From the NCBI RefSeq assembly GCF_009909205.1, contig NZ_JAAAPN010000009.1, positions 62,001 to 126,000 on the forward strand: 64,000 bases of DNA. The letters are read 5' to 3'. The translations under genes were made by a program, and so were the position numbers. Below the pieces are notes generated by a model. That model had not been told where the DNA came from, did no database searches, and worked only from the letters and a program-made list of their open reading frames with translations. Of this stretch, positions 1 through 64,000 are shown piece by piece. The stretch comes from Aquabacterium fontiphilum (GTDB taxonomy: Bacteria > Pseudomonadota > Gammaproteobacteria > Burkholderiales > Burkholderiaceae_C). The first letter of the stretch is position 1. The number at the start of each line of letters is the position of its first letter.

Positions 1-1319
1 CTCTGTTCTTCGTGGCGGGCAACATCGACCATGGCACCGGCACCCGCATCATCGACAAGCTCGGCGGCCTGCGCCACGCCATGCCCTGGACGGCGCTGGC
101 CGCGGTGCTGGCAGGCATGTCGATGGCGGGCATGCCGCTGTCCTTCGGCTACGTGGTCAAGGATGTCATCTCAGAAGTGAAAAACGCCGAAGACGTGCTG
201 GCATTCGCTCGGGCAGCCAATACCCTGTTTGGCGCCATCGCCCTGGCGGTGGCGGGGGTGGCGGCGATCCGGGTGTTCTGGCGCCACCCGGGCATCAACG
301 TCACGCCGCCCGACGCGCATGAGGGCAACCCCGCCATGGTCCTGCCCCCGCTGACACTGGCCGCCATCGGCATCTTCCTGGGCCTGATGCCCGCCTATGC
401 AGACACGCTCGTCGCTCAGGCCGCTCAGGCCATGACCGGCGCAGCCATGGCGCCCGAGCCTGGCCTGGCACCCAACTGGGGGCACGCACTCAGCGCCATG
501 GGCGTGGCCCTGGTGGTTGGCGCCCTGATCTTCTGGTTCTGGGATCCGCTGCACCGCTTCATGGGCCGCTTTGCCCGGCCGCTGGACACCTTTGGCATGC
601 CGGCGCAGTACGAGCGCATGCTCAAGGCCATTCCCGCGGGCGCGGCCGCCCTGACGCGCGGGCTGCAACATGGTGAACAGCCGGCCTACCTGGCCACGGT
701 GATCGGCTTCAGTACGGTGCTGTTGCTGGGCGTCGTGGGCGCCGTGGCTGGCGAGCTGTCCTGGCCGGCCTGGGACGCCGTGCACCTGGGCGGCGCCGCC
801 GCGTTGGTCATGATCTGCCTGGGCGGACTGTTCGCATGCGCGCTGCGCAACCGACTCGTGCTGCTGCTGACCAGCGGGCTTGTGGGCTACGGCAGCGCCG
901 TGTTCTTTCTGTTCAGCGGTGCACCCGATCTGGCTTTCACGCAATTCACGGTGGAAACCGTGTTCGTGGTGGTCGTGGCCGGCGTGCTGCTGCGGCTCAA
1001 GCGCATCGGCCATGCAGCCAGCCTCAATGAGCCACGCTGGCGGCCGGGCGCAGCCCTGCTGGCAGCCGGCTTTGGCCTGGCTCTCACGGCCCTGCTGATG
1101 CTGGCCCTGGGGCACCCGTTCGACCCCGCACTCACCCAGTATTTCTCTGAACACAGTGTCCCGGATGCGCACGGCCGCAACGTGGTCAACGTCATTCTGG
1201 TCGACTTCCGGGCGCTGGACACCATGGGCGAAGTCGCCGTCGTGGCCCTGTCTTTCCTGGCTGCTCTGCCACTGCTCGGTTTGCTGCGCGATCGTCAGCC
1301 CGCCAAGGAGTCTCGCTGA
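1..1319 (+). CDS. mrpA: Na+/H+ antiporter subunit A, 5'-truncated by the window edge
   Basis: This is the C-terminal 438 residues of the large MrpA/MnhA/PhaA subunit of the multisubunit cation/proton antiporter in the inner membrane. The frame is open from base 3, so the true start lies outside the window. The visible part is a run of hydrophobic segments with glycine-rich turns. Its last third (from about base 690) resembles the MrpB-like domain found at the end of MrpA proteins. The stop overlaps the mrpB start by one base, and subunits B to G follow in the standard order, which makes the identification firm even though the antiporter core is missing. Confidence 0.9.
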
Positions 1320-1765
1320 TGAACTTGTCTCCCATCATCCTCAGGGTGGCTGCGCGCCCGCTGTACTGGCTGATTCTGGCGGTCTCCGTCTGGGTGCTGC
1401 TGCGCGGCCACAACGAGCCCGGCGGGGGGTTCATCGGCGCGCTGGTCGCCGTGAGCGCCACGGTGCTGTGGGGCGTGGCGCATTCGCCTGCCGCTGCCCA
1501 GGCTCGCCTGCCCATGGGCTCGTGCCTCGGTCTGGCGGCGCTGGGCGTGGTCTGCGCCGTGGCATCCGGTCTGCCGCCCCTGCTCGATGGCGGCAGCTTT
1601 CTTCACCATTGGTGGGGCAGCGTGAACCTGGGCTTCACGGAATTCGCCATCTCGACGGTGCTGCTGTTTGACCTCGGCGTGTACCTGGCTGTCTGGGGCG
1701 CTCTGAGCGGTTACGCTCTCGGCCTCATCGCGCAGGACGATGAGATCGTGGAGGATCGCTCATGA
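1319..1765 (+). CDS. mrpB: Na+/H+ antiporter subunit B
   Basis: A 148-residue membrane protein of the MrpB/MnhB family, a required small subunit of the Mrp antiporter complex. Four hydrophobic segments are visible. The segment [13 protein letters not shown] near residue 32 is the family hallmark. The ATG overlaps the mrpA stop (TGATG) and the stop overlaps mrpC by four bases, which indicates translational coupling. Length is normal for the family. Confidence 0.93.
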
Positions 1766-2172
1766 CCTGGCTGCTCGCCTTGACCATCTGGGTGACCTTG
1801 AGTACCGGGCTCTACCTCACGCTGTCTCGCGACCTGTTGCGCTGCGTGCTGGGGTTGGCCATCGTCGGCAGCGGCGCCAATCTGCTGTTGTTCCTGACCG
1901 GGCGCATCGGCTCGGGCCAGCCGCCCGTCGTGCCGCTGGGCGAGACGGTGCTCAGCCAGGCAGCCAATCCACTGCCTCAGGCACTCGTGCTGACGGCCAT
2001 CGTGATCGGTTTCGCCCTCATGTGCTTCTCACTGGTGCTGGTCTTGCGTCTCATCGAACGCCAGCGCACGGATGACGTGCTGGACCTGCGCCTGGCCGAA
2101 CCCCCGGGCGGCGACGGTGTGAAACCCCCGTTGCCGACTCCGGCAGCCGATGCCCGGGAGGCTCGCACATGA
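1762..2172 (+). CDS. mrpC: Na+/H+ antiporter subunit C (NuoK-like)
   Basis: A 136-residue protein with three predicted membrane segments, homologous to NuoK of respiratory complex I. The segment [14 protein letters not shown] and the following [16 protein letters not shown] are typical of MrpC. A polar tail of about 25 residues extends beyond the last membrane segment. The ATG lies in an ATGA overlap with mrpB, and the stop overlaps mrpD in the same way. Confidence 0.93.
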
Positions 2173-3623
2173 GCCATCCTGCCCTCGTCATCGCCCCGGT
2201 GATCATTCCACTGAGCACGGCGATGCTCACGGCCTGGGCTTACCGTCGGCCCGCTCTGCAGACCGCCATCAGCCTGGCCGGCGTGCTGGCCTTTCTGCTG
2301 GCGGCCATCGGCCTGCTTCAGAGCGTCGACGCGCAAGGCCATCTGGCCATGCAGTTCGGCAACTGGGAAAAGCCGTTTGGCATCGCCTTCCTCATAGACC
2401 GCACCGGTGCTTCACTCGTCCTCATCACGGCCTTGATGGGCACCGCATCGCTGGTATTCCTGTTGAGCGATGCTGACCCAGGCAGCCGCCACCCGCTCAC
2501 TCTGCCCCTGGTTCACGGCGTGCTGGCTGGGGTCAGCGGGTCGTTCTGCACGGCCGACCTGTTCAACCTGTATGTGTGGTTCGAGGTCATGCTGATCTGT
2601 TCGCTGGGGTTGTTTGCCATCGGACGCCGGATCGACCAGCTGGACGGCACCTTCAAGTACATGGCCCTCAATCTGGTCGGCACCCTGCTGTTGTTGATGA
2701 GCGTAGGCATGATCTACGCCGCAACGGGCCATCTCTACTTCGGCGCACTGTCGGAGGCCTATGCCACTTTGCCGCCTGGCCTGGCCTTGGCTCTGCTGAC
2801 GGCACTGACACTGGCCTTCCTGATGAAAGCCGGTGCCTTCCCACTGTTCGCCTGGTTGCCCGCGGCCTATCACACCCTGCCCGCGCCCGTGCTCGCGCTG
2901 TTCGCCGGTTTGCTCACCAAGGTGGGCGTGTACACGGTGCTGCGGACCCTGGGTGACGTGTTCACCCCGGCGCCCGGTCTGCTGATGGAGGCCCTGGGCT
3001 GGATCGCCGTGGCCACGATGGTGACAGGTGTCCTGGGGGCCGCCTACCACTGGGACATCCGCCGCATCCTGGCCTTCCACATCGTCAGCCAGATCGGCTA
3101 CATCCTGCTGGGCATCGCGCTCAACACTGAAGCCGGTTTTACCGCCACGCTGTTCTACACGCTGCACCACATCGTGGTGAAGGCCAACCTCTTCCTCATT
3201 GGTGCCATCGTGTGGTTCTGGACCGGCAGCTACGATCTGCGCCGCGTGGGAGGCTTGTACGCCGCACGTCCGCTGCTGGCCGTGCTGTTCCTGATACCGG
3301 CGCTGTCGCTGGTCGGCATCCCGCCGCTGTCAGGCTTCTGGGCCAAATTCCTGGTGCTGCAGGAGGCCATCGCGCAGGGACGAGTCGCCTGGACGGTGGC
3401 GGCCCTGCTGGTCAGCGTGCTCACGCTGTACTCGATGATGAAGATCTGGATGGAAGCCTTCTGGAAACCGCACCCCGAAGGCGCACTGGCGCCGGTCCAG
3501 GGGCGCATCTGGCCGGCTTACTTGGCCACCACCAGCCTGGCTGGCATCACCCTGTGGATCGGCCTGGCGCCGCAGCATCTGCTGGCGTTCGCCCAGGCCG
3601 CCGCGCGCAGCTTCAACCTCTGA
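2169..3623 (+). CDS. mrpD: Na+/H+ antiporter subunit D (NuoN-like)
   Basis: A 484-residue polytopic protein of the NuoL/M/N antiporter-like family, one of the ion-translocating subunits of Mrp. The conserved glutamate (FNLYVWFEVML) and lysine (LMKAGAFPLFAWLP), which form part of the proton path in this family, are both present. So is the PVLALFAGLLTKVGVY segment. Length and spacing to its neighbours are normal. Confidence 0.95.
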   Translation: MSHPALVIAPVIIPLSTAMLTAWAYRRPALQTAISLAGVLAFLLAAIGLLQSVDAQGHLAMQFGNWEKPFGIAFLIDRTGASLVLITALMGTASLVFLLSDADPGSRHPLTLPLVHGVLAGVSGSFCTADLFNLYVWFEVMLICSLGLFAIGRRIDQLDGTFKYMALNLVGTLLLLMSVGMIYAATGHLYFGALSEAYATLPPGLALALLTALTLAFLMKAGAFPLFAWLPAAYHTLPAPVLALFAGLLTKVGVYTVLRTLGDVFTPAPGLLMEALGWIAVATMVTGVLGAAYHWDIRRILAFHIVSQIGYILLGIALNTEAGFTATLFYTLHHIVVKANLFLIGAIVWFWTGSYDLRRVGGLYAARPLLAVLFLIPALSLVGIPPLSGFWAKFLVLQEAIAQGRVAWTVAALLVSVLTLYSMMKIWMEAFWKPHPEGALAPVQGRIWPAYLATTSLAGITLWIGLAPQHLLAFAQAAARSFNL

Positions 3624-3636
3624 CCCGCGCACGCCC

Positions 3637-4005
3637 ATGGTTCAATTCCTTCTGCACCCCCTGTCCAGCGTGATCCTGCTGCTGCGCTTTCTGGTGGCGG
3701 TGGTCATCTCGGGCTGGCAGACCATCCTGGTCATCCTCAAGGGCAACTTTGACCCGGCCCATGCGCCTCAGGCGGGCTTCGTGCGCATGCGCTTTGCCCC
3801 CATGGATGAGACCGGCGCGGCCTTGTTGGGCTGCCTGATCTCGCTGACCCCCGGCACCACCACCATCGACATCGACATGGCACGGCGCGAGATGCTGCTG
3901 CACATGCTGGACACCCGCGACCCAGATGGGGCTATCGACGGCATCCGCCGCGATTTCGAGCGCTATGTCGTGGTGATTTTTGGCGAGAAAGGACGTACCG
4001 CATGA
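3637..4005 (+). CDS. mrpE: Na+/H+ antiporter subunit E, short form
   Basis: A 122-residue MrpE/MnhE homologue. The C-terminal soluble part is recognisable (ISLTPGTTTIDIDM, then LLHMLD and a final FERYVVVIFG). Family members usually have about 155-165 residues with a membrane hairpin at the N-terminus. Here only one hydrophobic stretch (residues 8-34) precedes the soluble domain, so 35-40 residues are missing. I see no earlier start codon in this frame and no Shine-Dalgarno before the ATG. The stop overlaps mrpF by four bases. Confidence 0.85.
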   Translation: MVQFLLHPLSSVILLLRFLVAVVISGWQTILVILKGNFDPAHAPQAGFVRMRFAPMDETGAALLGCLISLTPGTTTIDIDMARREMLLHMLDTRDPDGAIDGIRRDFERYVVVIFGEKGRTA

Positions 4006-4295
4006 CGCTCACCTTGCTGGTCCTCTTCAGCAGCGTCTCGGTGGCGCTGGCGGTGTACCGCATCGTCAGCGGCCCCACACACGCCGACCGGGTGGTGGCA
4101 CTCGATATCCTGCTGGCAGCCGGCGTGGCCTTGTGCATCGCCGCGGCGCTGTACACCGAGCGCACGGTCTTTCTGGATGTCGGCATAGGTCTGTCGCTGG
4201 TGGCCTTCGTCGCGACAATGGGCTGGGCACGGCTGATCGAACGCACGCCCCGAAAGGCCGCCGATGCCTCGTCCTCTGCCGGGAGCCAATCATGA
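4002..4295 (+). CDS. mrpF: Na+/H+ antiporter subunit F
   Basis: A 97-residue protein with three hydrophobic segments. The motif YRIVSGPTHADRVVALD (residues 19-35) is diagnostic of MrpF/MnhF/PhaF. It is translationally coupled on both sides through ATGA overlaps with mrpE and mrpG. Confidence 0.93.
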   Translation: MTLTLLVLFSSVSVALAVYRIVSGPTHADRVVALDILLAAGVALCIAAALYTERTVFLDVGIGLSLVAFVATMGWARLIERTPRKAADASSSAGSQS

Positions 4296-4621
4296 GCATG
4301 GAATGGACCTCGCTTGTCGGCTCGGCCCTCATCATCCTGGGCGCCATCCTCCTGCTGATTGCCGGCTGGGGCGTCATTTCGCTGCCCGATGCGTTGTCGC
4401 GTCAGCACGCTGCCACCAAGGCTGGCACGCTGGCGCTGGCGCTCGTGTGCCTGGGCGCCATGGCGTGGATGGCGGACTGGGCCTGGACGATCCGGCTGAC
4501 CTTCATCCTGATCTTCCTGCTGTGGACCCTGCCTGTGGCTTCGCACCTTCTCGCCCGTGCCGCCATGGCCGAGCAAGGCACCGACCTCGGCACCGGACGA
4601 CCCGCGCAGGACCTCCACTGA
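4292..4621 (+). CDS. mrpG: Na+/H+ antiporter subunit G
   Basis: A 109-residue MrpG/MnhG/PhaG subunit and the last gene of the operon. The segment GVISLPDALSRQHAATKAGTLA is the family signature. Three hydrophobic segments are followed by a polar tail. The ATG at 4292 is in an ATGA overlap with mrpF. The 119 bases after it, up to the fumarase start, are GC-rich with only a weak hairpin and no clear terminator. Confidence 0.92.
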   Translation: MSMEWTSLVGSALIILGAILLLIAGWGVISLPDALSRQHAATKAGTLALALVCLGAMAWMADWAWTIRLTFILIFLLWTLPVASHLLARAAMAEQGTDLGTGRPAQDLH

Positions 4622-4740
4622 GGCCGCCGGGATGCCCCGCACCCCGGCCCGGATTCGCTACACTTCCGGACGGCCCGCGGCCCATCCATGCTGCGGCACC
4701 CTGACCGCCGCCCACCAGGCGGCACAGCCCCACACCGATC

Positions 4741-6267
4741 ATGACCACCATCCGCCACGACGACCTCGTTGAAAGCGTCGCAGCCGCGCTGCAGTACATC
4801 AGCTACTACCATCCGGCCGACTACATCGCCCACCTGGCGCGCGCCTATGAGCGCGAGGAAAGCCCGGCAGCCAAGGACGCGATCGCGCAGATCCTGACCA
4901 ACTCGCGCATGTGCGCCGAGGGCCATCGCCCGATCTGTCAGGACACCGGCATCGTCAACGTGTTCCTGAAGATCGGCATGGGCGTGAAGTGGGAAGGCTT
5001 CGGCAACCGCAGCATCCAGGACGCCGTCGATGAAGGCGTGCGCCGCGGCTACAACAACCCCGACAACAAGCTGCGTGCCTCGGTGCTCAGCGACCCGATC
5101 TTCGAGCGCAAGAACACCAAGGACAACACGCCTGCCGTGGTCTTCATGGAGCTGGTGCCAGGCGACACCGTGGACGTGACGGTGGCGGCCAAGGGCGGCG
5201 GCTCCGAAAACAAGTCCAAGGTCTACATGCTCAACCCGTCCGACAACATCGTCGACTGGGTGCTCAAGACCGTGCCGACGATGGGCGCCGGCTGGTGCCC
5301 GCCCGGCATGCTGGGCATCGGTGTCGGTGGCACGGCCGAGAAGGCCGCCCTGCTGGCCAAAGAGTCGCTGATGGACGACATCGACATGTACGAGCTGCTG
5401 CAACGCGGCCCGCAGAACAAGCTCGAAGAGCTGCGCATCGAGCTGTACGAGAAGGTCAACGCTCTGGGCATTGGCGCACAAGGCCTAGGCGGCCTGACCA
5501 CCGTGCTGGACGTCAAGATCAAGACCTACCCGACGCACGCGGCCTCCAAGCCGATCGCCATGATCCCGAACTGCGCGGCCACGCGCCACGCCCACTTCGT
5601 GATGGACGGCTCCGGCCCCGTCTACCTCGATCCGCCCAGCCTGGACCTGTGGCCCAATGTGCACTGGGCGCCCGACTACAACAGGAGCAAGCGCGTGGAC
5701 CTCAACACGCTCACGCGCGACGAGGTGGCCAGCTGGAAGCCGGGCGACACCTTGCTCCTCAACGGCAAGATGCTCACCGGCCGCGACGCCGCGCACAAGC
5801 GCATCCAGGACATGCTGGCCAAGGGTGAGAAGCTGCCCGTGGACTTCACCAACCGCGTCATCTACTACGTGGGCCCCGTCGACCCGGTGCGCGACGAGGT
5901 GGTCGGCCCCGCTGGCCCCACCACCGCCACCCGCATGGACAAGTTCACCGACATGATGCTGGAGAAGACCGGCCTCATCAGCATGGTGGGCAAGGCCGAG
6001 CGCGGCCCCGCTGCCATCGAAGCCATCAAGAAGCACAAGTCGGCCTACCTGATGGCCGTGGGCGGCTCGGCCTATCTGGTTTCCAAGGCCATCAAGGCCG
6101 CCAAGGTGGTGGGCTTTGAAGACCTGGGCATGGAAGCCATCTATGAGTTCGACGTGGTCGACATGCCCGTGACGGTGGCGGTGGACGCCGGTGGCACCAG
6201 TGCCCACATCGAAGGGCCGAAGACCTGGCAGGCCAAGATCGGGAAGATTCCGGTCAGCGTGGCCTGA
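4741..6267 (+). CDS. fumA: Class I fumarate hydratase ([4Fe-4S])
   Basis: A 508-residue iron-sulfur fumarase that interconverts fumarate and malate in the TCA cycle. It is a single-chain class I enzyme with the alpha domain first and the beta domain (from about residue 340) second. The likely cluster ligands are Cys66 (PICQDTG), Cys186 (GWCPPG) and Cys278 (IPNCAATRH). Its cluster would be oxygen-sensitive. It is preceded by the mrp operon and followed by a convergent lipase gene, with no operon partner visible. Confidence 0.95.
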   Translation: MTTIRHDDLVESVAAALQYISYYHPADYIAHLARAYEREESPAAKDAIAQILTNSRMCAEGHRPICQDTGIVNVFLKIGMGVKWEGFGNRSIQDAVDEGVRRGYNNPDNKLRASVLSDPIFERKNTKDNTPAVVFMELVPGDTVDVTVAAKGGGSENKSKVYMLNPSDNIVDWVLKTVPTMGAGWCPPGMLGIGVGGTAEKAALLAKESLMDDIDMYELLQRGPQNKLEELRIELYEKVNALGIGAQGLGGLTTVLDVKIKTYPTHAASKPIAMIPNCAATRHAHFVMDGSGPVYLDPPSLDLWPNVHWAPDYNRSKRVDLNTLTRDEVASWKPGDTLLLNGKMLTGRDAAHKRIQDMLAKGEKLPVDFTNRVIYYVGPVDPVRDEVVGPAGPTTATRMDKFTDMMLEKTGLISMVGKAERGPAAIEAIKKHKSAYLMAVGGSAYLVSKAIKAAKVVGFEDLGMEAIYEFDVVDMPVTVAVDAGGTSAHIEGPKTWQAKIGKIPVSVA

Positions 6268-6288
6268 TCGCGACCGCGGGCGGGTCAG

Positions 6289-7266
6289 CTAGCGGGCCCA
6301 GCCCGCCATGGCGGCCTGCCCCTCCTCGCGGCCCAACGCCATCAACTCGCTAATGCGCTCAGGGCTGTAATCGAAGTGGCCCGAGATGCCGTCATGCGGC
6401 AACGGCGACCGGCGAATGTGGATGCTGCGCGCGCGGCTCAGGCCGGCCGGTAGCGGGCGAGCCAGCTTGCCCTGCATGAACAAATCCATTGCCCGGTTCA
6501 GGCAGGCCAGACCCGCCTCTGGCAAGGCAGCGGCTTGCTTGGGCGCGTGCTCCACGGTGATCACCGTGAGGCCCTTGCCCTCGGGCGCCAGCCTGCCGCT
6601 GCGCTGTAAGTGGGTGAGCACCGGATCCAGCAGTGAATCGTGGGTCATGTCGCCATCCCAGTACACACGGTCGTCGATCTCGACCGGGTCAAAGCACACC
6701 GGGATGGCCGAGCTCGCGGCCAGATGCGCCGCCTGCAACGGCGTCTCGTCGCTGTGAAACAGGCGCAAGTCGCCGCTGAGCACGTCGACCGCGCCCACGC
6801 CCAGCCACGGCCCCCCGGCGGGCCACTCGGGCGGCACGATCTCGTCCTCCAGCAGGCGCCACATCGCCGATCGGTCCATCAGCGGCCCTTTGCGGCGATG
6901 CAGCCCAGCCAGCGGCTGCCATCGCGGCCAGGCCGGGTGATACAGGCGCGGATTGCCCACCAGGAGGCCGGTCAACAGGCCATTCCAGCTTCGGTCTTCG
7001 CGATCAACGGTCAGCGGCACAAAAGGCGTGGGCGCCACGGCGAGCCGCTCCGTCCACAAGGCCTCCAGCGCACGCGCGGATGCTTCAACGTCCTGACCGT
7101 GGCGCGCCACCAGGCCTGCATGTATCGCACCGATCGACACACCCGCCACACCAACCAGTCGCGCCCGGCTGTCGGCAAAGGCCGACGCCAACGACTGCCA
7201 GACACCGCACGAGTACGCGCCCAGGCTGCCGCCGCCGCTGAAGATCACGACCACGTCACCGCTCAT
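6289..7266 (-). CDS. Patatin-like phospholipase
   Basis: A 325-residue protein of the patatin-like acyl hydrolase family. The oxyanion motif is at residues 11-16 (GGGSLG), the nucleophile elbow GVSIG places the catalytic serine at Ser44, and the dyad aspartate is probably Asp204 in YWDGDM. No signal peptide is visible, so a cytosolic lipase or esterase is likely. The substrate cannot be read from the sequence. Its ATG overlaps the stop of the upstream host-attachment-like gene by four bases, so the two are co-translated. Confidence 0.88.
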   Translation of the reverse strand: MSGDVVVIFSGGGSLGAYSCGVWQSLASAFADSRARLVGVAGVSIGAIHAGLVARHGQDVEASARALEALWTERLAVAPTPFVPLTVDREDRSWNGLLTGLLVGNPRLYHPAWPRWQPLAGLHRRKGPLMDRSAMWRLLEDEIVPPEWPAGGPWLGVGAVDVLSGDLRLFHSDETPLQAAHLAASSAIPVCFDPVEIDDRVYWDGDMTHDSLLDPVLTHLQRSGRLAPEGKGLTVITVEHAPKQAAALPEAGLACLNRAMDLFMQGKLARPLPAGLSRARSIHIRRSPLPHDGISGHFDYSPERISELMALGREEGQAAMAGWAR

Positions 7267-7697
7267 GCGCCACCCGCCGGCTGTGGAAACAATCGATCGG
7301 CCAACTCGTGCGGTGGCAGGTAGACAAGCTGCTTGTTGAGTTCATCGCTGATGGCGTCGTCCACATGCGTGTCCATCGCCTGCCTGAGCAAGCCCAAAAA
7401 GCGCGGTGCGGCCACCACCCTCAGGACATCGAAACGTCCCTGCTGCCGGGCTTGGGCCAGGTGGTCGCAGACCTCGCGGGCGAAGCGCTCGGCTGCCAGA
7501 CGCGTCTCATCCTCACCAGCAGACGATGTCACCGTGCTGTTGCGCCGGCCGTAGGCATCCCGACGCAGGTCACGGTCGCGTGCATGCGCGATTGGATCGG
7601 TCAACTCTTCCACCGGATCCAGGGCCCGCTCTGCGGGCCGCCATTGCAGGATCCGGGCGATGGCCTCGTCGGCCACGAGCACCCATGTTGTGGTCAC
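7263..7697 (-). CDS. Host-attachment-like protein (baeRF/Host_attach family)
   Basis: A 144-residue protein resembling the family annotated as 'required for attachment to host cells' (Pfam Host_attach), related to archaeal release-factor-like folds. The core begins TTTWVLVADEAIARIL and ends LPPHELADRLF. I chose the GTG at 7697 because AGGAG lies eight bases upstream and homology starts there. The open frame continues upstream without similarity. It forms a two-gene operon with the patatin-like gene. The family name reflects one early report, and the role here is unknown. Confidence 0.75.
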   Translation of the reverse strand: MTTTWVLVADEAIARILQWRPAERALDPVEELTDPIAHARDRDLRRDAYGRRNSTVTSSAGEDETRLAAERFAREVCDHLAQARQQGRFDVLRVVAAPRFLGLLRQAMDTHVDDAISDELNKQLVYLPPHELADRLFPQPAGGA

Positions 7698-7829
7698 GGC
7701 GGTTTGCTCCTGTGGATGGCCCCGAAGGGCGGAACCTCCAGGGCGGCAAGCGCCATGCCCGCCCCAGACGTCCGCATCGACAGGAACAGCCCTTGCCGCA
7801 CGGCGCACACCCATCCTCAGGAGCCTGCC

Positions 7830-8195
7830 ATGACTGCATTGCTAATGGTGTTCGACGATCTTCAACAAGGCGAAGCGGCCCGCGCTGCATTGCTGAGCGA
7901 CGGGCTGCCTGCCCAGGCGCTTGAACTGAGCACGCGTCACGACGAAGCGGGGCCTGTGGAGGGCAATTTCGTGGCTGGCAACGTGAAACGCGACACCATA
8001 GAGGCCACTCCGTTCGCGAAGAGCCATGGCGGCGTGGGTGACAACAGCTATCAGCACAATCACAAGCGTGTCATTGATCGCGGCGTCTGCCTGCTCTCGG
8101 TCGACGCGCAAACCGAGGAGGAGTGGGCACTGGCCTGTTCGGTCATGCAGCGGTATGGCGCGCTGAACGTCAACGGCGCACAGACACGGACGTGA
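7830..8195 (+). CDS. Small hypothetical protein, stress-protein-like alpha/beta fold
   Basis: A 121-residue soluble protein preceded by CAGGAG. The start (MTALLMVFDDLQQGEAARAAL) and end (VDAQTEEEWALACSVMQRYGALNVN) look like the two halves of a small ferredoxin-like fold. This pattern occurs in proteins annotated as 'general stress protein 17M-like' or in N-terminal regions of YsnF-type stress proteins. The middle is polar and glycine/asparagine-rich (SHGGVGDNSYQHNHK). The resemblance is by eye and weak. It is transcribed divergently from the host-attachment/patatin pair. Confidence 0.6.
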   Translation: MTALLMVFDDLQQGEAARAALLSDGLPAQALELSTRHDEAGPVEGNFVAGNVKRDTIEATPFAKSHGGVGDNSYQHNHKRVIDRGVCLLSVDAQTEEEWALACSVMQRYGALNVNGAQTRT

Positions 8196-8247
8196 CCGCG
8201 GGCATGACCGCACCCAAACGCAACCGCTTTGCGCTAGTCTCTGGCGG

Positions 8248-9369
8248 GTGAAGAATCCGTACTTCAACCCCCTCAAGAAGCACCACCGCCCCGACGGTTT
8301 CCAGAACAACTACCGCTCCTTCCGCGGCAAGCGCCTGCGCGAGTTGCTGCGCTGGCGCTGGCAGGCCTGGCGCGCAGGCCACCCCCGCCCCATGCGTGAG
8401 GCCATCCCGGTGGTCGCGCCAGATCTGGCATTCATCCATGGCAACGCGCAAGCCGGGCGACACATGCAGCCGGCCGCCACCTGGATCGGCCACATCACCG
8501 TGTTGCTGCAGGTCGGCGGGCTAAACATCCTGACCGATCCGGTCTTCTCCGAGCGGTGCTTTCCGGTTCAATGGGCGGGCCCCAAGCGCCACACGCCGCC
8601 GGGCCTGACGCTGGCCCAGCTGCCGCGCATCGACGTGGTGCTGCTGTCGCACAACCACTATGACCACATGGACGAGCATTCGCTTGTCAGCCTGGCCACA
8701 CAGCGCGGCGGGCCACCGCTGTTCATCACGCCGCTGGGCCATCGCCACTGGTTTGCCCGGCGCGGCATCCACCATGTCGTCGAGCTGGACTGGTGGGACA
8801 CCCACGTGTTGCCAGAGACGGACCGCAGCCTGCGGATCCCGGTCACCCTGACCCCGGCTCAGCACTGGTCCGCCCGCACGACGACCGACGCGCTGCGCAG
8901 CCTGTGGGGTAGTTTCGTCGTGCGCTCGCCCGACTGCCATGTGTTCTTCTCGGGCGACACGGCCTACTCGAAGGACTTCATCGACATCCGCCAGCATTTC
9001 GCGCGCGACCACACCCCAGAGCAAGGCGGTGGATTCGATCTGGCACTGCTGCCCATCGGCGCCTACGAGCCGCGGTGGTTCATGAAAGACCAGCACTGCA
9101 ACCCCGAAGAGGCCGTGCAGATCTTTCAGGACCTGGGGTGTAAACGGGCCATCGCGGTGCACTGGGGGACGTTTCAGTTGACGGACGAGGCGCTGGATGA
9201 GCCGCCACGGGCGTTGCGGACTGCACTACACCGGGCCGGCGTTTGCGAATCGACCTTTGCCGTACTCGCAATCGGCGCAACCTGCCCTGTTTCGAGCCGG
9301 TTGCACTCGGTCACAACTGACCACCAATCAGGGGAGTCCCCTTCATCGCCGGAGCTTGTCACAATTTGA
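8248..9369 (+). CDS. Metallo-beta-lactamase-fold hydrolase (NAPE-PLD/RomA-like)
   Basis: A 373-residue Zn-dependent hydrolase. The metal motif LLSHNHYDHMD gives His135, His137, Asp139 and His140. Further metal-site segments are FFSGDTAYS, LLPIGAYEPRW and AVHWGTF. The N-terminal region (YFNPLKKHHRPDGFQNNY) is typical of the group related to N-acyl-phosphatidylethanolamine phospholipase D. The start is a GTG at 8248 with a poor Shine-Dalgarno. The last 35 residues have no recognisable family similarity. Confidence 0.85.
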   Translation: MKNPYFNPLKKHHRPDGFQNNYRSFRGKRLRELLRWRWQAWRAGHPRPMREAIPVVAPDLAFIHGNAQAGRHMQPAATWIGHITVLLQVGGLNILTDPVFSERCFPVQWAGPKRHTPPGLTLAQLPRIDVVLLSHNHYDHMDEHSLVSLATQRGGPPLFITPLGHRHWFARRGIHHVVELDWWDTHVLPETDRSLRIPVTLTPAQHWSARTTTDALRSLWGSFVVRSPDCHVFFSGDTAYSKDFIDIRQHFARDHTPEQGGGFDLALLPIGAYEPRWFMKDQHCNPEEAVQIFQDLGCKRAIAVHWGTFQLTDEALDEPPRALRTALHRAGVCESTFAVLAIGATCPVSSRLHSVTTDHQSGESPSSPELVTI

Positions 9370-9392
9370 TCCTCATTCAACCAGGAGGATCC

Positions 9393-10295
9393 ATGTCCGC
9401 TCGCATGCTCGCGTGCCTGGCCTTGGCCAGTGCCACGGTGGCACAGGCGCAAAGCCTGCCGTTCCCCAACCCCGGCCCCTACACGCAGGACTACGCCACA
9501 GCGTGGTTCACCGAAGACATCGACAGCACCACCAAGCTGTTCCAGTACGCGGTGATCAACCTTGGGACAGCAGCCACCCAGGAACGCTGGACGCGCATCG
9601 AAACCGAGGGCCCGGCCGTGAACGTTCGCGAATGGCGCACTGACACACCGATGATCAGCAGCTACGAGATCCCCATCCTGACCCCGTATGCGCTCAACGC
9701 CATTCGGCTGGACACCATCTTCCAGCCCTCGGGCTGGGAATGGCGGCTGATCGACCCCGCCACGACACCTGGCGCATGGAACAACACCACGGGCGACGCC
9801 CGCTTCGACAATCCGTATCGCCTGCTGCAGTGGTACGTGGCGGTCAACACCGACGACGACATGGCCGGCGCCCTGATGGCACAGGCTGCGATCGAGCCAG
9901 TCGGCTGGTTGACCCGTGAATCCTTGACCGAGTACATGGCTGACCCGGGCGCCGATCCCAAGTTCGGCGGCACCGATTGCGGCCTGAGCCTGTGGAACGA
10001 AGGCTGCGCCGGCAAGGGTTTCGGCTTCGAAGCCGTGGCCGGTGCCATCCTGGGCCCGGACGAGGTGGACTGGCTGCTCGTCACCCGCATGGGCGCCGAC
10101 TACTTTGTGGAACCTCGCCCGCCTCAGATCGGTGACCCCGACCTGCCGGTGGGACGCAACGGACTGAGCTTTGGAGGCGGCCTGGCGCTGGTCGCCCCGA
10201 CTGCACCAGTGCCTGAGCCGGGCACATGGGCCCTGACCGCAGCCGGCTTGTTGCTGATTGGCGCGCGCGTGCGCCGCACGCGCCAGCAGGCCTAA
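9393..10295 (+). CDS. PEP-CTERM sorted exported protein
   Basis: A 300-residue secreted protein of unknown function. A signal peptide is present (MSARMLACLALASATVAQAQ). The C-terminus has the full sorting signal: VPEPGTWAL, a hydrophobic stretch, then a basic tail (RVRRTRQQA). This marks processing by an exosortase/EpsH system that must be encoded elsewhere. The middle part is rich in Trp, Asp and Gly and gave no family match. The ATG at 9393 follows AGGAGG by four bases. The gene ends just before a strong terminator. Confidence 0.82.
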   Translation: MSARMLACLALASATVAQAQSLPFPNPGPYTQDYATAWFTEDIDSTTKLFQYAVINLGTAATQERWTRIETEGPAVNVREWRTDTPMISSYEIPILTPYALNAIRLDTIFQPSGWEWRLIDPATTPGAWNNTTGDARFDNPYRLLQWYVAVNTDDDMAGALMAQAAIEPVGWLTRESLTEYMADPGADPKFGGTDCGLSLWNEGCAGKGFGFEAVAGAILGPDEVDWLLVTRMGADYFVEPRPPQIGDPDLPVGRNGLSFGGGLALVAPTAPVPEPGTWALTAAGLLLIGARVRRTRQQA

Positions 10296-10312
10296 CGATC
10301 TCGGGAGGCATC

Positions 10313-10340
10313 AAAAGGCCGCCCCACGGGCGGCCTTTTT
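10313..10340. terminator. Bidirectional rho-independent terminator between the PEP-CTERM gene and clpB
   Basis: A perfect 8-bp stem (GGCCGCCC, 10317-10324, with GGGCGGCC, 10328-10335) with a 3-base loop is flanked by AAAA on the left and TTTTT on the right. It can therefore stop transcription from both convergent genes. Confidence 0.85.
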
Positions 10341-10366
10341 CTTGCCAAACCGGCCCGGGGGCGATG

Positions 10367-12961
<2,595 letters not shown>

Positions 12962-13003
12962 GGGCACTCCTGGGGCGCCTCCGTGGCGCCTGATTGCCCA
13001 TGA

Positions 13004-13031
13004 AGATAAGGCGCTGGCGTGGCTTTTCAAG
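13004..13031 (-). promoter_or_regulatory. Heat-shock (sigma-32) promoter of clpB
   Basis: On the minus strand, CTTGAAA (13031-13025) is followed after 13 bases by CCTTATCT (13011-13004). This fits the RpoH consensus CTTGAAA - 13/14 - CCCCATnT, with a perfect -35 and six matches in the -10. It lies just upstream of clpB, a classical RpoH target. No sigma-70 promoter is obvious here. Confidence 0.75.
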
Positions 13032-13068
13032 TGGTCGGCCGCCCCGAGCGCAGGAATCTTGCGCCAGA

Positions 13069-14277
13069 TCAGGCCTGCCGAGAGCCCTCGTGCGCCTCGC
13101 CGGCCGACGGCGCATCGCTGAACACCACCCGGTTGCGGCCCGCCTGCTTGGCCTGATAGAGGCAGGCGTCTGCCCGGCTGAGGTCGTGCTCCAGCGACGT
13201 GCCACCGCCGTGGAAGCTGCCGCCGATGCTGACCGTGATGGACACCGGCCCGTCGCGCGTGGGGCATGGGGTGCGCGCCACCTGCTGACGCAGGCGCTCG
13301 GCGACCACCCGCGCTTCGCCCTTGCCACGGATGGGCAGCAGCACGGTGAACTCTTCCCCCCCGTAGCGGGCGAGCAGGGCGTCATCGCGGAGATGCTCAC
13401 GCACCACGCGGGTCAGATGACGCAGCACGTCATCACCCACGAGGTGGCCGTAGCGATCGTTGATGGCCTTGAAGTGATCCACATCGAGCATCAGCACCGC
13501 CACCTGGTTGGCCTTGTGTGCCTGCATGGCCAGCATCCGCTCGCCCAGCTCACGCAGCCCGCGACGTGACAATGCGCCGGTGAGGTCGTCCGACAAGGCT
13601 CGTGCGCGCAACTGCTGATTAAGCCGATCATTGACGATGGCGAACACCACGGCAGCCACGGACAGTGGCAACAACGCGAAGGCAAGCCCCGAAAAAGGCA
13701 GCAACCACGCCGGCGCGTGCAGCCAGTGATCTGGATACGGGCCAGCCACCGTGGCGTTGTGCCACAGGGTGATCAACCAGATCAGCGCGAAAACCCCCGC
13801 CACGGCCAACAGGCTCAGCTCGCTGCGCGTGACGTGTGCGCTGCGCAGGATGAGCCAGCCCTGGTCCACGAAGAGCCCCGTGCTGACGAATGCGAACACA
13901 AACGCGATCGCAAACAGGAAGAGCGGTTCACTGCCCAAAAAGCCCGCAAGCCACAACGTCGCCCCCACCGTCAGCGTCACGGTCGCCCCGATGCCGGGGT
14001 GGGTCCGCCTGCCGTTGAGCTGGCGAAACGCCCACGCCAGCATGCACACACCCATGGCGACCACACCGATGGCCACCTTGCTGAGCGGATCACGCCAGTC
14101 ACCGCTGCTGAAAGGCAGCGCCAGCAAGGCCAGCAGACACAGAAACGCCCCCTGGTACAGCCGCAGGGCTTCACGGATGCGGGGCTGGTCGGTGCGGATC
14201 AGGCCCATGAGGCCCAAACCCACCGCAGCGCCTGCCCCCGCCATCGCGTAACACGAGAAGACGTCGATTGAAACCAT
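13069..14277 (-). CDS. Membrane-bound diguanylate cyclase (GGDEF)
   Basis: A 402-residue protein. Roughly the first 215 residues form several membrane segments, and a GGDEF domain follows. The active-site motif is GGEEF in [12 protein letters not shown], and the metal/substrate segments [17 protein letters not shown] are intact, so it should make cyclic di-GMP. The product-inhibition I-site is degenerate: RDDA stands where RxxD is expected nine residues before GGEEF. It has no operon partner. The Shine-Dalgarno before the ATG at 14277 is weak. Confidence 0.88.
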
Positions 14278-14387
14278 GGCTGATTTTGCCTGCCGAAAGG
14301 TATCGGTTTATCGGCGGGCGGGCGCCGGGCTTGACCCCATTAGCCCGCGCGCATCCTGGCGGCTTGTTTCACGATGTGACAGACAGT

Positions 14388-14774
14388 TCACGCCACCGCC
14401 AGCCACCATCGCATCAGCCGCGCCCCGGCCGCAGCGCACAGGAAGGCGCCCAGGACATGCGCCAGCGTGTGCGTCAGCGCCAGGCCGAAGCGCCCCCGCT
14501 CCACCAGCGCCAGCGACTCGACCGAAAACGTCGAAAAAGTCGTGAGCGCGCCCAGAAAGCCAGTGATCAGCACCAGGCGCAGCGCCTCATTGGGCTCGCG
14601 GCTGAGAAACACGATGGCCCCACCGGCCACCAAGCCGCCCACCATGTTGACCACGAGTGTCCCCAGGGGGAAGCCGGTCCACAGCGGGTTGAGCCACACA
14701 CCCACGGCCCACCGACCCAGGGCGCCCAGCATGGCACCGGCCGCCACAGCCACTGCAGACCACCACAGGCTCAT
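14388..14774 (-). CDS. crcB: Fluoride channel CrcB/FluC
   Basis: A 128-residue four-segment membrane protein of the FluC/CrcB family, which exports fluoride as a dual-topology dimer. The signatures GAMLGALGRW, the pore asparagine in NMVGG, and GFLGALTTFSTFS with the phenylalanine box are all present. The ATG overlaps the moaE stop by four bases, so this gene is the last member of the molybdenum-cofactor operon. There is consequently no leader that could hold a fluoride riboswitch. Confidence 0.93.
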   Translation of the reverse strand: MSLWWSAVAVAAGAMLGALGRWAVGVWLNPLWTGFPLGTLVVNMVGGLVAGGAIVFLSREPNEALRLVLITGFLGALTTFSTFSVESLALVERGRFGLALTHTLAHVLGAFLCAAAGARLMRWWLAVA

Positions 14775-15295
14775 GCCGGCCCTTTCTGCGGTGAACCAGT
14801 GCCGCCCCAGCGCGCGGCAGCGGCATGATCGGTGTCACGGGCAGCCACCCACTGGCCCTCACCCCGGACGGATTCCTTCTTCCAGAAGGGGGCCTCGGTC
14901 TTGAGCCAGTCCATCAGGAACTCGGCGCAGTCAAAGGCGGCATGGCGATGGGCCGAGGTCACGGCCACGAGCACGATCTGGTCGCCCACGGCGAGCGGCC
15001 CTACGCGATGAATGATGCGCACGCCGCGCACGTCGAAGCGCCCGCGCGCCTGCGCCACCATGCTGGCCAAGCTGCGCTCGGTCATGCCGGGGTAATGCTC
15101 GAGTTCGAATCCGAGCTCGGCCGCATCGACACCACGGGCTGCCTGCCATTCACGCACCGTGCCGACAAACGCAACCACCGCGCCCACACCCGCATCGCCG
15201 TTGCGCAGGCTGGCCACCTCCTGTGTCAGGTCGAAGTCGGCCGGGCCCACGCGCACGTGAGGTAGCTCGTCTTCCCAGCGGCCCACCTCGGTCAT
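14771..15295 (-). CDS. moaE: Molybdopterin synthase catalytic subunit MoaE
   Basis: A 174-residue large subunit of molybdopterin synthase, which transfers sulfur from the MoaD thiocarboxylate to precursor Z (cPMP). The segments VAFVGTVR, FELEHYPGMTE, HRVGPLAVGD and KTEAPFWKKE (catalytic lysines) are present. I prefer the ATG at 15295 because GGAGG sits nine bases upstream. An ATG at 15304 would overlap the moaD stop, but its ribosome-binding site would touch the start codon. The last 25 residues exceed the usual family end. Confidence 0.92.
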   Translation of the reverse strand: MTEVGRWEDELPHVRVGPADFDLTQEVASLRNGDAGVGAVVAFVGTVREWQAARGVDAAELGFELEHYPGMTERSLASMVAQARGRFDVRGVRIIHRVGPLAVGDQIVLVAVTSAHRHAAFDCAEFLMDWLKTEAPFWKKESVRGEGQWVAARDTDHAAAARWGGTGSPQKGPA

Positions 15296-15300
15296 GGCGA

Positions 15301-15558
15301 TCATCCTCCGGTCACGGGCGGAAAGAAGGCCACCTCGGCGCCGTCTTCCAGCGGCTCGTCGTCTTCGCACATCACCTGGTTGCACGCCGCCCGCACGAGC
15401 CCGACAGCGTCAAAGGCCTCGGCGTGGGCCGTCGAGCTGGCGCACAGCCAGTCACGCAAACCGCCCACAGTGTGGGGCTGCGGCACATCGGCCAGGTCCA
15501 CGCGTTCGCCCGCCCCGAGCCGCTCGCGCAGCGACGCAAAGTAACGCACCTCGATCAT
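15301..15558 (-). CDS. moaD: Molybdopterin synthase sulfur-carrier subunit MoaD
   Basis: An 85-residue ubiquitin-like sulfur carrier. It begins MIEVRYFASLRERLG and ends in the obligatory Gly-Gly (FPPVTGG), which is adenylated and thiocarboxylated. Its ATG overlaps the moeA stop by four bases, and moaE follows after five bases. Confidence 0.94.
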   Translation of the reverse strand: MIEVRYFASLRERLGAGERVDLADVPQPHTVGGLRDWLCASSTAHAEAFDAVGLVRAACNQVMCEDDEPLEDGAEVAFFPPVTGG

Positions 15559-16865
15559 GCCGGGTCTCCATCTGGCTGGCTGGCGGCCTCGGCGGGCCGC
15601 AGCAGTTCAGCATACGACAGGTAACGCACCATATCGCCCGGCTGAATCGCCTGGCCCGGTGGCACGTCGACCACGCCATCGCCCCACGCGGCGGATGACA
15701 GCACGCCCGACCCCTGGTGCGGGTGCAGCGCCAGCGCGCCGTCCGCCGCGATCCGTGCGCGCAGAAACTCGCGGCGCTTGTCTGGACGCGGCCAAGCAAA
15801 GCCAGCCCGGAGCGAGACGGGCCTGGGCAAACGCCAGCCTTCGCCTGCGAGCACACCGATCACCGGCCGCACCAGCAGCATGAAGGTGACATAGCTGGCC
15901 ACCGGATTGCCAGGCAACCCCATGTACCAGGCGCGCGAGCCGTCGGGTCGGTTCAGCCAGCCAAAGACGAAGGGCTTGCCGGGCTTGATGCCCAGTGCCC
16001 AGAAGGTCAGCCCGCCCTCGGCCATCACAGCCTGGCGGAGGTGGTCCTCCTCACCCACCGATACCCCGCCGCTGGTCACGATCAGATCGTGGTCGTTCGC
16101 CGCCTCGCGCAAGGCCGCGCGGGTGGCGGCCAGGTGGTCAGGCACGCAGCCCAGATCACGGTGCTGGGCGCCGGTGGCCTGCACCAAGCCCCTGAGGGTG
16201 TGGCGGTTGCTGTTGTAGATGGCGCCCGGTGGCAGAGGCTGGCCTGGCATCACCAGTTCGCTGCCTGTCGTCAGCACGGCCACGCGCGGCGGCTGGTAGA
16301 CGGTCAGGCGATCCCGCCCCACGGAGGCAGCCACCCCGAGCGCCGCGGATTCAAGCCGGGTGCCACGGCGCAGCACCGTTTGCCCGGCGCGGATGTCCTC
16401 CCCGCGCCGGCGGATGTTCTGCCCAGGCATCACGGCGTTCAGGAAACAGATTTCGCCGTCTGGCGTGGTCTTGGTCTGCTCCTGCATCACCACGGTGTCG
16501 GCTCCCGCCGGCACCGGGGCCCCTGTGAAGATGCGGGCGCAGGTGCCTGCCACCAGCGCCTGCCCCACATCGCCAGCGGCGATGCGCTGCGACAGGCGAA
16601 GAACGCCGCCACTGGCAGCCGGGTCAGGTGCGGGACTGGATGCGAGATCGGATGCGCGCAAGGCGTAGCCGTCCATGGCGCTGTTATCCAGCGGCGGCAC
16701 ATCGACCGGCGAAACAACATCTTCGGCCAGCACGCGGCCCAGGGCATCGAAGCTGTCGACATTCGTCACGGCAGCCGGATGCGACATCCGCCAGGCCAGC
16801 AGTTCTGTCTCCAGGCGTGTCCAGGCCTCATCCAGAGGCATCAGCTGTTTGGGCGCGGGTAGCAC
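15555..16865 (-). CDS. moeA: Molybdopterin molybdotransferase MoeA
   Basis: A 436-residue MoeA that inserts molybdate into adenylylated molybdopterin. The signature VPPLDNSAMDGYAL (residues 57-70) and the MoCF-type segment SGGVSVGEEDHLR are intact, and length is normal. It lies 26 bases downstream of narX on the same strand and is coupled to moaD, so cofactor supply is tied to the nitrate sensor. Confidence 0.94.
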   Translation of the reverse strand: MLPAPKQLMPLDEAWTRLETELLAWRMSHPAAVTNVDSFDALGRVLAEDVVSPVDVPPLDNSAMDGYALRASDLASSPAPDPAASGGVLRLSQRIAAGDVGQALVAGTCARIFTGAPVPAGADTVVMQEQTKTTPDGEICFLNAVMPGQNIRRRGEDIRAGQTVLRRGTRLESAALGVAASVGRDRLTVYQPPRVAVLTTGSELVMPGQPLPPGAIYNSNRHTLRGLVQATGAQHRDLGCVPDHLAATRAALREAANDHDLIVTSGGVSVGEEDHLRQAVMAEGGLTFWALGIKPGKPFVFGWLNRPDGSRAWYMGLPGNPVASYVTFMLLVRPVIGVLAGEGWRLPRPVSLRAGFAWPRPDKRREFLRARIAADGALALHPHQGSGVLSSAAWGDGVVDVPPGQAIQPGDMVRYLSYAELLRPAEAASQPDGDPA

Positions 16866-16891
16866 GGTTCTCCTCAGGTAATCAGACAGGA

Positions 16892-18859
16892 TCAGCTCAT
16901 GGTCAAGGTCAACTCGGTGCCTTGCGAATCAGACCGGATGTCGAGTTGAGCGCCAATCATCGTCGCGCGCTCACGCATGATGCTCAGGCCCACGTGCGTG
17001 GCGTCGGGGGGCGAGGCTTCCGGATCGAAACCGCAGCCGTTATCCCGCACGCGGATCTGCCACTTCGGCCTCGCCTGCACGCGCACCTGGACGTCGGTGG
17101 CGCCAGCGTGCTTGCGCACATTCGACAGCGCTTCCTGCACGATGTGCAGGACCTGGATCTGTACGTCGGCCGGCAGCGGCACGCCGTCGTCCTCGTACGT
17201 CAGATGGCCACGCAGACCCGCCTGCAATTCGAACTTCGAAAGCGTCTCGCGCAGCGCCAGGTCGAGTCGGCCGCTGTCCGTGCGCACCCGGAAGTGCAAC
17301 AACAGTTCGCGCACATCGCTGTAGCTTTCGCGCACGCCTTCATCGAGTTCACCCATCACGGTGTCGATGGCCGCCTGGTCGCCCCGGGCCATGGCTGAGC
17401 GCAGCAGCCCCATCTGGATCTTCAGAAAGGCCAGCGACTGTGCGATGGAGTCGTGCAGTTCTTGAGCGAGTAACTTGCGCTCGCTGGCCACCGCGAATTC
17501 GCGGTCAAGCGCCACCATCCGCAGGCTCTCCATGGCACCCGCCAGGTGGCTGGCCAGGGCCGTGAACAGATCGCGGTCTTCTTCGCTCAGCGTGACATCG
17601 CTGCGGTAAAACAGCTCCACCTCGCCCAGCAGCCGATGCTGCAAGTTCAGGGGTATGGCCACCAGCGTGGCGTAGCCCTCTTGTTCGCATCGGCGCTTGA
17701 CGCGCTCCTCCAGCCCATTGCCTGTCGCCACGGGCTCACTGGCAATGGGGATCACACGGGTACGGGGCAGCACCCCCCGCTCCGGCCGGGTGCCGCAGAA
17801 GCAATCGCCCGTGAGGATGCACTGCTCTTCTTCGGCGAGGATACGCGGCAGGCTGTCGCTGGCCAGCAGCATGTAACGGTCGTTGGCCTCGTCCGACCAG
17901 CGGATGGCCACGGCATCAGCCCGCGCGATGCCGCGCATCTGCCGGGCGAATCCCGCGCCGAGCGACTGAAGGTCTTCGGCCGAAGCCACAAACGTAGACA
18001 CATCGTACAGCGCGCGCAAACGGGTCTGCTCATCTCGCAAACGACGGGTCTTTTCGGCCACCTTGGCTTCCAGGCTGCCGTAGGACAGCGCCAGCTGCTC
18101 GGTCATGCGGTTGAAGCCCTCCGCCAGCTCACCCAGTTCATCGGCCGCACCGGGTTTGACCCGCGCGCTGAAATCACCCTGTTCCACAAGCCCGAGCGCC
18201 GCACGCAGCCGGGCCACAGGCTCAAGGATGACTACGTGTCCCGCGTACAGGATGATGAGCGCGCTGACCACCGCCAAGGCCATCATCAGCATCTGGAAGG
18301 TGTAGAGCATGCGCGTGCGCCCTTCCAGGCGGTGCTCGATGAGCGAGACAAGCGCGTCGACCTCCTGAACGAAAGGCTCGACATCCAGCCGCGCGACCGG
18401 CTGGGGCGCAGCCAGTTGCGCCAGCACACCATCGCGCAATTCGCTCCACCGCGCCTCGACCGCCAGCACCTGCAAGCGCACGTCCTCACTGCGGGGCACC
18501 GCCAGAGGACGTTCGGTGCTGCTGCGGTTCAGCAGGCTCAGACGCGCCTGGATGGCCGTGAGGCGCTGGCGCACATCGGCAGACGCGTCCGGTCGGCTTC
18601 GCTCTTGGTGATCACGCAGATGCAGCGCCATCTTGTAAGACAGCATGCGCACCCGCCCCACCTCGTTGATCGCCGCACCGGCGCCCGCGATCTGCCAGGT
18701 CACCCAGATAGACAGACCGACCGACAGCAGCGCCACCCCGAGAAAGACCGCACCGATGCCCGCCAGCTTGCGCGCCAGCGTCAATCGGGTAGTCCGGCGA
18801 AAGGACAGTTGGGGGTCGGACCGTTCATACGGATCCGCCTGGGACGAAGTGGTCGGCAT
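16892..18859 (-). CDS. narX: Nitrate/nitrite sensor histidine kinase NarX
   Basis: A 655-residue membrane kinase. The first membrane segment (about residues 31-53) is followed by a P-box-like motif, INEVGRVRMLSYKMA, the nitrate-binding region of NarX. The second membrane segment lies near residue 210. HAMP, a GAF-like central module with the NarX cysteine cluster (CILTGDCFC), a HisKA_3 box (AQELHDSIAQSLAFLK) and a HATPase domain (DNGCGFDP) follow. It is the sensor partner of NarL, but narL is about 3 kb away on the other strand. It sits 18 bases after moaA and 26 before moeA, inside the cofactor operon. Confidence 0.92.
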   Translation of the reverse strand: MPTTSSQADPYERSDPQLSFRRTTRLTLARKLAGIGAVFLGVALLSVGLSIWVTWQIAGAGAAINEVGRVRMLSYKMALHLRDHQERSRPDASADVRQRLTAIQARLSLLNRSSTERPLAVPRSEDVRLQVLAVEARWSELRDGVLAQLAAPQPVARLDVEPFVQEVDALVSLIEHRLEGRTRMLYTFQMLMMALAVVSALIILYAGHVVILEPVARLRAALGLVEQGDFSARVKPGAADELGELAEGFNRMTEQLALSYGSLEAKVAEKTRRLRDEQTRLRALYDVSTFVASAEDLQSLGAGFARQMRGIARADAVAIRWSDEANDRYMLLASDSLPRILAEEEQCILTGDCFCGTRPERGVLPRTRVIPIASEPVATGNGLEERVKRRCEQEGYATLVAIPLNLQHRLLGEVELFYRSDVTLSEEDRDLFTALASHLAGAMESLRMVALDREFAVASERKLLAQELHDSIAQSLAFLKIQMGLLRSAMARGDQAAIDTVMGELDEGVRESYSDVRELLLHFRVRTDSGRLDLALRETLSKFELQAGLRGHLTYEDDGVPLPADVQIQVLHIVQEALSNVRKHAGATDVQVRVQARPKWQIRVRDNGCGFDPEASPPDATHVGLSIMRERATMIGAQLDIRSDSQGTELTLTMS

Positions 18860-18877
18860 CTTGGCGATGGCAGGCGC

Positions 18878-19858
18878 TCAGCCTCCAGTTTGCGCCATGA
18901 ATCGGACAATTTTCTCCGGGCGCTCGTTGAACTCGTGTCTCAGGGGCTTGCGCGCCAGCGCCGCCAGGATGGCAGCATCCAGCTCGCCATCGTCGGCGCC
19001 TGCGCGCAACAGCCGCCCCAGTGGCATCTGGTCATTCTGGCCCAAACAGAGGTAGAGCGTGCCATCCACACCCAGGCGCACACGGTTGCAGGCTTCACAG
19101 AAATGCTGGCTCATCGGGGTGATGACACCCAGACTCATGCCACTGTGAGGCTCGCGCCAGTAACGCGCGGGCCCGGCGCCCTGCCCCAGCACCTGGGGCA
19201 GCAGGCCCATGCGGCGGGCCAGCATCTCGCCGAGCGCCGTGAGGTCCCGACCTTCGGCAGACCGCCCCGTTGCGCCCACGGGCATGGGTTCGATCAATCG
19301 CAGCACCAGGCCGTGCTGCCGGGCAAAGGTGACCATGGCCTCGATCTCGTGGTCATTGACGCCCGCTTGCACCACCATATTGAGTTTGATGGGGCGAAAG
19401 CCGGCGGCCGACGCGGCGGCGATGCCTTCGAGCACCTCGCCCAGACAATCCCGCCCGGTGATGCGGGCCATGCAGCTTTCGTCCAGGCTGTCCAGGCTGA
19501 TGTTCAAGCGGTCGACCCCCGCCTGGCGCAAGGGCACGGCCATGCTCGACAGCCGCGTGGCGTTGGTCGAGACAGACAGATCCTGCAACCCCGGCATGGC
19601 GCGCAGCGACGCCGCCAGATCGCACACGCCCCGCCGCAGCAAGGGCTCCCCCCCCGTGAGCCGCACCTTGCGGACGCCCATCGCCACGAAGCGGCCCACC
19701 AGACGGGCCATCTCGGGGTGGGTCAGCCAGTTGGCTGGCTCTTCAAACCCCTTGAAAGCCTTCGGCAGGCAGTAGGTGCACCGCAGGTCGCACCGATCGG
19801 TCACCGACACCCGGAGGTAGTCGATGACGCGGCCGTGTCCGTCGATCAAGGTGGGCAT
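18878..19858 (-). CDS. moaA: GTP 3',8-cyclase MoaA
   Basis: A 326-residue radical-SAM enzyme that starts molybdopterin synthesis from GTP. The N-terminal cluster motif is CDLRCTYC and the C-terminal cluster motif is CEACNRVRLGVDGTLYLC. The protein ends in the required Gly-Gly. The ATG at 19858 gives the usual N-terminus (LIDGHGRVIDYLRVSVTDRC), and the longer open frame upstream has no similarity. The Shine-Dalgarno is weak. It is the first gene of moaA-narX-moeA-moaD-moaE-crcB and diverges from the hemerythrin-like gene. Confidence 0.94.
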   Translation of the reverse strand: MPTLIDGHGRVIDYLRVSVTDRCDLRCTYCLPKAFKGFEEPANWLTHPEMARLVGRFVAMGVRKVRLTGGEPLLRRGVCDLAASLRAMPGLQDLSVSTNATRLSSMAVPLRQAGVDRLNISLDSLDESCMARITGRDCLGEVLEGIAAASAAGFRPIKLNMVVQAGVNDHEIEAMVTFARQHGLVLRLIEPMPVGATGRSAEGRDLTALGEMLARRMGLLPQVLGQGAGPARYWREPHSGMSLGVITPMSQHFCEACNRVRLGVDGTLYLCLGQNDQMPLGRLLRAGADDGELDAAILAALARKPLRHEFNERPEKIVRFMAQTGG

Positions 19859-19995
19859 GGTGGCAAGGGAGCGATGATCCTGATGGGCGCAGTCTAGGCG
19901 GGCGCATGCTCCGTGAACATCCTTCTGTGGCACTACTCCCTGCCGCCAGCGCGGGCTCGACCGGCTGCCCATGGCGTCCGGCGCACAATGCCGAG

Positions 19996-20583
19996 ATGCC
20001 ACCTGCCATCTCGCCTCGTCCAGCGCAGCCGCCCGCCCCGTCGCGCCCTGCGCCGCGCGCGCCAGTCACCCCACAGATCGACGACCCGGTCGAGTTGTTA
20101 CTCGCCTGCCACGACAAGGTGCGGCACTTTACCGGCCTCAGCGAACGGCTTGCGGCGCATGTGACAGCGTATGGCGCAGACCGCCAGGCGCGCGATGCCG
20201 CCAAGGCCGTGTTGCGCTACTTCGAGATCGCCGCACCACACCATCACGCGGACGAGGACGAAGATCTGTTCCCCGCCCTGGCGGGCCTGCACGATCCGGA
20301 ACTCAATGCCACGCTGGCCGCCTTGAGCGCGCAGCACCAAGAACTGGGTGCCCTCTGGGCCGAGGTGGCCGCATGGTTGCGTGCCCTGACCGATGCCGAT
20401 GGCACGCCGCCACCGCAGGACGTGCCGTTGGCCCTGATTGCCCGCTTCAGTGCCGCCTATCAAGCTCACGCCCAGCGAGAGGAACAGGCCGTCTTTCCAC
20501 ATGTGGCCAGGCTGTCACCTGAGGCGGTGGCCCGGGTGGCCGCGGCCATGGTGCGCCGCCGGACGGCGCCCACCGGCCGCTGA
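19996..20583 (+). CDS. Hemerythrin HHE-domain protein
   Basis: A 195-residue cytosolic protein. After a proline/alanine-rich N-terminal stretch of about 30 residues comes a four-helix di-iron HHE domain. Candidate ligands are His in LLACHDKVRHF, His and Glu in HHHADEDEDLFP, His in SAQHQEL, and His/Glu in YQAHAQREEQAVFP. Such proteins bind O2 or NO or handle iron. The location between moaA and the narL region suggests a role in the nitrate/NO response, which is inference. The start is uncertain, since an in-frame start 30 codons upstream also exists. Confidence 0.8.
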   Translation: MPPAISPRPAQPPAPSRPAPRAPVTPQIDDPVELLLACHDKVRHFTGLSERLAAHVTAYGADRQARDAAKAVLRYFEIAAPHHHADEDEDLFPALAGLHDPELNATLAALSAQHQELGALWAEVAAWLRALTDADGTPPPQDVPLALIARFSAAYQAHAQREEQAVFPHVARLSPEAVARVAAAMVRRRTAPTGR

Positions 20584-20594
20584 CGGGGGGCTGG

Positions 20595-21800
20595 TCAGGC
20601 TGCAGATGCCGGCACCTGGCCGGTCAGCAGGCACACCATCAACTCGCGCACCGAACGGATCTGTGAGCCGAACGGCAGCGCGCCCACGCCCCTGAAGAAC
20701 AGCCCCTTGCGGACGTCGCCGCGCAGCGCTGCGGCCAACTGGTTGTCAATGCAGAACTGGCCCCACGTGGCCAGGCCATCACGCAGCCCACATTGCGCCA
20801 GACAGTCGAATGCCTTGGTGCAGCGGCTCTTGACGTGGGCCACAGACTGCAGGCGCGATTCGATCTTCATGTAGGCCTGCAGCCACGGTGTCCTGACTGC
20901 ACGGGCGGGCAGGCCTGCCACGCTGACAAACTCGGCCAGGTCTTCATCGCGCGCATCGGCCAGCACTTGCTTGAACGCGGGATGGGCATCGCCCTCGGTG
21001 GTGACTGCAAACGGGGTGCCGAGTTGCACGCCGGCAGCGCCCAGACCTTGAAGGCGCACCACGTCGGCCTGGCTGCGCACACCCCCGGCCGCGATGAGCG
21101 GTATCTCGCGCTCCAGGCCGGCGCTGCGGAAGAAGGCCTGTGCCTCGGGGATGACACGCTCGAAGTCAAAACGTGGATCGTGCAGGTCATCGACCCGGGC
21201 CGCGCCCAGGTGGCCGCCGGCCAGGCGCGGATGTTCAATCACGATGGCATCGGGCAGCCGCTTCTTGCGCTCCCATTTCTTCACGATCAGCTGAATACCG
21301 CGCACGTCGGACAGGATCGGGATCAGCAGCGTGCGCGGATGGTCCTTGGCCAGATCCGGCAGATCCAGCGGCAGCCCCGCGCCGACCACAATGGCGTCGA
21401 TGCCCGACGCCAGCGCCTGACGCACGGACGCCGCGTACTCGCTCACCGCCCGCATCACGTTGATGGCCAGCAGCCCGCCTTGCCCGGCCACCGCCCGGGC
21501 CGCACGGATCTCGCGGTCGATCGCCTCCAGATTGGCCGCATCGATGGCGACCTTGGCTGCCTCGCCAGGTGGCAGGCCGGTGGTGCGCGCCATCAGATCG
21601 GGGTGGTGTCGTCGCAGGTCCACGGACGACAGTGTGCCCACCCCGCCCAGGCCGGCCACCGTGCCTGCGAGGCGATGACCCGATACGCCCACCCCCATGC
21701 CCCCCTGGACAATGGGCAACAACGCGCGGTCGCCCAACTGCATCGGTTGGATGGGGCTGTTGATCAGCAATTGCTGCAGATCGGAGGGAATGACTTGCAT
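20595..21800 (-). CDS. Nitronate monooxygenase-like FMN protein with C-terminal cysteine cluster
   Basis: A 401-residue protein of the nitronate monooxygenase (2-nitropropane dioxygenase) family, a TIM-barrel FMN oxidoreductase. The phosphate-binding segments LIAAGGVRSQADVV and GAAGVQLGTPFA are clear, and IVQGGMGVGVS lies at the N-terminus. The C-terminal part carries Cys327, Cys333, Cys337 and Cys350 (Cx5Cx3Cx12C), which could hold a metal or iron-sulfur centre. That is inference. It converges with the hemerythrin-like gene and diverges from narL. The substrate is unknown. Confidence 0.82.
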   Translation of the reverse strand: MQVIPSDLQQLLINSPIQPMQLGDRALLPIVQGGMGVGVSGHRLAGTVAGLGGVGTLSSVDLRRHHPDLMARTTGLPPGEAAKVAIDAANLEAIDREIRAARAVAGQGGLLAINVMRAVSEYAASVRQALASGIDAIVVGAGLPLDLPDLAKDHPRTLLIPILSDVRGIQLIVKKWERKKRLPDAIVIEHPRLAGGHLGAARVDDLHDPRFDFERVIPEAQAFFRSAGLEREIPLIAAGGVRSQADVVRLQGLGAAGVQLGTPFAVTTEGDAHPAFKQVLADARDEDLAEFVSVAGLPARAVRTPWLQAYMKIESRLQSVAHVKSRCTKAFDCLAQCGLRDGLATWGQFCIDNQLAAALRGDVRKGLFFRGVGALPFGSQIRSVRELMVCLLTGQVPASAA

Positions 21801-21890
21801 GGTGGACAATCCGGGTCGTGACAGACCCCGCAGCGTAAGTGGCGTGACCAGCACGACAGCTTGCCCTGCGTCAAAGGATGGACGGATCCC

Positions 21891-22634
21891 ATGCGTGTAC
21901 GCCTGCTGGTCGTGGATGACCACACCCTCTTCCGCCGCGGGCTGATTGCCCTGCTGAGCCAGTCGCCCGAAGTCGAGGTTGCGGGCGAAGCAGCCGATGC
22001 GGGCGAGGCCCTGCGGCACACGGCGCTGCTCCGCCCGGATGTGATCCTTCTGGACAACCACCTGCCCGGCGTTCACGGCGTCGATGCATTACCCCAGTTG
22101 CTCGCGGCCTGTCCGTCCACGCGGGTGCTCATGCTGACCGTCAGCGAGGACGCCGATGACCTGGCCAACGCATTGGCGCGGGGGGCCAGCGGCTACCTGC
22201 TCAAGACCGTGGAGGGCGATGACCTGGTGCAATCGGTGCTTCGCGTGCACAAGGGCGAATCGGTCGTCTCACCCGAGATGACCAGCAAGCTCGTGCGGGC
22301 GTACCGGCAAGCGGTGCAGCCCGCTGATGCAGGCGCGGCCGTGTCGCCGCCCCCGCCAGAGCCGGCCGCCACCCCGGCAGCACCGACCGAGCCGGTGGCC
22401 GAGGCGTCCGCGTCGGCTGCGACAGGCGCGACAAATCGGCTGTCGCCGCGCGAGCGCGACATCCTGCGCGAGATCGCACGCGGCGCCAGCAACAAGGAAA
22501 TCGCCCGCAGCCTCGACATCGCTGAAACCACCGTCAAGATCCACGTACAACACATTCTGCGCAAGCTCAATCTCAGCTCGCGCGTGCAGGTGGCCGTGTA
22601 TGCCGTGAACCACGGACTGGACCAGTCCACCTGA
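21891..22634 (+). CDS. narL: Nitrate/nitrite response regulator NarL
   Basis: A 247-residue response regulator. The receiver domain (residues 1-120) has the acidic pair VVDD, the phospho-acceptor aspartate in DVILLDNHLPG, and lysine in YLLKTV. A long Pro/Ala linker of about 50 residues precedes the LuxR-type helix-turn-helix (LSPRERDILREIARGASNKEIA). The linker is longer than in E. coli NarL. The start at 21891 is preceded by AAAGGATGG. It presumably answers to NarX encoded on the opposite strand. Confidence 0.9.
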   Translation: MRVRLLVVDDHTLFRRGLIALLSQSPEVEVAGEAADAGEALRHTALLRPDVILLDNHLPGVHGVDALPQLLAACPSTRVLMLTVSEDADDLANALARGASGYLLKTVEGDDLVQSVLRVHKGESVVSPEMTSKLVRAYRQAVQPADAGAAVSPPPPEPAATPAAPTEPVAEASASAATGATNRLSPRERDILREIARGASNKEIARSLDIAETTVKIHVQHILRKLNLSSRVQVAVYAVNHGLDQST

Positions 22635-22715
22635 CGGCACCATCCCCGCCTCGTTCTTTCGGCACAGCATCTCGCTGCCGCATCCCTCCTCCGGACAGGC
22701 GCCTGACGTTCTGAA

Positions 22716-22740
22716 GAAGGATGTGCAAGCGCACACCTTC
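22716..22740. repeat. Imperfect inverted repeat upstream of uspA
   Basis: GAAGGATGTGC and GCACACCTTC form an inverted repeat with one bulged base around a short centre, 59 bases before the uspA start. It could be an operator or an mRNA hairpin. It does not match the Fnr consensus. Confidence 0.35.
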
Positions 22741-22798
22741 ACCTCACAGTTCCACATGAGCCCCGACTGCGTTCAGCCGGGCGGAACTGGAGGATTCC

Positions 22799-23263
22799 AT
22801 GGAAGTGATGCTCGCCTACGACCATTCACGCAATGCACGCATTGCGCTGGACGCGGTCAAACGGCTTTTTTCAGAACAGAAGCCCACCGTCACGCTGATC
22901 TCGGTCATCGAAGACCCCGGTAGCAACACCAGCGCCAGCGACGAGATGTTTCAGGCGCAATACGACGAGCAAAAGCGCGGCGCGGAACAAGCCGCCGCTG
23001 AGCTGGTCGCCGAAGGCTTCACCGCCAAGGTGCTGGTGGCCGAAGGCGACGCGCGCAAGATGATTCTGCGCGCCACGCAAGAGCGTCGGCCGGACGTGCT
23101 CGTCATGGCGCGCCACTCCTACAAGCCCGACGGCAACTTCATCACCCGCCGGCTGGACGCCATCGTCGAAGAGTTCGACCACATGACCTTCGGCTCGGTG
23201 AGCGCCTTCCTGGCGCGCCGGGTCCAGTGCCCCCTGCTCATCATCCCAACCCACGGGGAGTAA
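22799..23263 (+). CDS. Universal stress protein (UspA family)
   Basis: A 154-residue UspA-fold protein that starts MEVMLAYDHSRNARIAL. The nucleotide-binding loop of the ATP-type class (G2xG9G(S/T)) is replaced by ARHSYKPDGNF, so ATP binding is doubtful. A good GGAGG lies 5 bases before the ATG. It is 30 bases upstream of narK1 and probably co-transcribed with it. UspA genes often accompany anaerobic respiration clusters. Confidence 0.88.
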   Translation: MEVMLAYDHSRNARIALDAVKRLFSEQKPTVTLISVIEDPGSNTSASDEMFQAQYDEQKRGAEQAAAELVAEGFTAKVLVAEGDARKMILRATQERRPDVLVMARHSYKPDGNFITRRLDAIVEEFDHMTFGSVSAFLARRVQCPLLIIPTHGE

Positions 23264-23293
23264 GGGCCAAGAACCCCTGCTCCCGATCGCATC

Positions 23294-24943
23294 ATGCAAG
23301 TCAGTGACCTGTTCCGGTTCAAGAACCGGGAGATCAAGGCGCTCCATCTGACCTGGATCGCCTTTTTCATTTGCTTCTACGTCTGGTTCAACATGGCGCC
23401 TTTGGCGTCGTCCATGCTCAAGTCGGCCGGCTGGCTGACCAAGGACGACATCCGGCTGTTCGCCATTGCCAACGTGGCCCTCACCATCCCGGCGCGCATC
23501 ATCGTCGGCATGGCGCTGGACCGTTTCGGCCCGCGTCGTGTGTTCTCGATCCTCATGGTGCTGATGGCCGCCCCCACCTTGGCATTCGCCTTTGGCGACA
23601 CCAAGGAACAGCTGTTTGCCTCGCGGCTCATCCTGAGCTCGGTGGGCGCCAGCTTCGTGGTGGGCATCCACATGACCGCGCTGTGGTTCAAGCCGCGTGA
23701 CATCGGCTTTGCCGAAGGCTTCTACGCGGGATGGGGCAACTTCGGCTCGGCCGCGGCCGCGATGACCCTGCCCACCATTGCGCTGACCATGTTCGGTGGC
23801 GATGACGGCTGGCGCTACGCGGTGGCTCTGTCCGGCGTCATCATGGGCTTGTACGGCGTGTTCTACTGGTTCGCCATCACCGACGGCCCGAGCGCCGACA
23901 CCCACAAGAAGCCCCGCAAGGCTTCCGCCATCGAGGTGTCGAGCTACCGCGACCTGATCGTGCTGGCCGTGATGACGGTGCCCATGATCGGCATCCTCTC
24001 CATCCTGGTCTGGCGGGTTCATCGCACCGGCTACATCGATGACCTGACCGCGATTACCTGCTACTTCGCCATTGCCGCCGTCATCGCCTACCAGCTGTAC
24101 CAGGTGTTTCGTGTCAACTTGCCCATCCTCAGGAAGGGCGTGCCCGCGGATGACCGCTATCCCTTCAGTTCGGTGGCGGCACTGAATACCACCTACTTCG
24201 CCAACTTCGGCGCCGAACTGGCCGTGGTGTCGATGCTGCCGATGTTCTTCGAGGAGACCTGGGGGTTGACCGCCGCAGCAGCCGGCCTGATCGCCTCAAC
24301 CTTCGCATTCGTCAACCTGTTCGCGCGACCCATGGGCGGGCTGGTGTCTGACCGCTTCGGCAACCGGCGCTTCGTGATGCTGGCGTACATGCTGGGCATT
24401 GCCATCGGCTTCGGCCTCATGGGCCTGATGAACAGCAAGTGGCCGCTGGTGATCGCCGTGGCCATCACGGTAGGCTGCTCGTTCTTCGTGCAGGGCGCAG
24501 AAGGGGCGACCTTCGGCATCATCCCCTCCATCAAGCGGCGCCTGACCGGTCAGATTTCGGGCATGGCCGGTGCGTATGGCAACGTGGGCGCAGTGTTCTA
24601 CCTGTTCGTGTTCATGTTCGTCACGCCATCGCAGTTCTTCATGATCATTGCCGCAGGCGCCTTCATCAGCTGGCTGGTCTGCCTGAAGTGGCTCAAGGAG
24701 CCCGAAGGCGGCTTCGGCGACGAGTATGTGATCTCGTCGGTCGATCGCGCCATCGCCCACGAAGCGCAGCAACGCAAGCAGACCCAGGCGCAGCTGGCCA
24801 CTGTGCTGCAGGGCAATCAGGGCGTGGAGCTGGTCGAGCGCGGTGAAGGTCTGACACTGACCGCTCGCTTCCGCAGCGTGGAAGAACTGCAGGTGCTGGT
24901 GCAACGCTTCGAGCAAAAGGGGCTGCTGCCTAGGCAGACCTGA
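23294..24943 (+). CDS. narK1: Nitrate/nitrite transporter NarK1 (type I)
   Basis: A 549-residue major-facilitator protein of the nitrate/nitrite porter family with 12 predicted membrane segments. The nitrate signature of the N-terminal half is YAGWGNFGSAAAAM. By comparison with tandem narK genes of other denitrifiers, this is the type I (nitrate/H+ symport) member. A soluble tail of about 80 residues follows the last membrane segment (from about base 24700) and is polar, with Gln/Glu-rich helices. A strong terminator follows the gene. Confidence 0.9.
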   Translation: MQVSDLFRFKNREIKALHLTWIAFFICFYVWFNMAPLASSMLKSAGWLTKDDIRLFAIANVALTIPARIIVGMALDRFGPRRVFSILMVLMAAPTLAFAFGDTKEQLFASRLILSSVGASFVVGIHMTALWFKPRDIGFAEGFYAGWGNFGSAAAAMTLPTIALTMFGGDDGWRYAVALSGVIMGLYGVFYWFAITDGPSADTHKKPRKASAIEVSSYRDLIVLAVMTVPMIGILSILVWRVHRTGYIDDLTAITCYFAIAAVIAYQLYQVFRVNLPILRKGVPADDRYPFSSVAALNTTYFANFGAELAVVSMLPMFFEETWGLTAAAAGLIASTFAFVNLFARPMGGLVSDRFGNRRFVMLAYMLGIAIGFGLMGLMNSKWPLVIAVAITVGCSFFVQGAEGATFGIIPSIKRRLTGQISGMAGAYGNVGAVFYLFVFMFVTPSQFFMIIAAGAFISWLVCLKWLKEPEGGFGDEYVISSVDRAIAHEAQQRKQTQAQLATVLQGNQGVELVERGEGLTLTARFRSVEELQVLVQRFEQKGLLPRQT

Positions 24944-24966
24944 TCTGGCCCCACCCCGCCCATCCC

Positions 24967-24995
24967 AAAAGGCCGTGCCATGCACGGCCTTTTTT
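24967..24995 (+). terminator. Rho-independent terminator after narK1
   Basis: An 8-bp stem, GGCCGTGC (24971-24978) with GCACGGCC (24982-24989), and a CAT loop is followed by six T. An A-run on the left side also makes it partly active on the other strand. It separates narK1 from narK2, so narK2 probably has its own promoter or depends on readthrough. Confidence 0.85.
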
Positions 24996-25059
24996 CATGC
25001 CAGGCCGGATCACGCCATTCGGTCGCCATCCGGTCGGCAAGCGGCGTAGTTCTTTTGAA

Positions 25060-25085
25060 CGATGGCCGAGCGCGCATGGCCATCG
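25060..25085. repeat. Perfect 8-bp inverted repeat in the narK1-narK2 intergenic region
   Basis: CGATGGCC (25060-25067) and GGCCATCG (25078-25085) are separated by ten bases, about 125 bases upstream of narK2. The arms sit one helical turn apart (18 bp centre to centre), as expected for a dimeric regulator. No known Fnr or NarL consensus matches. An RNA hairpin is also possible. Confidence 0.45.
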
Positions 25086-25208
25086 GTCTTTCAGAACGCC
25101 GCCGATGTTCCTCAGAAGGATAGGCAGCAAAGCCCGCAAAACGCACAGTGAAGCCTGTTGCGATGGGCGTGCGTGCGCCCATTCGAACGCCTCAGAAAGG
25201 TAAGCAAA

Positions 25209-26924
25209 ATGGCAAAGATTCAGAACTGGACCCCGGAAGACCCGGTCTTCTGGCGCCAGACCGGCAGCAAGCTGGCGTGGCGCACCTGCGGGGTCACCAC
25301 CTTCTCCCTCATCTTCTCGTTCGCCACCTGGTTCGTGATGAGCGCCGTGGTGGTGCGCATGCCCGCCATCGGGTTCAAGTTCACCACGACCGAGCTGTTC
25401 TGGCTGGCCGCCATGCCAGGCTTGGCCTCCGGCATCCTGCGGCTGATCCACTCCAACTTCATTCCCGTCCTCGGCACGAGGCCGGTGATCAGCATCGCCA
25501 CCATCATCAAGATCATCCCCATGGTGTGGCTGGGCTACGCCATCCAGGATCTGAACACCCCGTGGGCGACATTCATGATGATCGCTTTCCTGTGCGGGAT
25601 GGGCGGCGGCGACTTCTCGTCGTTCATGCCCTCGACCAGCATCTTCTTCCCCAAGCGGCTGCAAGGGACCGCCATGGGCATCCAGGCCGGCCTGGGCAAC
25701 TTCGGCGTCTCGATCGTGCAGTTCGTGGCGCCCTGGATCATCGGCTTCGCTGCCTTGGGCAGCGTGGTCGGTGGCCCGCAGGTCTTCACCAAGGCCGACC
25801 CGGTCAAGGGCGCGCTCACGGTAACGCGCGACGCCGGCATCGTGACCGACGTGAAGGTCAACCAGCCCGAGTTGCTGGCTGCGATCGATGTGGTGCGCGA
25901 AGACGGTCTCATCAAGGACGTGATCCTGCGCGATACGGCCGAGACCCCGCTGATTCGTGAACAGATCAACCGCGACAGCAACGGCCAGATTGCCGAGGTG
26001 GTCCCCACCAAGGGCTATCGCCTGGATGTCCGCCGCAACGATGACGGTGCCATCACCGATGTGACGCTGCGCAGCGTGGACAAGAAGCCCATGTGGCTGC
26101 AGAACGCTGCCTTCATCTGGGTGCCCTTCCTCCTGCTGGCCTTTGTGCTGTCCCTGGTCTTCCTGCGCAGCCTCCAGCTTCCCTCGCGCGGCTTCAAGGG
26201 TCAGTTCGAGATCCTGAGCAGCCGCAATCGCGCCGCCACCCACACCTGGAACTGCACGATGACCTACATCTGCTCGTTCGGGTCGTTCTCAGGCTTCTCG
26301 GCGGCCTTCCCCATGCTGATCAAGACGCTGTACGGCAACTTCGACGGTGCGCCTGATCCGCTGGCCTACGCCTACCTCGGCCCGCTGATCGGTGGCCTGG
26401 TGCGCATGCTGACGGGCGGCTTCTTCGACAAGGTCGGCGGCAGCAAGGGCATGCACTGGACGACCATCGGCCAGATCCTGGGCTGCATCTACCTGATCGC
26501 CGGCGGTTACCTGACGCCGCAAAGCGTCGAAGACTTCCAGGGCTTCCTGTGGGGCATGCTGTGGATCTTCCTGATGTCCGGCATCAACAACGCCGCGACC
26601 TTCCGCCAGTACCCGATCGTGTTCGCCTACTCGCCAGCCAAGGGCGCGCAGATGCTGGGCTGGACAGGCGCCTGGGCAGCATTCGGCCCCTTCGTCTGGA
26701 ACGCGCTGATCGGCGTGACCCTGGACAAGACCGGCACCGTGACCCTGTTCTTCGCTGGCGTGGCCGTGTTCTATCTGTACTCACTGGGCATCAACTGGTG
26801 GTACTACACCCGCAAGGGCGCCGAGCGCTTCGACTACGGCAACGCGGGCGGCACCTGGTGGGATCGCCTGACCGCGGCCGACCAGGAACGCATGAAGCGC
26901 ATCGACCTGCGCCAACCGGCCTGA
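25209..26924 (+). CDS. narK2: Nitrate/nitrite antiporter NarK2 (type II) with a large loop insertion
   Basis: A 571-residue major-facilitator protein closely related to E. coli NarK: it has GIQAGLGNFGVSIVQFVAPW and, in the second half, GSFSGFSAAFPMLIKTLYG. The expected function is nitrate uptake in exchange for nitrite. Residues about 190-295 form a hydrophilic insertion between two membrane segments, where E. coli NarK has a short loop. It contains four repeats of the type D-x-G-x-I-x-D/E-V. The start at 25209 has AAAGG upstream and the N-terminus MAKIQNWTPEDPVFW. Confidence 0.9.
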   Translation: MAKIQNWTPEDPVFWRQTGSKLAWRTCGVTTFSLIFSFATWFVMSAVVVRMPAIGFKFTTTELFWLAAMPGLASGILRLIHSNFIPVLGTRPVISIATIIKIIPMVWLGYAIQDLNTPWATFMMIAFLCGMGGGDFSSFMPSTSIFFPKRLQGTAMGIQAGLGNFGVSIVQFVAPWIIGFAALGSVVGGPQVFTKADPVKGALTVTRDAGIVTDVKVNQPELLAAIDVVREDGLIKDVILRDTAETPLIREQINRDSNGQIAEVVPTKGYRLDVRRNDDGAITDVTLRSVDKKPMWLQNAAFIWVPFLLLAFVLSLVFLRSLQLPSRGFKGQFEILSSRNRAATHTWNCTMTYICSFGSFSGFSAAFPMLIKTLYGNFDGAPDPLAYAYLGPLIGGLVRMLTGGFFDKVGGSKGMHWTTIGQILGCIYLIAGGYLTPQSVEDFQGFLWGMLWIFLMSGINNAATFRQYPIVFAYSPAKGAQMLGWTGAWAAFGPFVWNALIGVTLDKTGTVTLFFAGVAVFYLYSLGINWWYYTRKGAERFDYGNAGGTWWDRLTAADQERMKRIDLRQPA

Positions 26925-26935
26925 AGGAGCACGTC

Positions 26936-27130
26936 ATGGACGCCATCGTGAATGCCGGCGCCGTCGCCTACGGCCTGTTGCTGGTGACCGGCACCTTCAT
27001 CCGCACGCCGGTGACCGAGGCCCTGCGCATCGACGCCATGTTTCTGCCGAACGCCGGCGACAAGGGACGCGTGCTCAACCTGCTGCTCGGCTCCCTGATC
27101 GCAGGCTACGGCGCCTGGTCACTCTGGTGA
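26936..27130 (+). CDS. Small two-segment membrane protein between narK2 and narG
   Basis: A 64-residue protein with two hydrophobic segments (about residues 3-23 and 46-64), separated by a polar loop containing FIRTPVTEALRIDAMF. AAGGAG lies eight bases before the ATG, and the gene follows narK2 by 11 bases, so it is very probably translated in the narK2-narG operon. I do not recognise a family. A role in assembly or membrane anchoring of the nitrate reductase or transporter is possible but unproven. Confidence 0.7.
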   Translation: MDAIVNAGAVAYGLLLVTGTFIRTPVTEALRIDAMFLPNAGDKGRVLNLLLGSLIAGYGAWSLW

Positions 27131-27171
27131 CGCCCTGACGCCTGCCCCGCAACCCCACTCGCTCTCTCAAG

Positions 27172-27198
27172 GGTCTGCGCCCGACACCGGCGCAGACC
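27172..27198 (+). other. Strong mRNA hairpin just upstream of narG
   Basis: GGTCTGCGCC (27172-27181) and GGCGCAGACC (27189-27198) form a perfect 10-bp stem with a 7-base loop, ending 19 bases before the narG start and adjacent to its AGAAGG. No T-run follows, so it is not a terminator. It could mark an RNA processing or stabilising site within the operon. Confidence 0.6.
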
Positions 27199-27217
27199 GC
27201 CCCAGAAGGACAACACC

Positions 27218-30200
27218 ATGAGTCATTTCCTGGACCGCCTCAGCTACTTCTCATCGCCCCGGGAGGAATTCTCCCAAGGTCACGGCGTGACCACCGGCGA
27301 AGACCGTACCTGGGAAGACGCCTATCGCAACCGCTGGCAGCACGACAAGATCGTGCGCTCGACCCACGGCGTGAACTGCACGGGCTCGTGCTCGTGGAAG
27401 GTCTATGTCAAGGGTGGCATCGTCACCTGGGAAACCCAGCAGACCGACTACCCCCGCACCCGACCGGACCTGCCCAATCACGAACCCCGTGGCTGCGCCC
27501 GCGGCGCTTCGTACAGCTGGTACCTCTACAGTGCCAACCGCGTGAAGCACCCGATGGTGCGCGGTGAACTTCTCAAGCAGTGGCGTGCGGCCCGCACCGT
27601 GGCCAAGAGCCCGGTCGATGCCTGGGCCAGCATGATGGCCAGCGAAGACATCCGCCGCAGCTGGCAGAAACAGCGCGGCCTGGGTGGCTTCGTCCGCAGC
27701 ACCTGGGACGAGGTCAACGAGATCATTGCCTCGGCCAACGTCTACACGATCAAGCAACACGGTCCGGACCGCATCATCGGCTTCTCGCCCATCCCGGCGA
27801 TGTCCATGGTGTCGTATGCCGCTGGCAGCCGCTACCTGAGCCTCATTGGCGGCGTGTGCATGTCGTTTTACGACTGGTACTGCGACCTGCCGCCGGCCAG
27901 CCCCCAGATCTGGGGCGAGCAGACCGATGTGCCTGAGTCGGCCGATTGGTACAACTCGAACTTCATCATTGCCTGGGGTTCGAACGTGCCCCAGACCCGC
28001 ACGCCCGACGCCCACTTCTTCACCGAAGTCCGTTACAAGGGGGCCAAGACGGTCGCCGTCACCCCCGACTATTCCGAAGTCGCCAAGCTGGCCGACATCT
28101 GGATGCACCCCAAGCAGGGCACCGACGCGGCCGTGGCCATGGCCATGGGTCACACCATCCTGCGCGAGTTCTATGTCGAGAAGCGCAGCGCCTACTTCGA
28201 CGACTACGCCCGCCGCTACACCGACTTGCCGATGCTGGTGATGCTCAAGGAGCAGGACACCCCCGCCGGCAAGGCCCTGGTGCCGCACCGCTACCTGCGC
28301 GCCAGCGACCTGAGCAACGAAGCCGCACAGGGCAGCAACCCGGAGTGGAAGACCCTGGCCTACGACGGCGAAGGCCGTGTGGTGGTGCCGCAAGGCTCGA
28401 TCGGCTTCCGCTGGGGTGCCGATGGCCGCCCGGATCAGGGCAAGTGGAACCTCGAAGCCAAGGAGGCCATCGAGGGCCGTGAGGTCAAGCTCAAGCTGTC
28501 GGTGCTCGAAAACGCCGAGCACGCCGAAACCCATCGCGCAGACACCCAGGCCGTGGCCTTCCCCTACTTCGGCGGCATAGACTCGCCTGGCTTTCCGAGC
28601 AACAAGCAGGGCGACGTGCTGCTGCGCCATGTGCCAATGCAGCGCATCACGGTGCAGGAAGGCGGCCAGGCCCGTGAAGCCTGGGTGGCCACGGTGTATG
28701 ACCTGCAACTGGCCAGCTACGGCGTCTTCCGCGGCCTGACCGACGCCGATGGCGTGCTGGTCGACAACGGGGCCCGCAGCCTGGACGACAACGTGCCCTA
28801 CACCCCTGCCTGGCAGGAGCAGATCACCGGTGTCCCGCGCGACCAGGTGCTGACCGTGGCCCGCCAGTTCGCCGACAACGCAGACAAGACCAAGGGCAAG
28901 TCCATGGTCATCATCGGCGCGGCCATGAACCACTGGTACCACTGTGACATGAACTACCGCGGCATCATCAACATGCTGATGATGTGCGGCTGCATTGGCC
29001 AGAGCGGCGGCGGCTGGGCCCACTATGTGGGCCAGGAGAAGCTGCGCCCGCAGACCGGCTGGACAGCGCTGGCCTTCGCACTCGACTGGTCGCGTCCCCC
29101 GAGACAGCAGAACTCCACGAGCTTCTTCTACGCCCATACCGACCAGTGGCGTTATGAGAAGCTCGGCGTCGAGGAAGTGCTCTCGCCGCTGGCCGACAAG
29201 TCGCAGTTCAGCGGCAGCATGATCGACTACAACGTGCGCGCCGAGCGCATGGGCTGGCTGCCGTCAGCCCCGCAGCTGCAGACCAACCCACAGCAGGTCG
29301 TGCGTGACGCCGCCGCGATCGGCCTGGATCCAAAGGATTACGTGGTCCGCTCGCTGAAGGACGGCTCGCTGACGCTGTCCTGCCAAGACCCGGATCATCC
29401 GTCCAACTGGCCGCGCAACCTGTTCGTCTGGCGTTCCAACATCCTTGGCTCGTCGGGCAAGGGCCATGAGTACTTCCTCAAGCATCTGCTGGGCACCACC
29501 CATGGCGTGCAAGGCAAGGACCTGGGTGCAGACGAGGCCAAGCCCGAGGAGGTGACCTGGCACCAGCACGCGCCCGAAGGCAAGCTGGACCTGCTGGTCA
29601 CGCTGGACTTCCGCATGAGCACCACCTGCCTGTACTCGGACATCGTGCTGCCCACTGCCACCTGGTACGAGAAGAACGATCTCAACACCAGCGACATGCA
29701 CCCCTTCATCCACCCGCTGTCCACCGCGGTGGACCCGGCATGGGAGGCCCGCTCCGACTGGGACATCTACAAGGGCTTTGCGAAGAAGTTCAGCGAAGTC
29801 TGCGTGGGCCATTTGGGCGTCGAGAAGGAGGTCGTGCTGACCCCGCTGATGCACGACACCCCTGCCGAGCTGGCGCAGCCCTTTGGCGTGCAGGACTGGA
29901 AGAAGGGCGAGATTGACCTGATCCCTGGCAAGACCGCCCCGCAAATCACCGTGGTCGAGCGCGACTACCCCAACACCTTCAAGCGCTTCACCTCGCTCGG
30001 CCCCTTGATGAACAAGCTGGGCAATGGTGGCAAGGGCATCGGCTGGAACACGCAAGACGAAGTGCACCAGCTCGGCGAGCTCAATGGCACGGTGCGCGAC
30101 GAAGGCGTCAGCAAGGGCCTGCCCAAGATCGAGACCGACATCGACGCCGCAGAGGTGGTGATGATGCTGGCGCCCGAGACCAACGGCCACGTTGCCGTCA

Positions 30201-31030
30201 AGGCCTGGGAGGCCCTGTCCAAGCAGACCGGCCGCGAGCACGCGCACCTGGCCCTGCACCGCGAAGACGAGAAGATCCGCTTCCGCGACATCCAGGCGCA
30301 ACCGCGCAAGATCATCTCGTCGCCGACCTGGTCGGGCCTTGAAAGCGAGAAGGTCTCGTACAACGCCGGCTACACCAATGTGCACGAGCTGATCCCATGG
30401 CGCACCCTCACCGGTCGTCAGCAGTTCTATCAGGACCACCCGTGGATGCAGGCTTTCGGCGAAGGCTTCGTGAGCTACCGCCCGCCCGTGGACCTGAAGA
30501 CGCTCGACGACATCGGCGGCCGCAAGCCCAACGGCAACCAGGAGATCGCGCTCAACTTCATCACGCCGCACCAGAAGTGGGGCATCCACTCGACCTACTC
30601 GGACAACCTGCTGATGCTGACGCTCAACCGCGGCGGCCCGGTGATCTGGCTGAGCGAGGACGACGCGAAAAAGGCGGGCATCGTCGACAACGACTGGGTC
30701 GAGCTGTTCAACACCAACGGGGCCATTGCGGCCCGTGCGGTGGTGAGCCAGCGCGTCAACCCGGGCATGGTCATGATGTACCACGCGCAGGAAAAGATCA
30801 TCAACACCCCGGGCTCGGAAATCACCGGCACGCGCGGCGGCATCCACAACTCGGTGACCCGCGTCGTGCTCAAGCCGACCCACATGATCGGCGGCTATGC
30901 CCAGTTGAGCTACGGCTTCAACTACTACGGAACCATCGGCACCAACCGCGACGAGTTCGTGCTGGTGCGCAAGATGAACAAGGTCGACTGGCTGGATGGC
31001 GAGGCCACCGCTGCCGCCACCCACGCCTGA
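27218..31030 (+). CDS. narG: Respiratory nitrate reductase alpha subunit NarG
   Basis: A 1270-residue molybdenum bis-MGD catalytic subunit that reduces nitrate to nitrite on the cytoplasmic face. The FS0 cluster ligands are His50, Cys54, Cys58 and Cys93, and the molybdenum ligand is Asp223 in YCDLPPASP. All align with the E. coli positions shifted by one. The N-terminus is short and lacks a functional Tat export sequence, as in other NarG. It heads narGHJI, with a good AGAAGGA before the ATG. Confidence 0.98.
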   Translation: MSHFLDRLSYFSSPREEFSQGHGVTTGEDRTWEDAYRNRWQHDKIVRSTHGVNCTGSCSWKVYVKGGIVTWETQQTDYPRTRPDLPNHEPRGCARGASYSWYLYSANRVKHPMVRGELLKQWRAARTVAKSPVDAWASMMASEDIRRSWQKQRGLGGFVRSTWDEVNEIIASANVYTIKQHGPDRIIGFSPIPAMSMVSYAAGSRYLSLIGGVCMSFYDWYCDLPPASPQIWGEQTDVPESADWYNSNFIIAWGSNVPQTRTPDAHFFTEVRYKGAKTVAVTPDYSEVAKLADIWMHPKQGTDAAVAMAMGHTILREFYVEKRSAYFDDYARRYTDLPMLVMLKEQDTPAGKALVPHRYLRASDLSNEAAQGSNPEWKTLAYDGEGRVVVPQGSIGFRWGADGRPDQGKWNLEAKEAIEGREVKLKLSVLENAEHAETHRADTQAVAFPYFGGIDSPGFPSNKQGDVLLRHVPMQRITVQEGGQAREAWVATVYDLQLASYGVFRGLTDADGVLVDNGARSLDDNVPYTPAWQEQITGVPRDQVLTVARQFADNADKTKGKSMVIIGAAMNHWYHCDMNYRGIINMLMMCGCIGQSGGGWAHYVGQEKLRPQTGWTALAFALDWSRPPRQQNSTSFFYAHTDQWRYEKLGVEEVLSPLADKSQFSGSMIDYNVRAERMGWLPSAPQLQTNPQQVVRDAAAIGLDPKDYVVRSLKDGSLTLSCQDPDHPSNWPRNLFVWRSNILGSSGKGHEYFLKHLLGTTHGVQGKDLGADEAKPEEVTWHQHAPEGKLDLLVTLDFRMSTTCLYSDIVLPTATWYEKNDLNTSDMHPFIHPLSTAVDPAWEARSDWDIYKGFAKKFSEVCVGHLGVEKEVVLTPLMHDTPAELAQPFGVQDWKKGEIDLIPGKTAPQITVVERDYPNTFKRFTSLGPLMNKLGNGGKGIGWNTQDEVHQLGELNGTVRDEGVSKGLPKIETDIDAAEVVMMLAPETNGHVAVKAWEALSKQTGREHAHLALHREDEKIRFRDIQAQPRKIISSPTWSGLESEKVSYNAGYTNVHELIPWRTLTGRQQFYQDHPWMQAFGEGFVSYRPPVDLKTLDDIGGRKPNGNQEIALNFITPHQKWGIHSTYSDNLLMLTLNRGGPVIWLSEDDAKKAGIVDNDWVELFNTNGAIAARAVVSQRVNPGMVMMYHAQEKIINTPGSEITGTRGGIHNSVTRVVLKPTHMIGGYAQLSYGFNYYGTIGTNRDEFVLVRKMNKVDWLDGEATAAATHA

Positions 31031-31049
31031 CGATCAAGGAGAACATGTC

Positions 31050-32573
31050 ATGAAAGTACGCGCACAGATCGGCATGGTGCTGAACCTGGACAAGTGCATC
31101 GGTTGCCACACCTGTTCGGTCACCTGCAAGAACGTCTGGACCAGCCGTCCCGGCGTCGAGTACGCCTGGTTCAACAACGTCGAGACCAAGCCCGGTATCG
31201 GCTACCCCAAGGAATGGGAAAACCAAGAGAAGTGGAAGGGTGGCTGGATCCGCAAGCCCGACGGCTCGATCCAGCCCCGTCAGGGCGGCAAGCTCAGCTT
31301 GCTCATGAAGATCTTCGCCAACCCCAACCTGCCGCAGATCGACGACTACTACGAGCCCTTCACGTTCGACTACGACCATCTGCAATCGGCCCCGAAGACC
31401 AAGGCCGCCCCCACCGCCCGCCCGCGCAGCCTGATCACCGGCCAGCGCATGGAGAAGATCGAGTGGGGCCCGAACTGGGAAGAAATCCTGGGCGGCGAGT
31501 TCAGCAAGCGCAGCAAGGATGCCAACTTCGAAGACATCCAGAAGGACATCTACGGTCAGTTCGAACAGACCTTCATGATGTACTTGCCGCGCCTGTGCGA
31601 GCACTGCCTGAACCCGGCGTGCGTGGCCTCGTGCCCCTCGGGCTCGATCTACAAGCGCGAGGAAGACGGCATCGTGCTGATCGACCAGGACAAGTGCCGC
31701 GGCTGGCGCATGTGCGTGTCGGGCTGCCCGTACAAGAAGATCTATTACAACTGGCAGTCGGGCAAGGCCGAGAAGTGCATCTTCTGCTACCCCCGCATCG
31801 AAGCCGGCCAGCCCACGGTGTGTTCGGAGACCTGCGTGGGCCGCATCCGCTACCTGGGCGTGCTGCTGTACGACGCCGACCGCATCGAGCAAGCCGCCAG
31901 CACCGAGCATGACCGCGACCTGTACCAGGCCCAGCTTGACATCTTCCTGGATCCCAACGATCCGAAGGTGATCGAACAGGCCCGTGCCGACGGCGTGCCC
32001 GAAGCCTGGCTGACCGCCGCCCGCAACAGCCCCGTCTACAAGATGGCTGTGGACTGGAAGGTGGCCCTGCCGCTGCACCCCGAGTACCGCACGCTGCCCA
32101 TGGTCTGGTACATCCCGCCGCTCTCGCCCATCCAGGCCGCTGCCCACTCTGGTCATGTCGGCACCAACGGCGAGATCCCGGACGTGAACCAGCTGCGCAT
32201 CCCGCTGAAGTACCTGGCCAACCTGATGACGGCCGGCGACGTGGCCCCGGTGTCGCGCGCGCTGGAACGCATGCTGGCCATGCGGGCCTACATGCGCGGC
32301 AAGCACGTCGATGGCCAGCCCAACAGGAAGGCGATCGACCAGGTAGGCCTGACGCCGGATCTGGTGGAAGACATGTACCAGATCATGGCGATTGCCAACT
32401 ACGAGGACCGCTTCGTGATCCCGTCGGCGCACCGCGAGTACGCGGAAGACGCCTTCGACATGAAGGGAGGCTGCGGCTTCTCGTTCGGCAACGGTTGCTC
32501 CGACGGACACACCGAGACCAGCCTGTTCGGTTCGCCCAAGAAGCGCACCATCCCCATCAAGTCGGAGCTGTGA
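31050..32573 (+). CDS. narH: Nitrate reductase beta subunit NarH
   Basis: A 507-residue electron-transfer subunit with four iron-sulfur clusters. The first motif gives Cys16, Cys19, Cys22 and Cys26. The second region begins at Cys183 (CEHCLNPACVASC). The third contains the tryptophan substitution CRGWRMC that marks the [3Fe-4S] centre of NarH. The start at 31050 lies 19 bases after narG and is preceded by AAGGAG. It passes electrons from NarI haem to NarG. Confidence 0.98.
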   Translation: MKVRAQIGMVLNLDKCIGCHTCSVTCKNVWTSRPGVEYAWFNNVETKPGIGYPKEWENQEKWKGGWIRKPDGSIQPRQGGKLSLLMKIFANPNLPQIDDYYEPFTFDYDHLQSAPKTKAAPTARPRSLITGQRMEKIEWGPNWEEILGGEFSKRSKDANFEDIQKDIYGQFEQTFMMYLPRLCEHCLNPACVASCPSGSIYKREEDGIVLIDQDKCRGWRMCVSGCPYKKIYYNWQSGKAEKCIFCYPRIEAGQPTVCSETCVGRIRYLGVLLYDADRIEQAASTEHDRDLYQAQLDIFLDPNDPKVIEQARADGVPEAWLTAARNSPVYKMAVDWKVALPLHPEYRTLPMVWYIPPLSPIQAAAHSGHVGTNGEIPDVNQLRIPLKYLANLMTAGDVAPVSRALERMLAMRAYMRGKHVDGQPNRKAIDQVGLTPDLVEDMYQIMAIANYEDRFVIPSAHREYAEDAFDMKGGCGFSFGNGCSDGHTETSLFGSPKKRTIPIKSEL

Positions 32574-32575
32574 TC

Positions 32576-33301
32576 ATGAGCCGCGTGCTGACATCCACCC
32601 ATTCGTCCGACCAGGACGTGGCACACGGCCGTAGCTTGCGCGTTCTGGCGCGCCTGCTGGCCTACCCCAACGCGGCGCTGCGCGCGCATCTGGTTGATCT
32701 GCTGGGCGCGCTCCGCGAGGAGCCTGGCCTGAGCGAGACGCGCAAGGCCGGCCTGACCCGCCTGGTTTCGCAACTGGCCGCAGCAGATGCGTACGAGGTC
32801 GAGTCCGACTATGTCGATCTGTTCGACCGCGGACGCGCCACGTCGCTGCACCTGTTCGAGCATGTGCACGGTGACTCCCGTGATCGAGGTCAGGCCATGG
32901 TCGACCTCATCCAGACCTACGAGCAGGCCGGCCTGCGGCTCAACCCCGACAACGGAGGCGAGCTGCCCGACTACCTGCCGCTGGTGCTGGAGTTTGCCTC
33001 CACGCTGGCGGCCGACGCCGCGCGGGGCTTCACGGGCGAATTCGCCCACATCCTCAACGCGCTGTATGCGGCCCTGCTCAAACGGCGCAGCCTGTACGCA
33101 CACGTGCCCGCTGCGGTGCTGGAGCTGATGGCACACGCCATCGAGCCCACCGAAGTGCCCGAGGACGAAGCGCTCGACGACGCCTGGGCCGAGCCCGACG
33201 CCTTCGGCGGCTGCACCAGCCGTGGCCAGCAGCGCCCCGACCAGCCCCAACCCATCCACATCGTGCGCACGGCCCGCCCTGCGCCACAACGAGGAGCATG
33301 A
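32576..33301 (+). CDS. narJ: Nitrate reductase assembly chaperone NarJ
   Basis: A 241-residue all-helical chaperone of the TorD/NarJ family that keeps apo-NarGH competent for cofactor insertion and membrane anchoring. The conserved block DYVDLFDRGRATSLHLFEHV (residues 81-100) is present. It begins two bases after the narH stop and ends one base before narI. Confidence 0.95.
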   Translation: MSRVLTSTHSSDQDVAHGRSLRVLARLLAYPNAALRAHLVDLLGALREEPGLSETRKAGLTRLVSQLAAADAYEVESDYVDLFDRGRATSLHLFEHVHGDSRDRGQAMVDLIQTYEQAGLRLNPDNGGELPDYLPLVLEFASTLAADAARGFTGEFAHILNALYAALLKRRSLYAHVPAAVLELMAHAIEPTEVPEDEALDDAWAEPDAFGGCTSRGQQRPDQPQPIHIVRTARPAPQRGA

Positions 33302-33302
33302 G

Positions 33303-34004
33303 ATGAGCCTCACACATCAGTTCTTCTTCGGGATCTATCCCTACATCGCCATGGTGGTCTTCCTGCTGGGTAGCCTGGTGCGGTTCGACCGCGACCAGTA
33401 CACCTGGCGCAGTGAGTCCAGTCAGATGCTGTCCACCGGCATGCTGCGCGCAGGCTCCAACCTGTTCCACCTTGGCATCATCGGCCTGTTCTTCGGTCAC
33501 TTCTTCGGCATGCTGACGCCGGCTGACCTCGTGCATGCGATCGGCATCGACGCAGGCCAGAAGCAGATGCTCGCGGTCGTGGCCGGCGGCATCCTGGGTA
33601 CCGTGTGTCTGGTGGGCCTGCTGCTGTTGATTGCACGTCGCATCGGCAACGAGCGCGTGCGGGCCACCAGCAAGCCACGCGACTTCATCGTGCTGTTCTG
33701 GATACTCGGCACCCTGCTGCTGGGTCTGTCCACCGTGCCGTTGTCGCTCGAGCACCGCGATGGCGAAGTCATGCTCAAGCTCATGGCCTGGGCCCAGCAC
33801 ATCGTAACCTTCCGCGGCGATGCAGCAGCCATGATCACCGACGTGTCGACCGTGTTCAAGGTCCACATGGTGGCCGGCATGACGCTGTTCATCATCTTCC
33901 CCTTCACCCGACTGGTGCACGTGTGGAGCGGCTTTGCCTCGGCGGGCTACGTCTTGCGCCCCTGGCAGATCGTCCGCAGCCGCCGTGCCGGCCTGCGCCG
34001 TTGA
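33303..34004 (+). CDS. narI: Nitrate reductase gamma subunit NarI (cytochrome b)
   Basis: A 233-residue membrane subunit with five predicted helices that oxidises ubiquinol. The haem-ligand histidines His56, His66, His188 and His206 are in place (FHLGIIGLFFGHFFGM and FKVHMVAGM...RLVHVWSG). Length is normal. The ATG follows the narJ stop by one base. Confidence 0.97.
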   Translation: MSLTHQFFFGIYPYIAMVVFLLGSLVRFDRDQYTWRSESSQMLSTGMLRAGSNLFHLGIIGLFFGHFFGMLTPADLVHAIGIDAGQKQMLAVVAGGILGTVCLVGLLLLIARRIGNERVRATSKPRDFIVLFWILGTLLLGLSTVPLSLEHRDGEVMLKLMAWAQHIVTFRGDAAAMITDVSTVFKVHMVAGMTLFIIFPFTRLVHVWSGFASAGYVLRPWQIVRSRRAGLRR

Positions 34005-34024
34005 TGCGCTTGAAAGGAACCACC

Positions 34025-34807
34025 ATGTCTGAGATCAACACGGCATCCCTGCTGCGCGTCGGCCCCGACGTGCTCCATGCCCAAGCTGCGCTGCTCAGCG
34101 AAACCGAACGCCGACAAATGGCGAGCGTGGCGTTGCTGCGCCTGGCCGCCCTTGAAGACGGCTTGCTACCGGAGGGCGATCCGGCTCCCGTCGACGGCGT
34201 GGTCAGTGAAGCCGCCGCCGATGCGATCGACCGCTGGCTCGATGCCCACATTGTGGTGCCCGAACCGGACGAGCAGGCCTGCCGCCGTTACCACGCGGCG
34301 CATGCATCTCGTTACGCGCGGGGCGAGCGCATCCAGGCCCGGCACATTCTCTTCGCCGTCACCGAAGGGGTGGACATCCAGGCCCTGCGCAGCCGCGCCG
34401 AGCAGGTGCTCATCGCGGTGCGCGCCGAACCGGAGCGCTTCGCCGAGCATGCCCAGGCCCAGTCCAATTGCCCGACTGGGCAGCAAGGCGGCGACCTGGG
34501 CTGGCTGGACGCACACGACTGCGCGCCCGAGTTTGCGCAGGCCCTGTTTGGCCAGGATGACACCCAGGCGCACACGGGTGTGCTGCCCAGGCTGGTGCAC
34601 AGCCGTTTCGGCCTGCACGTGGTGGAGGTGCTGACGCGCCAGCCAGGCCAGCCTCAGGCATTCGAGCAGGTGCGCGAGGCGGTTGCACAGACCTTGCGGC
34701 AACAAGCTTTTGCCACCGCCGTGCGGCAGGCGTGCACGCTGCTGGCGGCGCAACACGGCGTGGAAGGGGCGGACATCGACGCAGCCACCTCACCACTGCT
34801 GCAGTGA
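34025..34807 (+). CDS. Parvulin-type peptidyl-prolyl isomerase of the nar operon (NifM-like)
   Basis: A 260-residue protein without a signal peptide, so it is cytosolic. A parvulin domain spans about residues 110-215 (ARHILFAV, then SNCPTGQQGGDLGWL and FGLHVVEVL), behind a helical N-terminal region. It lies 20 bases after narI with AAAGGAAC upstream. Isomerases of this kind follow narI in several proteobacterial nar operons and probably help fold the reductase. The precise client is unknown. Confidence 0.88.
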   Translation: MSEINTASLLRVGPDVLHAQAALLSETERRQMASVALLRLAALEDGLLPEGDPAPVDGVVSEAAADAIDRWLDAHIVVPEPDEQACRRYHAAHASRYARGERIQARHILFAVTEGVDIQALRSRAEQVLIAVRAEPERFAEHAQAQSNCPTGQQGGDLGWLDAHDCAPEFAQALFGQDDTQAHTGVLPRLVHSRFGLHVVEVLTRQPGQPQAFEQVREAVAQTLRQQAFATAVRQACTLLAAQHGVEGADIDAATSPLLQ

Positions 34808-34825
34808 CGAACCGCGCACCGATGT

Positions 34826-34839
34826 TTGTGACGTGTCAA
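34826..34839 (+). promoter_or_regulatory. Candidate Fnr/Dnr box upstream of the dnr-like gene
   Basis: TTGTGACGTGTCAA keeps the spacing of the TTGAT-N4-ATCAA consensus and matches seven of ten fixed positions, including TTG and TCAA. Its centre is 62 bases before the start of the Dnr-type regulator gene. It may allow autoregulation. Confidence 0.4.
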
Positions 34840-34894
34840 AACCATGGGGGCAGCCTGCCACCAGACTGACCCGATCCTTCCTCTGGAGACCGCA

Positions 34895-35602
34895 ATGCCC
34901 TTCACCCTTGAACGCATGGCAGCCCGGCTGCGCGAGAACCCGGTGTTCTCCGGCCTGGACCCTTACGTGATGGCGCACCTGCTTCGGCAAAGCAGGATCC
35001 TGACCTTGTCCAGAGGCCAGACAGTCTTCGAGGCCGGGGCGCACTGCGAGGGGCTGCACGTGGTGCTCGATGGGATGGTCAAGGTGTACGCCAGCGACGG
35101 CAGCGGCCACGAGAAAGTGATCGACATCGTCGGCCGCGGCCAGAACCTGCCGGGCACGCAACTGACCGGCAGCGCCCACCATGCCCACCATGCGCGGACG
35201 CTGAGCCCGTCCGTGGTGCTGCTCGTGCCCCGGTCGGTGTTGCGCACGACGCTGAGCACCGATGTCGGTCTCGCCCAGCGCCTGCTGGATGACGTCACCA
35301 GCCACCTGCGGCGGATGATGTGCGAGATCGAATCCACCACGTTGCGCACGGCTCGGCAGCGGGTCTGCGGCTTCCTGCTGCGGCAACCCGCACTTGCGGC
35401 CTGTCAGCCTGCATGCGGCGACGATGACGAGGCCATCGTGGTGGCCTTGCCTGTGAGCAAAGGCACCGTGGCATCCTTTCTGTCGATCACGCCCGAGCAC
35501 TTCTCGCGCATCCTGCGTGAACTGCAGGACACCGGCCTCATCGAAATGCAGCAGCGCACCATCCGCATCCTCCACCCGGAGCGGCTCGCGGCCTGCGAAT
35601 GA
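34895..35602 (+). CDS. dnr: Crp/Fnr-family regulator of the Dnr type
   Basis: A 235-residue transcription factor with a cyclic-nucleotide-binding-like domain and a C-terminal helix-turn-helix. The recognition helix ITPEHFSRILREL has Glu201, Ser204 and Arg205, the E-xx-SR pattern that reads TTGAT half-sites. The N-terminal cysteines that hold the Fnr iron-sulfur cluster are absent, which places it in the Dnr/NnrR group of NO or anoxia responders. It sits between the nar operon and nnrS, and its stop overlaps the nnrS start. Confidence 0.85.
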   Translation: MPFTLERMAARLRENPVFSGLDPYVMAHLLRQSRILTLSRGQTVFEAGAHCEGLHVVLDGMVKVYASDGSGHEKVIDIVGRGQNLPGTQLTGSAHHAHHARTLSPSVVLLVPRSVLRTTLSTDVGLAQRLLDDVTSHLRRMMCEIESTTLRTARQRVCGFLLRQPALAACQPACGDDDEAIVVALPVSKGTVASFLSITPEHFSRILRELQDTGLIEMQQRTIRILHPERLAACE

Positions 35603-36831
35603 CCCGCTGGCGCCGCATTCACGCTGCGCCACACCGCCTGGCCTTCACGCTGGGCAGCATCAATCTGGTGCTGGTGGCCCTCTGGTGGGGCCTTGCATTC
35701 GGGGGCTGGCTCCACACCGCAACCCCGGCGTTGGTGCCCCTCACCGCGTGGCACGGGCTCTTGTTCGGTGGCGCCTTCATGCCGCTGTTCATCGCCGGGT
35801 TTCAGTTCACCACCCTGCCCCGCTGGCTACACGTTCGCCCCTCGCCCATGCGGTCACTCGTCTGGCCCCTGTGGGGGCTGGCGGCGGGCTGGTGGGGGGT
35901 GATGCTGGCCAGCGCGCGCGGCCCCTGGCTGGCCGCCGCAGGGCTGGGCGTGGTGCTGGCGGCCTGGCTGCACCTTGCCTGGCTGCAGGGCGAGGCAATG
36001 CGGCAAAGCCGTGCGACGGATCGGCTGCATGCCTGCCTGATCCTGATCGCCTGGCTGGTGGGGGCGCTGGGCGTATCGCTCGTGCTGGCCGACTGTCTCG
36101 GCCTGACGACGGCGACAGGCATGAGGAGCTCGGCGCCTGGGAGCGCCTGGCGGGCCGGCACCGCCCTGTTGCTCTGGGGATGTCTGGCGCCGGTGTTCCT
36201 GACCGCGCTGCACCGCATGGTGTCCTACCTTTCGATGTCGCCCTGGCCGCGCCTGGATGCGCGTCATCCGGCCTGGCTGCTCGCGCTGGTGCTGCCCGCC
36301 TTGTGGCTGCACGCTGCATTCGCGGCGTGGGGACATGGATGGGGCGGGCTGTCGGGTCAGGTCCCGTCCACCCACGACCTTCCGCTGAAACCGGCACGTG
36401 ATCTCGCCGCGCTGATGGCTGGCGGCGCGCTGATGGTCATGGCCCTGCGCTGGCCCCGGGTTCAGAACCTGCGTCAGCGCATGCTAGCCATGCTGGCGCT
36501 CGGCTGCTTCTGGATGGGTCTGGCGCTGGTGGCCACCGTTCTGGGTAACCCACACCCCGCCCACCACGCCCTTGCGCTGGGCGCCATGGGCTCGCTGATG
36601 CTGGCCATGGTGACCCGGGTGAGCTGCACACATGGCGGGCAACCTGTTGTGGCCGACCGCTGGCTGTGGTGGAGCTTTCTCGCGCTGCAGCCGGTGGTGG
36701 CGCTGCGCCTGCTCGCCAGTCTGTTGAGCGGGCCCCACGTGGGCTTCACGCTCAGCGTGGCGCTGTGGGGCTGGGGGCTGCTGATGGCCTTGTGGGCCAG
36801 CCGGCTCATCCGGTGGTCATGGAAGACCTGA
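35599..36831 (+). CDS. nnrS: NnrS family membrane protein
   Basis: A 410-residue protein with about 12 hydrophobic segments. Family features include FTLGSINLVL, WHGLLFGGAFMPLFIAGF, TALHRMVSYLS and NPHPAHHALALGAMGSLMLAMVTRVSCTHGG, with several membrane histidines. NnrS proteins of other denitrifiers contain haem and copper and protect against NO. The ATG overlaps the dnr stop (ATGA). The last 15 bases overlap the end of ubiT on the other strand. Confidence 0.9.
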   Translation: MTRWRRIHAAPHRLAFTLGSINLVLVALWWGLAFGGWLHTATPALVPLTAWHGLLFGGAFMPLFIAGFQFTTLPRWLHVRPSPMRSLVWPLWGLAAGWWGVMLASARGPWLAAAGLGVVLAAWLHLAWLQGEAMRQSRATDRLHACLILIAWLVGALGVSLVLADCLGLTTATGMRSSAPGSAWRAGTALLLWGCLAPVFLTALHRMVSYLSMSPWPRLDARHPAWLLALVLPALWLHAAFAAWGHGWGGLSGQVPSTHDLPLKPARDLAALMAGGALMVMALRWPRVQNLRQRMLAMLALGCFWMGLALVATVLGNPHPAHHALALGAMGSLMLAMVTRVSCTHGGQPVVADRWLWWSFLALQPVVALRLLASLLSGPHVGFTLSVALWGWGLLMALWASRLIRWSWKT

Positions 36832-37275
36832 GGCACGCGCAGGCGCACGCCACGGACGCCAGTCCACGGGGCCCAGGGCATCGAGTGTGTTCTTGAGCAG
36901 CAGCCCGTAGGCGGTGTCGCCTTCCATGACAAGCCGGCGGTCGAAGAACAGGGTGTCGGGGTCCTCGTCGCCTTGCATCATCGCCAGAAAGTGGCGCGCC
37001 TGCGCCTGGATGCGCACCGTGTAACCACCCGCACCGCCTGCGGCTTCAATGCCCCGCGCGGTCGCGTGCAAACGCACGCGCACACCCAGATCGGTCACCA
37101 CGACCTCGACCGTGCCGCCCACCAGTTCGCGGCGCACGTCGGGTGCCACCAGGGGCCACCATCGCTCGGTCAGGGCGCGGGCCAGTACCGCCGCAGCCGG
37201 CCACATGGGCAGACGGCGCACGAGCGGCTCGCAACGCGCCAGGGCGTGCCAGAAGGATGCGCTGGGGCGGATCAT
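36817..37275 (-). CDS. ubiT: Ubiquinone biosynthesis accessory protein UbiT (SCP2 domain)
   Basis: A 152-residue protein with a sterol-carrier-2-like lipid-binding domain (about residues 45-125; the segment MMQGDEDPDTLFFDRRLVMEGDTAYG is typical of YhbT/UbiT). In E. coli, UbiT works with UbiU and UbiV for oxygen-independent ubiquinone synthesis. The ATG at 37275 overlaps the ubiV stop. The 3' end overlaps nnrS convergently. Confidence 0.88.
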   Translation of the reverse strand: MIRPSASFWHALARCEPLVRRLPMWPAAAVLARALTERWWPLVAPDVRRELVGGTVEVVVTDLGVRVRLHATARGIEAAGGAGGYTVRIQAQARHFLAMMQGDEDPDTLFFDRRLVMEGDTAYGLLLKNTLDALGPVDWRPWRAPARASGLP

Positions 37276-38180
37276 GCGTTCAGACTCCATTGAAGGCCAG
37301 GGGTGCGGCGGTGTGCGTAGCCATCGGCCAGCGGCCCGGGCAACGGCATCGCCTGCAGGGCGTCGAGCGCGTCGGCAGCGGTGCAGTTGCCGGCGAGCAC
37401 GTCGTGGTGCAGGCGGATCACATCCGCAAAACCGCGTGAACAGGGCGACAGCCGCAAGCTGCGCACGCCCGCCGCCGCGAGCGCCGGCAGATGGCCCAGC
37501 CAGCACTGCATCGCGGCCGACTGGGTCTGGATGCCGTTGATGGACAGGAAGGCCTGTCCCTCTTGAGACTGCATGGTCAGGCCATCGGGGTCGTTCTGGC
37601 AGATGAAGCCGCAATGGTCCTTCTGGACGCCATGGTGCCGGGCCGTGAAACAGCGCGCAGACAAGGCCAACGGCAGGCGGCCGAACGCCCACACCTCGGT
37701 GTCGATGCCGGCCGGCGCACCCTGCGCGATGCGGCCAATCGCGTCGATGTCCAGCTCCACGGGCGGCACCCAGGCGACCGCACCCATTTCGATGTACTCG
37801 GCCAGGGCGGGAGCACTGTAGACGTTCACGTGCAGGCCGATGCGCCAGGGCCGCCCCGCCCGCCACGCCAGGTGCACGGCGGCCGCATCGTTGGCCTCGA
37901 TCCCCACATCGCCCTCGTCGACCAGGCCGCGCACGGCCCGAAGCTCGGCCTCGGTTTCGATCAAGGCCAGCGTACCGAGCCACACGCGCTTGCCGGCCTG
38001 CTGGAGCTCGCGGGCAAGCGCCAGCCAGTCGGTTGGCTTGAGGTCGCGCCGGCGCGAGCACACCACCTCGCCCAATACCACCTGCTCGACGGGGGCGTCC
38101 GCTAGGTCGGCATAGAAGCGCAGCAAGGTCTCTCGTGGCCAGTGGTACTGCACCGGCCCGACTGTCAGTTCGAATGTCAT
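37272..38180 (-). CDS. ubiV: O2-independent ubiquinone hydroxylation protein UbiV (U32 family)
   Basis: A 302-residue U32-family protein. The four cysteines that bind [4Fe-4S] in UbiV are visible: Cys41, Cys177, Cys190 and Cys194 (ARCFTARHHGVQKDHCGFIC). With UbiU it forms the oxygen-independent hydroxylase system for ubiquinone. It lies 28 bases after ubiU and is coupled to ubiT, next to a nitrate respiration cluster that needs quinone under anoxia. Confidence 0.92.
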   Translation of the reverse strand: MTFELTVGPVQYHWPRETLLRFYADLADAPVEQVVLGEVVCSRRRDLKPTDWLALARELQQAGKRVWLGTLALIETEAELRAVRGLVDEGDVGIEANDAAAVHLAWRAGRPWRIGLHVNVYSAPALAEYIEMGAVAWVPPVELDIDAIGRIAQGAPAGIDTEVWAFGRLPLALSARCFTARHHGVQKDHCGFICQNDPDGLTMQSQEGQAFLSINGIQTQSAAMQCWLGHLPALAAAGVRSLRLSPCSRGFADVIRLHHDVLAGNCTAADALDALQAMPLPGPLADGYAHRRTPGLQWSLNA

Positions 38181-38208
38181 GGTTGCATGCGGCCGCCTGC
38201 AGCGGCGG

Positions 38209-39222
38209 TCATTGCCAGGGGCGGCTCAGTGCGCCCAGCGTGGTCTGCCGCCCCTCGGACAGGCGGGCCAGCGTGTCGTGCCACTGCGGGCTGGGTTGCC
38301 AGGGCGCATCGGTGGGCGTGAGGCGATCCAGCGCCTGGCGCCACACCCGCGTCACCTGCTCGATGTAAGCCGCGCTGCGCTGCCGGCCCTCGATCTTGAT
38401 CGCGCGCACCCCTGCGCGCCACAGGTCGGGCAGCACATCGAGGGTGTTGAGGCTGGTCGGCTCTTCCAGTGCGTGGGCCACCTGGCCTTGCACATCGAAT
38501 CGGCCCTTGCACAGCGTGGGGTAGGCGCGCGGCTCGTCGGGGGCATAGCGGTCGATCAGCACGCCACCGAGCCGCGCGTTCACGACCCCGCCCGCGTCGT
38601 CCCACCGCACCGCCTCGGCGGGCGAGCACACCCCGGCATTGTTAGGCGAACAGCCCGTGGCGTAGGACGACAGGGCGCAGCGCCCTTCCACCATCACGCA
38701 CAGGCTGCCGAAGCCGAACACCTCGATCTCGACCGGCGTGTGGCGCACCACATGGGCCACCTGGGACAAGGTGAGCACCCGGGGCAGCACGGCGCGCTGG
38801 ATGCCGTAGCGCTCGTGGTACAGCGCGATGGCCTCGTGGTTGGTGGCCGAGGCCTGCACCGACAGATGGCGTCGCATCTGCGGGTGCACCCGACAGGCAT
38901 AGGCCAGCACGGCCGCATCGGCCGCGATCAGCGCATCGACGCCGGCTGCGGCGGCCGCGTCCACGGCCTTGAACCACGGTGTTGGGTCCACGGCGTGGGC
39001 AAAGGTGTTCAGCGCCATCAGCACCTTGCGTCCGTGGCGATGGGCCCGCGTGACCGCGTCGCGCACCTCGTGGGGCGTGAAGTTCAGGCCGGCAAAGTTG
39101 CGGGCATTGGTCGGGTCGCGCAGGCCCAGGTAGATGGCATCGGCGCCAGCTTTCAGGGCCTTGTCAAAGGCGCGGGGCGATCCGGCTGGGCACACCAGCT
39201 CGGGTTTGGGCAGACAGGTCAT
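38209..39222 (-). CDS. ubiU: O2-independent ubiquinone hydroxylation protein UbiU (U32 family)
   Basis: A 337-residue U32 protein. Cys175, Cys182, Cys199 and Cys238 have exactly the spacing of the four cluster cysteines of E. coli UbiU (7, 17 and 39 residues). The N-terminal PELVCPAGSPRAFDKALKAGADAIYLG and NARNFAGLNF are family hallmarks. I start at the ATG at 39222. A GTG at 39267 would add 15 residues with no better ribosome-binding site. It lies 77 bases after the outer-membrane efflux gene. Confidence 0.92.
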   Translation of the reverse strand: MTCLPKPELVCPAGSPRAFDKALKAGADAIYLGLRDPTNARNFAGLNFTPHEVRDAVTRAHRHGRKVLMALNTFAHAVDPTPWFKAVDAAAAAGVDALIAADAAVLAYACRVHPQMRRHLSVQASATNHEAIALYHERYGIQRAVLPRVLTLSQVAHVVRHTPVEIEVFGFGSLCVMVEGRCALSSYATGCSPNNAGVCSPAEAVRWDDAGGVVNARLGGVLIDRYAPDEPRAYPTLCKGRFDVQGQVAHALEEPTSLNTLDVLPDLWRAGVRAIKIEGRQRSAAYIEQVTRVWRQALDRLTPTDAPWQPSPQWHDTLARLSEGRQTTLGALSRPWQ

Positions 39223-39223
39223 G

Positions 39224-39238
39224 TGCAAGGCGCTTGCA
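39224..39238. repeat. Short palindrome touching the ubiU start
   Basis: TGCAAG-GCG-CTTGCA is a perfect 6-bp inverted repeat that ends one base before the ubiU ATG, where a Shine-Dalgarno would be expected. It could be an operator or a translational hairpin. No canonical Fnr box is seen in this 77-base gap. Confidence 0.3.
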
Positions 39239-39299
39239 ATGTCGAACAGCACCGCGACTCTAGGCACCTGTTGTCAGGAGGGCTTTGCGACGCATCAAC

Positions 39300-40871
39300 T
39301 CACAGACCATTGACCTCGTCCGACGAGGGCAAGGCACTCACACGCTCCTTGGCCGCCTGCACCTCGGGCTCTTCCGCACGCCAGCCCCCGCCCAGGGCCT
39401 TGTACAGCTGCACGGTGTACAGCAGGTGATCCGCGTCGGCGCGCACACGCTCGTCTTCGCGCTCGAAGGCCTTCGCACGCGCCTCCAGCGCCGGCTGCAG
39501 CAGATCCTGACCCCGCATGAACAGCGCCTCGCGCTGGTTGGCCACGCGTCGGGCCAGCTCGGCTGTCCGGACCAGATGGCGATGCTGGCTGTCGAATGCC
39601 TTCTTGGCCACATAGGCGTTCTCGACGTCCTCGAGCGCCGAGAGGATCGCCTTTTCGTACTCGACCGCCAGGCCGTCGAGCTGGGCCGACTGCACGGCGA
39701 TGTTCGCGCGGATGCGCCCACCATGGAAGATCGGCAGCCGCATGCCAACGCCGATGCGCTGCATCGAGAAGCCCCCGCTGTCCGCATCGTCGGGGTAGGC
39801 GCGGCCGATCACGGTGCTGAGCCCCAGGTAGAACTTCGGGAACAGCTCGGCCTTGGCCGCCCCGAGCTTGCTGGCCTGCGCGCGCAGCTTGTAGGCCGCG
39901 CCGCGCACGTCGGGCCGCCGTTCGAGCACCTGCCCGGGCAGGCGGTGCGGCAACGGCGGCGCAGTCAGCGTCACCGAACTCAATGGCAGCACCTGAATGG
40001 ACTGGGGCGTGCGCCCCGTCAGCACGGCCAGGCGCTTGAGGTGGCGGTGCAGCAGCGCCTGAAGCGGCTCGCGCTTCGACTGCGCGTGCAGCAACTCGAT
40101 CTCGGCACGATCCACATCCGAGGCCGTCGCCTGCCCGGCGTTGAAGCGGCCCTGTGCATAGGCTCTGAGTCGGGTCGCCACGCCGATGGCCTCGTCCAGC
40201 AAGGCCATGCGCTGCATGGCAGCGCGGGCCTCGATGTAGTTGGACGCGATGTCGCCGGCCACCAGCAGGCGCGCACCATGGACCTGCTCCTGGGCGCCCA
40301 GCACCAGGCTGGCCACCATGTCCGACTGGGCGCGCAGGCCGCCGAACACATCGAACTCCCAGGCCATGGCCAGGCCGTGCGCACGGGCGTTGCCCCAGGG
40401 GATGTTGGCCGAGGGCAGGTCACCCGTCTGGATGGGAATGGGGATGGGCACCGGCCCGGGCAGCACCAGGCCAGCCGCGCTGGGGGTGCTGGGATCCTGC
40501 TTGCCGCGCGAGACGCTCGCCCCGGCATCCACCATCGGCTTGCGTGTGGAATCGGCCACGTCGAGGTAGGCCCGCGCCTCGGCCAGGCGCGCCAGCGCGA
40601 TGCGCACGTCGGCGTTGTGCCGCAACCCTGCTTCGATGAGCTCGCTGAGCGCCGGGTCGCCAAAGCCTTTCCACCAGCGCGAGATGTCGACGGCCGGGTC
40701 ACCCGAAGTCGGCTCGCCCACCGCATCGAACTGGCCGGGCACCGAGAAGCTGACAGGGGGCACCTCGACCTGGATGGTGGTGCAGCCGCCCAAGGCGAGC
40801 AGCGCCGCAGCCAGGGCCACCCGGGACAGCAGATGAGGCCGCGGACGGCGCGCAAGGGAAGGCAGGAACAT
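39300..40871 (-). CDS. Outer-membrane efflux lipoprotein (NodT/TolC family)
   Basis: A 523-residue outer-membrane channel protein. A lipoprotein signal with lipobox LALGGC ends at about residue 30. Two OEP repeats follow, with the family segments WWKGFGDPALSELIEAGL and, late, the second-half helices. I chose the ATG at 40871 with GGAGA seven bases upstream. It is the fourth gene of the exporter operon (fusion protein, RbbA, permease, channel) and would form the outer-membrane exit. Confidence 0.88.
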   Translation of the reverse strand: MFLPSLARRPRPHLLSRVALAAALLALGGCTTIQVEVPPVSFSVPGQFDAVGEPTSGDPAVDISRWWKGFGDPALSELIEAGLRHNADVRIALARLAEARAYLDVADSTRKPMVDAGASVSRGKQDPSTPSAAGLVLPGPVPIPIPIQTGDLPSANIPWGNARAHGLAMAWEFDVFGGLRAQSDMVASLVLGAQEQVHGARLLVAGDIASNYIEARAAMQRMALLDEAIGVATRLRAYAQGRFNAGQATASDVDRAEIELLHAQSKREPLQALLHRHLKRLAVLTGRTPQSIQVLPLSSVTLTAPPLPHRLPGQVLERRPDVRGAAYKLRAQASKLGAAKAELFPKFYLGLSTVIGRAYPDDADSGGFSMQRIGVGMRLPIFHGGRIRANIAVQSAQLDGLAVEYEKAILSALEDVENAYVAKKAFDSQHRHLVRTAELARRVANQREALFMRGQDLLQPALEARAKAFEREDERVRADADHLLYTVQLYKALGGGWRAEEPEVQAAKERVSALPSSDEVNGL

Positions 40872-40916
40872 CACAGGCTCTCCAGGGAAAGGACCAGTCG
40901 GTGCGCACGCGGGGCC

Positions 40917-42044
40917 TCAGCCCTGGCGCGTCAGCATCACGCGAAAGCGCAGCAGGGCCACGCCCAGAAACCCGCCGCCGATCAGCAGCATGGTCAGCAT
41001 CTGCTGCCAGACGATGCCCAGCCCGGCACCCCGGTAGAGCACGCCCTGGGCCAGCAGGGTGTAATGGGTCGAGGGCGACAGCAGCATCAGGTACTGCAGC
41101 CACAGCGGCATGTTCTCTCGCGGCGTGGCCGAGCCCGACAGCAGGTACATGATCACGAAGACCGGCACAGCCAGCAGGCCGAACTGCGGCATCGACGACG
41201 CCATGGTGGCCAGCAGGATACCCAGCGCCGTCAACGAGAACAGGTACAGCGCCGTGCCCGTCAGAAACAGCGTGGCCGAGCCTGCAGGCGGCACGGCCAG
41301 CAGACCCTGCACCGCGAGCTGCAGCGACAGACCCACCGCCAGCAGGATGACCAGCCCATTGGCCAGGATCTTGGCCATCGCGATCTCGCTGGGCCGCACG
41401 GGCATGACCAGCAGGTGCTCGATCGTGCCGCGCTCGCGCTCGCGGATCACCGCCGCCCCCACCAGCACCACCGACAGCACGGTGACGTTGTTGATGAGTT
41501 GCATCACCGAGGTGAACCACGACGAGGTGTGGTTGGGGTTGAACAGCACATGCACCACAGGCCGTGTCGGCAGCCGGCTGTCCAGACCATCGACCCGCAG
41601 ATGGGCCAGCGTCTCGCGCAGGATGATCTCGTCAAGGTAGGCATTGCCCAGCCTGCCCTGCGCCATGGCGGTGGCATCCATGTGGATCTGCACTGCCGGT
41701 GAGCGGTAGCCATGGACGTCGGCCTCGAAGTGGGCTGGGATGTCGACCACGAAAAGGAAGCGCCCCGACTCGAGGCCGCGCATGGCCTCGTCCTCATCGA
41801 CCATCACCGGCGACTGGAACAGCGGCGGGCGGATGGCGTCGCGCAGGCGAACCGACAGCGAAGACTGGTCGCGGTCGATGACGCCCACGCCCACATGGTT
41901 GACGTCCGTCTTGGTGCCCACCGCCACCACATACACCGCCACGGTGAAGGACACCAGAATGGCCGCCATCATGGTGACGTCCTTCATCACGCAGCGCAGC
42001 TCCTTGAGCCCCAGGTGCCAGACGTTGTAGAACCACAAGCCCAT
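40917..42044 (-). CDS. ABC-2 type permease (YhhJ-like)
   Basis: A 375-residue permease with one N-terminal membrane segment, a periplasmic domain of about 150 residues, and five membrane segments in the second half. The block RERERGTIEHLLVMPVRPSEIAMAK is typical of ABC-2 transporters. The start follows AGGAG by seven bases and lies one base after the rbbA stop. It likely pairs with the membrane part of RbbA in one exporter. Confidence 0.88.
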   Translation of the reverse strand: MGLWFYNVWHLGLKELRCVMKDVTMMAAILVSFTVAVYVVAVGTKTDVNHVGVGVIDRDQSSLSVRLRDAIRPPLFQSPVMVDEDEAMRGLESGRFLFVVDIPAHFEADVHGYRSPAVQIHMDATAMAQGRLGNAYLDEIILRETLAHLRVDGLDSRLPTRPVVHVLFNPNHTSSWFTSVMQLINNVTVLSVVLVGAAVIRERERGTIEHLLVMPVRPSEIAMAKILANGLVILLAVGLSLQLAVQGLLAVPPAGSATLFLTGTALYLFSLTALGILLATMASSMPQFGLLAVPVFVIMYLLSGSATPRENMPLWLQYLMLLSPSTHYTLLAQGVLYRGAGLGIVWQQMLTMLLIGGGFLGVALLRFRVMLTRQG

Positions 42045-42045
42045 G

Positions 42046-44796
42046 TCAACGCTCCTGTTTGCGCACGAGGGAACGGGCCAGGGCGACGTACAGCACACCA
42101 AAGCCCATCAGCACGGCACTGGCCTGCCACAGCGCGGGCCACGACAGCGGCCAGCCCTTGGTGATCGTGCCCAGGCTGATCTGCTGGAACCACGAGGCGG
42201 GAAACAGCTGTGCCAGCACCCAGTTCACCCCTTCCAGCGTCGAGGTAGGGCTGAGCAGCCCCGCGAAGCTGGTGGTGATGATCACGCAGACGATGGCCGT
42301 GAGGAACTGCGCCGCCACCTGGGTCTGCACGAAGGACGACACCAGCATGCCCATGCCCGTGATGGCCACCGCATAGGCCAGGGCGCCCATGGCCAGACCG
42401 AGCACGCTGCCTTGCACCCACACACCGAACACCCCGCCCAGGATGAGCAGCAGAGTGACAAAGCTCATGAAGGTCAGCGCGATGTAGGGCAGCTGCTTGC
42501 CCACCAGGAACTCGCTGATGGCCCCCGGCGCCGAGTACAGGTTGGTGATGGTGCCCATCTCTTTCTCGCGCACCACGCCCAGCGCTGTCAGCATGGCGGG
42601 CACCAGCGTCATGGCCAGCATCAGCACGCCGGGGGCGAAGGTGTGGATGCTGCGGTAGTCCTGGTTGAACGACAGGCGGGGCTCGGTGCGCACCGGCAGC
42701 GCCGGGATCTCGGCCCCCGGGATGGCCTTGACATAGGCCAGCGCATGGGCGAGCGCCACGGCGCGGGCGCTGTTGGCGATGTGGTTGGCGCGTACCAGAT
42801 CGGCCCCGTCGACATAGAAGGCCACCTCGGGTTGCCGCATGCCGACCAGATCCCGCCCAAAGCCCGGCGGAATGTCGATGACCAGCCAGGTGTGGCCGCT
42901 TTTCAAGGTGGGGTCGATCTCGTCGGCGCTGTGCAGCGGGGCCTGCCGATCGAAGTACGTCGAGCCATCGAAGTGGGCGATCAGGCCTCGGCTTTCGCTG
43001 CTCTGGTCGCGATCCAGCACCGTGTAGGCAATGCGGTCCACATCGAAGCTGAGGCCCCAGGTGCCGGCGCACAGCAGGATCAGCGGCCCCAGAAACGCAA
43101 AGGTCAGGCGGATGGTGTCGTGGCGCAGCTCCATGGCCTCGCGCCGCGCGAAGGCCCACATCCGGGCCCACCAGGCCGCCAGCCCGTTGGGACCGATGGC
43201 ATCGGCCGCATCCGGCAACGGCCCCGCCGCTGGTGCGTCCAGCGGGTCGTGGGTGCTGTCCGGCTTGGGGACATGGGTCAGCGCGGCATCGGCCTCCAGG
43301 TAGTCGATGAAGGCCTGCTCGAGCGTTTCACAGCCCTGCTGCTCGCACAGCGCCTGGGGCGCCCCCACGGCGAGCACACGGCCGTGGTGCATCAGCGAGA
43401 TGCGGTCGCAGCGCTGCGCCTCGTTCATGAAGTGGGTCGACACGAACAGTGTGACGCCCTCCTTGCGCGACAGCCGGATCAGGTGGCGCCAGAACATGTC
43501 GCGCGCAGCCGGGTCCACGCCCGAGGTGGGCTCGTCCAGAATCAGCACGGCGGGCTTGTGCAGGCAGGCCGCGGCCAGTTGCAGGCCCTGACGTATGCCC
43601 AGCGACAGATCGGCCGGCGCCTTGTCGGCATGGCGGGTCAGCTCGAACACCTCGAGCGCGCGGGCGATGTCGGCATCGGCCGTGCGCGGGTCCATACGGT
43701 ACAGCCGGGCATGCAGCACCAGGTTCTGGCGCACCGACAGCTCTTCATACAGCGAGAAGGCCTGCGACATGTAGCCGATGTTGAGCCGGTTCGCCAGGTC
43801 ACCCGCATTGACCGGCCGCCCCAGCAGGCTGGCCTGCCCTTCGGTGATGTCCAGCAGGCCGGTGAGCATCTTCATCGTCGTGGTCTTGCCGCAGCCGTTG
43901 GAGCCCAGGAAGCCGAAGATCTCGCCCTGCTCGATGCGGAAGTTCACGTCCTGCACTGCCGTGAAGTCGCCGAAACGGCGCGTCAGGCCCGTGGCCTCCA
44001 TCGCGGGGGGGCCGTCCCGCCGGGGCAAAGGTGGGATGACGAGCGGCTCGCCATCACCCTGACCTGCCAGCTTCACATAGGCGTCTTCCAGCGTGGCCGC
44101 GCCGGTCTGCATCATCACCTCGACGGTGGGCGCATTGACCAGCACCTTGCCATCGGCCATGGCAATCAGGTGCTCGAAACGCTCGGCCTCTTCCATGTAG
44201 GCCGTGGCCACCAGCACGGTCATGTGCGGGCGCTGCATGCGCAGCCCCTCGACCAGCGCCCAGAACTGCCGGCGCGACAGCGGGTCCACCCCGGTCGTGG
44301 GTTCGTCGAGGATGAGCAGATCGGGGTTGTGCACCAGGGCGCTGCACAGCGCGACCTTCTGCTTCATGCCGCCCGACAGCTTGCCGGCCGGCCGGTCGGG
44401 AAACGGATCGAGCCCGGTGGCCACGAGCAGGCTGCAGATGCGGGCATCGCGCTCGGCCTCGGCCACGCCGAACAAGCGAGCCGCAAAGTCGATGTTGTCG
44501 TACACCGACAGCGAGCGGTACAGGGCGCGGCCCAGGCCCTGGGGCATGAAGGCCACACGTGGCAAAAGTGCCTGGCGCGCCTCGGCCTGTGCCATGTCGG
44601 TCCCGAGCACGGTGACACGGCCCGTCTGGATGCGCTTGACACCGGCAATCAGGGCCAGCAAGGTCGATTTGCCCACACCGTCCGGGCCCACCAGCCCGAT
44701 GGTGCGGCCCTGCGGCAAAGCCAGGCTGACCTCGTCCAGCGCCCGCACCGCGCCGTAGCGGTGGCTCACTGCGTCGATCTGCACCGCGTACGGCAT
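42046..44796 (-). CDS. rbbA: ABC ATPase-permease fusion RbbA/YhiH
   Basis: A 916-residue protein with two nucleotide-binding domains and a C-terminal ABC-2 membrane domain. Domain 1 has Walker A GPDGVGKST and signature KLSGGMKQKVAL. Domain 2 has Walker A GSNGCGKTT but a degenerate signature (LSLGIRQGLQLA). The membrane part starts near residue 565. E. coli RbbA was described as a ribosome-associated ATPase, but the operon context with a fusion protein and an outer-membrane channel points to a tripartite exporter. The substrate is unknown. Confidence 0.9.
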   Translation of the reverse strand: MPYAVQIDAVSHRYGAVRALDEVSLALPQGRTIGLVGPDGVGKSTLLALIAGVKRIQTGRVTVLGTDMAQAEARQALLPRVAFMPQGLGRALYRSLSVYDNIDFAARLFGVAEAERDARICSLLVATGLDPFPDRPAGKLSGGMKQKVALCSALVHNPDLLILDEPTTGVDPLSRRQFWALVEGLRMQRPHMTVLVATAYMEEAERFEHLIAMADGKVLVNAPTVEVMMQTGAATLEDAYVKLAGQGDGEPLVIPPLPRRDGPPAMEATGLTRRFGDFTAVQDVNFRIEQGEIFGFLGSNGCGKTTTMKMLTGLLDITEGQASLLGRPVNAGDLANRLNIGYMSQAFSLYEELSVRQNLVLHARLYRMDPRTADADIARALEVFELTRHADKAPADLSLGIRQGLQLAAACLHKPAVLILDEPTSGVDPAARDMFWRHLIRLSRKEGVTLFVSTHFMNEAQRCDRISLMHHGRVLAVGAPQALCEQQGCETLEQAFIDYLEADAALTHVPKPDSTHDPLDAPAAGPLPDAADAIGPNGLAAWWARMWAFARREAMELRHDTIRLTFAFLGPLILLCAGTWGLSFDVDRIAYTVLDRDQSSESRGLIAHFDGSTYFDRQAPLHSADEIDPTLKSGHTWLVIDIPPGFGRDLVGMRQPEVAFYVDGADLVRANHIANSARAVALAHALAYVKAIPGAEIPALPVRTEPRLSFNQDYRSIHTFAPGVLMLAMTLVPAMLTALGVVREKEMGTITNLYSAPGAISEFLVGKQLPYIALTFMSFVTLLLILGGVFGVWVQGSVLGLAMGALAYAVAITGMGMLVSSFVQTQVAAQFLTAIVCVIITTSFAGLLSPTSTLEGVNWVLAQLFPASWFQQISLGTITKGWPLSWPALWQASAVLMGFGVLYVALARSLVRKQER

Positions 44797-44808
44797 GGGG
44801 CGCTCCGC

Positions 44809-45849
44809 TTACTTGAGCGCGAAGAAGGCGTCGCGACCGGTGGACCAGCTCGACTGCGACGCCGGCGCGCCCTGGGTCGACGCGCCACCGGTGCGCAGCA
44901 TGCCGATCCCGGTCAGTCCGCCCTTGAGCAGCGCCGCGTGCTGCAACGCCACCTCTTCCGGCAGGGCGAGCTTGACGCGGTAGCTGAGCTTGTCGCGCTC
45001 TTTCTGGGTTTCGACGTGCTTGGGTGTGAACTGCGCGTCCGAGGCCACGAACGCCACGCGTGCTGGCAGCGGCAGATCGGGCACGGCATCGAGCACGATG
45101 CGCGCCTCGTCACCGATGCGCAACTGGCCCGCCACCGCAGACGGCACGAAAATGGTCATGTGAACCTGGGTGACGTCCAGCAGCGTCGCGATGCGGCCGC
45201 CTGCAGGAATGACCGAACTGGGCTCCACCACCCGGTGCTCGATGCGCCCATCCATGGGGGCGCGCAGCGTGTGGTCGGCGATCGCCTGGTTCAGGCGCAG
45301 GATGCCGGCTTCGGCCTCCTCCTTGGCGGCGCGCGCTTCACCGACGGCCGAGGTGGCGATCGAGATGCCGGCCCGCTCGCCGTCGCGCTGCGCCTGGCGC
45401 TTTTGCAGCTCGGACGTCGAGATCAGCCCCTCTGCGTGCATGCCCTGGGCGTTGTCCAAATCCAGCTGGGCCACACGGGCCTTGATGGACTGCACCTGCA
45501 CCTCGCCTTGTGCGCGCCCCATGGCCTGCATCGCACGCTGACGCATGGCCTGCACGCCCGCGAGCTGCCCCTCCAGATCGGTGGTATCCATGCGGGCAAT
45601 CACGTCGCCCGCCTTGATGCTCTGGCCCTCGTGCACCTCGACGGTCACCACCTTGCCAGGGAACTTGGTGGCGATCTCGACGCGCTGCACTTCCAGCCGG
45701 CCATTGGCCTTGAACACCTGGTGCGTCGAGCTACCACTGCCGAGCACCGCCCACGTGCCCCAAGCCGCGGACACGGCCAGCGCCGACACGCCCGCCCCCA
45801 GAATGAATCCCTTGTAGCGGCCCAGCATGGCGGTCAGCGGCTTCATCAT
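44809..45849 (-). CDS. HlyD-family periplasmic adaptor of the RbbA exporter
   Basis: A 346-residue membrane fusion protein. One N-terminal membrane anchor (about residues 12-33) is followed by a biotinyl-lipoyl half-motif (KFPGKVVTVEVHEGQSIKAGDVIARMD), a coiled-coil hairpin rich in Ala/Gln/Glu, the second lipoyl half and a beta-barrel. The start MMKP at 45849 has AAGGAG seven bases upstream. It is the first gene of the exporter operon and is preceded by a candidate Fnr box. Confidence 0.9.
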   Translation of the reverse strand: MMKPLTAMLGRYKGFILGAGVSALAVSAAWGTWAVLGSGSSTHQVFKANGRLEVQRVEIATKFPGKVVTVEVHEGQSIKAGDVIARMDTTDLEGQLAGVQAMRQRAMQAMGRAQGEVQVQSIKARVAQLDLDNAQGMHAEGLISTSELQKRQAQRDGERAGISIATSAVGEARAAKEEAEAGILRLNQAIADHTLRAPMDGRIEHRVVEPSSVIPAGGRIATLLDVTQVHMTIFVPSAVAGQLRIGDEARIVLDAVPDLPLPARVAFVASDAQFTPKHVETQKERDKLSYRVKLALPEEVALQHAALLKGGLTGIGMLRTGGASTQGAPASQSSWSTGRDAFFALK

Positions 45850-45940
45850 GGCGTTCTCCTTGTCGGTGGCCACGCAGCGTTTTGTGCGTGGTCCGTGTTT
45901 CAGGCATGAACGCATTGTTGGCGGGCCGATCGATCTGACT

Positions 45941-45954
45941 TTGCGCGTCATCAA
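45941..45954 (-). promoter_or_regulatory. Candidate Fnr/Dnr box of the exporter operon
   Basis: TTGCGCGTCATCAA matches eight of the ten fixed positions of TTGAT-N4-ATCAA with the correct spacing. It lies about 92 bases before the HlyD-family start, which is suitable for activation of that operon. Orientation cannot be fixed because the motif is palindromic. The Dnr-type protein in this window has the matching recognition residues. Confidence 0.5.
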
Positions 45955-46099
45955 ACGAGAGAACCGATTGCCGCAACGCCCCCATGATTGAGCGGGAATC
46001 GCGGCGCATCCGTCATCCGCGGATTTGACGCAGGTTCAATCGCCCAAGCCAGATTGCCATATGCAATCAAATGGCATTTCTTGCGCGGCGCAAACAAGG

Positions 46100-46135
46100 C
46101 TGCAAAACGAAACAGGCCGTCCCATGGACGGCCTG
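46100..46135 (-). terminator. Rho-independent terminator after nrdG
   Basis: A perfect 10-bp stem, CAGGCCGTCC (46113-46122) with GGACGGCCTG (46126-46135), and a 3-base loop. On the minus strand the stem is followed by TTTCGTTTT. It lies about 33 bases past the nrdG stop. Confidence 0.75.
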
Positions 46136-46168
46136 AACTCGGTCTTGGTACGCTCGATTTGTTCGCTT

Positions 46169-46933
46169 CTAACGCACCATCAGATCCAGTCCTGTGCGCC
46201 GCAAACGGTCCACGAGCTCATCCGGTGGCGTTCGCACCCCCGTGCCCAGACTCGCTTCCGTCGAGGGGGTGGCGCGGTAAGACTGCAGCACCCAGCGCCG
46301 TGCACCCGCAGCCTTGAGTCGCCGCGCCAGTCGCATCAGCATGGTGTCGCTGATCAGGTCGGGATGCCAGGTCGTGCGCAGCTCGTGCGGCTTGCCGCTG
46401 GCCAGCACCAGATCCAGACAGGCCCGTACAGGGTCGCCGCTGCGCGGCACGGCCGTGATGGCCTTGTAGTCATCGAAGTCGGTCTTGACATCCAGCGCGA
46501 CCCAGTCGACGAGCGGCAGGCATTCAGCCAGCCGCTCGGGATAAAGGCCCGCGGTGTGCAAACCCACCTCAAAGCCCATCACCCTGACCTGCCGGATGGC
46601 CGGAATGAGGGCGCGGTCCAGCGTCGGCTCTCCTCCGGAGAACACCACCCCGTCGAGCAAGCCCTGCCGCGCCTGCAGCGTCTCAAGGACGCGCGCCCAC
46701 CCGTGTGCGGGATGCGCGCATCGGGGCTGCAAGCCGGGGTTGTGGCAATAGTGGCATCGCCATGGGCAGCCCTGCACGAACACGACGGCGGCCAGACGGT
46801 CTGGCCAGTCCACCGTACTCATCGGCACGAAGCCCCCCACGTCCAATGCGTCCGCGGGGGCGGGCGGCATCGCGTCAGCCGGGGCAACAGTCTGCGGTGG
46901 CGCGTTCTGGCTCAATGAAATAGCGTCGCTCAT
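46169..46933 (-). CDS. nrdG: Anaerobic ribonucleotide reductase activase NrdG
   Basis: A 254-residue radical-SAM activase. The cluster motif is CPWRCHYC (Cx3Cx2C), followed by the SAM-binding segment VVFSGGEPTLD. It generates the glycyl radical on the reductase. I start at the ATG at 46933, with GAAGGG upstream. An in-frame start at 46957 adds eight residues. The start lies inside the preceding small glycyl-radical gene (59-base overlap), so the two are tightly coupled. The N-terminal 30 residues before the core are Ala/Pro-rich. Confidence 0.9.
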   Translation of the reverse strand: MSDAISLSQNAPPQTVAPADAMPPAPADALDVGGFVPMSTVDWPDRLAAVVFVQGCPWRCHYCHNPGLQPRCAHPAHGWARVLETLQARQGLLDGVVFSGGEPTLDRALIPAIRQVRVMGFEVGLHTAGLYPERLAECLPLVDWVALDVKTDFDDYKAITAVPRSGDPVRACLDLVLASGKPHELRTTWHPDLISDTMLMRLARRLKAAGARRWVLQSYRATPSTEASLGTGVRTPPDELVDRLRRTGLDLMVR

Positions 46934-47075
46934 GGAACTCGCCCTTCTTGCCGACATTGAACGATGCCACCGGGCGGTGATAGCCCATGACCCGGGTCCA
47001 GATCTCGCAGCGCTGGCGCTCGTCTTCGGCCAGCACGGGATGGGGCGCGTCGGGTGTGTGGTTCAGGTGCGTCAT
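46875..47075 (-). CDS. Separately encoded glycyl-radical domain of the class III reductase
   Basis: A 66-residue protein carrying the motif CEIWTRVMGYHRPVASFNVG, which in NrdD proteins is the C-terminal radical loop. Gly31 would carry the radical. It is in a different frame from the nrdD body, whose stop lies ten bases upstream. AAGGAGG lies five bases before the ATG, which is a near-ideal ribosome-binding site. I read it as a real small subunit, comparable in principle to the stand-alone glycyl-radical protein YfiD/GrcA. A frameshift in a formerly single gene is the alternative. Its 3' end overlaps nrdG. Confidence 0.82.
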   Translation of the reverse strand: MTHLNHTPDAPHPVLAEDERQRCEIWTRVMGYHRPVASFNVGKKGEFHERRYFIEPERATADCCPG

Positions 47076-47085
47076 ATTGCCTCCT

Positions 47086-49146
47086 TCAGGCGGGGTTGGG
47101 AAGAGGGGTTCGCGGCTGCGCTGGCGCCGCACGGCGGGCCAGCGCTTCTTCGTCGCAGCGCGGACAGAACGCGTGCTCGCCGGCCAGGTAGCCGTGCGTC
47201 GGGCAGATCGAGAACGTCGGCGTGACGGTGATGTAAGGCAGGCGGAACCGACCCAGCGCGCGTCGGACCAGGTTCTTGCACGCCTGGATCGACGACACCC
47301 GCTCACCCAGGTACAGGTGCAGCACCGTGCCGCCGGTGTACTTCATCTGCAGCGGCTCCTGACGGGCCAGTGCGTCGAACGGGTCGTCGCAGAAACCGGC
47401 CGGCAGCTGCGACGAGTTGGTGTAGTACGGCTCGTGGTCGGTCCCTGCCTGCAAGATGCCGGGAAAGCGGGCCCGGTCTTCCTTGGCAAAGCGATAGGTC
47501 GTGCCTTCGGCCGGGGTCGCCTCGAGGTTGTACAGGTGGCCCGTACGCTCCTGCATCTCGGTGATGCGCGCGCGGATGTGGTCCAGATAGCGCAGGGCGA
47601 AGGCCACGCCCCACGGGGTGGTGATGTCTTCCAGATCATCGGTGAAGTTGCGGATCATCTCGTTGATGCCGTTCACGCCAATGGTCGAGAAGTGGTTGCG
47701 CAACGTACCCAGGTAGCGCTTGGTGTACGGAAACAGGCCGGCATCCATGTGGCCCTGGATCACCTTGCGCTTGATCTCCAGGCTCTGGCAGGCCAGGTTC
47801 ATCAGGTGATCGGTTCGCGCCAGCAAGGCGGCCTCGTCGCCCGCATGCAGGTACCCCAGGCGCGCGCAGTTCAGCGTCACCACGCCCAGCGAGCCCGTCT
47901 GCTCGGCCGAGCCGAACAGACCGTTGCCCCGCTTGAGCAGCTCGCGCAGATCCAGCTGCAAACGGCAGCACATCGAGCGGATCATGTGCGGCTGCAGCTC
48001 CGAGTTCACGAAGTTCTGGAAGTAAGGCAGGCCGTACTTGGCCGTCATCTCGAACAGGGCATCGGTGTTGGGATGATCCCAGTCGAAGTCCTTCGTGATG
48101 TTGTAGGTCGGAATGGGGAAGGTGAACGCCCGGCCCTTGGCATCGCCCGTCATCATCACGTCGATGTAGGCGCGGTTGATCATGTCCATCTCGGCCTGCA
48201 GGTCGCCGTAGGCAAACGGCTGCTCGACACCCCCGATCACGGGCACCTGCTCGCGCAGGTCTTCCGGGCAGACCCAGTCAAAGGTCAGGTTGGTGAACGG
48301 CGTCTGCGTGCCCCAGCGCGAAGGCACGTTGAGGTTGTAAATCAGCTCCTGCAAGCACTGGCGCACCTGCTCGTAGCTCAGTCCATCCTTGCGGATGTAA
48401 GGCGCCAGGTAGGTGTCGAACGAGCTGAACGCCTGTGCCCCGGCCCACTCGTTCTGCAGCGTGCCCAGAAAGTTGACGATCTGCCCGACAGCCGATGACA
48501 GGTGCTTGGGCGGGCCGGCCTCGACCTTGCCAGGCACGCCGTTGAGGCCCTCATGCAGCAGCGTGCGCAGCGACCAGCCAGCGCAGTAACCCGACAGCAT
48601 GTCGAGGTCGTGGATGTGCACGTCGGCCTCGCGGTGGGCCACGCCGACCTCGGGCGGGTACACATGGCTAAGCCAGTAGTTGGCGATCACCTTGCCCGAG
48701 ACATTCAGGATCAGGCCGCCCAGCGAGTAACCCTGGTTGGCGTTGGCATGGATGCGCCAGTCCTGGCGGTGCAGGTACTCGTTGACCGAGCGTTCCACAT
48801 CGACGGCGGTGCGCCGGTCCTCGCGCAAGGCGCGGTGCTGCTCACGGTAGACGATGTACGCCCGTGCCGCCGGCGTGTGGCCGGCGTCCAGCAGGACCTG
48901 CTCGACCACATCCTGGATCTGCTCGACCGTCGGCACGCGCTGTGCCAGGCGGGCCTGCGCCACCTCGGCCAGCTGCTGCGCCTCGTCGGTACCGAAGGTG
49001 GTGGTGGCCTCGCCCGCCGCCTGGATGGCGCGCACGATGCGGTCGATGCGGTAGGGTTCGGCACGGCCGTCGCGTTTGATCACGGCCACCGGCGCGGTTG
49101 CCTCGGCTCCTGGGTTCGGGATGCTTTGCTCAGCAGGTTGATTCAT
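47086..49146 (-). CDS. nrdD: Class III ribonucleoside-triphosphate reductase, body lacking the glycyl-radical domain
   Basis: A 686-residue anaerobic reductase. An ATP-cone regulatory domain covers about residues 20-110 (VIKRDGRAEPYRIDRIVRAI), followed by the ten-stranded barrel with LSGYCAGWSLRTLL and TTYRFAKEDRARFPGI. The zinc-type segment CPTHGYLAGEHAFCPRC is near the end. The frame then stops after a Pro/Arg-rich tail, without the RVxGY radical motif, which is encoded by the next small ORF. I start at the ATG at 49146. An Fnr-type box lies 78 bases upstream. Confidence 0.92.
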   Translation of the reverse strand: MNQPAEQSIPNPGAEATAPVAVIKRDGRAEPYRIDRIVRAIQAAGEATTTFGTDEAQQLAEVAQARLAQRVPTVEQIQDVVEQVLLDAGHTPAARAYIVYREQHRALREDRRTAVDVERSVNEYLHRQDWRIHANANQGYSLGGLILNVSGKVIANYWLSHVYPPEVGVAHREADVHIHDLDMLSGYCAGWSLRTLLHEGLNGVPGKVEAGPPKHLSSAVGQIVNFLGTLQNEWAGAQAFSSFDTYLAPYIRKDGLSYEQVRQCLQELIYNLNVPSRWGTQTPFTNLTFDWVCPEDLREQVPVIGGVEQPFAYGDLQAEMDMINRAYIDVMMTGDAKGRAFTFPIPTYNITKDFDWDHPNTDALFEMTAKYGLPYFQNFVNSELQPHMIRSMCCRLQLDLRELLKRGNGLFGSAEQTGSLGVVTLNCARLGYLHAGDEAALLARTDHLMNLACQSLEIKRKVIQGHMDAGLFPYTKRYLGTLRNHFSTIGVNGINEMIRNFTDDLEDITTPWGVAFALRYLDHIRARITEMQERTGHLYNLEATPAEGTTYRFAKEDRARFPGILQAGTDHEPYYTNSSQLPAGFCDDPFDALARQEPLQMKYTGGTVLHLYLGERVSSIQACKNLVRRALGRFRLPYITVTPTFSICPTHGYLAGEHAFCPRCDEEALARRAAPAQPRTPLPNPA

Positions 49147-49223
49147 AGCTGGACACCATAGGTAGCGTCCAGCACCAGCGCCAGACACCAAGTCTAGTGT
49201 TCTGACCTCGCGCCAGCAGGGTT

Positions 49224-49237
49224 TTGACGGTCGTCAA
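49224..49237 (-). promoter_or_regulatory. Fnr/Dnr box of the nrdD-nrdG operon
   Basis: TTGAC-GGTC-GTCAA is a perfect inverted repeat with the spacing of the Fnr consensus, eight of ten fixed positions matching. It lies in the 110-base gap between norR and nrdD. With the box at -41.5, transcription would begin about 43 bases before the nrdD ATG, and a weak -10 (AACACT) is suitably placed. Anaerobic induction of nrdDG by Fnr-type proteins is known in other bacteria. Confidence 0.65.
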
Positions 49238-49256
49238 TGCATCGCGTCACCGCGTG

Positions 49257-50810
49257 TCACTTGAGCCCCAACCTGTGCGCCAGCTTGTGCAGGTTGCTCG
49301 GGTCGACCCCCAGCCGGCGTGCCGCCACGGCCCAGTTGCCCTCGCTGGCCCGCAAACAGCGCTCGATGATGTGGCGCTGCACCTGATCCACCTGCTCGCG
49401 GAGCGTGCCCGCACCGATCGGCTCGCCCCCCGCATCCGGCTGCACGGCATCCGCGCGACGATCTTGGCCGCGGGGAACGTCGCCGGGCAACGCGCTCAGG
49501 TCCATCAGCTCCGCAGACAGCGTGGCGATGTCGGCGCGGCTCACGCCCCGACTGAGCAGCTTGAGGGCCGCCCGGCCGATGACATGCTCCAGCTCACGCA
49601 CATTGCCCGGCCACGCGTATCGCAGCAAGGCGGCCTCCCCGCCCGCGTCCAGCCTCAGGCTGCGCAAGCCCAGGCGGGCCCGGTTCACCTCCAGAAAGTG
49701 ACCGGCCAGCAACAGCACGTCGTCGCCACGGTCGCGCAGCGGCGGCACCTCGACCGGGTAGACCGACAGCCGGTGATACAGGTCGGCACGGAAGGTGCCC
49801 GTTGCGACCGCGTCGCGCAGCCCGCGGTTGGTCGCGGCCACCACGCGCACATCGACCTTGATGGGCTTGTCCGCCCCCAGCCGCTGCACCTCGCCGTTCT
49901 GCAGGGTGCGCAACAGCTTGGCCTGAATGCTCAAGGGCAGCTCGCCCACCTCGTCCAGAAACACGGTGCCACCACGGGCGGCCTCGATGCGCCCGGGCCG
50001 GTCGGAGGTCGCCCCCGAAAACGCGCCGCGCACGTGGCCGAACAGCTCACTCTCGGCGAGCGACTCGGGCAAGGCCGCGCAGTTGACATGCACCATCGGC
50101 CCCTTGGCGCGCGCCGAACGTTCATGAACACGGCGCGCAAACAGGTCCTTGCCCACCCCTGTTTCGCCCGTGAGCAGCACAGGCAGATCCGACTGGGCGA
50201 CCACATCGATCTCGTGCAGCACGCGCTGCATGGCGGGGCTGCGACCGATCAGCGTCGGCCCTTGTGCCGCCACGCCGGGGGCGTCGTCGCGCGGCATGGC
50301 GTGCGCGCGCTGCAACGCCTGCACCTCCTGCTCGAGCAGGCCCATGCGCACGGCGGCCGCCACCAGCGGCTGACACTGCTGCAACGCCTGTCGCGCCGCC
50401 GCGTCGAAACGCCCGGGTGTGAGCGCGTCCAGCGTCAACACGCCCCAGCACCGCCCGTCGACCACCACCGGCGCCCCCATGCAGTCGTGTACAGGCAACG
50501 GCGCGCCCACCATCGCGTCCACCAGCCCGTCGTAGGGGTCGGGCAAAGTGCTGCCCGGCTCGAAATGCACCACCTCACGGCTCAACAGGATGGTGGAGAG
50601 CCGCGGGTGTTGCCCCACCACAAACGCCCTGCCGAGTGCATCTCGCGCAAGACCCTCGGCGGCCACAGCGCGCAGGGTTTCACCATCGTGCTGCAGCAGC
50701 GCCACCGCATCGCAGGCAAATGCCAGCTTCAGCTGGCTCACCAGCCGCTGCAGGCGGACGGCGCGCGGCAGGCTGACCGTGAGATCGGTCAGCAGCATGC
50801 GGTCAATCAT
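49257..50810 (-). CDS. norR: NO-responsive sigma-54 activator NorR
   Basis: A 517-residue enhancer-binding protein with an N-terminal GAF domain, a central AAA+ domain (Walker A GETGVGKD) and a C-terminal Fis-type helix-turn-helix. The residues that coordinate the NO-sensing iron in E. coli NorR are conserved (Arg70, Asp94, Cys110, Asp128 by alignment). The sigma-54 contact loop reads GAFSGA instead of GAFTGA. The start may be 50810 (MIDRMLL) or 50828 (six residues more), and both have plausible upstream sequences. It is divergent from norA. Confidence 0.93.
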
Positions 50811-50823
50811 GGTTTTTTCTACC
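50811..50823. promoter_or_regulatory. NorR box 1 (GGT-N7-ACC)
   Basis: GGT-TTTTTCT-ACC fits the GGT-N7-ACC element described for Ralstonia eutropha NorR. It is the outermost of three boxes and abuts or overlaps the norR start codon, so binding could also repress norR. Confidence 0.6.
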
Positions 50824-50830
50824 CTCATGA

Positions 50831-50843
50831 GGTCATTATCACC
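50831..50843. promoter_or_regulatory. NorR box 2 (GGT-N7-ACC)
   Basis: GGT-CATTATC-ACC is flanked by GA and TC, so the extended palindrome is GAGGT-N7-ACCTC. It starts 20 bases after box 1, two helical turns. Confidence 0.75.
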
Positions 50844-50854
50844 TCGTTTGATGA

Positions 50855-50867
50855 GGTTTTAATCACC
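50855..50867. promoter_or_regulatory. NorR box 3 (GGT-N7-ACC)
   Basis: GGT-TTTAATC-ACC starts 24 bases after box 2 and lies 43-55 bases upstream of the -24 element of norA. It shares the ATGAGGT and ATCACC context with box 2, so the two look like a tandem duplication. Confidence 0.75.
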
Positions 50868-50909
50868 CTCTCCGAATGTAAGTCATTGATTTCATTCAGT
50901 CAGAAAGCA

Positions 50910-50923
50910 GGCCCGCCGCTTGC
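50910..50923 (+). promoter_or_regulatory. Sigma-54 (-24/-12) promoter of norA
   Basis: GG (50910-50911) and GC (50922-50923) are separated by exactly ten bases in AGGCCCGCCGCTTGCG, close to the consensus TGGCACG-N4-TTGCA. It lies downstream of the three NorR boxes and 40 bases before the norA ATG, which is the arrangement required for activation by NorR. Confidence 0.7.
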
Positions 50924-50962
50924 GATGGAACAGGTGCTTTCACCCACTGAACGAGTACCCAC

Positions 50963-51616
50963 ATGAACTACGCTGACGAATCCCTGGGCCTGCTTGCCCG
51001 CACCATCCCTGGCGCCACCCGCGTGTTCCACGCCCACCATCTCGACTTCTGCTGCGGCGGCAAGCAGACGCTGCGCACGGCGGCCGACAAAGCCGGCCTT
51101 GACGCCACGGAGATCGCCGCCCAGCTCGATTCCCTGCAGGAAGGAAGCGACGAGGTGGTCGACTGGACCGAGGCCCGCACCCCCGATCTGGTGAACCACA
51201 TCCTGTCGCGCTACCACGCCCGCCACCGCGAACAGCTGCCCGAGCTGATCCGCCTGGCGCGCCGCGTCGAGGCCGTTCATGGCGATCGCCCTGAATGCCC
51301 ATTGGGCCTGGCCGATCACCTTGAGAACATGCAGCAAGAGCTCGAGAGCCACATGCAGAAGGAAGAGATGGTGTTGTTCCCGCTGTACCAGCGCGAGATG
51401 GCCCACCCCTCACTGCCCCCTGTGCAGATGATGCGCATGGAACACGACCACCATGGGGAGGAGCTGGCCAAGCTGGAGGCGCTGACCAACGGCATCACCC
51501 TGCCCCGCGGCGCATGCAACACCTGGCGCGCGCTGTACCTGGGCCTGCAAACACTCAAGGAGGACCTGATGGCCCACATCCACCTCGAGAACAACGTGTT
51601 GTTCGAGCGCGGCTGA
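50963..51616 (+). CDS. norA: Di-iron NO-response protein NorA (YtfE/ScdA/Ric)
   Basis: A 217-residue protein. An N-terminal ScdA-type domain with the Cys-Cys pair in DFCCGGKQTL (about residues 29-38) is followed by a hemerythrin-like di-iron domain with His/Glu ligands (for example LESHMQKEEMVLFPLYQ, MRMEHDHHGEE and HIHLENNVLF). Homologues repair iron-sulfur centres or bind NO. In Ralstonia eutropha the equivalent norA lies next to norR and is NorR-controlled. No norB follows here; a DGC-domain pseudogene converges instead. Confidence 0.92.
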   Translation: MNYADESLGLLARTIPGATRVFHAHHLDFCCGGKQTLRTAADKAGLDATEIAAQLDSLQEGSDEVVDWTEARTPDLVNHILSRYHARHREQLPELIRLARRVEAVHGDRPECPLGLADHLENMQQELESHMQKEEMVLFPLYQREMAHPSLPPVQMMRMEHDHHGEELAKLEALTNGITLPRGACNTWRALYLGLQTLKEDLMAHIHLENNVLFERG

Positions 51617-51631
51617 GCGCGCGCCCCGGAC

Positions 51632-52066
51632 TCACGCGGCGGCCACGTCGCCCGAGGCTGCCATCAGCTCCTGCACCAGCATGCGGCAGTGCACGAGCAC
51701 GGCCTGCGCCTCATCGGGGGCGAAGTCCGCGTGCTGGCGCTTGCGCACACCGAGGTCGGCCAAGGCCAGATGCCGCGTTGGCTGAACACCATGCCGCGCG
51801 AGCGCGCTTCTCACACAGTTCAAGACGCACCCGTCGATGGCCAGGATGGGCCGATGCCGCGCTGCGGCATCGGTGGCCACCCGCACCAGCGCCGGCACAT
51901 CGCCGCCTACACCAGCGATGCAAGACATTTCGGCGAGATGCTCACGGTCCAGCCGGACAGCGGCATGGTTGGCCAGTTATGCCGCGTTGGAGCAGCCTGA
52001 GCAGGCATACACCAGTGGCAGATCCCTGCGCGGTGGGGCAGACGGTACATCGGTGGTGTGGCTCAT
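51632..52066 (-). pseudogene. DGC-domain zinc-binding protein interrupted by an in-frame stop
   Basis: Read from the ATG at 52066, the frame gives a 144-residue DGC-family protein: LPLVYACSGCSNAA, then a TAA at 51979-51977 (codon 30), then LANHAAVRLDREHLAEMSCIAGVGGDVPALV and IDGCVLNCV, to the TGA at 51632. The frame is intact on both sides, and family proteins usually have Gln (CAA or CAG) at the interrupted position, so one base change explains it. A product starting at the internal ATG at 51928 would lack the first Cys motif. It is convergent with norA. Confidence 0.75.
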
Positions 52067-52117
52067 CGTTCGGCATGCTCGCGCCTCTGCGTCGCATGTG
52101 CTTTGACTCACCGCAAT

Positions 52118-52142
52118 GGAAAGGCCCGCAACATGGCGGGCC
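52118..52142 (-). terminator. Probable terminator after thrC
   Basis: GGCCCGC (52123-52129) and GCGGGCC (52136-52142) form a 7-bp stem with a 6-base loop. On the minus strand it is followed by TTTCC, a weak T-run. It lies 34 bases past the thrC stop. Confidence 0.55.
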
Positions 52143-52175
52143 CCGTGTCACGTCGTCAGACAGGCCCTGCGGCCA

Positions 52176-53593
52176 TCAGTTTGCGCAGTGCTCAACAATG
52201 TAGTTCTTCACCCACTGCGCGCTGTTGGGGCACACCACGAAGCGCTTGGGCAGCGCCTCCAGCCCGTCGAGACCCTGGATCCAGTGCGGGCGCGCCGGGC
52301 GCTGGCCTGTGGCTTCGATGATGGTCTCTTCGAACTTGGCGGGCAGAGCCGTCTCGAGCACGATCATCGTGACGCCGGGCTTCATGTGCTCCTTGGCCAC
52401 CTTCAGGCCGTCGGCCGTGTGGGTGTCGATCAGCGTGCCGTCCTTCTCGAAGGTGTCGCGGATCGTCTCCAGGCGGTTGGCGTGGGTGCTGGTGCCCGAG
52501 GCAAAGCCATAGCCGCCCACCTTGGCAAAGGTCTCGGCCGGCAACTGGAAGCCGCCCTCCTTCTCGACCGCATCCTTGAACAAGGCCTTGCAGGCGGCGC
52601 CATCGCGGCCCAGCAAGTCGAACACGAAGCGCTCGAAGTTCGACGCCTTGGAGATGTCCATCGACGGCGACGAGGTCTCGTACGTTTCGGCCGAGCCGCG
52701 CACACGGTAGGTGCCGGTGCGGAAGAACTCGTCCAGAACGTTGTTCTCGTTGGTGGCCACGATCAGTTGATCAATCGGCAGGCCCATCATGCGCGCGACA
52801 TGGCCGGCGCAGACGTTGCCGAAGTTGCCCGAGGGCACCGTGAAGCTCACCTTCTCGGTGTTCGACTTGGTGGCGTAGAAGTAACCAGCGAAGTAGTACA
52901 CCACCTGGGCCAGCAGGCGCGCCCAGTTGATCGAGTTGACCGTGCCGATCTTGTACTTGCGCTTGAATTCGAGGTCGTTGGAGACGGCCTTGACGATGTC
53001 CTGGCAGTCGTCGAACACGCCTTCGACGGCGATGTTGTGGATGTTGGGATCCTGCAGGCTGAACATCTGGGCCTGCTGGAAGGGGCTCATGCGGCCATGC
53101 GGCGACAACATGAACACGCGCACGCCCTTCTTGCCACGCATGGCGTACTCGGCCGCACTGCCCGTGTCGCCCGAGGTGGCGCCCAGGATGTTCAATTGCT
53201 CGCCACGGCGGCCCAGTTCGTACTCGAACAGGTTGCCCAGCAACTGCATGGCCATGTCCTTGAAGGCCAGCGTTGGGCCGTTGGACAGGGCTTCCAGGCA
53301 CAGGCCCGGCTCCAGGTGCTTCAGGGGCGTGATCTCGTCAAACCCGTACACCGCCTTGGTGTAGGTCTTGGCGGTCAGCGCCTTCAGGTCGGCCGCCGGG
53401 ATGTCGTCGATGTACAGCGACAGGATCTCGAACGCCAGCTCGGCATACGACAGGCCACGCCACCGGGTGAGCGTGGCGTCGTCCACCTTCGGGTAGGACA
53501 CGGGCAGGTACAGCCCACCATCCGGCGCCAGGCCTTCGAGCAGGATCTCGGAGAAGCCGCGCTGCTTCTGGTCGCCACGCGTGGAGATGTACT

Positions 53594-53597
<4 letters not shown>
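52176..53597 (-). CDS. thrC: Threonine synthase
   Basis: A 473-residue PLP enzyme that converts O-phosphohomoserine to threonine. It belongs to the longer class that starts MKYISTRG and has GLAPDGGLYLP. The PLP lysine is Lys113 in LAFKDMAMQLLG, and the phosphate loop is GATSGDTGSAAEYAM. The ATG overlaps the hom stop (ATGA), so translation is coupled. Confidence 0.96.
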
Positions 53598-54925
<1,328 letters not shown>

Positions 54926-54988
54926 GATCTCGTCTCGTGTCAACTGCGGGCACCTTGTGGATGCCCGCGGGTTCAAATCGCAGGTGAT

Positions 54989-55020
54989 GGGGCAGTCATG
55001 TGGCGGCCACATGGTGCCCC
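54989..55020 (-). other. Extended hairpin in the alaA-hom spacer
   Basis: GGGGCA and TGCCCC enclose an inner stem, CATGTGG-CGG-CCACATG, giving a nearly continuous 13-bp stem. A second, smaller hairpin lies close by (GCGGGCA and TGCCCGC, about 54946-54968). No T-run follows on either strand. It may be a processing or attenuation structure in the alaA-hom-thrC transcript. Confidence 0.5.
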
Positions 55021-55046
55021 GTTGAGGGCCAGCGTTCGCCGCGGCC

Positions 55047-56270
55047 TCAGGCGTGGCGCTTGCGGTAGCCGTCCAGGAAGCGCGCAATGCGGTTGATCGC
55101 GTCGGTCAGGTCGTCGCTGTTGGGCAGGAAGACCAGACGGAAGTGGTCGGGATGGGCCCAGTTGAAGCCCGTGCCCTGCACGATCAACACCTTCTCTTCG
55201 GCGAGCAGTTCGTACGCAAACTGCTGGTCGTCGGCAATGGGGTAGAGCTTCGGGTCCAGCCTCGGGAACATGTACAACGCCCCTTTGGGCTTGACCACGC
55301 TGACGCCCGGAATCTGGGTGAGCATGTCGTAGGCCAGGTCGCGCTGCTTGCACAGGCGGCCACCGGGCTGCACCAGGTCCTTGATGCTCTGATAGCCGCC
55401 CAGCGCTGTCTGAATGGCCAGCTGGCCGGGCGTGTTGGCGCACAGGCGCATCGAGGCCAGCATGTTGAGCCCCTCGATGTAGTCCCGCGCGTGGCGCTTC
55501 TCGCCCGAAACCACCATCCAGCCGGCGCGGTAGCCGCATGAGCGGTAGTTCTTGCTCAGGCCGTTGAAGGTCAGGAACAGCACATCGTCGGCCAGCGAGG
55601 CGATCGAGGTGTGGGTGTGTCCGTCGTACAGCGTCTTGTCGTAGATCTCGTCGGCCATCACGATGAGCTGGTGCTCGCGCGCGACCTCGATGATCTCCTT
55701 GAGCAGGCTCTCGGGATAGAGCGCGCCTGTCGGGTTGTTCGGGTTGATGACGACGATGGCCTTGGTGCGCGGCGTGATCTTGGCGCGGATGTCGGCGATG
55801 TCGGGATACCAGTCCTGTTGCTCGTCGCAGATGTAGTGCACCGGGCGGCCGCCCGACAGCGCCACAGCAGCGGTGTACAGCGGGTAATCGGGCGCCGGCA
55901 GCAGCACCTCGTCGCCCTCGTTGCACAGGGCATTGATGGCCATGACGATGAGCTCGGAGGCGCCGTTACCCAGGTAGACATCGTCGACCGTGACGCCCTT
56001 GATGCCCTTTTCCTGGCAGTAGTGCACCACCGACTTGCGCGGCGCGAACAGGCCCTTGCTGTCGGTGTAGCCCGCTGCGCCCGACAGGTTTCGGATCATG
56101 TCCTGCACGATCTCGTCGGGCGGCTCCAGCCCGAACACGGCGAGGTTGCCGATGTTGAGCTTGATGATCTTGTGGCCGTCTTCTTCCATCTGCCGCGCCT
56201 TTTCCAGCACGGGCCCACGGATGTCGTAACAGACACTGGCGAGTTTGCTGGATTTGGCGATCGGTTTCAA
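55047..56270 (-). CDS. alaA: Alanine aminotransferase AlaA/AlaT
   Basis: A 407-residue class I PLP aminotransferase that makes alanine from pyruvate and glutamate. The PLP lysine is Lys240 in NGLSKNYRSCGYRAGW, and NPNNPTGALY and the phosphate-binding regions are normal. The start MKPIAKSSKLASVCYDIRGP matches the family. It is first in alaA-hom-thrC, a common betaproteobacterial order, and divergent from the Mth938-domain gene. Confidence 0.94.
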   Translation of the reverse strand: MKPIAKSSKLASVCYDIRGPVLEKARQMEEDGHKIIKLNIGNLAVFGLEPPDEIVQDMIRNLSGAAGYTDSKGLFAPRKSVVHYCQEKGIKGVTVDDVYLGNGASELIVMAINALCNEGDEVLLPAPDYPLYTAAVALSGGRPVHYICDEQQDWYPDIADIRAKITPRTKAIVVINPNNPTGALYPESLLKEIIEVAREHQLIVMADEIYDKTLYDGHTHTSIASLADDVLFLTFNGLSKNYRSCGYRAGWMVVSGEKRHARDYIEGLNMLASMRLCANTPGQLAIQTALGGYQSIKDLVQPGGRLCKQRDLAYDMLTQIPGVSVVKPKGALYMFPRLDPKLYPIADDQQFAYELLAEEKVLIVQGTGFNWAHPDHFRLVFLPNSDDLTDAINRIARFLDGYRKRHA

Positions 56271-56374
56271 AACGGGCTCCGGCAGCGGGGGGATTTGGGG
56301 CGAAGCTAGAATTTAACCACACCCCGCCAGAGCCGGCAGCCCCGCCAATGGTGGTGCGGGGCGCCCATGCCGAC

Positions 56375-56752
56375 ATGAAACTGCAACCCGACCGCGCCGA
56401 AGGCGTCAACGTCATCCACGCCTACACGGCCGACTCGATCTCGGTCAATGGCACGGCCCACCCCCATGCCGTGCTGGTACCGCACACGGGCGAGGTGCTG
56501 CCCTGGGACGCCGCCAGCTGGGAAGCGCTGACCGAGGTGCATTTCGCCCACATCGCGCAGGCCCGGCCCGAGCTTGTGGTGTTCGGCAGCGGGGCGCGCT
56601 TGCGCTTCGTGAAACCTGCTTTGCTGCGCCCGCTGATCGAGGCGCGCATCGGCATCGAGACCATGGATTCGGCAGCCGCATGCCGCACCTTCAACTTCCT
56701 CGTGGGCGAGGGACGGCGCGTGATGGGGGCCATCCTGCTGCCTCGCGTCTGA
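56375..56752 (+). CDS. Mth938-domain protein (DUF498)
   Basis: A 125-residue protein of the Mth938/Xcc1710 family (MKLQPDRAEGVNVIHAYTADSISVNG, then ELVVFGSGARLRF and GIETMDSAAACRTFNFLVGEGRRV). Function is unknown; homologues are small cytosolic proteins related to NDUFAF3. I start at 56375, where similarity begins. An upstream in-frame start at 56348 is less likely. It sits divergent from alaA and 94 bases before bcp. Confidence 0.82.
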   Translation: MKLQPDRAEGVNVIHAYTADSISVNGTAHPHAVLVPHTGEVLPWDAASWEALTEVHFAHIAQARPELVVFGSGARLRFVKPALLRPLIEARIGIETMDSAAACRTFNFLVGEGRRVMGAILLPRV

Positions 56753-56784
56753 GGCTCGCTCTTTGGCGGGTATCCCTTCGACGA

Positions 56785-56810
56785 TTGCATTTGTCGAAGC
56801 ACTTTATAAT
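56785..56810 (+). promoter_or_regulatory. Probable sigma-70 promoter of bcp
   Basis: A perfect -10 hexamer, TATAAT (56805-56810), lies 36 bases before the bcp ATG. No good -35 is found at 16-18 bases; the nearest TTGCAT is at 56785-56790, which is 14 bases away. Confidence 0.5.
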
Positions 56811-56846
56811 CGTGGGCTATTCACGCAGGCTGCTGATCACGACAAC

Positions 56847-57326
56847 ATGACACCCGCCCTCAACAAACCGTTGCCGGAATTCGAAGCGATCGCCACTGGC
56901 GGCGTGAAGTTCACGCCCCAGGCCTTCCAGGGTCAGACCGTGGTGCTGTATTTCTACCCCAAGGATCACACCCCGGGCTGCACGACCGAGGCCATGCAGT
57001 TCCGCGACAAGCACAAGGAATTCGCCAAGGCGGGCGCCGTGGTGTTTGGCGTCTCGCGTGACAACCTGGCTTCGCACGACAAGTTCAAGCAGAACCTCGA
57101 TCTGCCCTTCGAGTTGATCGCCGACACCGAAGAAAAGCTCTGCCACATGTTCGGTGTGGTGAAGAACAAGATCATGTACGGCAAGAAGGTCAAGGGCATC
57201 GAGCGCTCGACCTTCCTGATCGGCCCCGACGGCGTGCTGCGCGGCGAATGGCGCGGCATCAAGGTCGCTGGCCACGTGGACGAGGTGCTGCGCACGGTGC
57301 AGGACCTGCAGCGCGAAGCGGCCTGA
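56847..57326 (+). CDS. bcp: Thiol peroxidase Bcp/PrxQ
   Basis: A 159-residue peroxiredoxin that reduces hydroperoxides. The peroxidatic cysteine is Cys45 in DHTPGCTTEAMQFRD. The resolving cysteine of E. coli Bcp (five residues later) is absent; position 50 is Met. Cys99 in EEKLCHMFG is the only other candidate. The ATG at 56847 gives the normal N-terminus. Confidence 0.93.
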   Translation: MTPALNKPLPEFEAIATGGVKFTPQAFQGQTVVLYFYPKDHTPGCTTEAMQFRDKHKEFAKAGAVVFGVSRDNLASHDKFKQNLDLPFELIADTEEKLCHMFGVVKNKIMYGKKVKGIERSTFLIGPDGVLRGEWRGIKVAGHVDEVLRTVQDLQREAA

Positions 57327-57455
57327 TCCCCCTCATACGCACATTCGCACTCTGGGCCGGCCGGCCCCGTGCTTCCAGCTCAGCCGCTCAGTCTGACAGA
57401 AGCGACGGCAACCGGATCGGCTTTGTTGCGCCCCCATCACATCGTCTCCCGGGAG

Positions 57456-57483
57456 TTGGACACGGCGGTGGGATGTGCATAAT
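57456..57483 (+). promoter_or_regulatory. Candidate promoter upstream of the phoH leader
   Basis: TTGGAC (57456-57461), a 16-base spacer and CATAAT (57478-57483), with TG two bases before the -10 (extended -10). Transcription would start near 57490. The -35 is poor but the -10 is good. Confidence 0.45.
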
Positions 57484-57489
57484 CAGACG

Positions 57490-57572
57490 CATGCATTTGA
57501 GCTTGTCCCATCCGGCCCATGCCGCTCAAGCTGCCGAAGCAAGGCCGCACACCCAGTTGTGCGGCCTTTTTT
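57490..57572 (+). ncRNA. Candidate small RNA or attenuated leader in front of phoH
   Basis: A transcript from the candidate promoter would be about 83 bases. It would form one stem (TTGAGC 57497-57502 with GCTCAA 57524-57529), then the strong terminator ending at 57572. No ORF with a ribosome-binding site is seen in it. It could be an independent sRNA or a phoH 5' leader with attenuation. No known RNA family is recognised. Confidence 0.35.
57543..57572 (+). terminator. Rho-independent terminator between bcp and phoH
   Basis: A 9-bp stem, GGCCGCACA (57543-57551) with TGTGCGGCC (57558-57566), and a 6-base loop is followed by six T. It lies 217 bases after bcp and 35 bases before the phoH ATG. 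Confidence 0.85.
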
Positions 57573-57607
57573 CTTGCCCTTTGTCCTCTCACTGACGGAA
57601 CGCCAAG

Positions 57608-59353
57608 ATGCCTCTGCCCAAGCCGCCTGCCAAACGCGCCGACATGCTCACCGAAGAGGAAATCCGCAGCCAGCCCAAGGCGGCCAAGCGGCCGAGCAAG
57701 CTGAAACAGGCACCTTCTGCCACGCTGCCTGCCACACCGGCGGCCCCCTCGGCTGCCGTGCTGGAACTGGTCAAGCCCGCGCGACCTGCCGCTGAAGCCG
57801 TTACCCCGACCGCCCGCGTGACCCCTCCGCCGGTGGAGGCCCGCGCCCCCGGTGCGCCCCGCCCCGCCACCGGCGCCCCCAGCAAGGCGCGAGGCCAGGC
57901 CCCCACCCCGTCCACCGGCCGCAGCCGGCGTAAGACAATGCAGGACGACGGCCCGCCCAAGCTGTTCGTGCTCGACACCAACGTGCTGTTGCACGACCCG
58001 ACCTCGCTGTTCCGCTTTGCCGAGCACGACATCTACCTGCCCATGATCACGCTCGAAGAGCTGGACGGGCACAAGAAGGGCATGACCGAGGTGGCGCGCA
58101 ACGCCCGCCAGGTGAGCCGGGATCTGGATGCACTGGCCGCCGACATGGGCGCAGGCCAACCGGGTCAGCCCGACGCCGGCATTCCCCTGGCCAAGACCGG
58201 CCACGTCGAGGCACTGGGCCGGCTCTTCTTCCAGACCATGGGCATGGCCGTCTCGCTGCCCACCGGCCTGCCTCAGGGCAAGGCCGACAACCAGATCCTC
58301 GGTGTGGTGCAGGCGCTGCGCGATCAGCACAAGGGGCAGCGCGAAGTCGTGCTGGTGTCCAAGGACATCAACATGCGCATCAAGGCCCGCGCCCTGGGGC
58401 TGCCGGCTGAGGACTACTTCAACGACAAGGCGCTGGAAGACGGCGACCTGCTCTACACCGGCGTGCTGCCACTGCCGACCGATTTCTGGGAGCGCCATGC
58501 CAAGGGCATGGAAAGCTGGCAGCAAGGCGGCGTCACCTATTACCGCCTGAGCGGCCCGATGGTGCCGGCCTTCCTGGTCAACCAGTTCGTCTACCTCGAA
58601 ACGCCCGGCGCCAGCCCCTGGTACGGCAAGGTCACCGAGATCACGGGCAAGACGGCGGTGCTGCGCACGCTCAAGGACTACACGCACCAGAAGCACGCAG
58701 TCTGGGGTGTGGCAGCGCGCAACCGGGAGCAGAACTTCGCCCTCAACCTGCTGATGGATCCGGAATGCGACTTCGTCACGCTGACCGGCTCGGCCGGCAC
58801 GGGCAAGACGCTGATGACGCTGGCCTCGGCCTTGTCGCAGGTGCTCGATGAGCGGCGCTACACCGAGATCATCGTCACCCGTGTGACCGTGCCAGTGGGC
58901 GAGGACATCGGTTTCCTGCCCGGCACTGAGGAAGAGAAGATGTCGCCCTGGATGGGCGCGCTGGACGACAATCTCGAGGTGCTGGCGCGCAGCGACAACA
59001 GCGCGGGTGAATGGGGCCGCGCGGCAACCCAGGAACTGGTGCGCAGCAAGATCAAGATCAAGAGCCTGAACTTCATGCGCGGGCGCACCTTCCTGAACAA
59101 GTTCGTGATCATCGATGAGGCGCAGAACCTGACGCCCAAGCAGATGAAGACGCTGATTACGCGCGCCGGCCCGGGCACGAAGATCGTCTGCCTGGGCAAC
59201 CTGGCCCAGATCGACACGCCCTACCTGACCGAGGGCTCGTCGGGCCTGACTTATGCGGTCGACCGCTTCAAGGGGTGGCCGCACAGTGGCCATGTCACCC
59301 TGGCCCGCGGCGAGCGCTCACGCCTGGCGGATTACGCATCGGACGTGCTCTGA
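57608..59353 (+). CDS. PIN-PhoH fusion ATPase (PhoH2/YlaK type)
   Basis: A 581-residue protein. A Pro/Ala-rich low-complexity N-terminus (about 110 residues) is followed by a PIN nuclease domain (LFVLDTNVLLHDPTSLFRF, LVSKDINMRIKA) and a PhoH ATPase domain (Walker A GSAGTGKT near residue 395, Walker B FVIIDEAQNL near residue 499). Such fusions are proposed RNA helicase/ribonucleases. It stands alone between two terminators. The N-terminal extension is longer than in most family members. Confidence 0.9.
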   Translation: MPLPKPPAKRADMLTEEEIRSQPKAAKRPSKLKQAPSATLPATPAAPSAAVLELVKPARPAAEAVTPTARVTPPPVEARAPGAPRPATGAPSKARGQAPTPSTGRSRRKTMQDDGPPKLFVLDTNVLLHDPTSLFRFAEHDIYLPMITLEELDGHKKGMTEVARNARQVSRDLDALAADMGAGQPGQPDAGIPLAKTGHVEALGRLFFQTMGMAVSLPTGLPQGKADNQILGVVQALRDQHKGQREVVLVSKDINMRIKARALGLPAEDYFNDKALEDGDLLYTGVLPLPTDFWERHAKGMESWQQGGVTYYRLSGPMVPAFLVNQFVYLETPGASPWYGKVTEITGKTAVLRTLKDYTHQKHAVWGVAARNREQNFALNLLMDPECDFVTLTGSAGTGKTLMTLASALSQVLDERRYTEIIVTRVTVPVGEDIGFLPGTEEEKMSPWMGALDDNLEVLARSDNSAGEWGRAATQELVRSKIKIKSLNFMRGRTFLNKFVIIDEAQNLTPKQMKTLITRAGPGTKIVCLGNLAQIDTPYLTEGSSGLTYAVDRFKGWPHSGHVTLARGERSRLADYASDVL

Positions 59354-59390
59354 CGCCTCTCGCGTGCGACGCCGAGTCGCTTCATGATGT

Positions 59391-59421
59391 AAAAAAGCCG
59401 GATTTTCACACCCGGCTTTTT
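59391..59421. terminator. Bidirectional terminator after phoH
   Basis: AAAAAGCCGG pairs with CCGGCTTTTT around a 10-base loop. The core GCCGG/CCGGC stem is flanked by A and T runs on both sides. Confidence 0.85.
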
Positions 59422-59525
59422 GTTGGGCGCCCCGCGGTCGAGGGGGTTGGCACCGTGAAGTGCTCACGCCGAAGGGATCAACTCCCGCCCAGACGGGTCA
59501 TCTTGCGCCAGAAAATGGTTGCACG

Positions 59526-60821
59526 ATGTCCGCCATGCAGTCCGCCCCGTTGTTGTTGTCCGGCGAAGCCGCCTGGACGCAGACCCTCACCTTCACGGTG
59601 CTGTTCAGCCTGCTCATCCTGATCGTGGTGGTGGTGTTGGCGGGCTGGCGCGAACGGTCGCACCATCGGCCCTTCTTCGAAGCACGCTGGTGGCCGAACG
59701 CACTGTGGACCCGCCGACTCGACGTCTTGTTGTTCTCGGCCGATCCGGAGCAGCAAATCCTCGGGCGCCGTTTCGCGATCGGTGTGGCCAACTGCCTGGC
59801 CGGCCTGCTGGCGCTGAACTATGGCACTTGGCAAGGGGTGATCGATCCACACCGCTGCGTGTTGCTCACCCAGGCTGCCATGGCGGTGATCGTCATTTTG
59901 TACGCCGTATTCCGAACGGGCTTGAACCAGCGCCTGGCTGACCCGAGCATGGGCGGCGTGGCCACTGCGCTCAGCGTGGTTTTCCTGGCTTGGGGCTACC
60001 TGATCGGCGGGCCTGGCAGGCCGGTTGCCCTGCTGTTGTTGTTCGTGATCCTGATGTTCAGCATCTTCACCAGCACCACCCGCGACCTGTGGCGGGCGAG
60101 CGCCCTGGCGGCCGTCGCGTTCGGCTGGGTCATGTGGCAGGTCGCCGACGAGCAGCGGCACATCCTGCACGGGCCGGAGATGCAGCTCGTCTACTTTCTG
60201 ATGTTGATGCTGATGCTCGTCAGCGTGAGCCTGCTGGTCGGACAACTGGCCCGACTGAGGGAGACCGCGCGTTCTCGTCGAGTGGAACTGGCCAAGGCGC
60301 TGCAGCGCATCCAGGAACTGGCCACGCAGGACGAACTGACCGGCCTGCCAAACCGCCGCCACATGCTGGAGCGCCTGTCACAGGCCCAGACCCGGCAACG
60401 CCGCCACGGCGGGGTCACATCCGTCGCACTGGTCGATGTGGATCACTTCAAAACCATCAATGACCGCCACGGACACGGCGTGGGCGATGAAGTGCTGAGG
60501 GCGCTGTCCGGGGTCATGCAAAAGGGCCTGCGCGAATCCGACACGCTGGCGCGCTGGGGCGGCGAGGAGTTTCTGATGCTCTTCCCCGACACCACGCCTC
60601 AAGACGCCATGGCGGTGCTCCAGCGCATCCAGCAACAGCTGACGCAAGCCGCAACGTTCCCGGCCGGCCTGCGCGTGACCTTCTCGGCCGGCGTGGCTGC
60701 GCTGGCATCCGATGACAGTCTGGAACACAGCATCACGCTGGCAGACACGGCGCTGTACGCCGCCAAGGCGGCGGGCCGCAACCGCGTCTGCGTGGCCTCG
60801 CTGCCCGCTCAGCAGGACTGA
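59526..60821 (+). CDS. Membrane-bound diguanylate cyclase (GGDEF) with intact I-site
   Basis: A 431-residue protein with about six membrane segments in its first 250 residues and a C-terminal GGDEF domain. The active site is [12 protein letters not shown], and [22 protein letters not shown] is present. The inhibitory I-site RESD lies nine to six residues before GGEEF and is intact, so feedback inhibition by cyclic di-GMP is expected. Its end overlaps the end of rlmD by 13 bases. Confidence 0.9.
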
Positions 60822-62263
60822 GGCGCGTCGCGCTCGAACACGGCCATGCTCTCGACGTGGGCGGTATGGGGGAACATGTTGACCACACCGGCGGCCGTGC
60901 AGCGGTAGCCCCCCTGATGCACCAGCAGCCCCGCATCGCGCGCGAGCGTGGCCGGGTTGCAACTCACGTAGACGATGCGCGCTGGCAGCTGCCAGCCTGG
61001 CGGCATGCGCTCGGGGGCCTGATGCAGGTCGGCCACGGCCTTGGCCAATGCAAACGCCCCTTCGCGAGGCGGGTCGACCAGCCACTTGTCGGCTGCGCCG
61101 TACGACACCAGCTCCTCAGGCGTGATCTCGAACAGGTTGCGTGCCACAAAGGCGGTCTTTTCTGCCACCCCATTGGCCTTGGCGTTCTCGCGCGAACGCG
61201 CCACCAGCGTCTCGCTGCCCTCGATGCCCAGCACCTCGCGCGCCTGCGTGGCCAAGGGCAGCGTGAAGTTGCCCAGGCCGCAGAACCAGTCGATCACGCG
61301 CTCGTGCGCACGGGCTTCGAGCAGGCGCAAGGCCCGGCCCACCAGCACCTGGTTGATGGCGTGATTGACCTGGGTGAAGTCGGTCGGCTTGAACGGCATG
61401 GTGATGCCGAACTCAGGCAAGGTGTAATCCAGCCCGGGCGCCGACGGATCGAGCGCATGGACCGTGTCCGGGCCCTTGGGCTGCAACCACCACGAAATGC
61501 GCTGCTGGCCGCCTTCGGCGGGACTGTGCTGCGTGGCAAAGGCGTGGAGACGGGCGGTATCGGCGGCGCTGAGGGGCTCCAGGTGGCGCAGCACCAGCAC
61601 GGTCACCTGGGTGCCCACGGCCACCTCGATCTGCGGAATGCGCTCGCGCTGATCCATGCTGCCGATGAGCGCACGCAGCGGCATCAGCAGCCGGCTCACA
61701 TGGGCAGGCAGGATCTCGCAGGTCTGCATGTCCGCCACATAACGTGACTTGCGCTCGTGAAAGCCGACGAGGACGGTGCCTTTCTTGGCCACGTAGCGCA
61801 CCGACAGGCGCGCGCGGTAGCGGTAGCCCCAAGTGGGCCCCTCGATCGGGCGCAGCAACATCTCGGGCTTGACCTTCCCGAGGTGCCAGAGGTTGTCTTC
61901 CAGCACACGCTGCTTGACGGCCACCTGGGCGGCAGGGTGGAAGTGCTGCATCTTGCAGCCACCACACAGGCCGAAATAGGTGCAGCCTGGCGTGACGCGC
62001 TGGGCGCTTTCGCGACGCATCTCGGTGAGCGTGGCCTGCTCCCAGTTGTTCTTGCGTCGGGTGACCTGCACGCGTACTTGCTCGCCGGGCAAGGCGTCCT
62101 CGATGAACACAACCTTGCCGTCAGCACGGTGGGCCACGCCCTGGGCTTCGAGATCCAGTGATTCGACTGTGAGCCACTCAAGGTGGGGCGGCACGGGCTC
62201 CGCATGCGCCTGGTGGGTGGGCGCGGCGGCGTCAGAAACAGAAACGGGGGATGATGCGCTCAT
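60809..62263 (-). CDS. rlmD: 23S rRNA (uracil-1939-C5)-methyltransferase RlmD
   Basis: A 484-residue RNA methyltransferase. An N-terminal TRAM domain (residues about 30-85) is followed by iron-sulfur cysteines ([10 protein letters not shown] and CEIL) and a C-terminal SAM domain ([14 protein letters not shown]). The catalytic cysteine is in [12 protein letters not shown]. It starts 30 bases after nlpD, where rpoS would be expected in relatives. Confidence 0.95.
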
Positions 62264-62293
62264 CCCCCGATTGTCTCAGGACTGCTGGCCGCC

Positions 62294-63196
62294 TCAGCGC
62301 GGTGGCAGCTGACGAGTCGGGTCGATCGGCTTGCCCTGCTTGCGCAGCTCGAAGTGCAGTTGCACGCGGTCAGCGTCGGTCGAGCCCATCTCGGCGATCT
62401 TCTGCCCGCGGCGTACCACCTGGTCTTCCTTCACCAGCAGACTCTGATTGTGGGCGTAGGCCGTCAGGAAATCGCCGCTGTGCTTGATGATGACCAGGTT
62501 GCCGTAGCCGCGTAGCCCGGATCCGGCGTAGACGACTCGACCATCGGCTGCCGCCACCACCGGGTCACCGGCCTTGCCACCGATGGCCACGCCCTTGCGC
62601 CGGCCTTCTTCGAACGCACCCAGGACTGGGCCGGCTGCTGGCCACATCCATGCCTGATCGTCTGCAGGGCGGGCGGCCTCGCCAGGCGCCGGTGTGGCAG
62701 GCGCAGGCGCGGCGGCAGCCGGGCGTGACGCACCGGGTGCCTGCGAGGGCGGCGGGGTGGACCCTGGGGCCGACGGGGGTGTGGCACCTGGCCGCGCTGC
62801 GTCCAGGCCGCGGGTTTCAATGCGCGGGCTGACGATGGGGCGCGCCGCCACCACCGCCGTGTCCGCCGACTCGCCAGGCGGCACCACGCGCAGTACCTGC
62901 CCCACCTCGATGAGGTTGGGATTCTCGAGCTTGTTCCAAGCGGCAATGTCGCGCCAGTTCTGGCCGGTATCCAGGCTGATGCGGATCAGCGTGTCACCGG
63001 GCTTGACGGTGTAGTAGCCCGGCTTGCCGGCGTTCTCGTGTCCTGGCGGCAGCCGCGGAGGCGCCTGTGTACCGCCCGAATCGGACGACGAGGGCGAGGT
63101 GCGCTGCTCGACGGGCGCGCGATGGGTCTGGGTGGCGCAACCGGCCATCAACAGCACCACAGCAGAAGGAACGACCAACCTTGAGAAAAACGTCAT
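62294..63196 (-). CDS. nlpD: NlpD-type murein hydrolase activator lipoprotein
   Basis: A 300-residue lipoprotein. The signal ends in the lipobox VLLMAGC (Cys20). A LysM domain (about residues 60-105: YYTVKPGDTLIRISLDTG) and a Pro/Ala linker precede a LytM/M23 domain (GVAIGGKAGDPVVAAADGRVVYAG). The usual metal ligands of active M23 peptidases are incomplete (AYAHNQSLLV, LHFELR), as in NlpD, which activates amidases rather than cutting. I start at the ATG at 63196. TTG at 63205 is an alternative. Confidence 0.92.
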   Translation of the reverse strand: MTFFSRLVVPSAVVLLMAGCATQTHRAPVEQRTSPSSSDSGGTQAPPRLPPGHENAGKPGYYTVKPGDTLIRISLDTGQNWRDIAAWNKLENPNLIEVGQVLRVVPPGESADTAVVAARPIVSPRIETRGLDAARPGATPPSAPGSTPPPSQAPGASRPAAAAPAPATPAPGEAARPADDQAWMWPAAGPVLGAFEEGRRKGVAIGGKAGDPVVAAADGRVVYAGSGLRGYGNLVIIKHSGDFLTAYAHNQSLLVKEDQVVRRGQKIAEMGSTDADRVQLHFELRKQGKPIDPTRQLPPR

Positions 63197-63237
63197 GGGC
63201 TTCAACCAACATGCGGCCGCAGGGCAGCCGGTAGACC

Positions 63238-64000
63238 TTATGCGAGGCCTGATTTTAGGGGGACGAACAGCACCGCACCCGAATGGGTGTGTTTCAGAGT
63301 GCCATCGGGCAGACGGTCCACGATGGTGAGCACCTGTGCGCCCGCCGCGCCGGCCACCGGCGCCACGAGACGGCCGCCCGGCGCCAACTGGTCCGTCCAG
63401 GCAGCAGGCAGGGCCTCCCCGCCCGCTGCGGCAATGATGGTGTCATAAGGCGCCTGTGGCCCGTGGCCCAGCATGCCATCACCGTGGACGAGCCGGATAT
63501 CGGCCCAGGGCGAGATCAGCCCATTGAGCTGGTCAAGATGGCGACGGGCCTTCAGGTGAAGCTCGCGCAGCCGCTCGATCGAGACAACACGGGCTGACAG
63601 GCAGGCCAGCAGTGCCGCCTGATAGCCGCATCCTGTGCCGATCTCCAGGCACGCGCCCAGCGGCCGCGTGCCTTGACGGGCCTCGGCCGACAGCCCCGGG
63701 CGGGCGCACAGCAACTGCATCATGGCTGCGACCACCGAGGGCTTGGAGATGGTCTGTCCCAGACCGATGGGCAGACTGGTGTCCTCGTAAGCCTGGTTGA
63801 CCAGTGCCGTATCCACGAACACATGTCTGGGAACGCGCTCGAACGCCGCCAGCACGCCCTCGTGGCCAATGCCGTCGGTGCGCAGGCGCGCCACCATGCG
63901 CGCACGAACCCGGGGCGAGTCCAGCCCGAGGCCCTGAGGGGCCCCTTGGTGCCGCCGCTCGCGCTCGATCAGCTGCATGTGCGCCTGGGGGCGCAGCAAC
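63238..64000 (-). CDS. pcm: Protein-L-isoaspartate O-methyltransferase, probably 5'-truncated by the window edge
   Basis: A SAM-dependent repair methyltransferase, about 253 residues visible. The Pcm signature is LEIGTGCGYQAALLA, and VFVDTALVNQAYEDTSLPIGLGQTISKP forms the substrate region. The frame is open to the window edge. An ATG at 63978 could be the start, but relatives have longer N-termini, so the gene probably begins outside. nlpD follows after 41 bases. Confidence 0.92.
   Translation of the reverse strand, partial: LLRPQAHMQLIERERRHQGAPQGLGLDSPRVRARMVARLRTDGIGHEGVLAAFERVPRHVFVDTALVNQAYEDTSLPIGLGQTISKPSVVAAMMQLLCARPGLSAEARQGTRPLGACLEIGTGCGYQAALLACLSARVVSIERLRELHLKARRHLDQLNGLISPWADIRLVHGDGMLGHGPQAPYDTIIAAAGGEALPAAWTDQLAPGGRLVAPVAGAAGAQVLTIVDRLPDGTLKHTHSGAVLFVPLKSGLA

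Follow-up and report, generated by a model that had tools for sequence, protein, structure and literature searches.

Class III ribonucleotide reductases of the ordinary kind, as captured by the profiles TIGR02487, PRK08270.1/NF006126 and PF13597, have an ATP-cone, a barrel, conserved cysteines, a zinc segment and an adjacent gene for the activase NrdG2. In the available text of the published descriptions, the glycyl-radical domain lies at the C-terminus of a single catalytic chain. The locus considered here shares all of the former features, and its small ORF covers the C-terminal end of the profile that the body matches; it departs from ordinary NrdD in having the glycyl-radical loop on a gene of its own. 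No separate radical subunit of a class III reductase was described in the titles and abstract openings surveyed, mostly outside subscription journals.

Three described systems come close. YfiD/GrcA of pyruvate formate-lyase is, like the small protein as predicted here, a free-standing glycyl-radical domain acting in trans, but it repairs an enzyme that owns a loop, whereas the body here has none (PMC8683613). In the sections of that paper available to us, YfiD and Y06I, both for pyruvate formate-lyase, are the only validated spare parts. NrdJa/NrdJb of Pseudomonas aeruginosa is also a ribonucleotide reductase made from two genes, but, as characterized in the accessible parts of the sources, it is a class II, B12-dependent enzyme with no glycyl radical (PMC4520616, PMC4860495). 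Finally, Thermotoga maritima NrdD and the NrdDh subclass have the xCCR motif in common with our locus, although the T. maritima enzyme carries its loop in the same chain (PMC4493059). MCCR is the motif variant given there for group NrdDh4, and the MCCR at body residues 392-395 fits the SCCR/MCCR rule for NrdDh, a likeness of motif only (PMC4493059).

Layout of the locus

The window, that is, the whole 64,000-nt stretch that was analyzed, covers positions 62,001-126,000 of the forward strand of contig NZ_JAAAPN010000009.1 in the Aquabacterium fontiphilum assembly GCF_009909205.1. On its minus strand the body is followed by a 10-base gap, the small ORF, and an nrdG gene that overlaps the end of the small ORF. 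The features are as follows.

47086..49146, minus strand: NrdD catalytic body, 686 aa, with ATP-cone, NRDD barrel, MCCR and zinc segment, without glycyl-radical loop
48832..49083, minus strand: ATP-cone domain, body residues 22-105 (PF03477, E 1.4e-20)
47962..47973, minus strand: MCCR motif, candidate catalytic thiyl site, body residues 392-395 (from the sequence)
47155..47205, minus strand: zinc-type segment CPTHGYLAGEHAFCPRC, body residues 648-664 (from the sequence)
47080..47086, minus strand: AAGGAGG ribosome-binding site, overlapping the stop codon of the body
46875..47075, minus strand: free-standing glycyl-radical subunit, 66 aa (NRDD profile match, codon-position bias, conserved arrangement)
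46968..46997, minus strand: glycyl-radical loop TRVMGYHRPV, Gly31 codon at 46983-46985 (sequence and structure prediction)
46169..46957, minus strand: NrdG2 activase, radical SAM (TIGR02495), overlapping the 3′ end of the small ORF

The NRDD domain of the body, residues 135-667, matches positions 2-530 of the 562 in the Pfam profile (E 1e-170), and the chain ends 22 residues past the last Cys of CPTHGYLAGEHAFCPRC with no RVxGY loop. With 440.3 bits against TIGR02487 (cut-off 326.35), the body passes the NrdD equivalog score, and it reaches 1121.6 bits against PRK08270.1 (cut-off 548; profile positions 4-656 of 684). The small ORF, which lies in a different reading frame with 10 bases between the TGA of the body and its own ATG (AGGAGGCAAT), matches the NRDD profile from 531 to 562 of 562 (E 3.8e-7; 29.6 bits, cut-off 26.2). 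The RVxGY loop is not found in the chain of the NrdD body; it is supplied only by the separate 66-residue ORF. The coordinates and the two profile matches confirm what a sequence-only reading had described, namely, a 686-residue NrdD body that stops after its zinc segment without a radical loop and, ten bases on in another frame and behind AAGGAGG, a 66-residue ORF carrying TRVMGYHRPV with Gly31. The two parts complement each other exactly along one family profile, and the small protein is under purifying selection (see below); their pairing is therefore not a matter of chance. The downstream gene scores 189.5 bits against TIGR02495 (cut-off 131.15), and so a dedicated activase is present; for this gene, an alternative inner ATG at 46933 is also possible.

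Residues C188, C393 and C394 are invariant in a 54-row alignment (A6), so both the M(G/C)CR cysteines and the conserved first Cys are present, and one of these conserved cysteines would carry the thiyl radical. The zinc-segment residues C648, C661 and C664 are likewise invariant in this alignment, metal binding itself being predicted. In all 200 split rows of the comparison below, a Cys stands five positions ahead of the RVxGY Arg; it is absent in some fused relatives. We considered whether zinc might be shared between the chains through the Cys next to the loop. This is unlikely: the body itself offers four candidate ligands (C, H, C, C), and the Cys in question is missing in the fused loci L119, L122, L140, L154, L155 and L174.

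Could the small protein be a spare part in the manner of YfiD/GrcA, repairing an NrdD that is otherwise complete? The two have small size and a glycyl-radical loop in common, and spare parts have been suggested to exist for further glycyl radical enzymes (PMC8683613, in its available part). The body, however, has no loop of its own, and the genome of the window holds no NRDD match beyond the body and the small ORF; the enzyme would therefore depend on the small subunit from the outset. Moreover, NRDD is the sole Pfam match of the small protein: at a limit of E 10, PF13597 alone was listed, HMMER's filters dropping most matches above about 0.1. We therefore hold the spare-part explanation to be highly improbable.

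Split and fused forms among relatives

When genome contigs were scanned with the body, 482 relatives came up, of which the best 80, with 72-90% identity, were kept. All of these 80 are split (79 classified loci, plus L021, a duplicate of the split L002). The continuous NrdD in close relatives that the sequence-only reading had named as evidence against itself thus has no instance among the best 80 of the 482. Among 226 distinct classified loci there are 199 split and 27 fused forms, the latter seen only at 45-76% body identity. Outside the Elusimicrobiota sample the count is 140 split versus 9 fused, and inside it, 59 versus 18. Part of the 226 loci came from searches with the small protein as query, which favor split forms, so these proportions do not describe an unbiased sample. 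A search with NF006126 (PRK08270.1), which is independent of the small gene, put 23 of 274 genomes of the class above the cut-off, 20 split and 3 fused.

The underlying row set has 228 rows (200 split, 28 fused), in which two loci are doubled (L004/L099, split; L114/L140, fused); counts of ribosome-binding sites, linkers and cysteines, and NrdG that are given in rows retain them. Twenty of 248 loci had been excluded before this count: nine duplicates (L021, L120, L121, L130, L132, L135, L143, L150 and L158), five without a body or a C-terminal match (L102, L115, L145, L148 and L149), and six missed by the motif rule (L112, split; L169, fused; L226, split; L229, unlinked; and L146 and L147, distant NrdDs in one chain).

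The fused members of the subfamily (L118, L122, L151 and, from the Elusimicrobiota sample, L159 and others) keep the same order of barrel, zinc segment and loop, but theirs is one chain. From the last zinc Cys to RVxGY they have 8, 9 or 16 residues (25 measured). In the split loci the small frame stands at 0 relative to the body in 57, at +1 in 59 and at +2 in 83, and the distance from the body stop to the chosen start runs from overlaps up to 413 bases, a single value of -1291 being an artefact of start choice. An ATG chosen by a fixed rule, blind to the ribosome-binding site, is present in 198 of the 200 split rows; in 74% of these 198, 5 or more bases match TAAGGAGGTGA, versus 9% in shuffles. 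Over 40 codons of the small ORF, the summed differences between 14 relatives and the window are 77, 24 and 195 at codon positions 1, 2 and 3; judged by this pattern, the small protein is under purifying selection. Of the 200 split rows, 197 have NrdG on the same strand beyond the small gene; in 24 of the 28 fused rows NrdG is likewise downstream. Comparative sequence analysis thus establishes the two-gene anatomy, its conservation, the purifying selection and the linkage to nrdG2.

A recent frameshift or a sequencing error that broke one continuous nrdD gene is what the differing frames and the gap of just 10 bases would suggest if the window were viewed in isolation. The same arrangement, however, is found in 199 of the 226 distinct classified loci, with ribosome-binding sites, selection on the small frame and, in one genome (G859, below), two genes that are unlinked. 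The varied frames and gaps, together with the placement of the G859 genes on different contigs, exclude the recent frameshift that the sequence-only reading had offered as its alternative, and we give a broken gene next to no probability.

A related explanation, which we find very hard to credit, is that programmed frameshifting or stop read-through fuses the two ORFs in the cell. Most small ORFs do lie close to the body, but the frame relation is not fixed, the stop-to-start distance varies over the range given above, the small ORF has its own start and ribosome-binding site, and in G859 the genes are on separate contigs. Taken together, the frames, ribosome-binding sites, selection and nrdG linkage are what neither a frameshift nor a fixed programmed shift would produce.

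Since numerous related genomes repeat this two-gene arrangement, a genuine two-part enzyme is to be preferred to a broken gene. We propose that the locus very probably encodes a two-subunit class III ribonucleotide reductase, with a catalytic and allosteric body and an obligatory 66-residue subunit bearing the radical glycine, followed by the activase NrdG2. The split loci in many relatives thereby support the earlier suggestion of a true two-subunit reductase. The same stop, ribosome-binding site and small ORF, which that suggestion had proposed to look for in related Burkholderiales, are found far beyond this order.

The Elusimicrobiota and the history of the split

NF006126 was also run against 149 genomes from the phylum to which L066 (titled Elusimicrobia) belongs; 81 of them gave a match with E 1e-100 or better, and the loci of all 81 were classified. 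An adjacent small ORF is present in 61 (59 plus L226 and L158, the latter duplicating L066), 19 are fused (18 plus L169), and one, G859, fits neither description. In G859, a draft assembly of many contigs, the body lies on contig C25 and is followed by folC, with no small ORF after it. Its small gene, on contig C50, has 74% identity to the query and is flanked by a PTS enzyme I gene and, at its other end, by metE and nrdG2. The separation is evident on each contig taken alone and would therefore survive a binning error. We regard these separate contigs as the strongest evidence that the small subunit would act in trans.

The N-termini of the small subunits differ between the Elusimicrobiota and the other split group, and within the Elusimicrobiota both these N-termini and the body tails are conserved. 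Paired amphipathic helices at the new ends, as a means of docking in the Elusimicrobiota, were considered and found no support: the helical moment was not above that of shuffles, p<0.05 being reached in 5 of the 49 tails and in none of the 49 N-termini.

A tree of 58 representative bodies requires 5 changes between the fused and split states. It places the split rows of the Elusimicrobiota and the other split rows in two parts, with SH-aLRT values of 98 and 99, and fused rows occur in both. When four long rows are removed, the remaining 54 representatives need 7 changes, and a topology uniting every split row in one clade is rejected (p-AU 3.4e-6, 54-row tree). Both trees are "quick" ones, unrooted and with SH-aLRT support only; since their root is not fixed, gains and losses are not separable in them. 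On these trees, splitting would have happened more than once, or would have been followed by re-fusions. Some fused loci (L118, L111 and L172) lie inside or beside split parts of the tree. With 27 of the 226 loci fused, and some of these within or next to split parts, both states appear to be reachable.

Predicted fit of the two parts and proposed mechanism

For structure prediction, AlphaFold2 was given an artificial chain in which the body of the window was joined to the small ORF, with an alignment of 54 rows that included 12 natural fusions and 21 read-through translations. The mean pLDDT was 86.0 and the pTM 0.82. Confidence falls below 50 at the join (residues 685-696) and is low after MCCR, at residues 401-420 (blocks at pLDDT 52 and 63), while the blocks in 701-740 are at 87-91. 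By VIA-align 2, the model matches Prevotella copri NrdD (8p2s_B; Z 34.4, rmsd 2.8, 555 aligned), T. maritima NrdD (4u3e_B; Z 32.3, rmsd 3.2, 545 aligned) and pyruvate formate-lyase (1mzo_A; Z 19.4, rmsd 3.6, 491 aligned), and the aligned ranges to NrdD and pyruvate formate-lyase extend into the small subunit.

Residue 721 of the joined chain, which is Gly31, corresponds to residue 734 of pyruvate formate-lyase (1mzo, 2pfl), to residue 580 of T4 NrdD (1h7b, 1hk8) and to residue 621 of T. maritima NrdD (4coi, 4coj); in 4u3e_B the count gives 622, one off. These equivalences were obtained by counting back from the range ends on the assumption of no gap there. Positions 734, 580 and 621 are those of the radical glycines, as given in the portions available of PMC8683613, PMC2795772 and PMC4493059. 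The loop of the small subunit is thus predicted to thread into the barrel of the body like the C-terminal loop of an ordinary NrdD. Given the artificially joined chain and the fused relatives in the alignment, docking is partly built into this model, and because fused rows guided the prediction, it speaks for compatibility of the two parts and not for binding.

As to mechanism, the known chemistry of NrdD suggests that NrdG2 and S-adenosylmethionine would generate the radical on Gly31 of the small subunit. The subunit would dock in trans on the body, in the way that the prediction from the joined chain suggests. By analogy with NrdD, the radical would then pass from Gly31 to a Cys of MCCR, whose thiyl would initiate the reduction of ribonucleoside triphosphates. 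It is tempting to speculate that a separate subunit may be a cheap, replaceable part after oxygen damage. More broadly, the built-in loop may have been lost on more than one occasion, both in Elusimicrobiota and in Proteobacteria with their relatives, giving a small exchangeable subunit, activated by NrdG on or before docking, so that oxygen would cost 7 kDa rather than 76 kDa; we offer this only tentatively, with doubt somewhat outweighing confidence.

If the radical glycine does reside on a small protein of its own, the radical part could be separately installed, removed, labeled and swapped, which would allow a direct test of the way in which the activase gains access to a buried glycine. 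Studies of split species that use only the body would miss the radical part.

The mass of NrdD is reportedly given as 76.2 kDa by Siedow in 1999, and the Cupriavidus necator H16 body alone has a computed mass of 76.19 kDa. In a plasmid collection, the small protein matches 28 records, a count that takes in fused forms; C. necator H16 pHG1 is one of them, and C. metallidurans, Paracoccus, Bradyrhizobium and Sulfuricurvum are also represented. Fused forms occur on plasmids of Acidiphilium cryptum (L118) and Actinomyces oris (L151). Complete denitrification is reported to require the nrdDG genes of pHG1 (PMC2864759). No relative of the body turned up when viral contigs were scanned by pattern, and phage records gave no match to the small protein, though phages do hold fused NrdD. 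Two coding sequences are annotated in pHG1 (RefSeq), Aquabacterium olei, Sulfuricurvum kujiense and Bradyrhizobium japonicum. In C. necator H16 the small nrdD gene carries the locus tag H16_RS32675. In the four records examined, the body is named "ribonucleoside triphosphate reductase" and the small coding sequence "nrdD", so that public annotation there puts the name nrdD on a protein of about 60-66 residues.

Split and fused forms of NrdD

In the tree of NrdD bodies, three fused forms, on the plasmids of Acidiphilium cryptum (L118) and Actinomyces oris (L151) and at locus L122, are placed inside or near the split part. The distance from the last zinc cysteine to the RVxGY motif is 16 residues in L118 and L151, versus 8 or 9 in the other fused rows, and this longer spacing would fit split genes having re-fused.

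The split proteins of Elusimicrobiota, exemplified by locus L177, carry extra conserved ends that are missing in fused relatives, namely a tail of about 22 residues on the body and an N-terminus of about 27 residues on the small subunit. It is possible that these conserved ends constitute a docking device; a helical-moment test on the body tails and small-subunit N-termini gave no support for it.

Insert and C-terminal extension in relatives

The split-type body of genome G713 (loci L149 and L144) is interrupted in frame, between GTQ and TPFT, by a stretch of about 310 residues that begins with CVDAETECLT, ends with FVTGN and reads like an intein.

On a phage contig from human faeces (L154) lies the gene for a fused NrdD, 802 aa long (2483-4888, +), whose C-terminus runs on into a glutaredoxin/thioredoxin-like stretch with CPNC. 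Because of this stretch, there is a hint that the reductant of this NrdD subfamily may be a redoxin.

Gene neighbourhood and naming

Three features of the window flank the nrdD-nrdG genes:

49257-50828, -, GAF/sigma-54 activator, adjoining nrdD
50963-51616, +, ScdA_N/hemerythrin protein, likewise next to nrdD
42046-45954, -, ABC-2 type exporter (two ATPase domains) plus a HlyD-type partner, downstream of nrdG

The activator is NorR-like by our reading, and the hemerythrin protein is RIC/YtfE-like. In the gene table of Cupriavidus necator plasmid pHG1, a nitric-oxide reductase, an Rrf2 regulator and a hemerythrin protein likewise lie in the vicinity of nrdDG. Given these neighbours in the window and in pHG1, the two-part enzyme may be a member of a denitrification/NO regulon.

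The public name of the 66-residue subunit (e.g., H16_RS32675) is 'nrdD, anaerobic ribonucleoside-triphosphate reductase', and the body is named otherwise, so gene counts can be misled.
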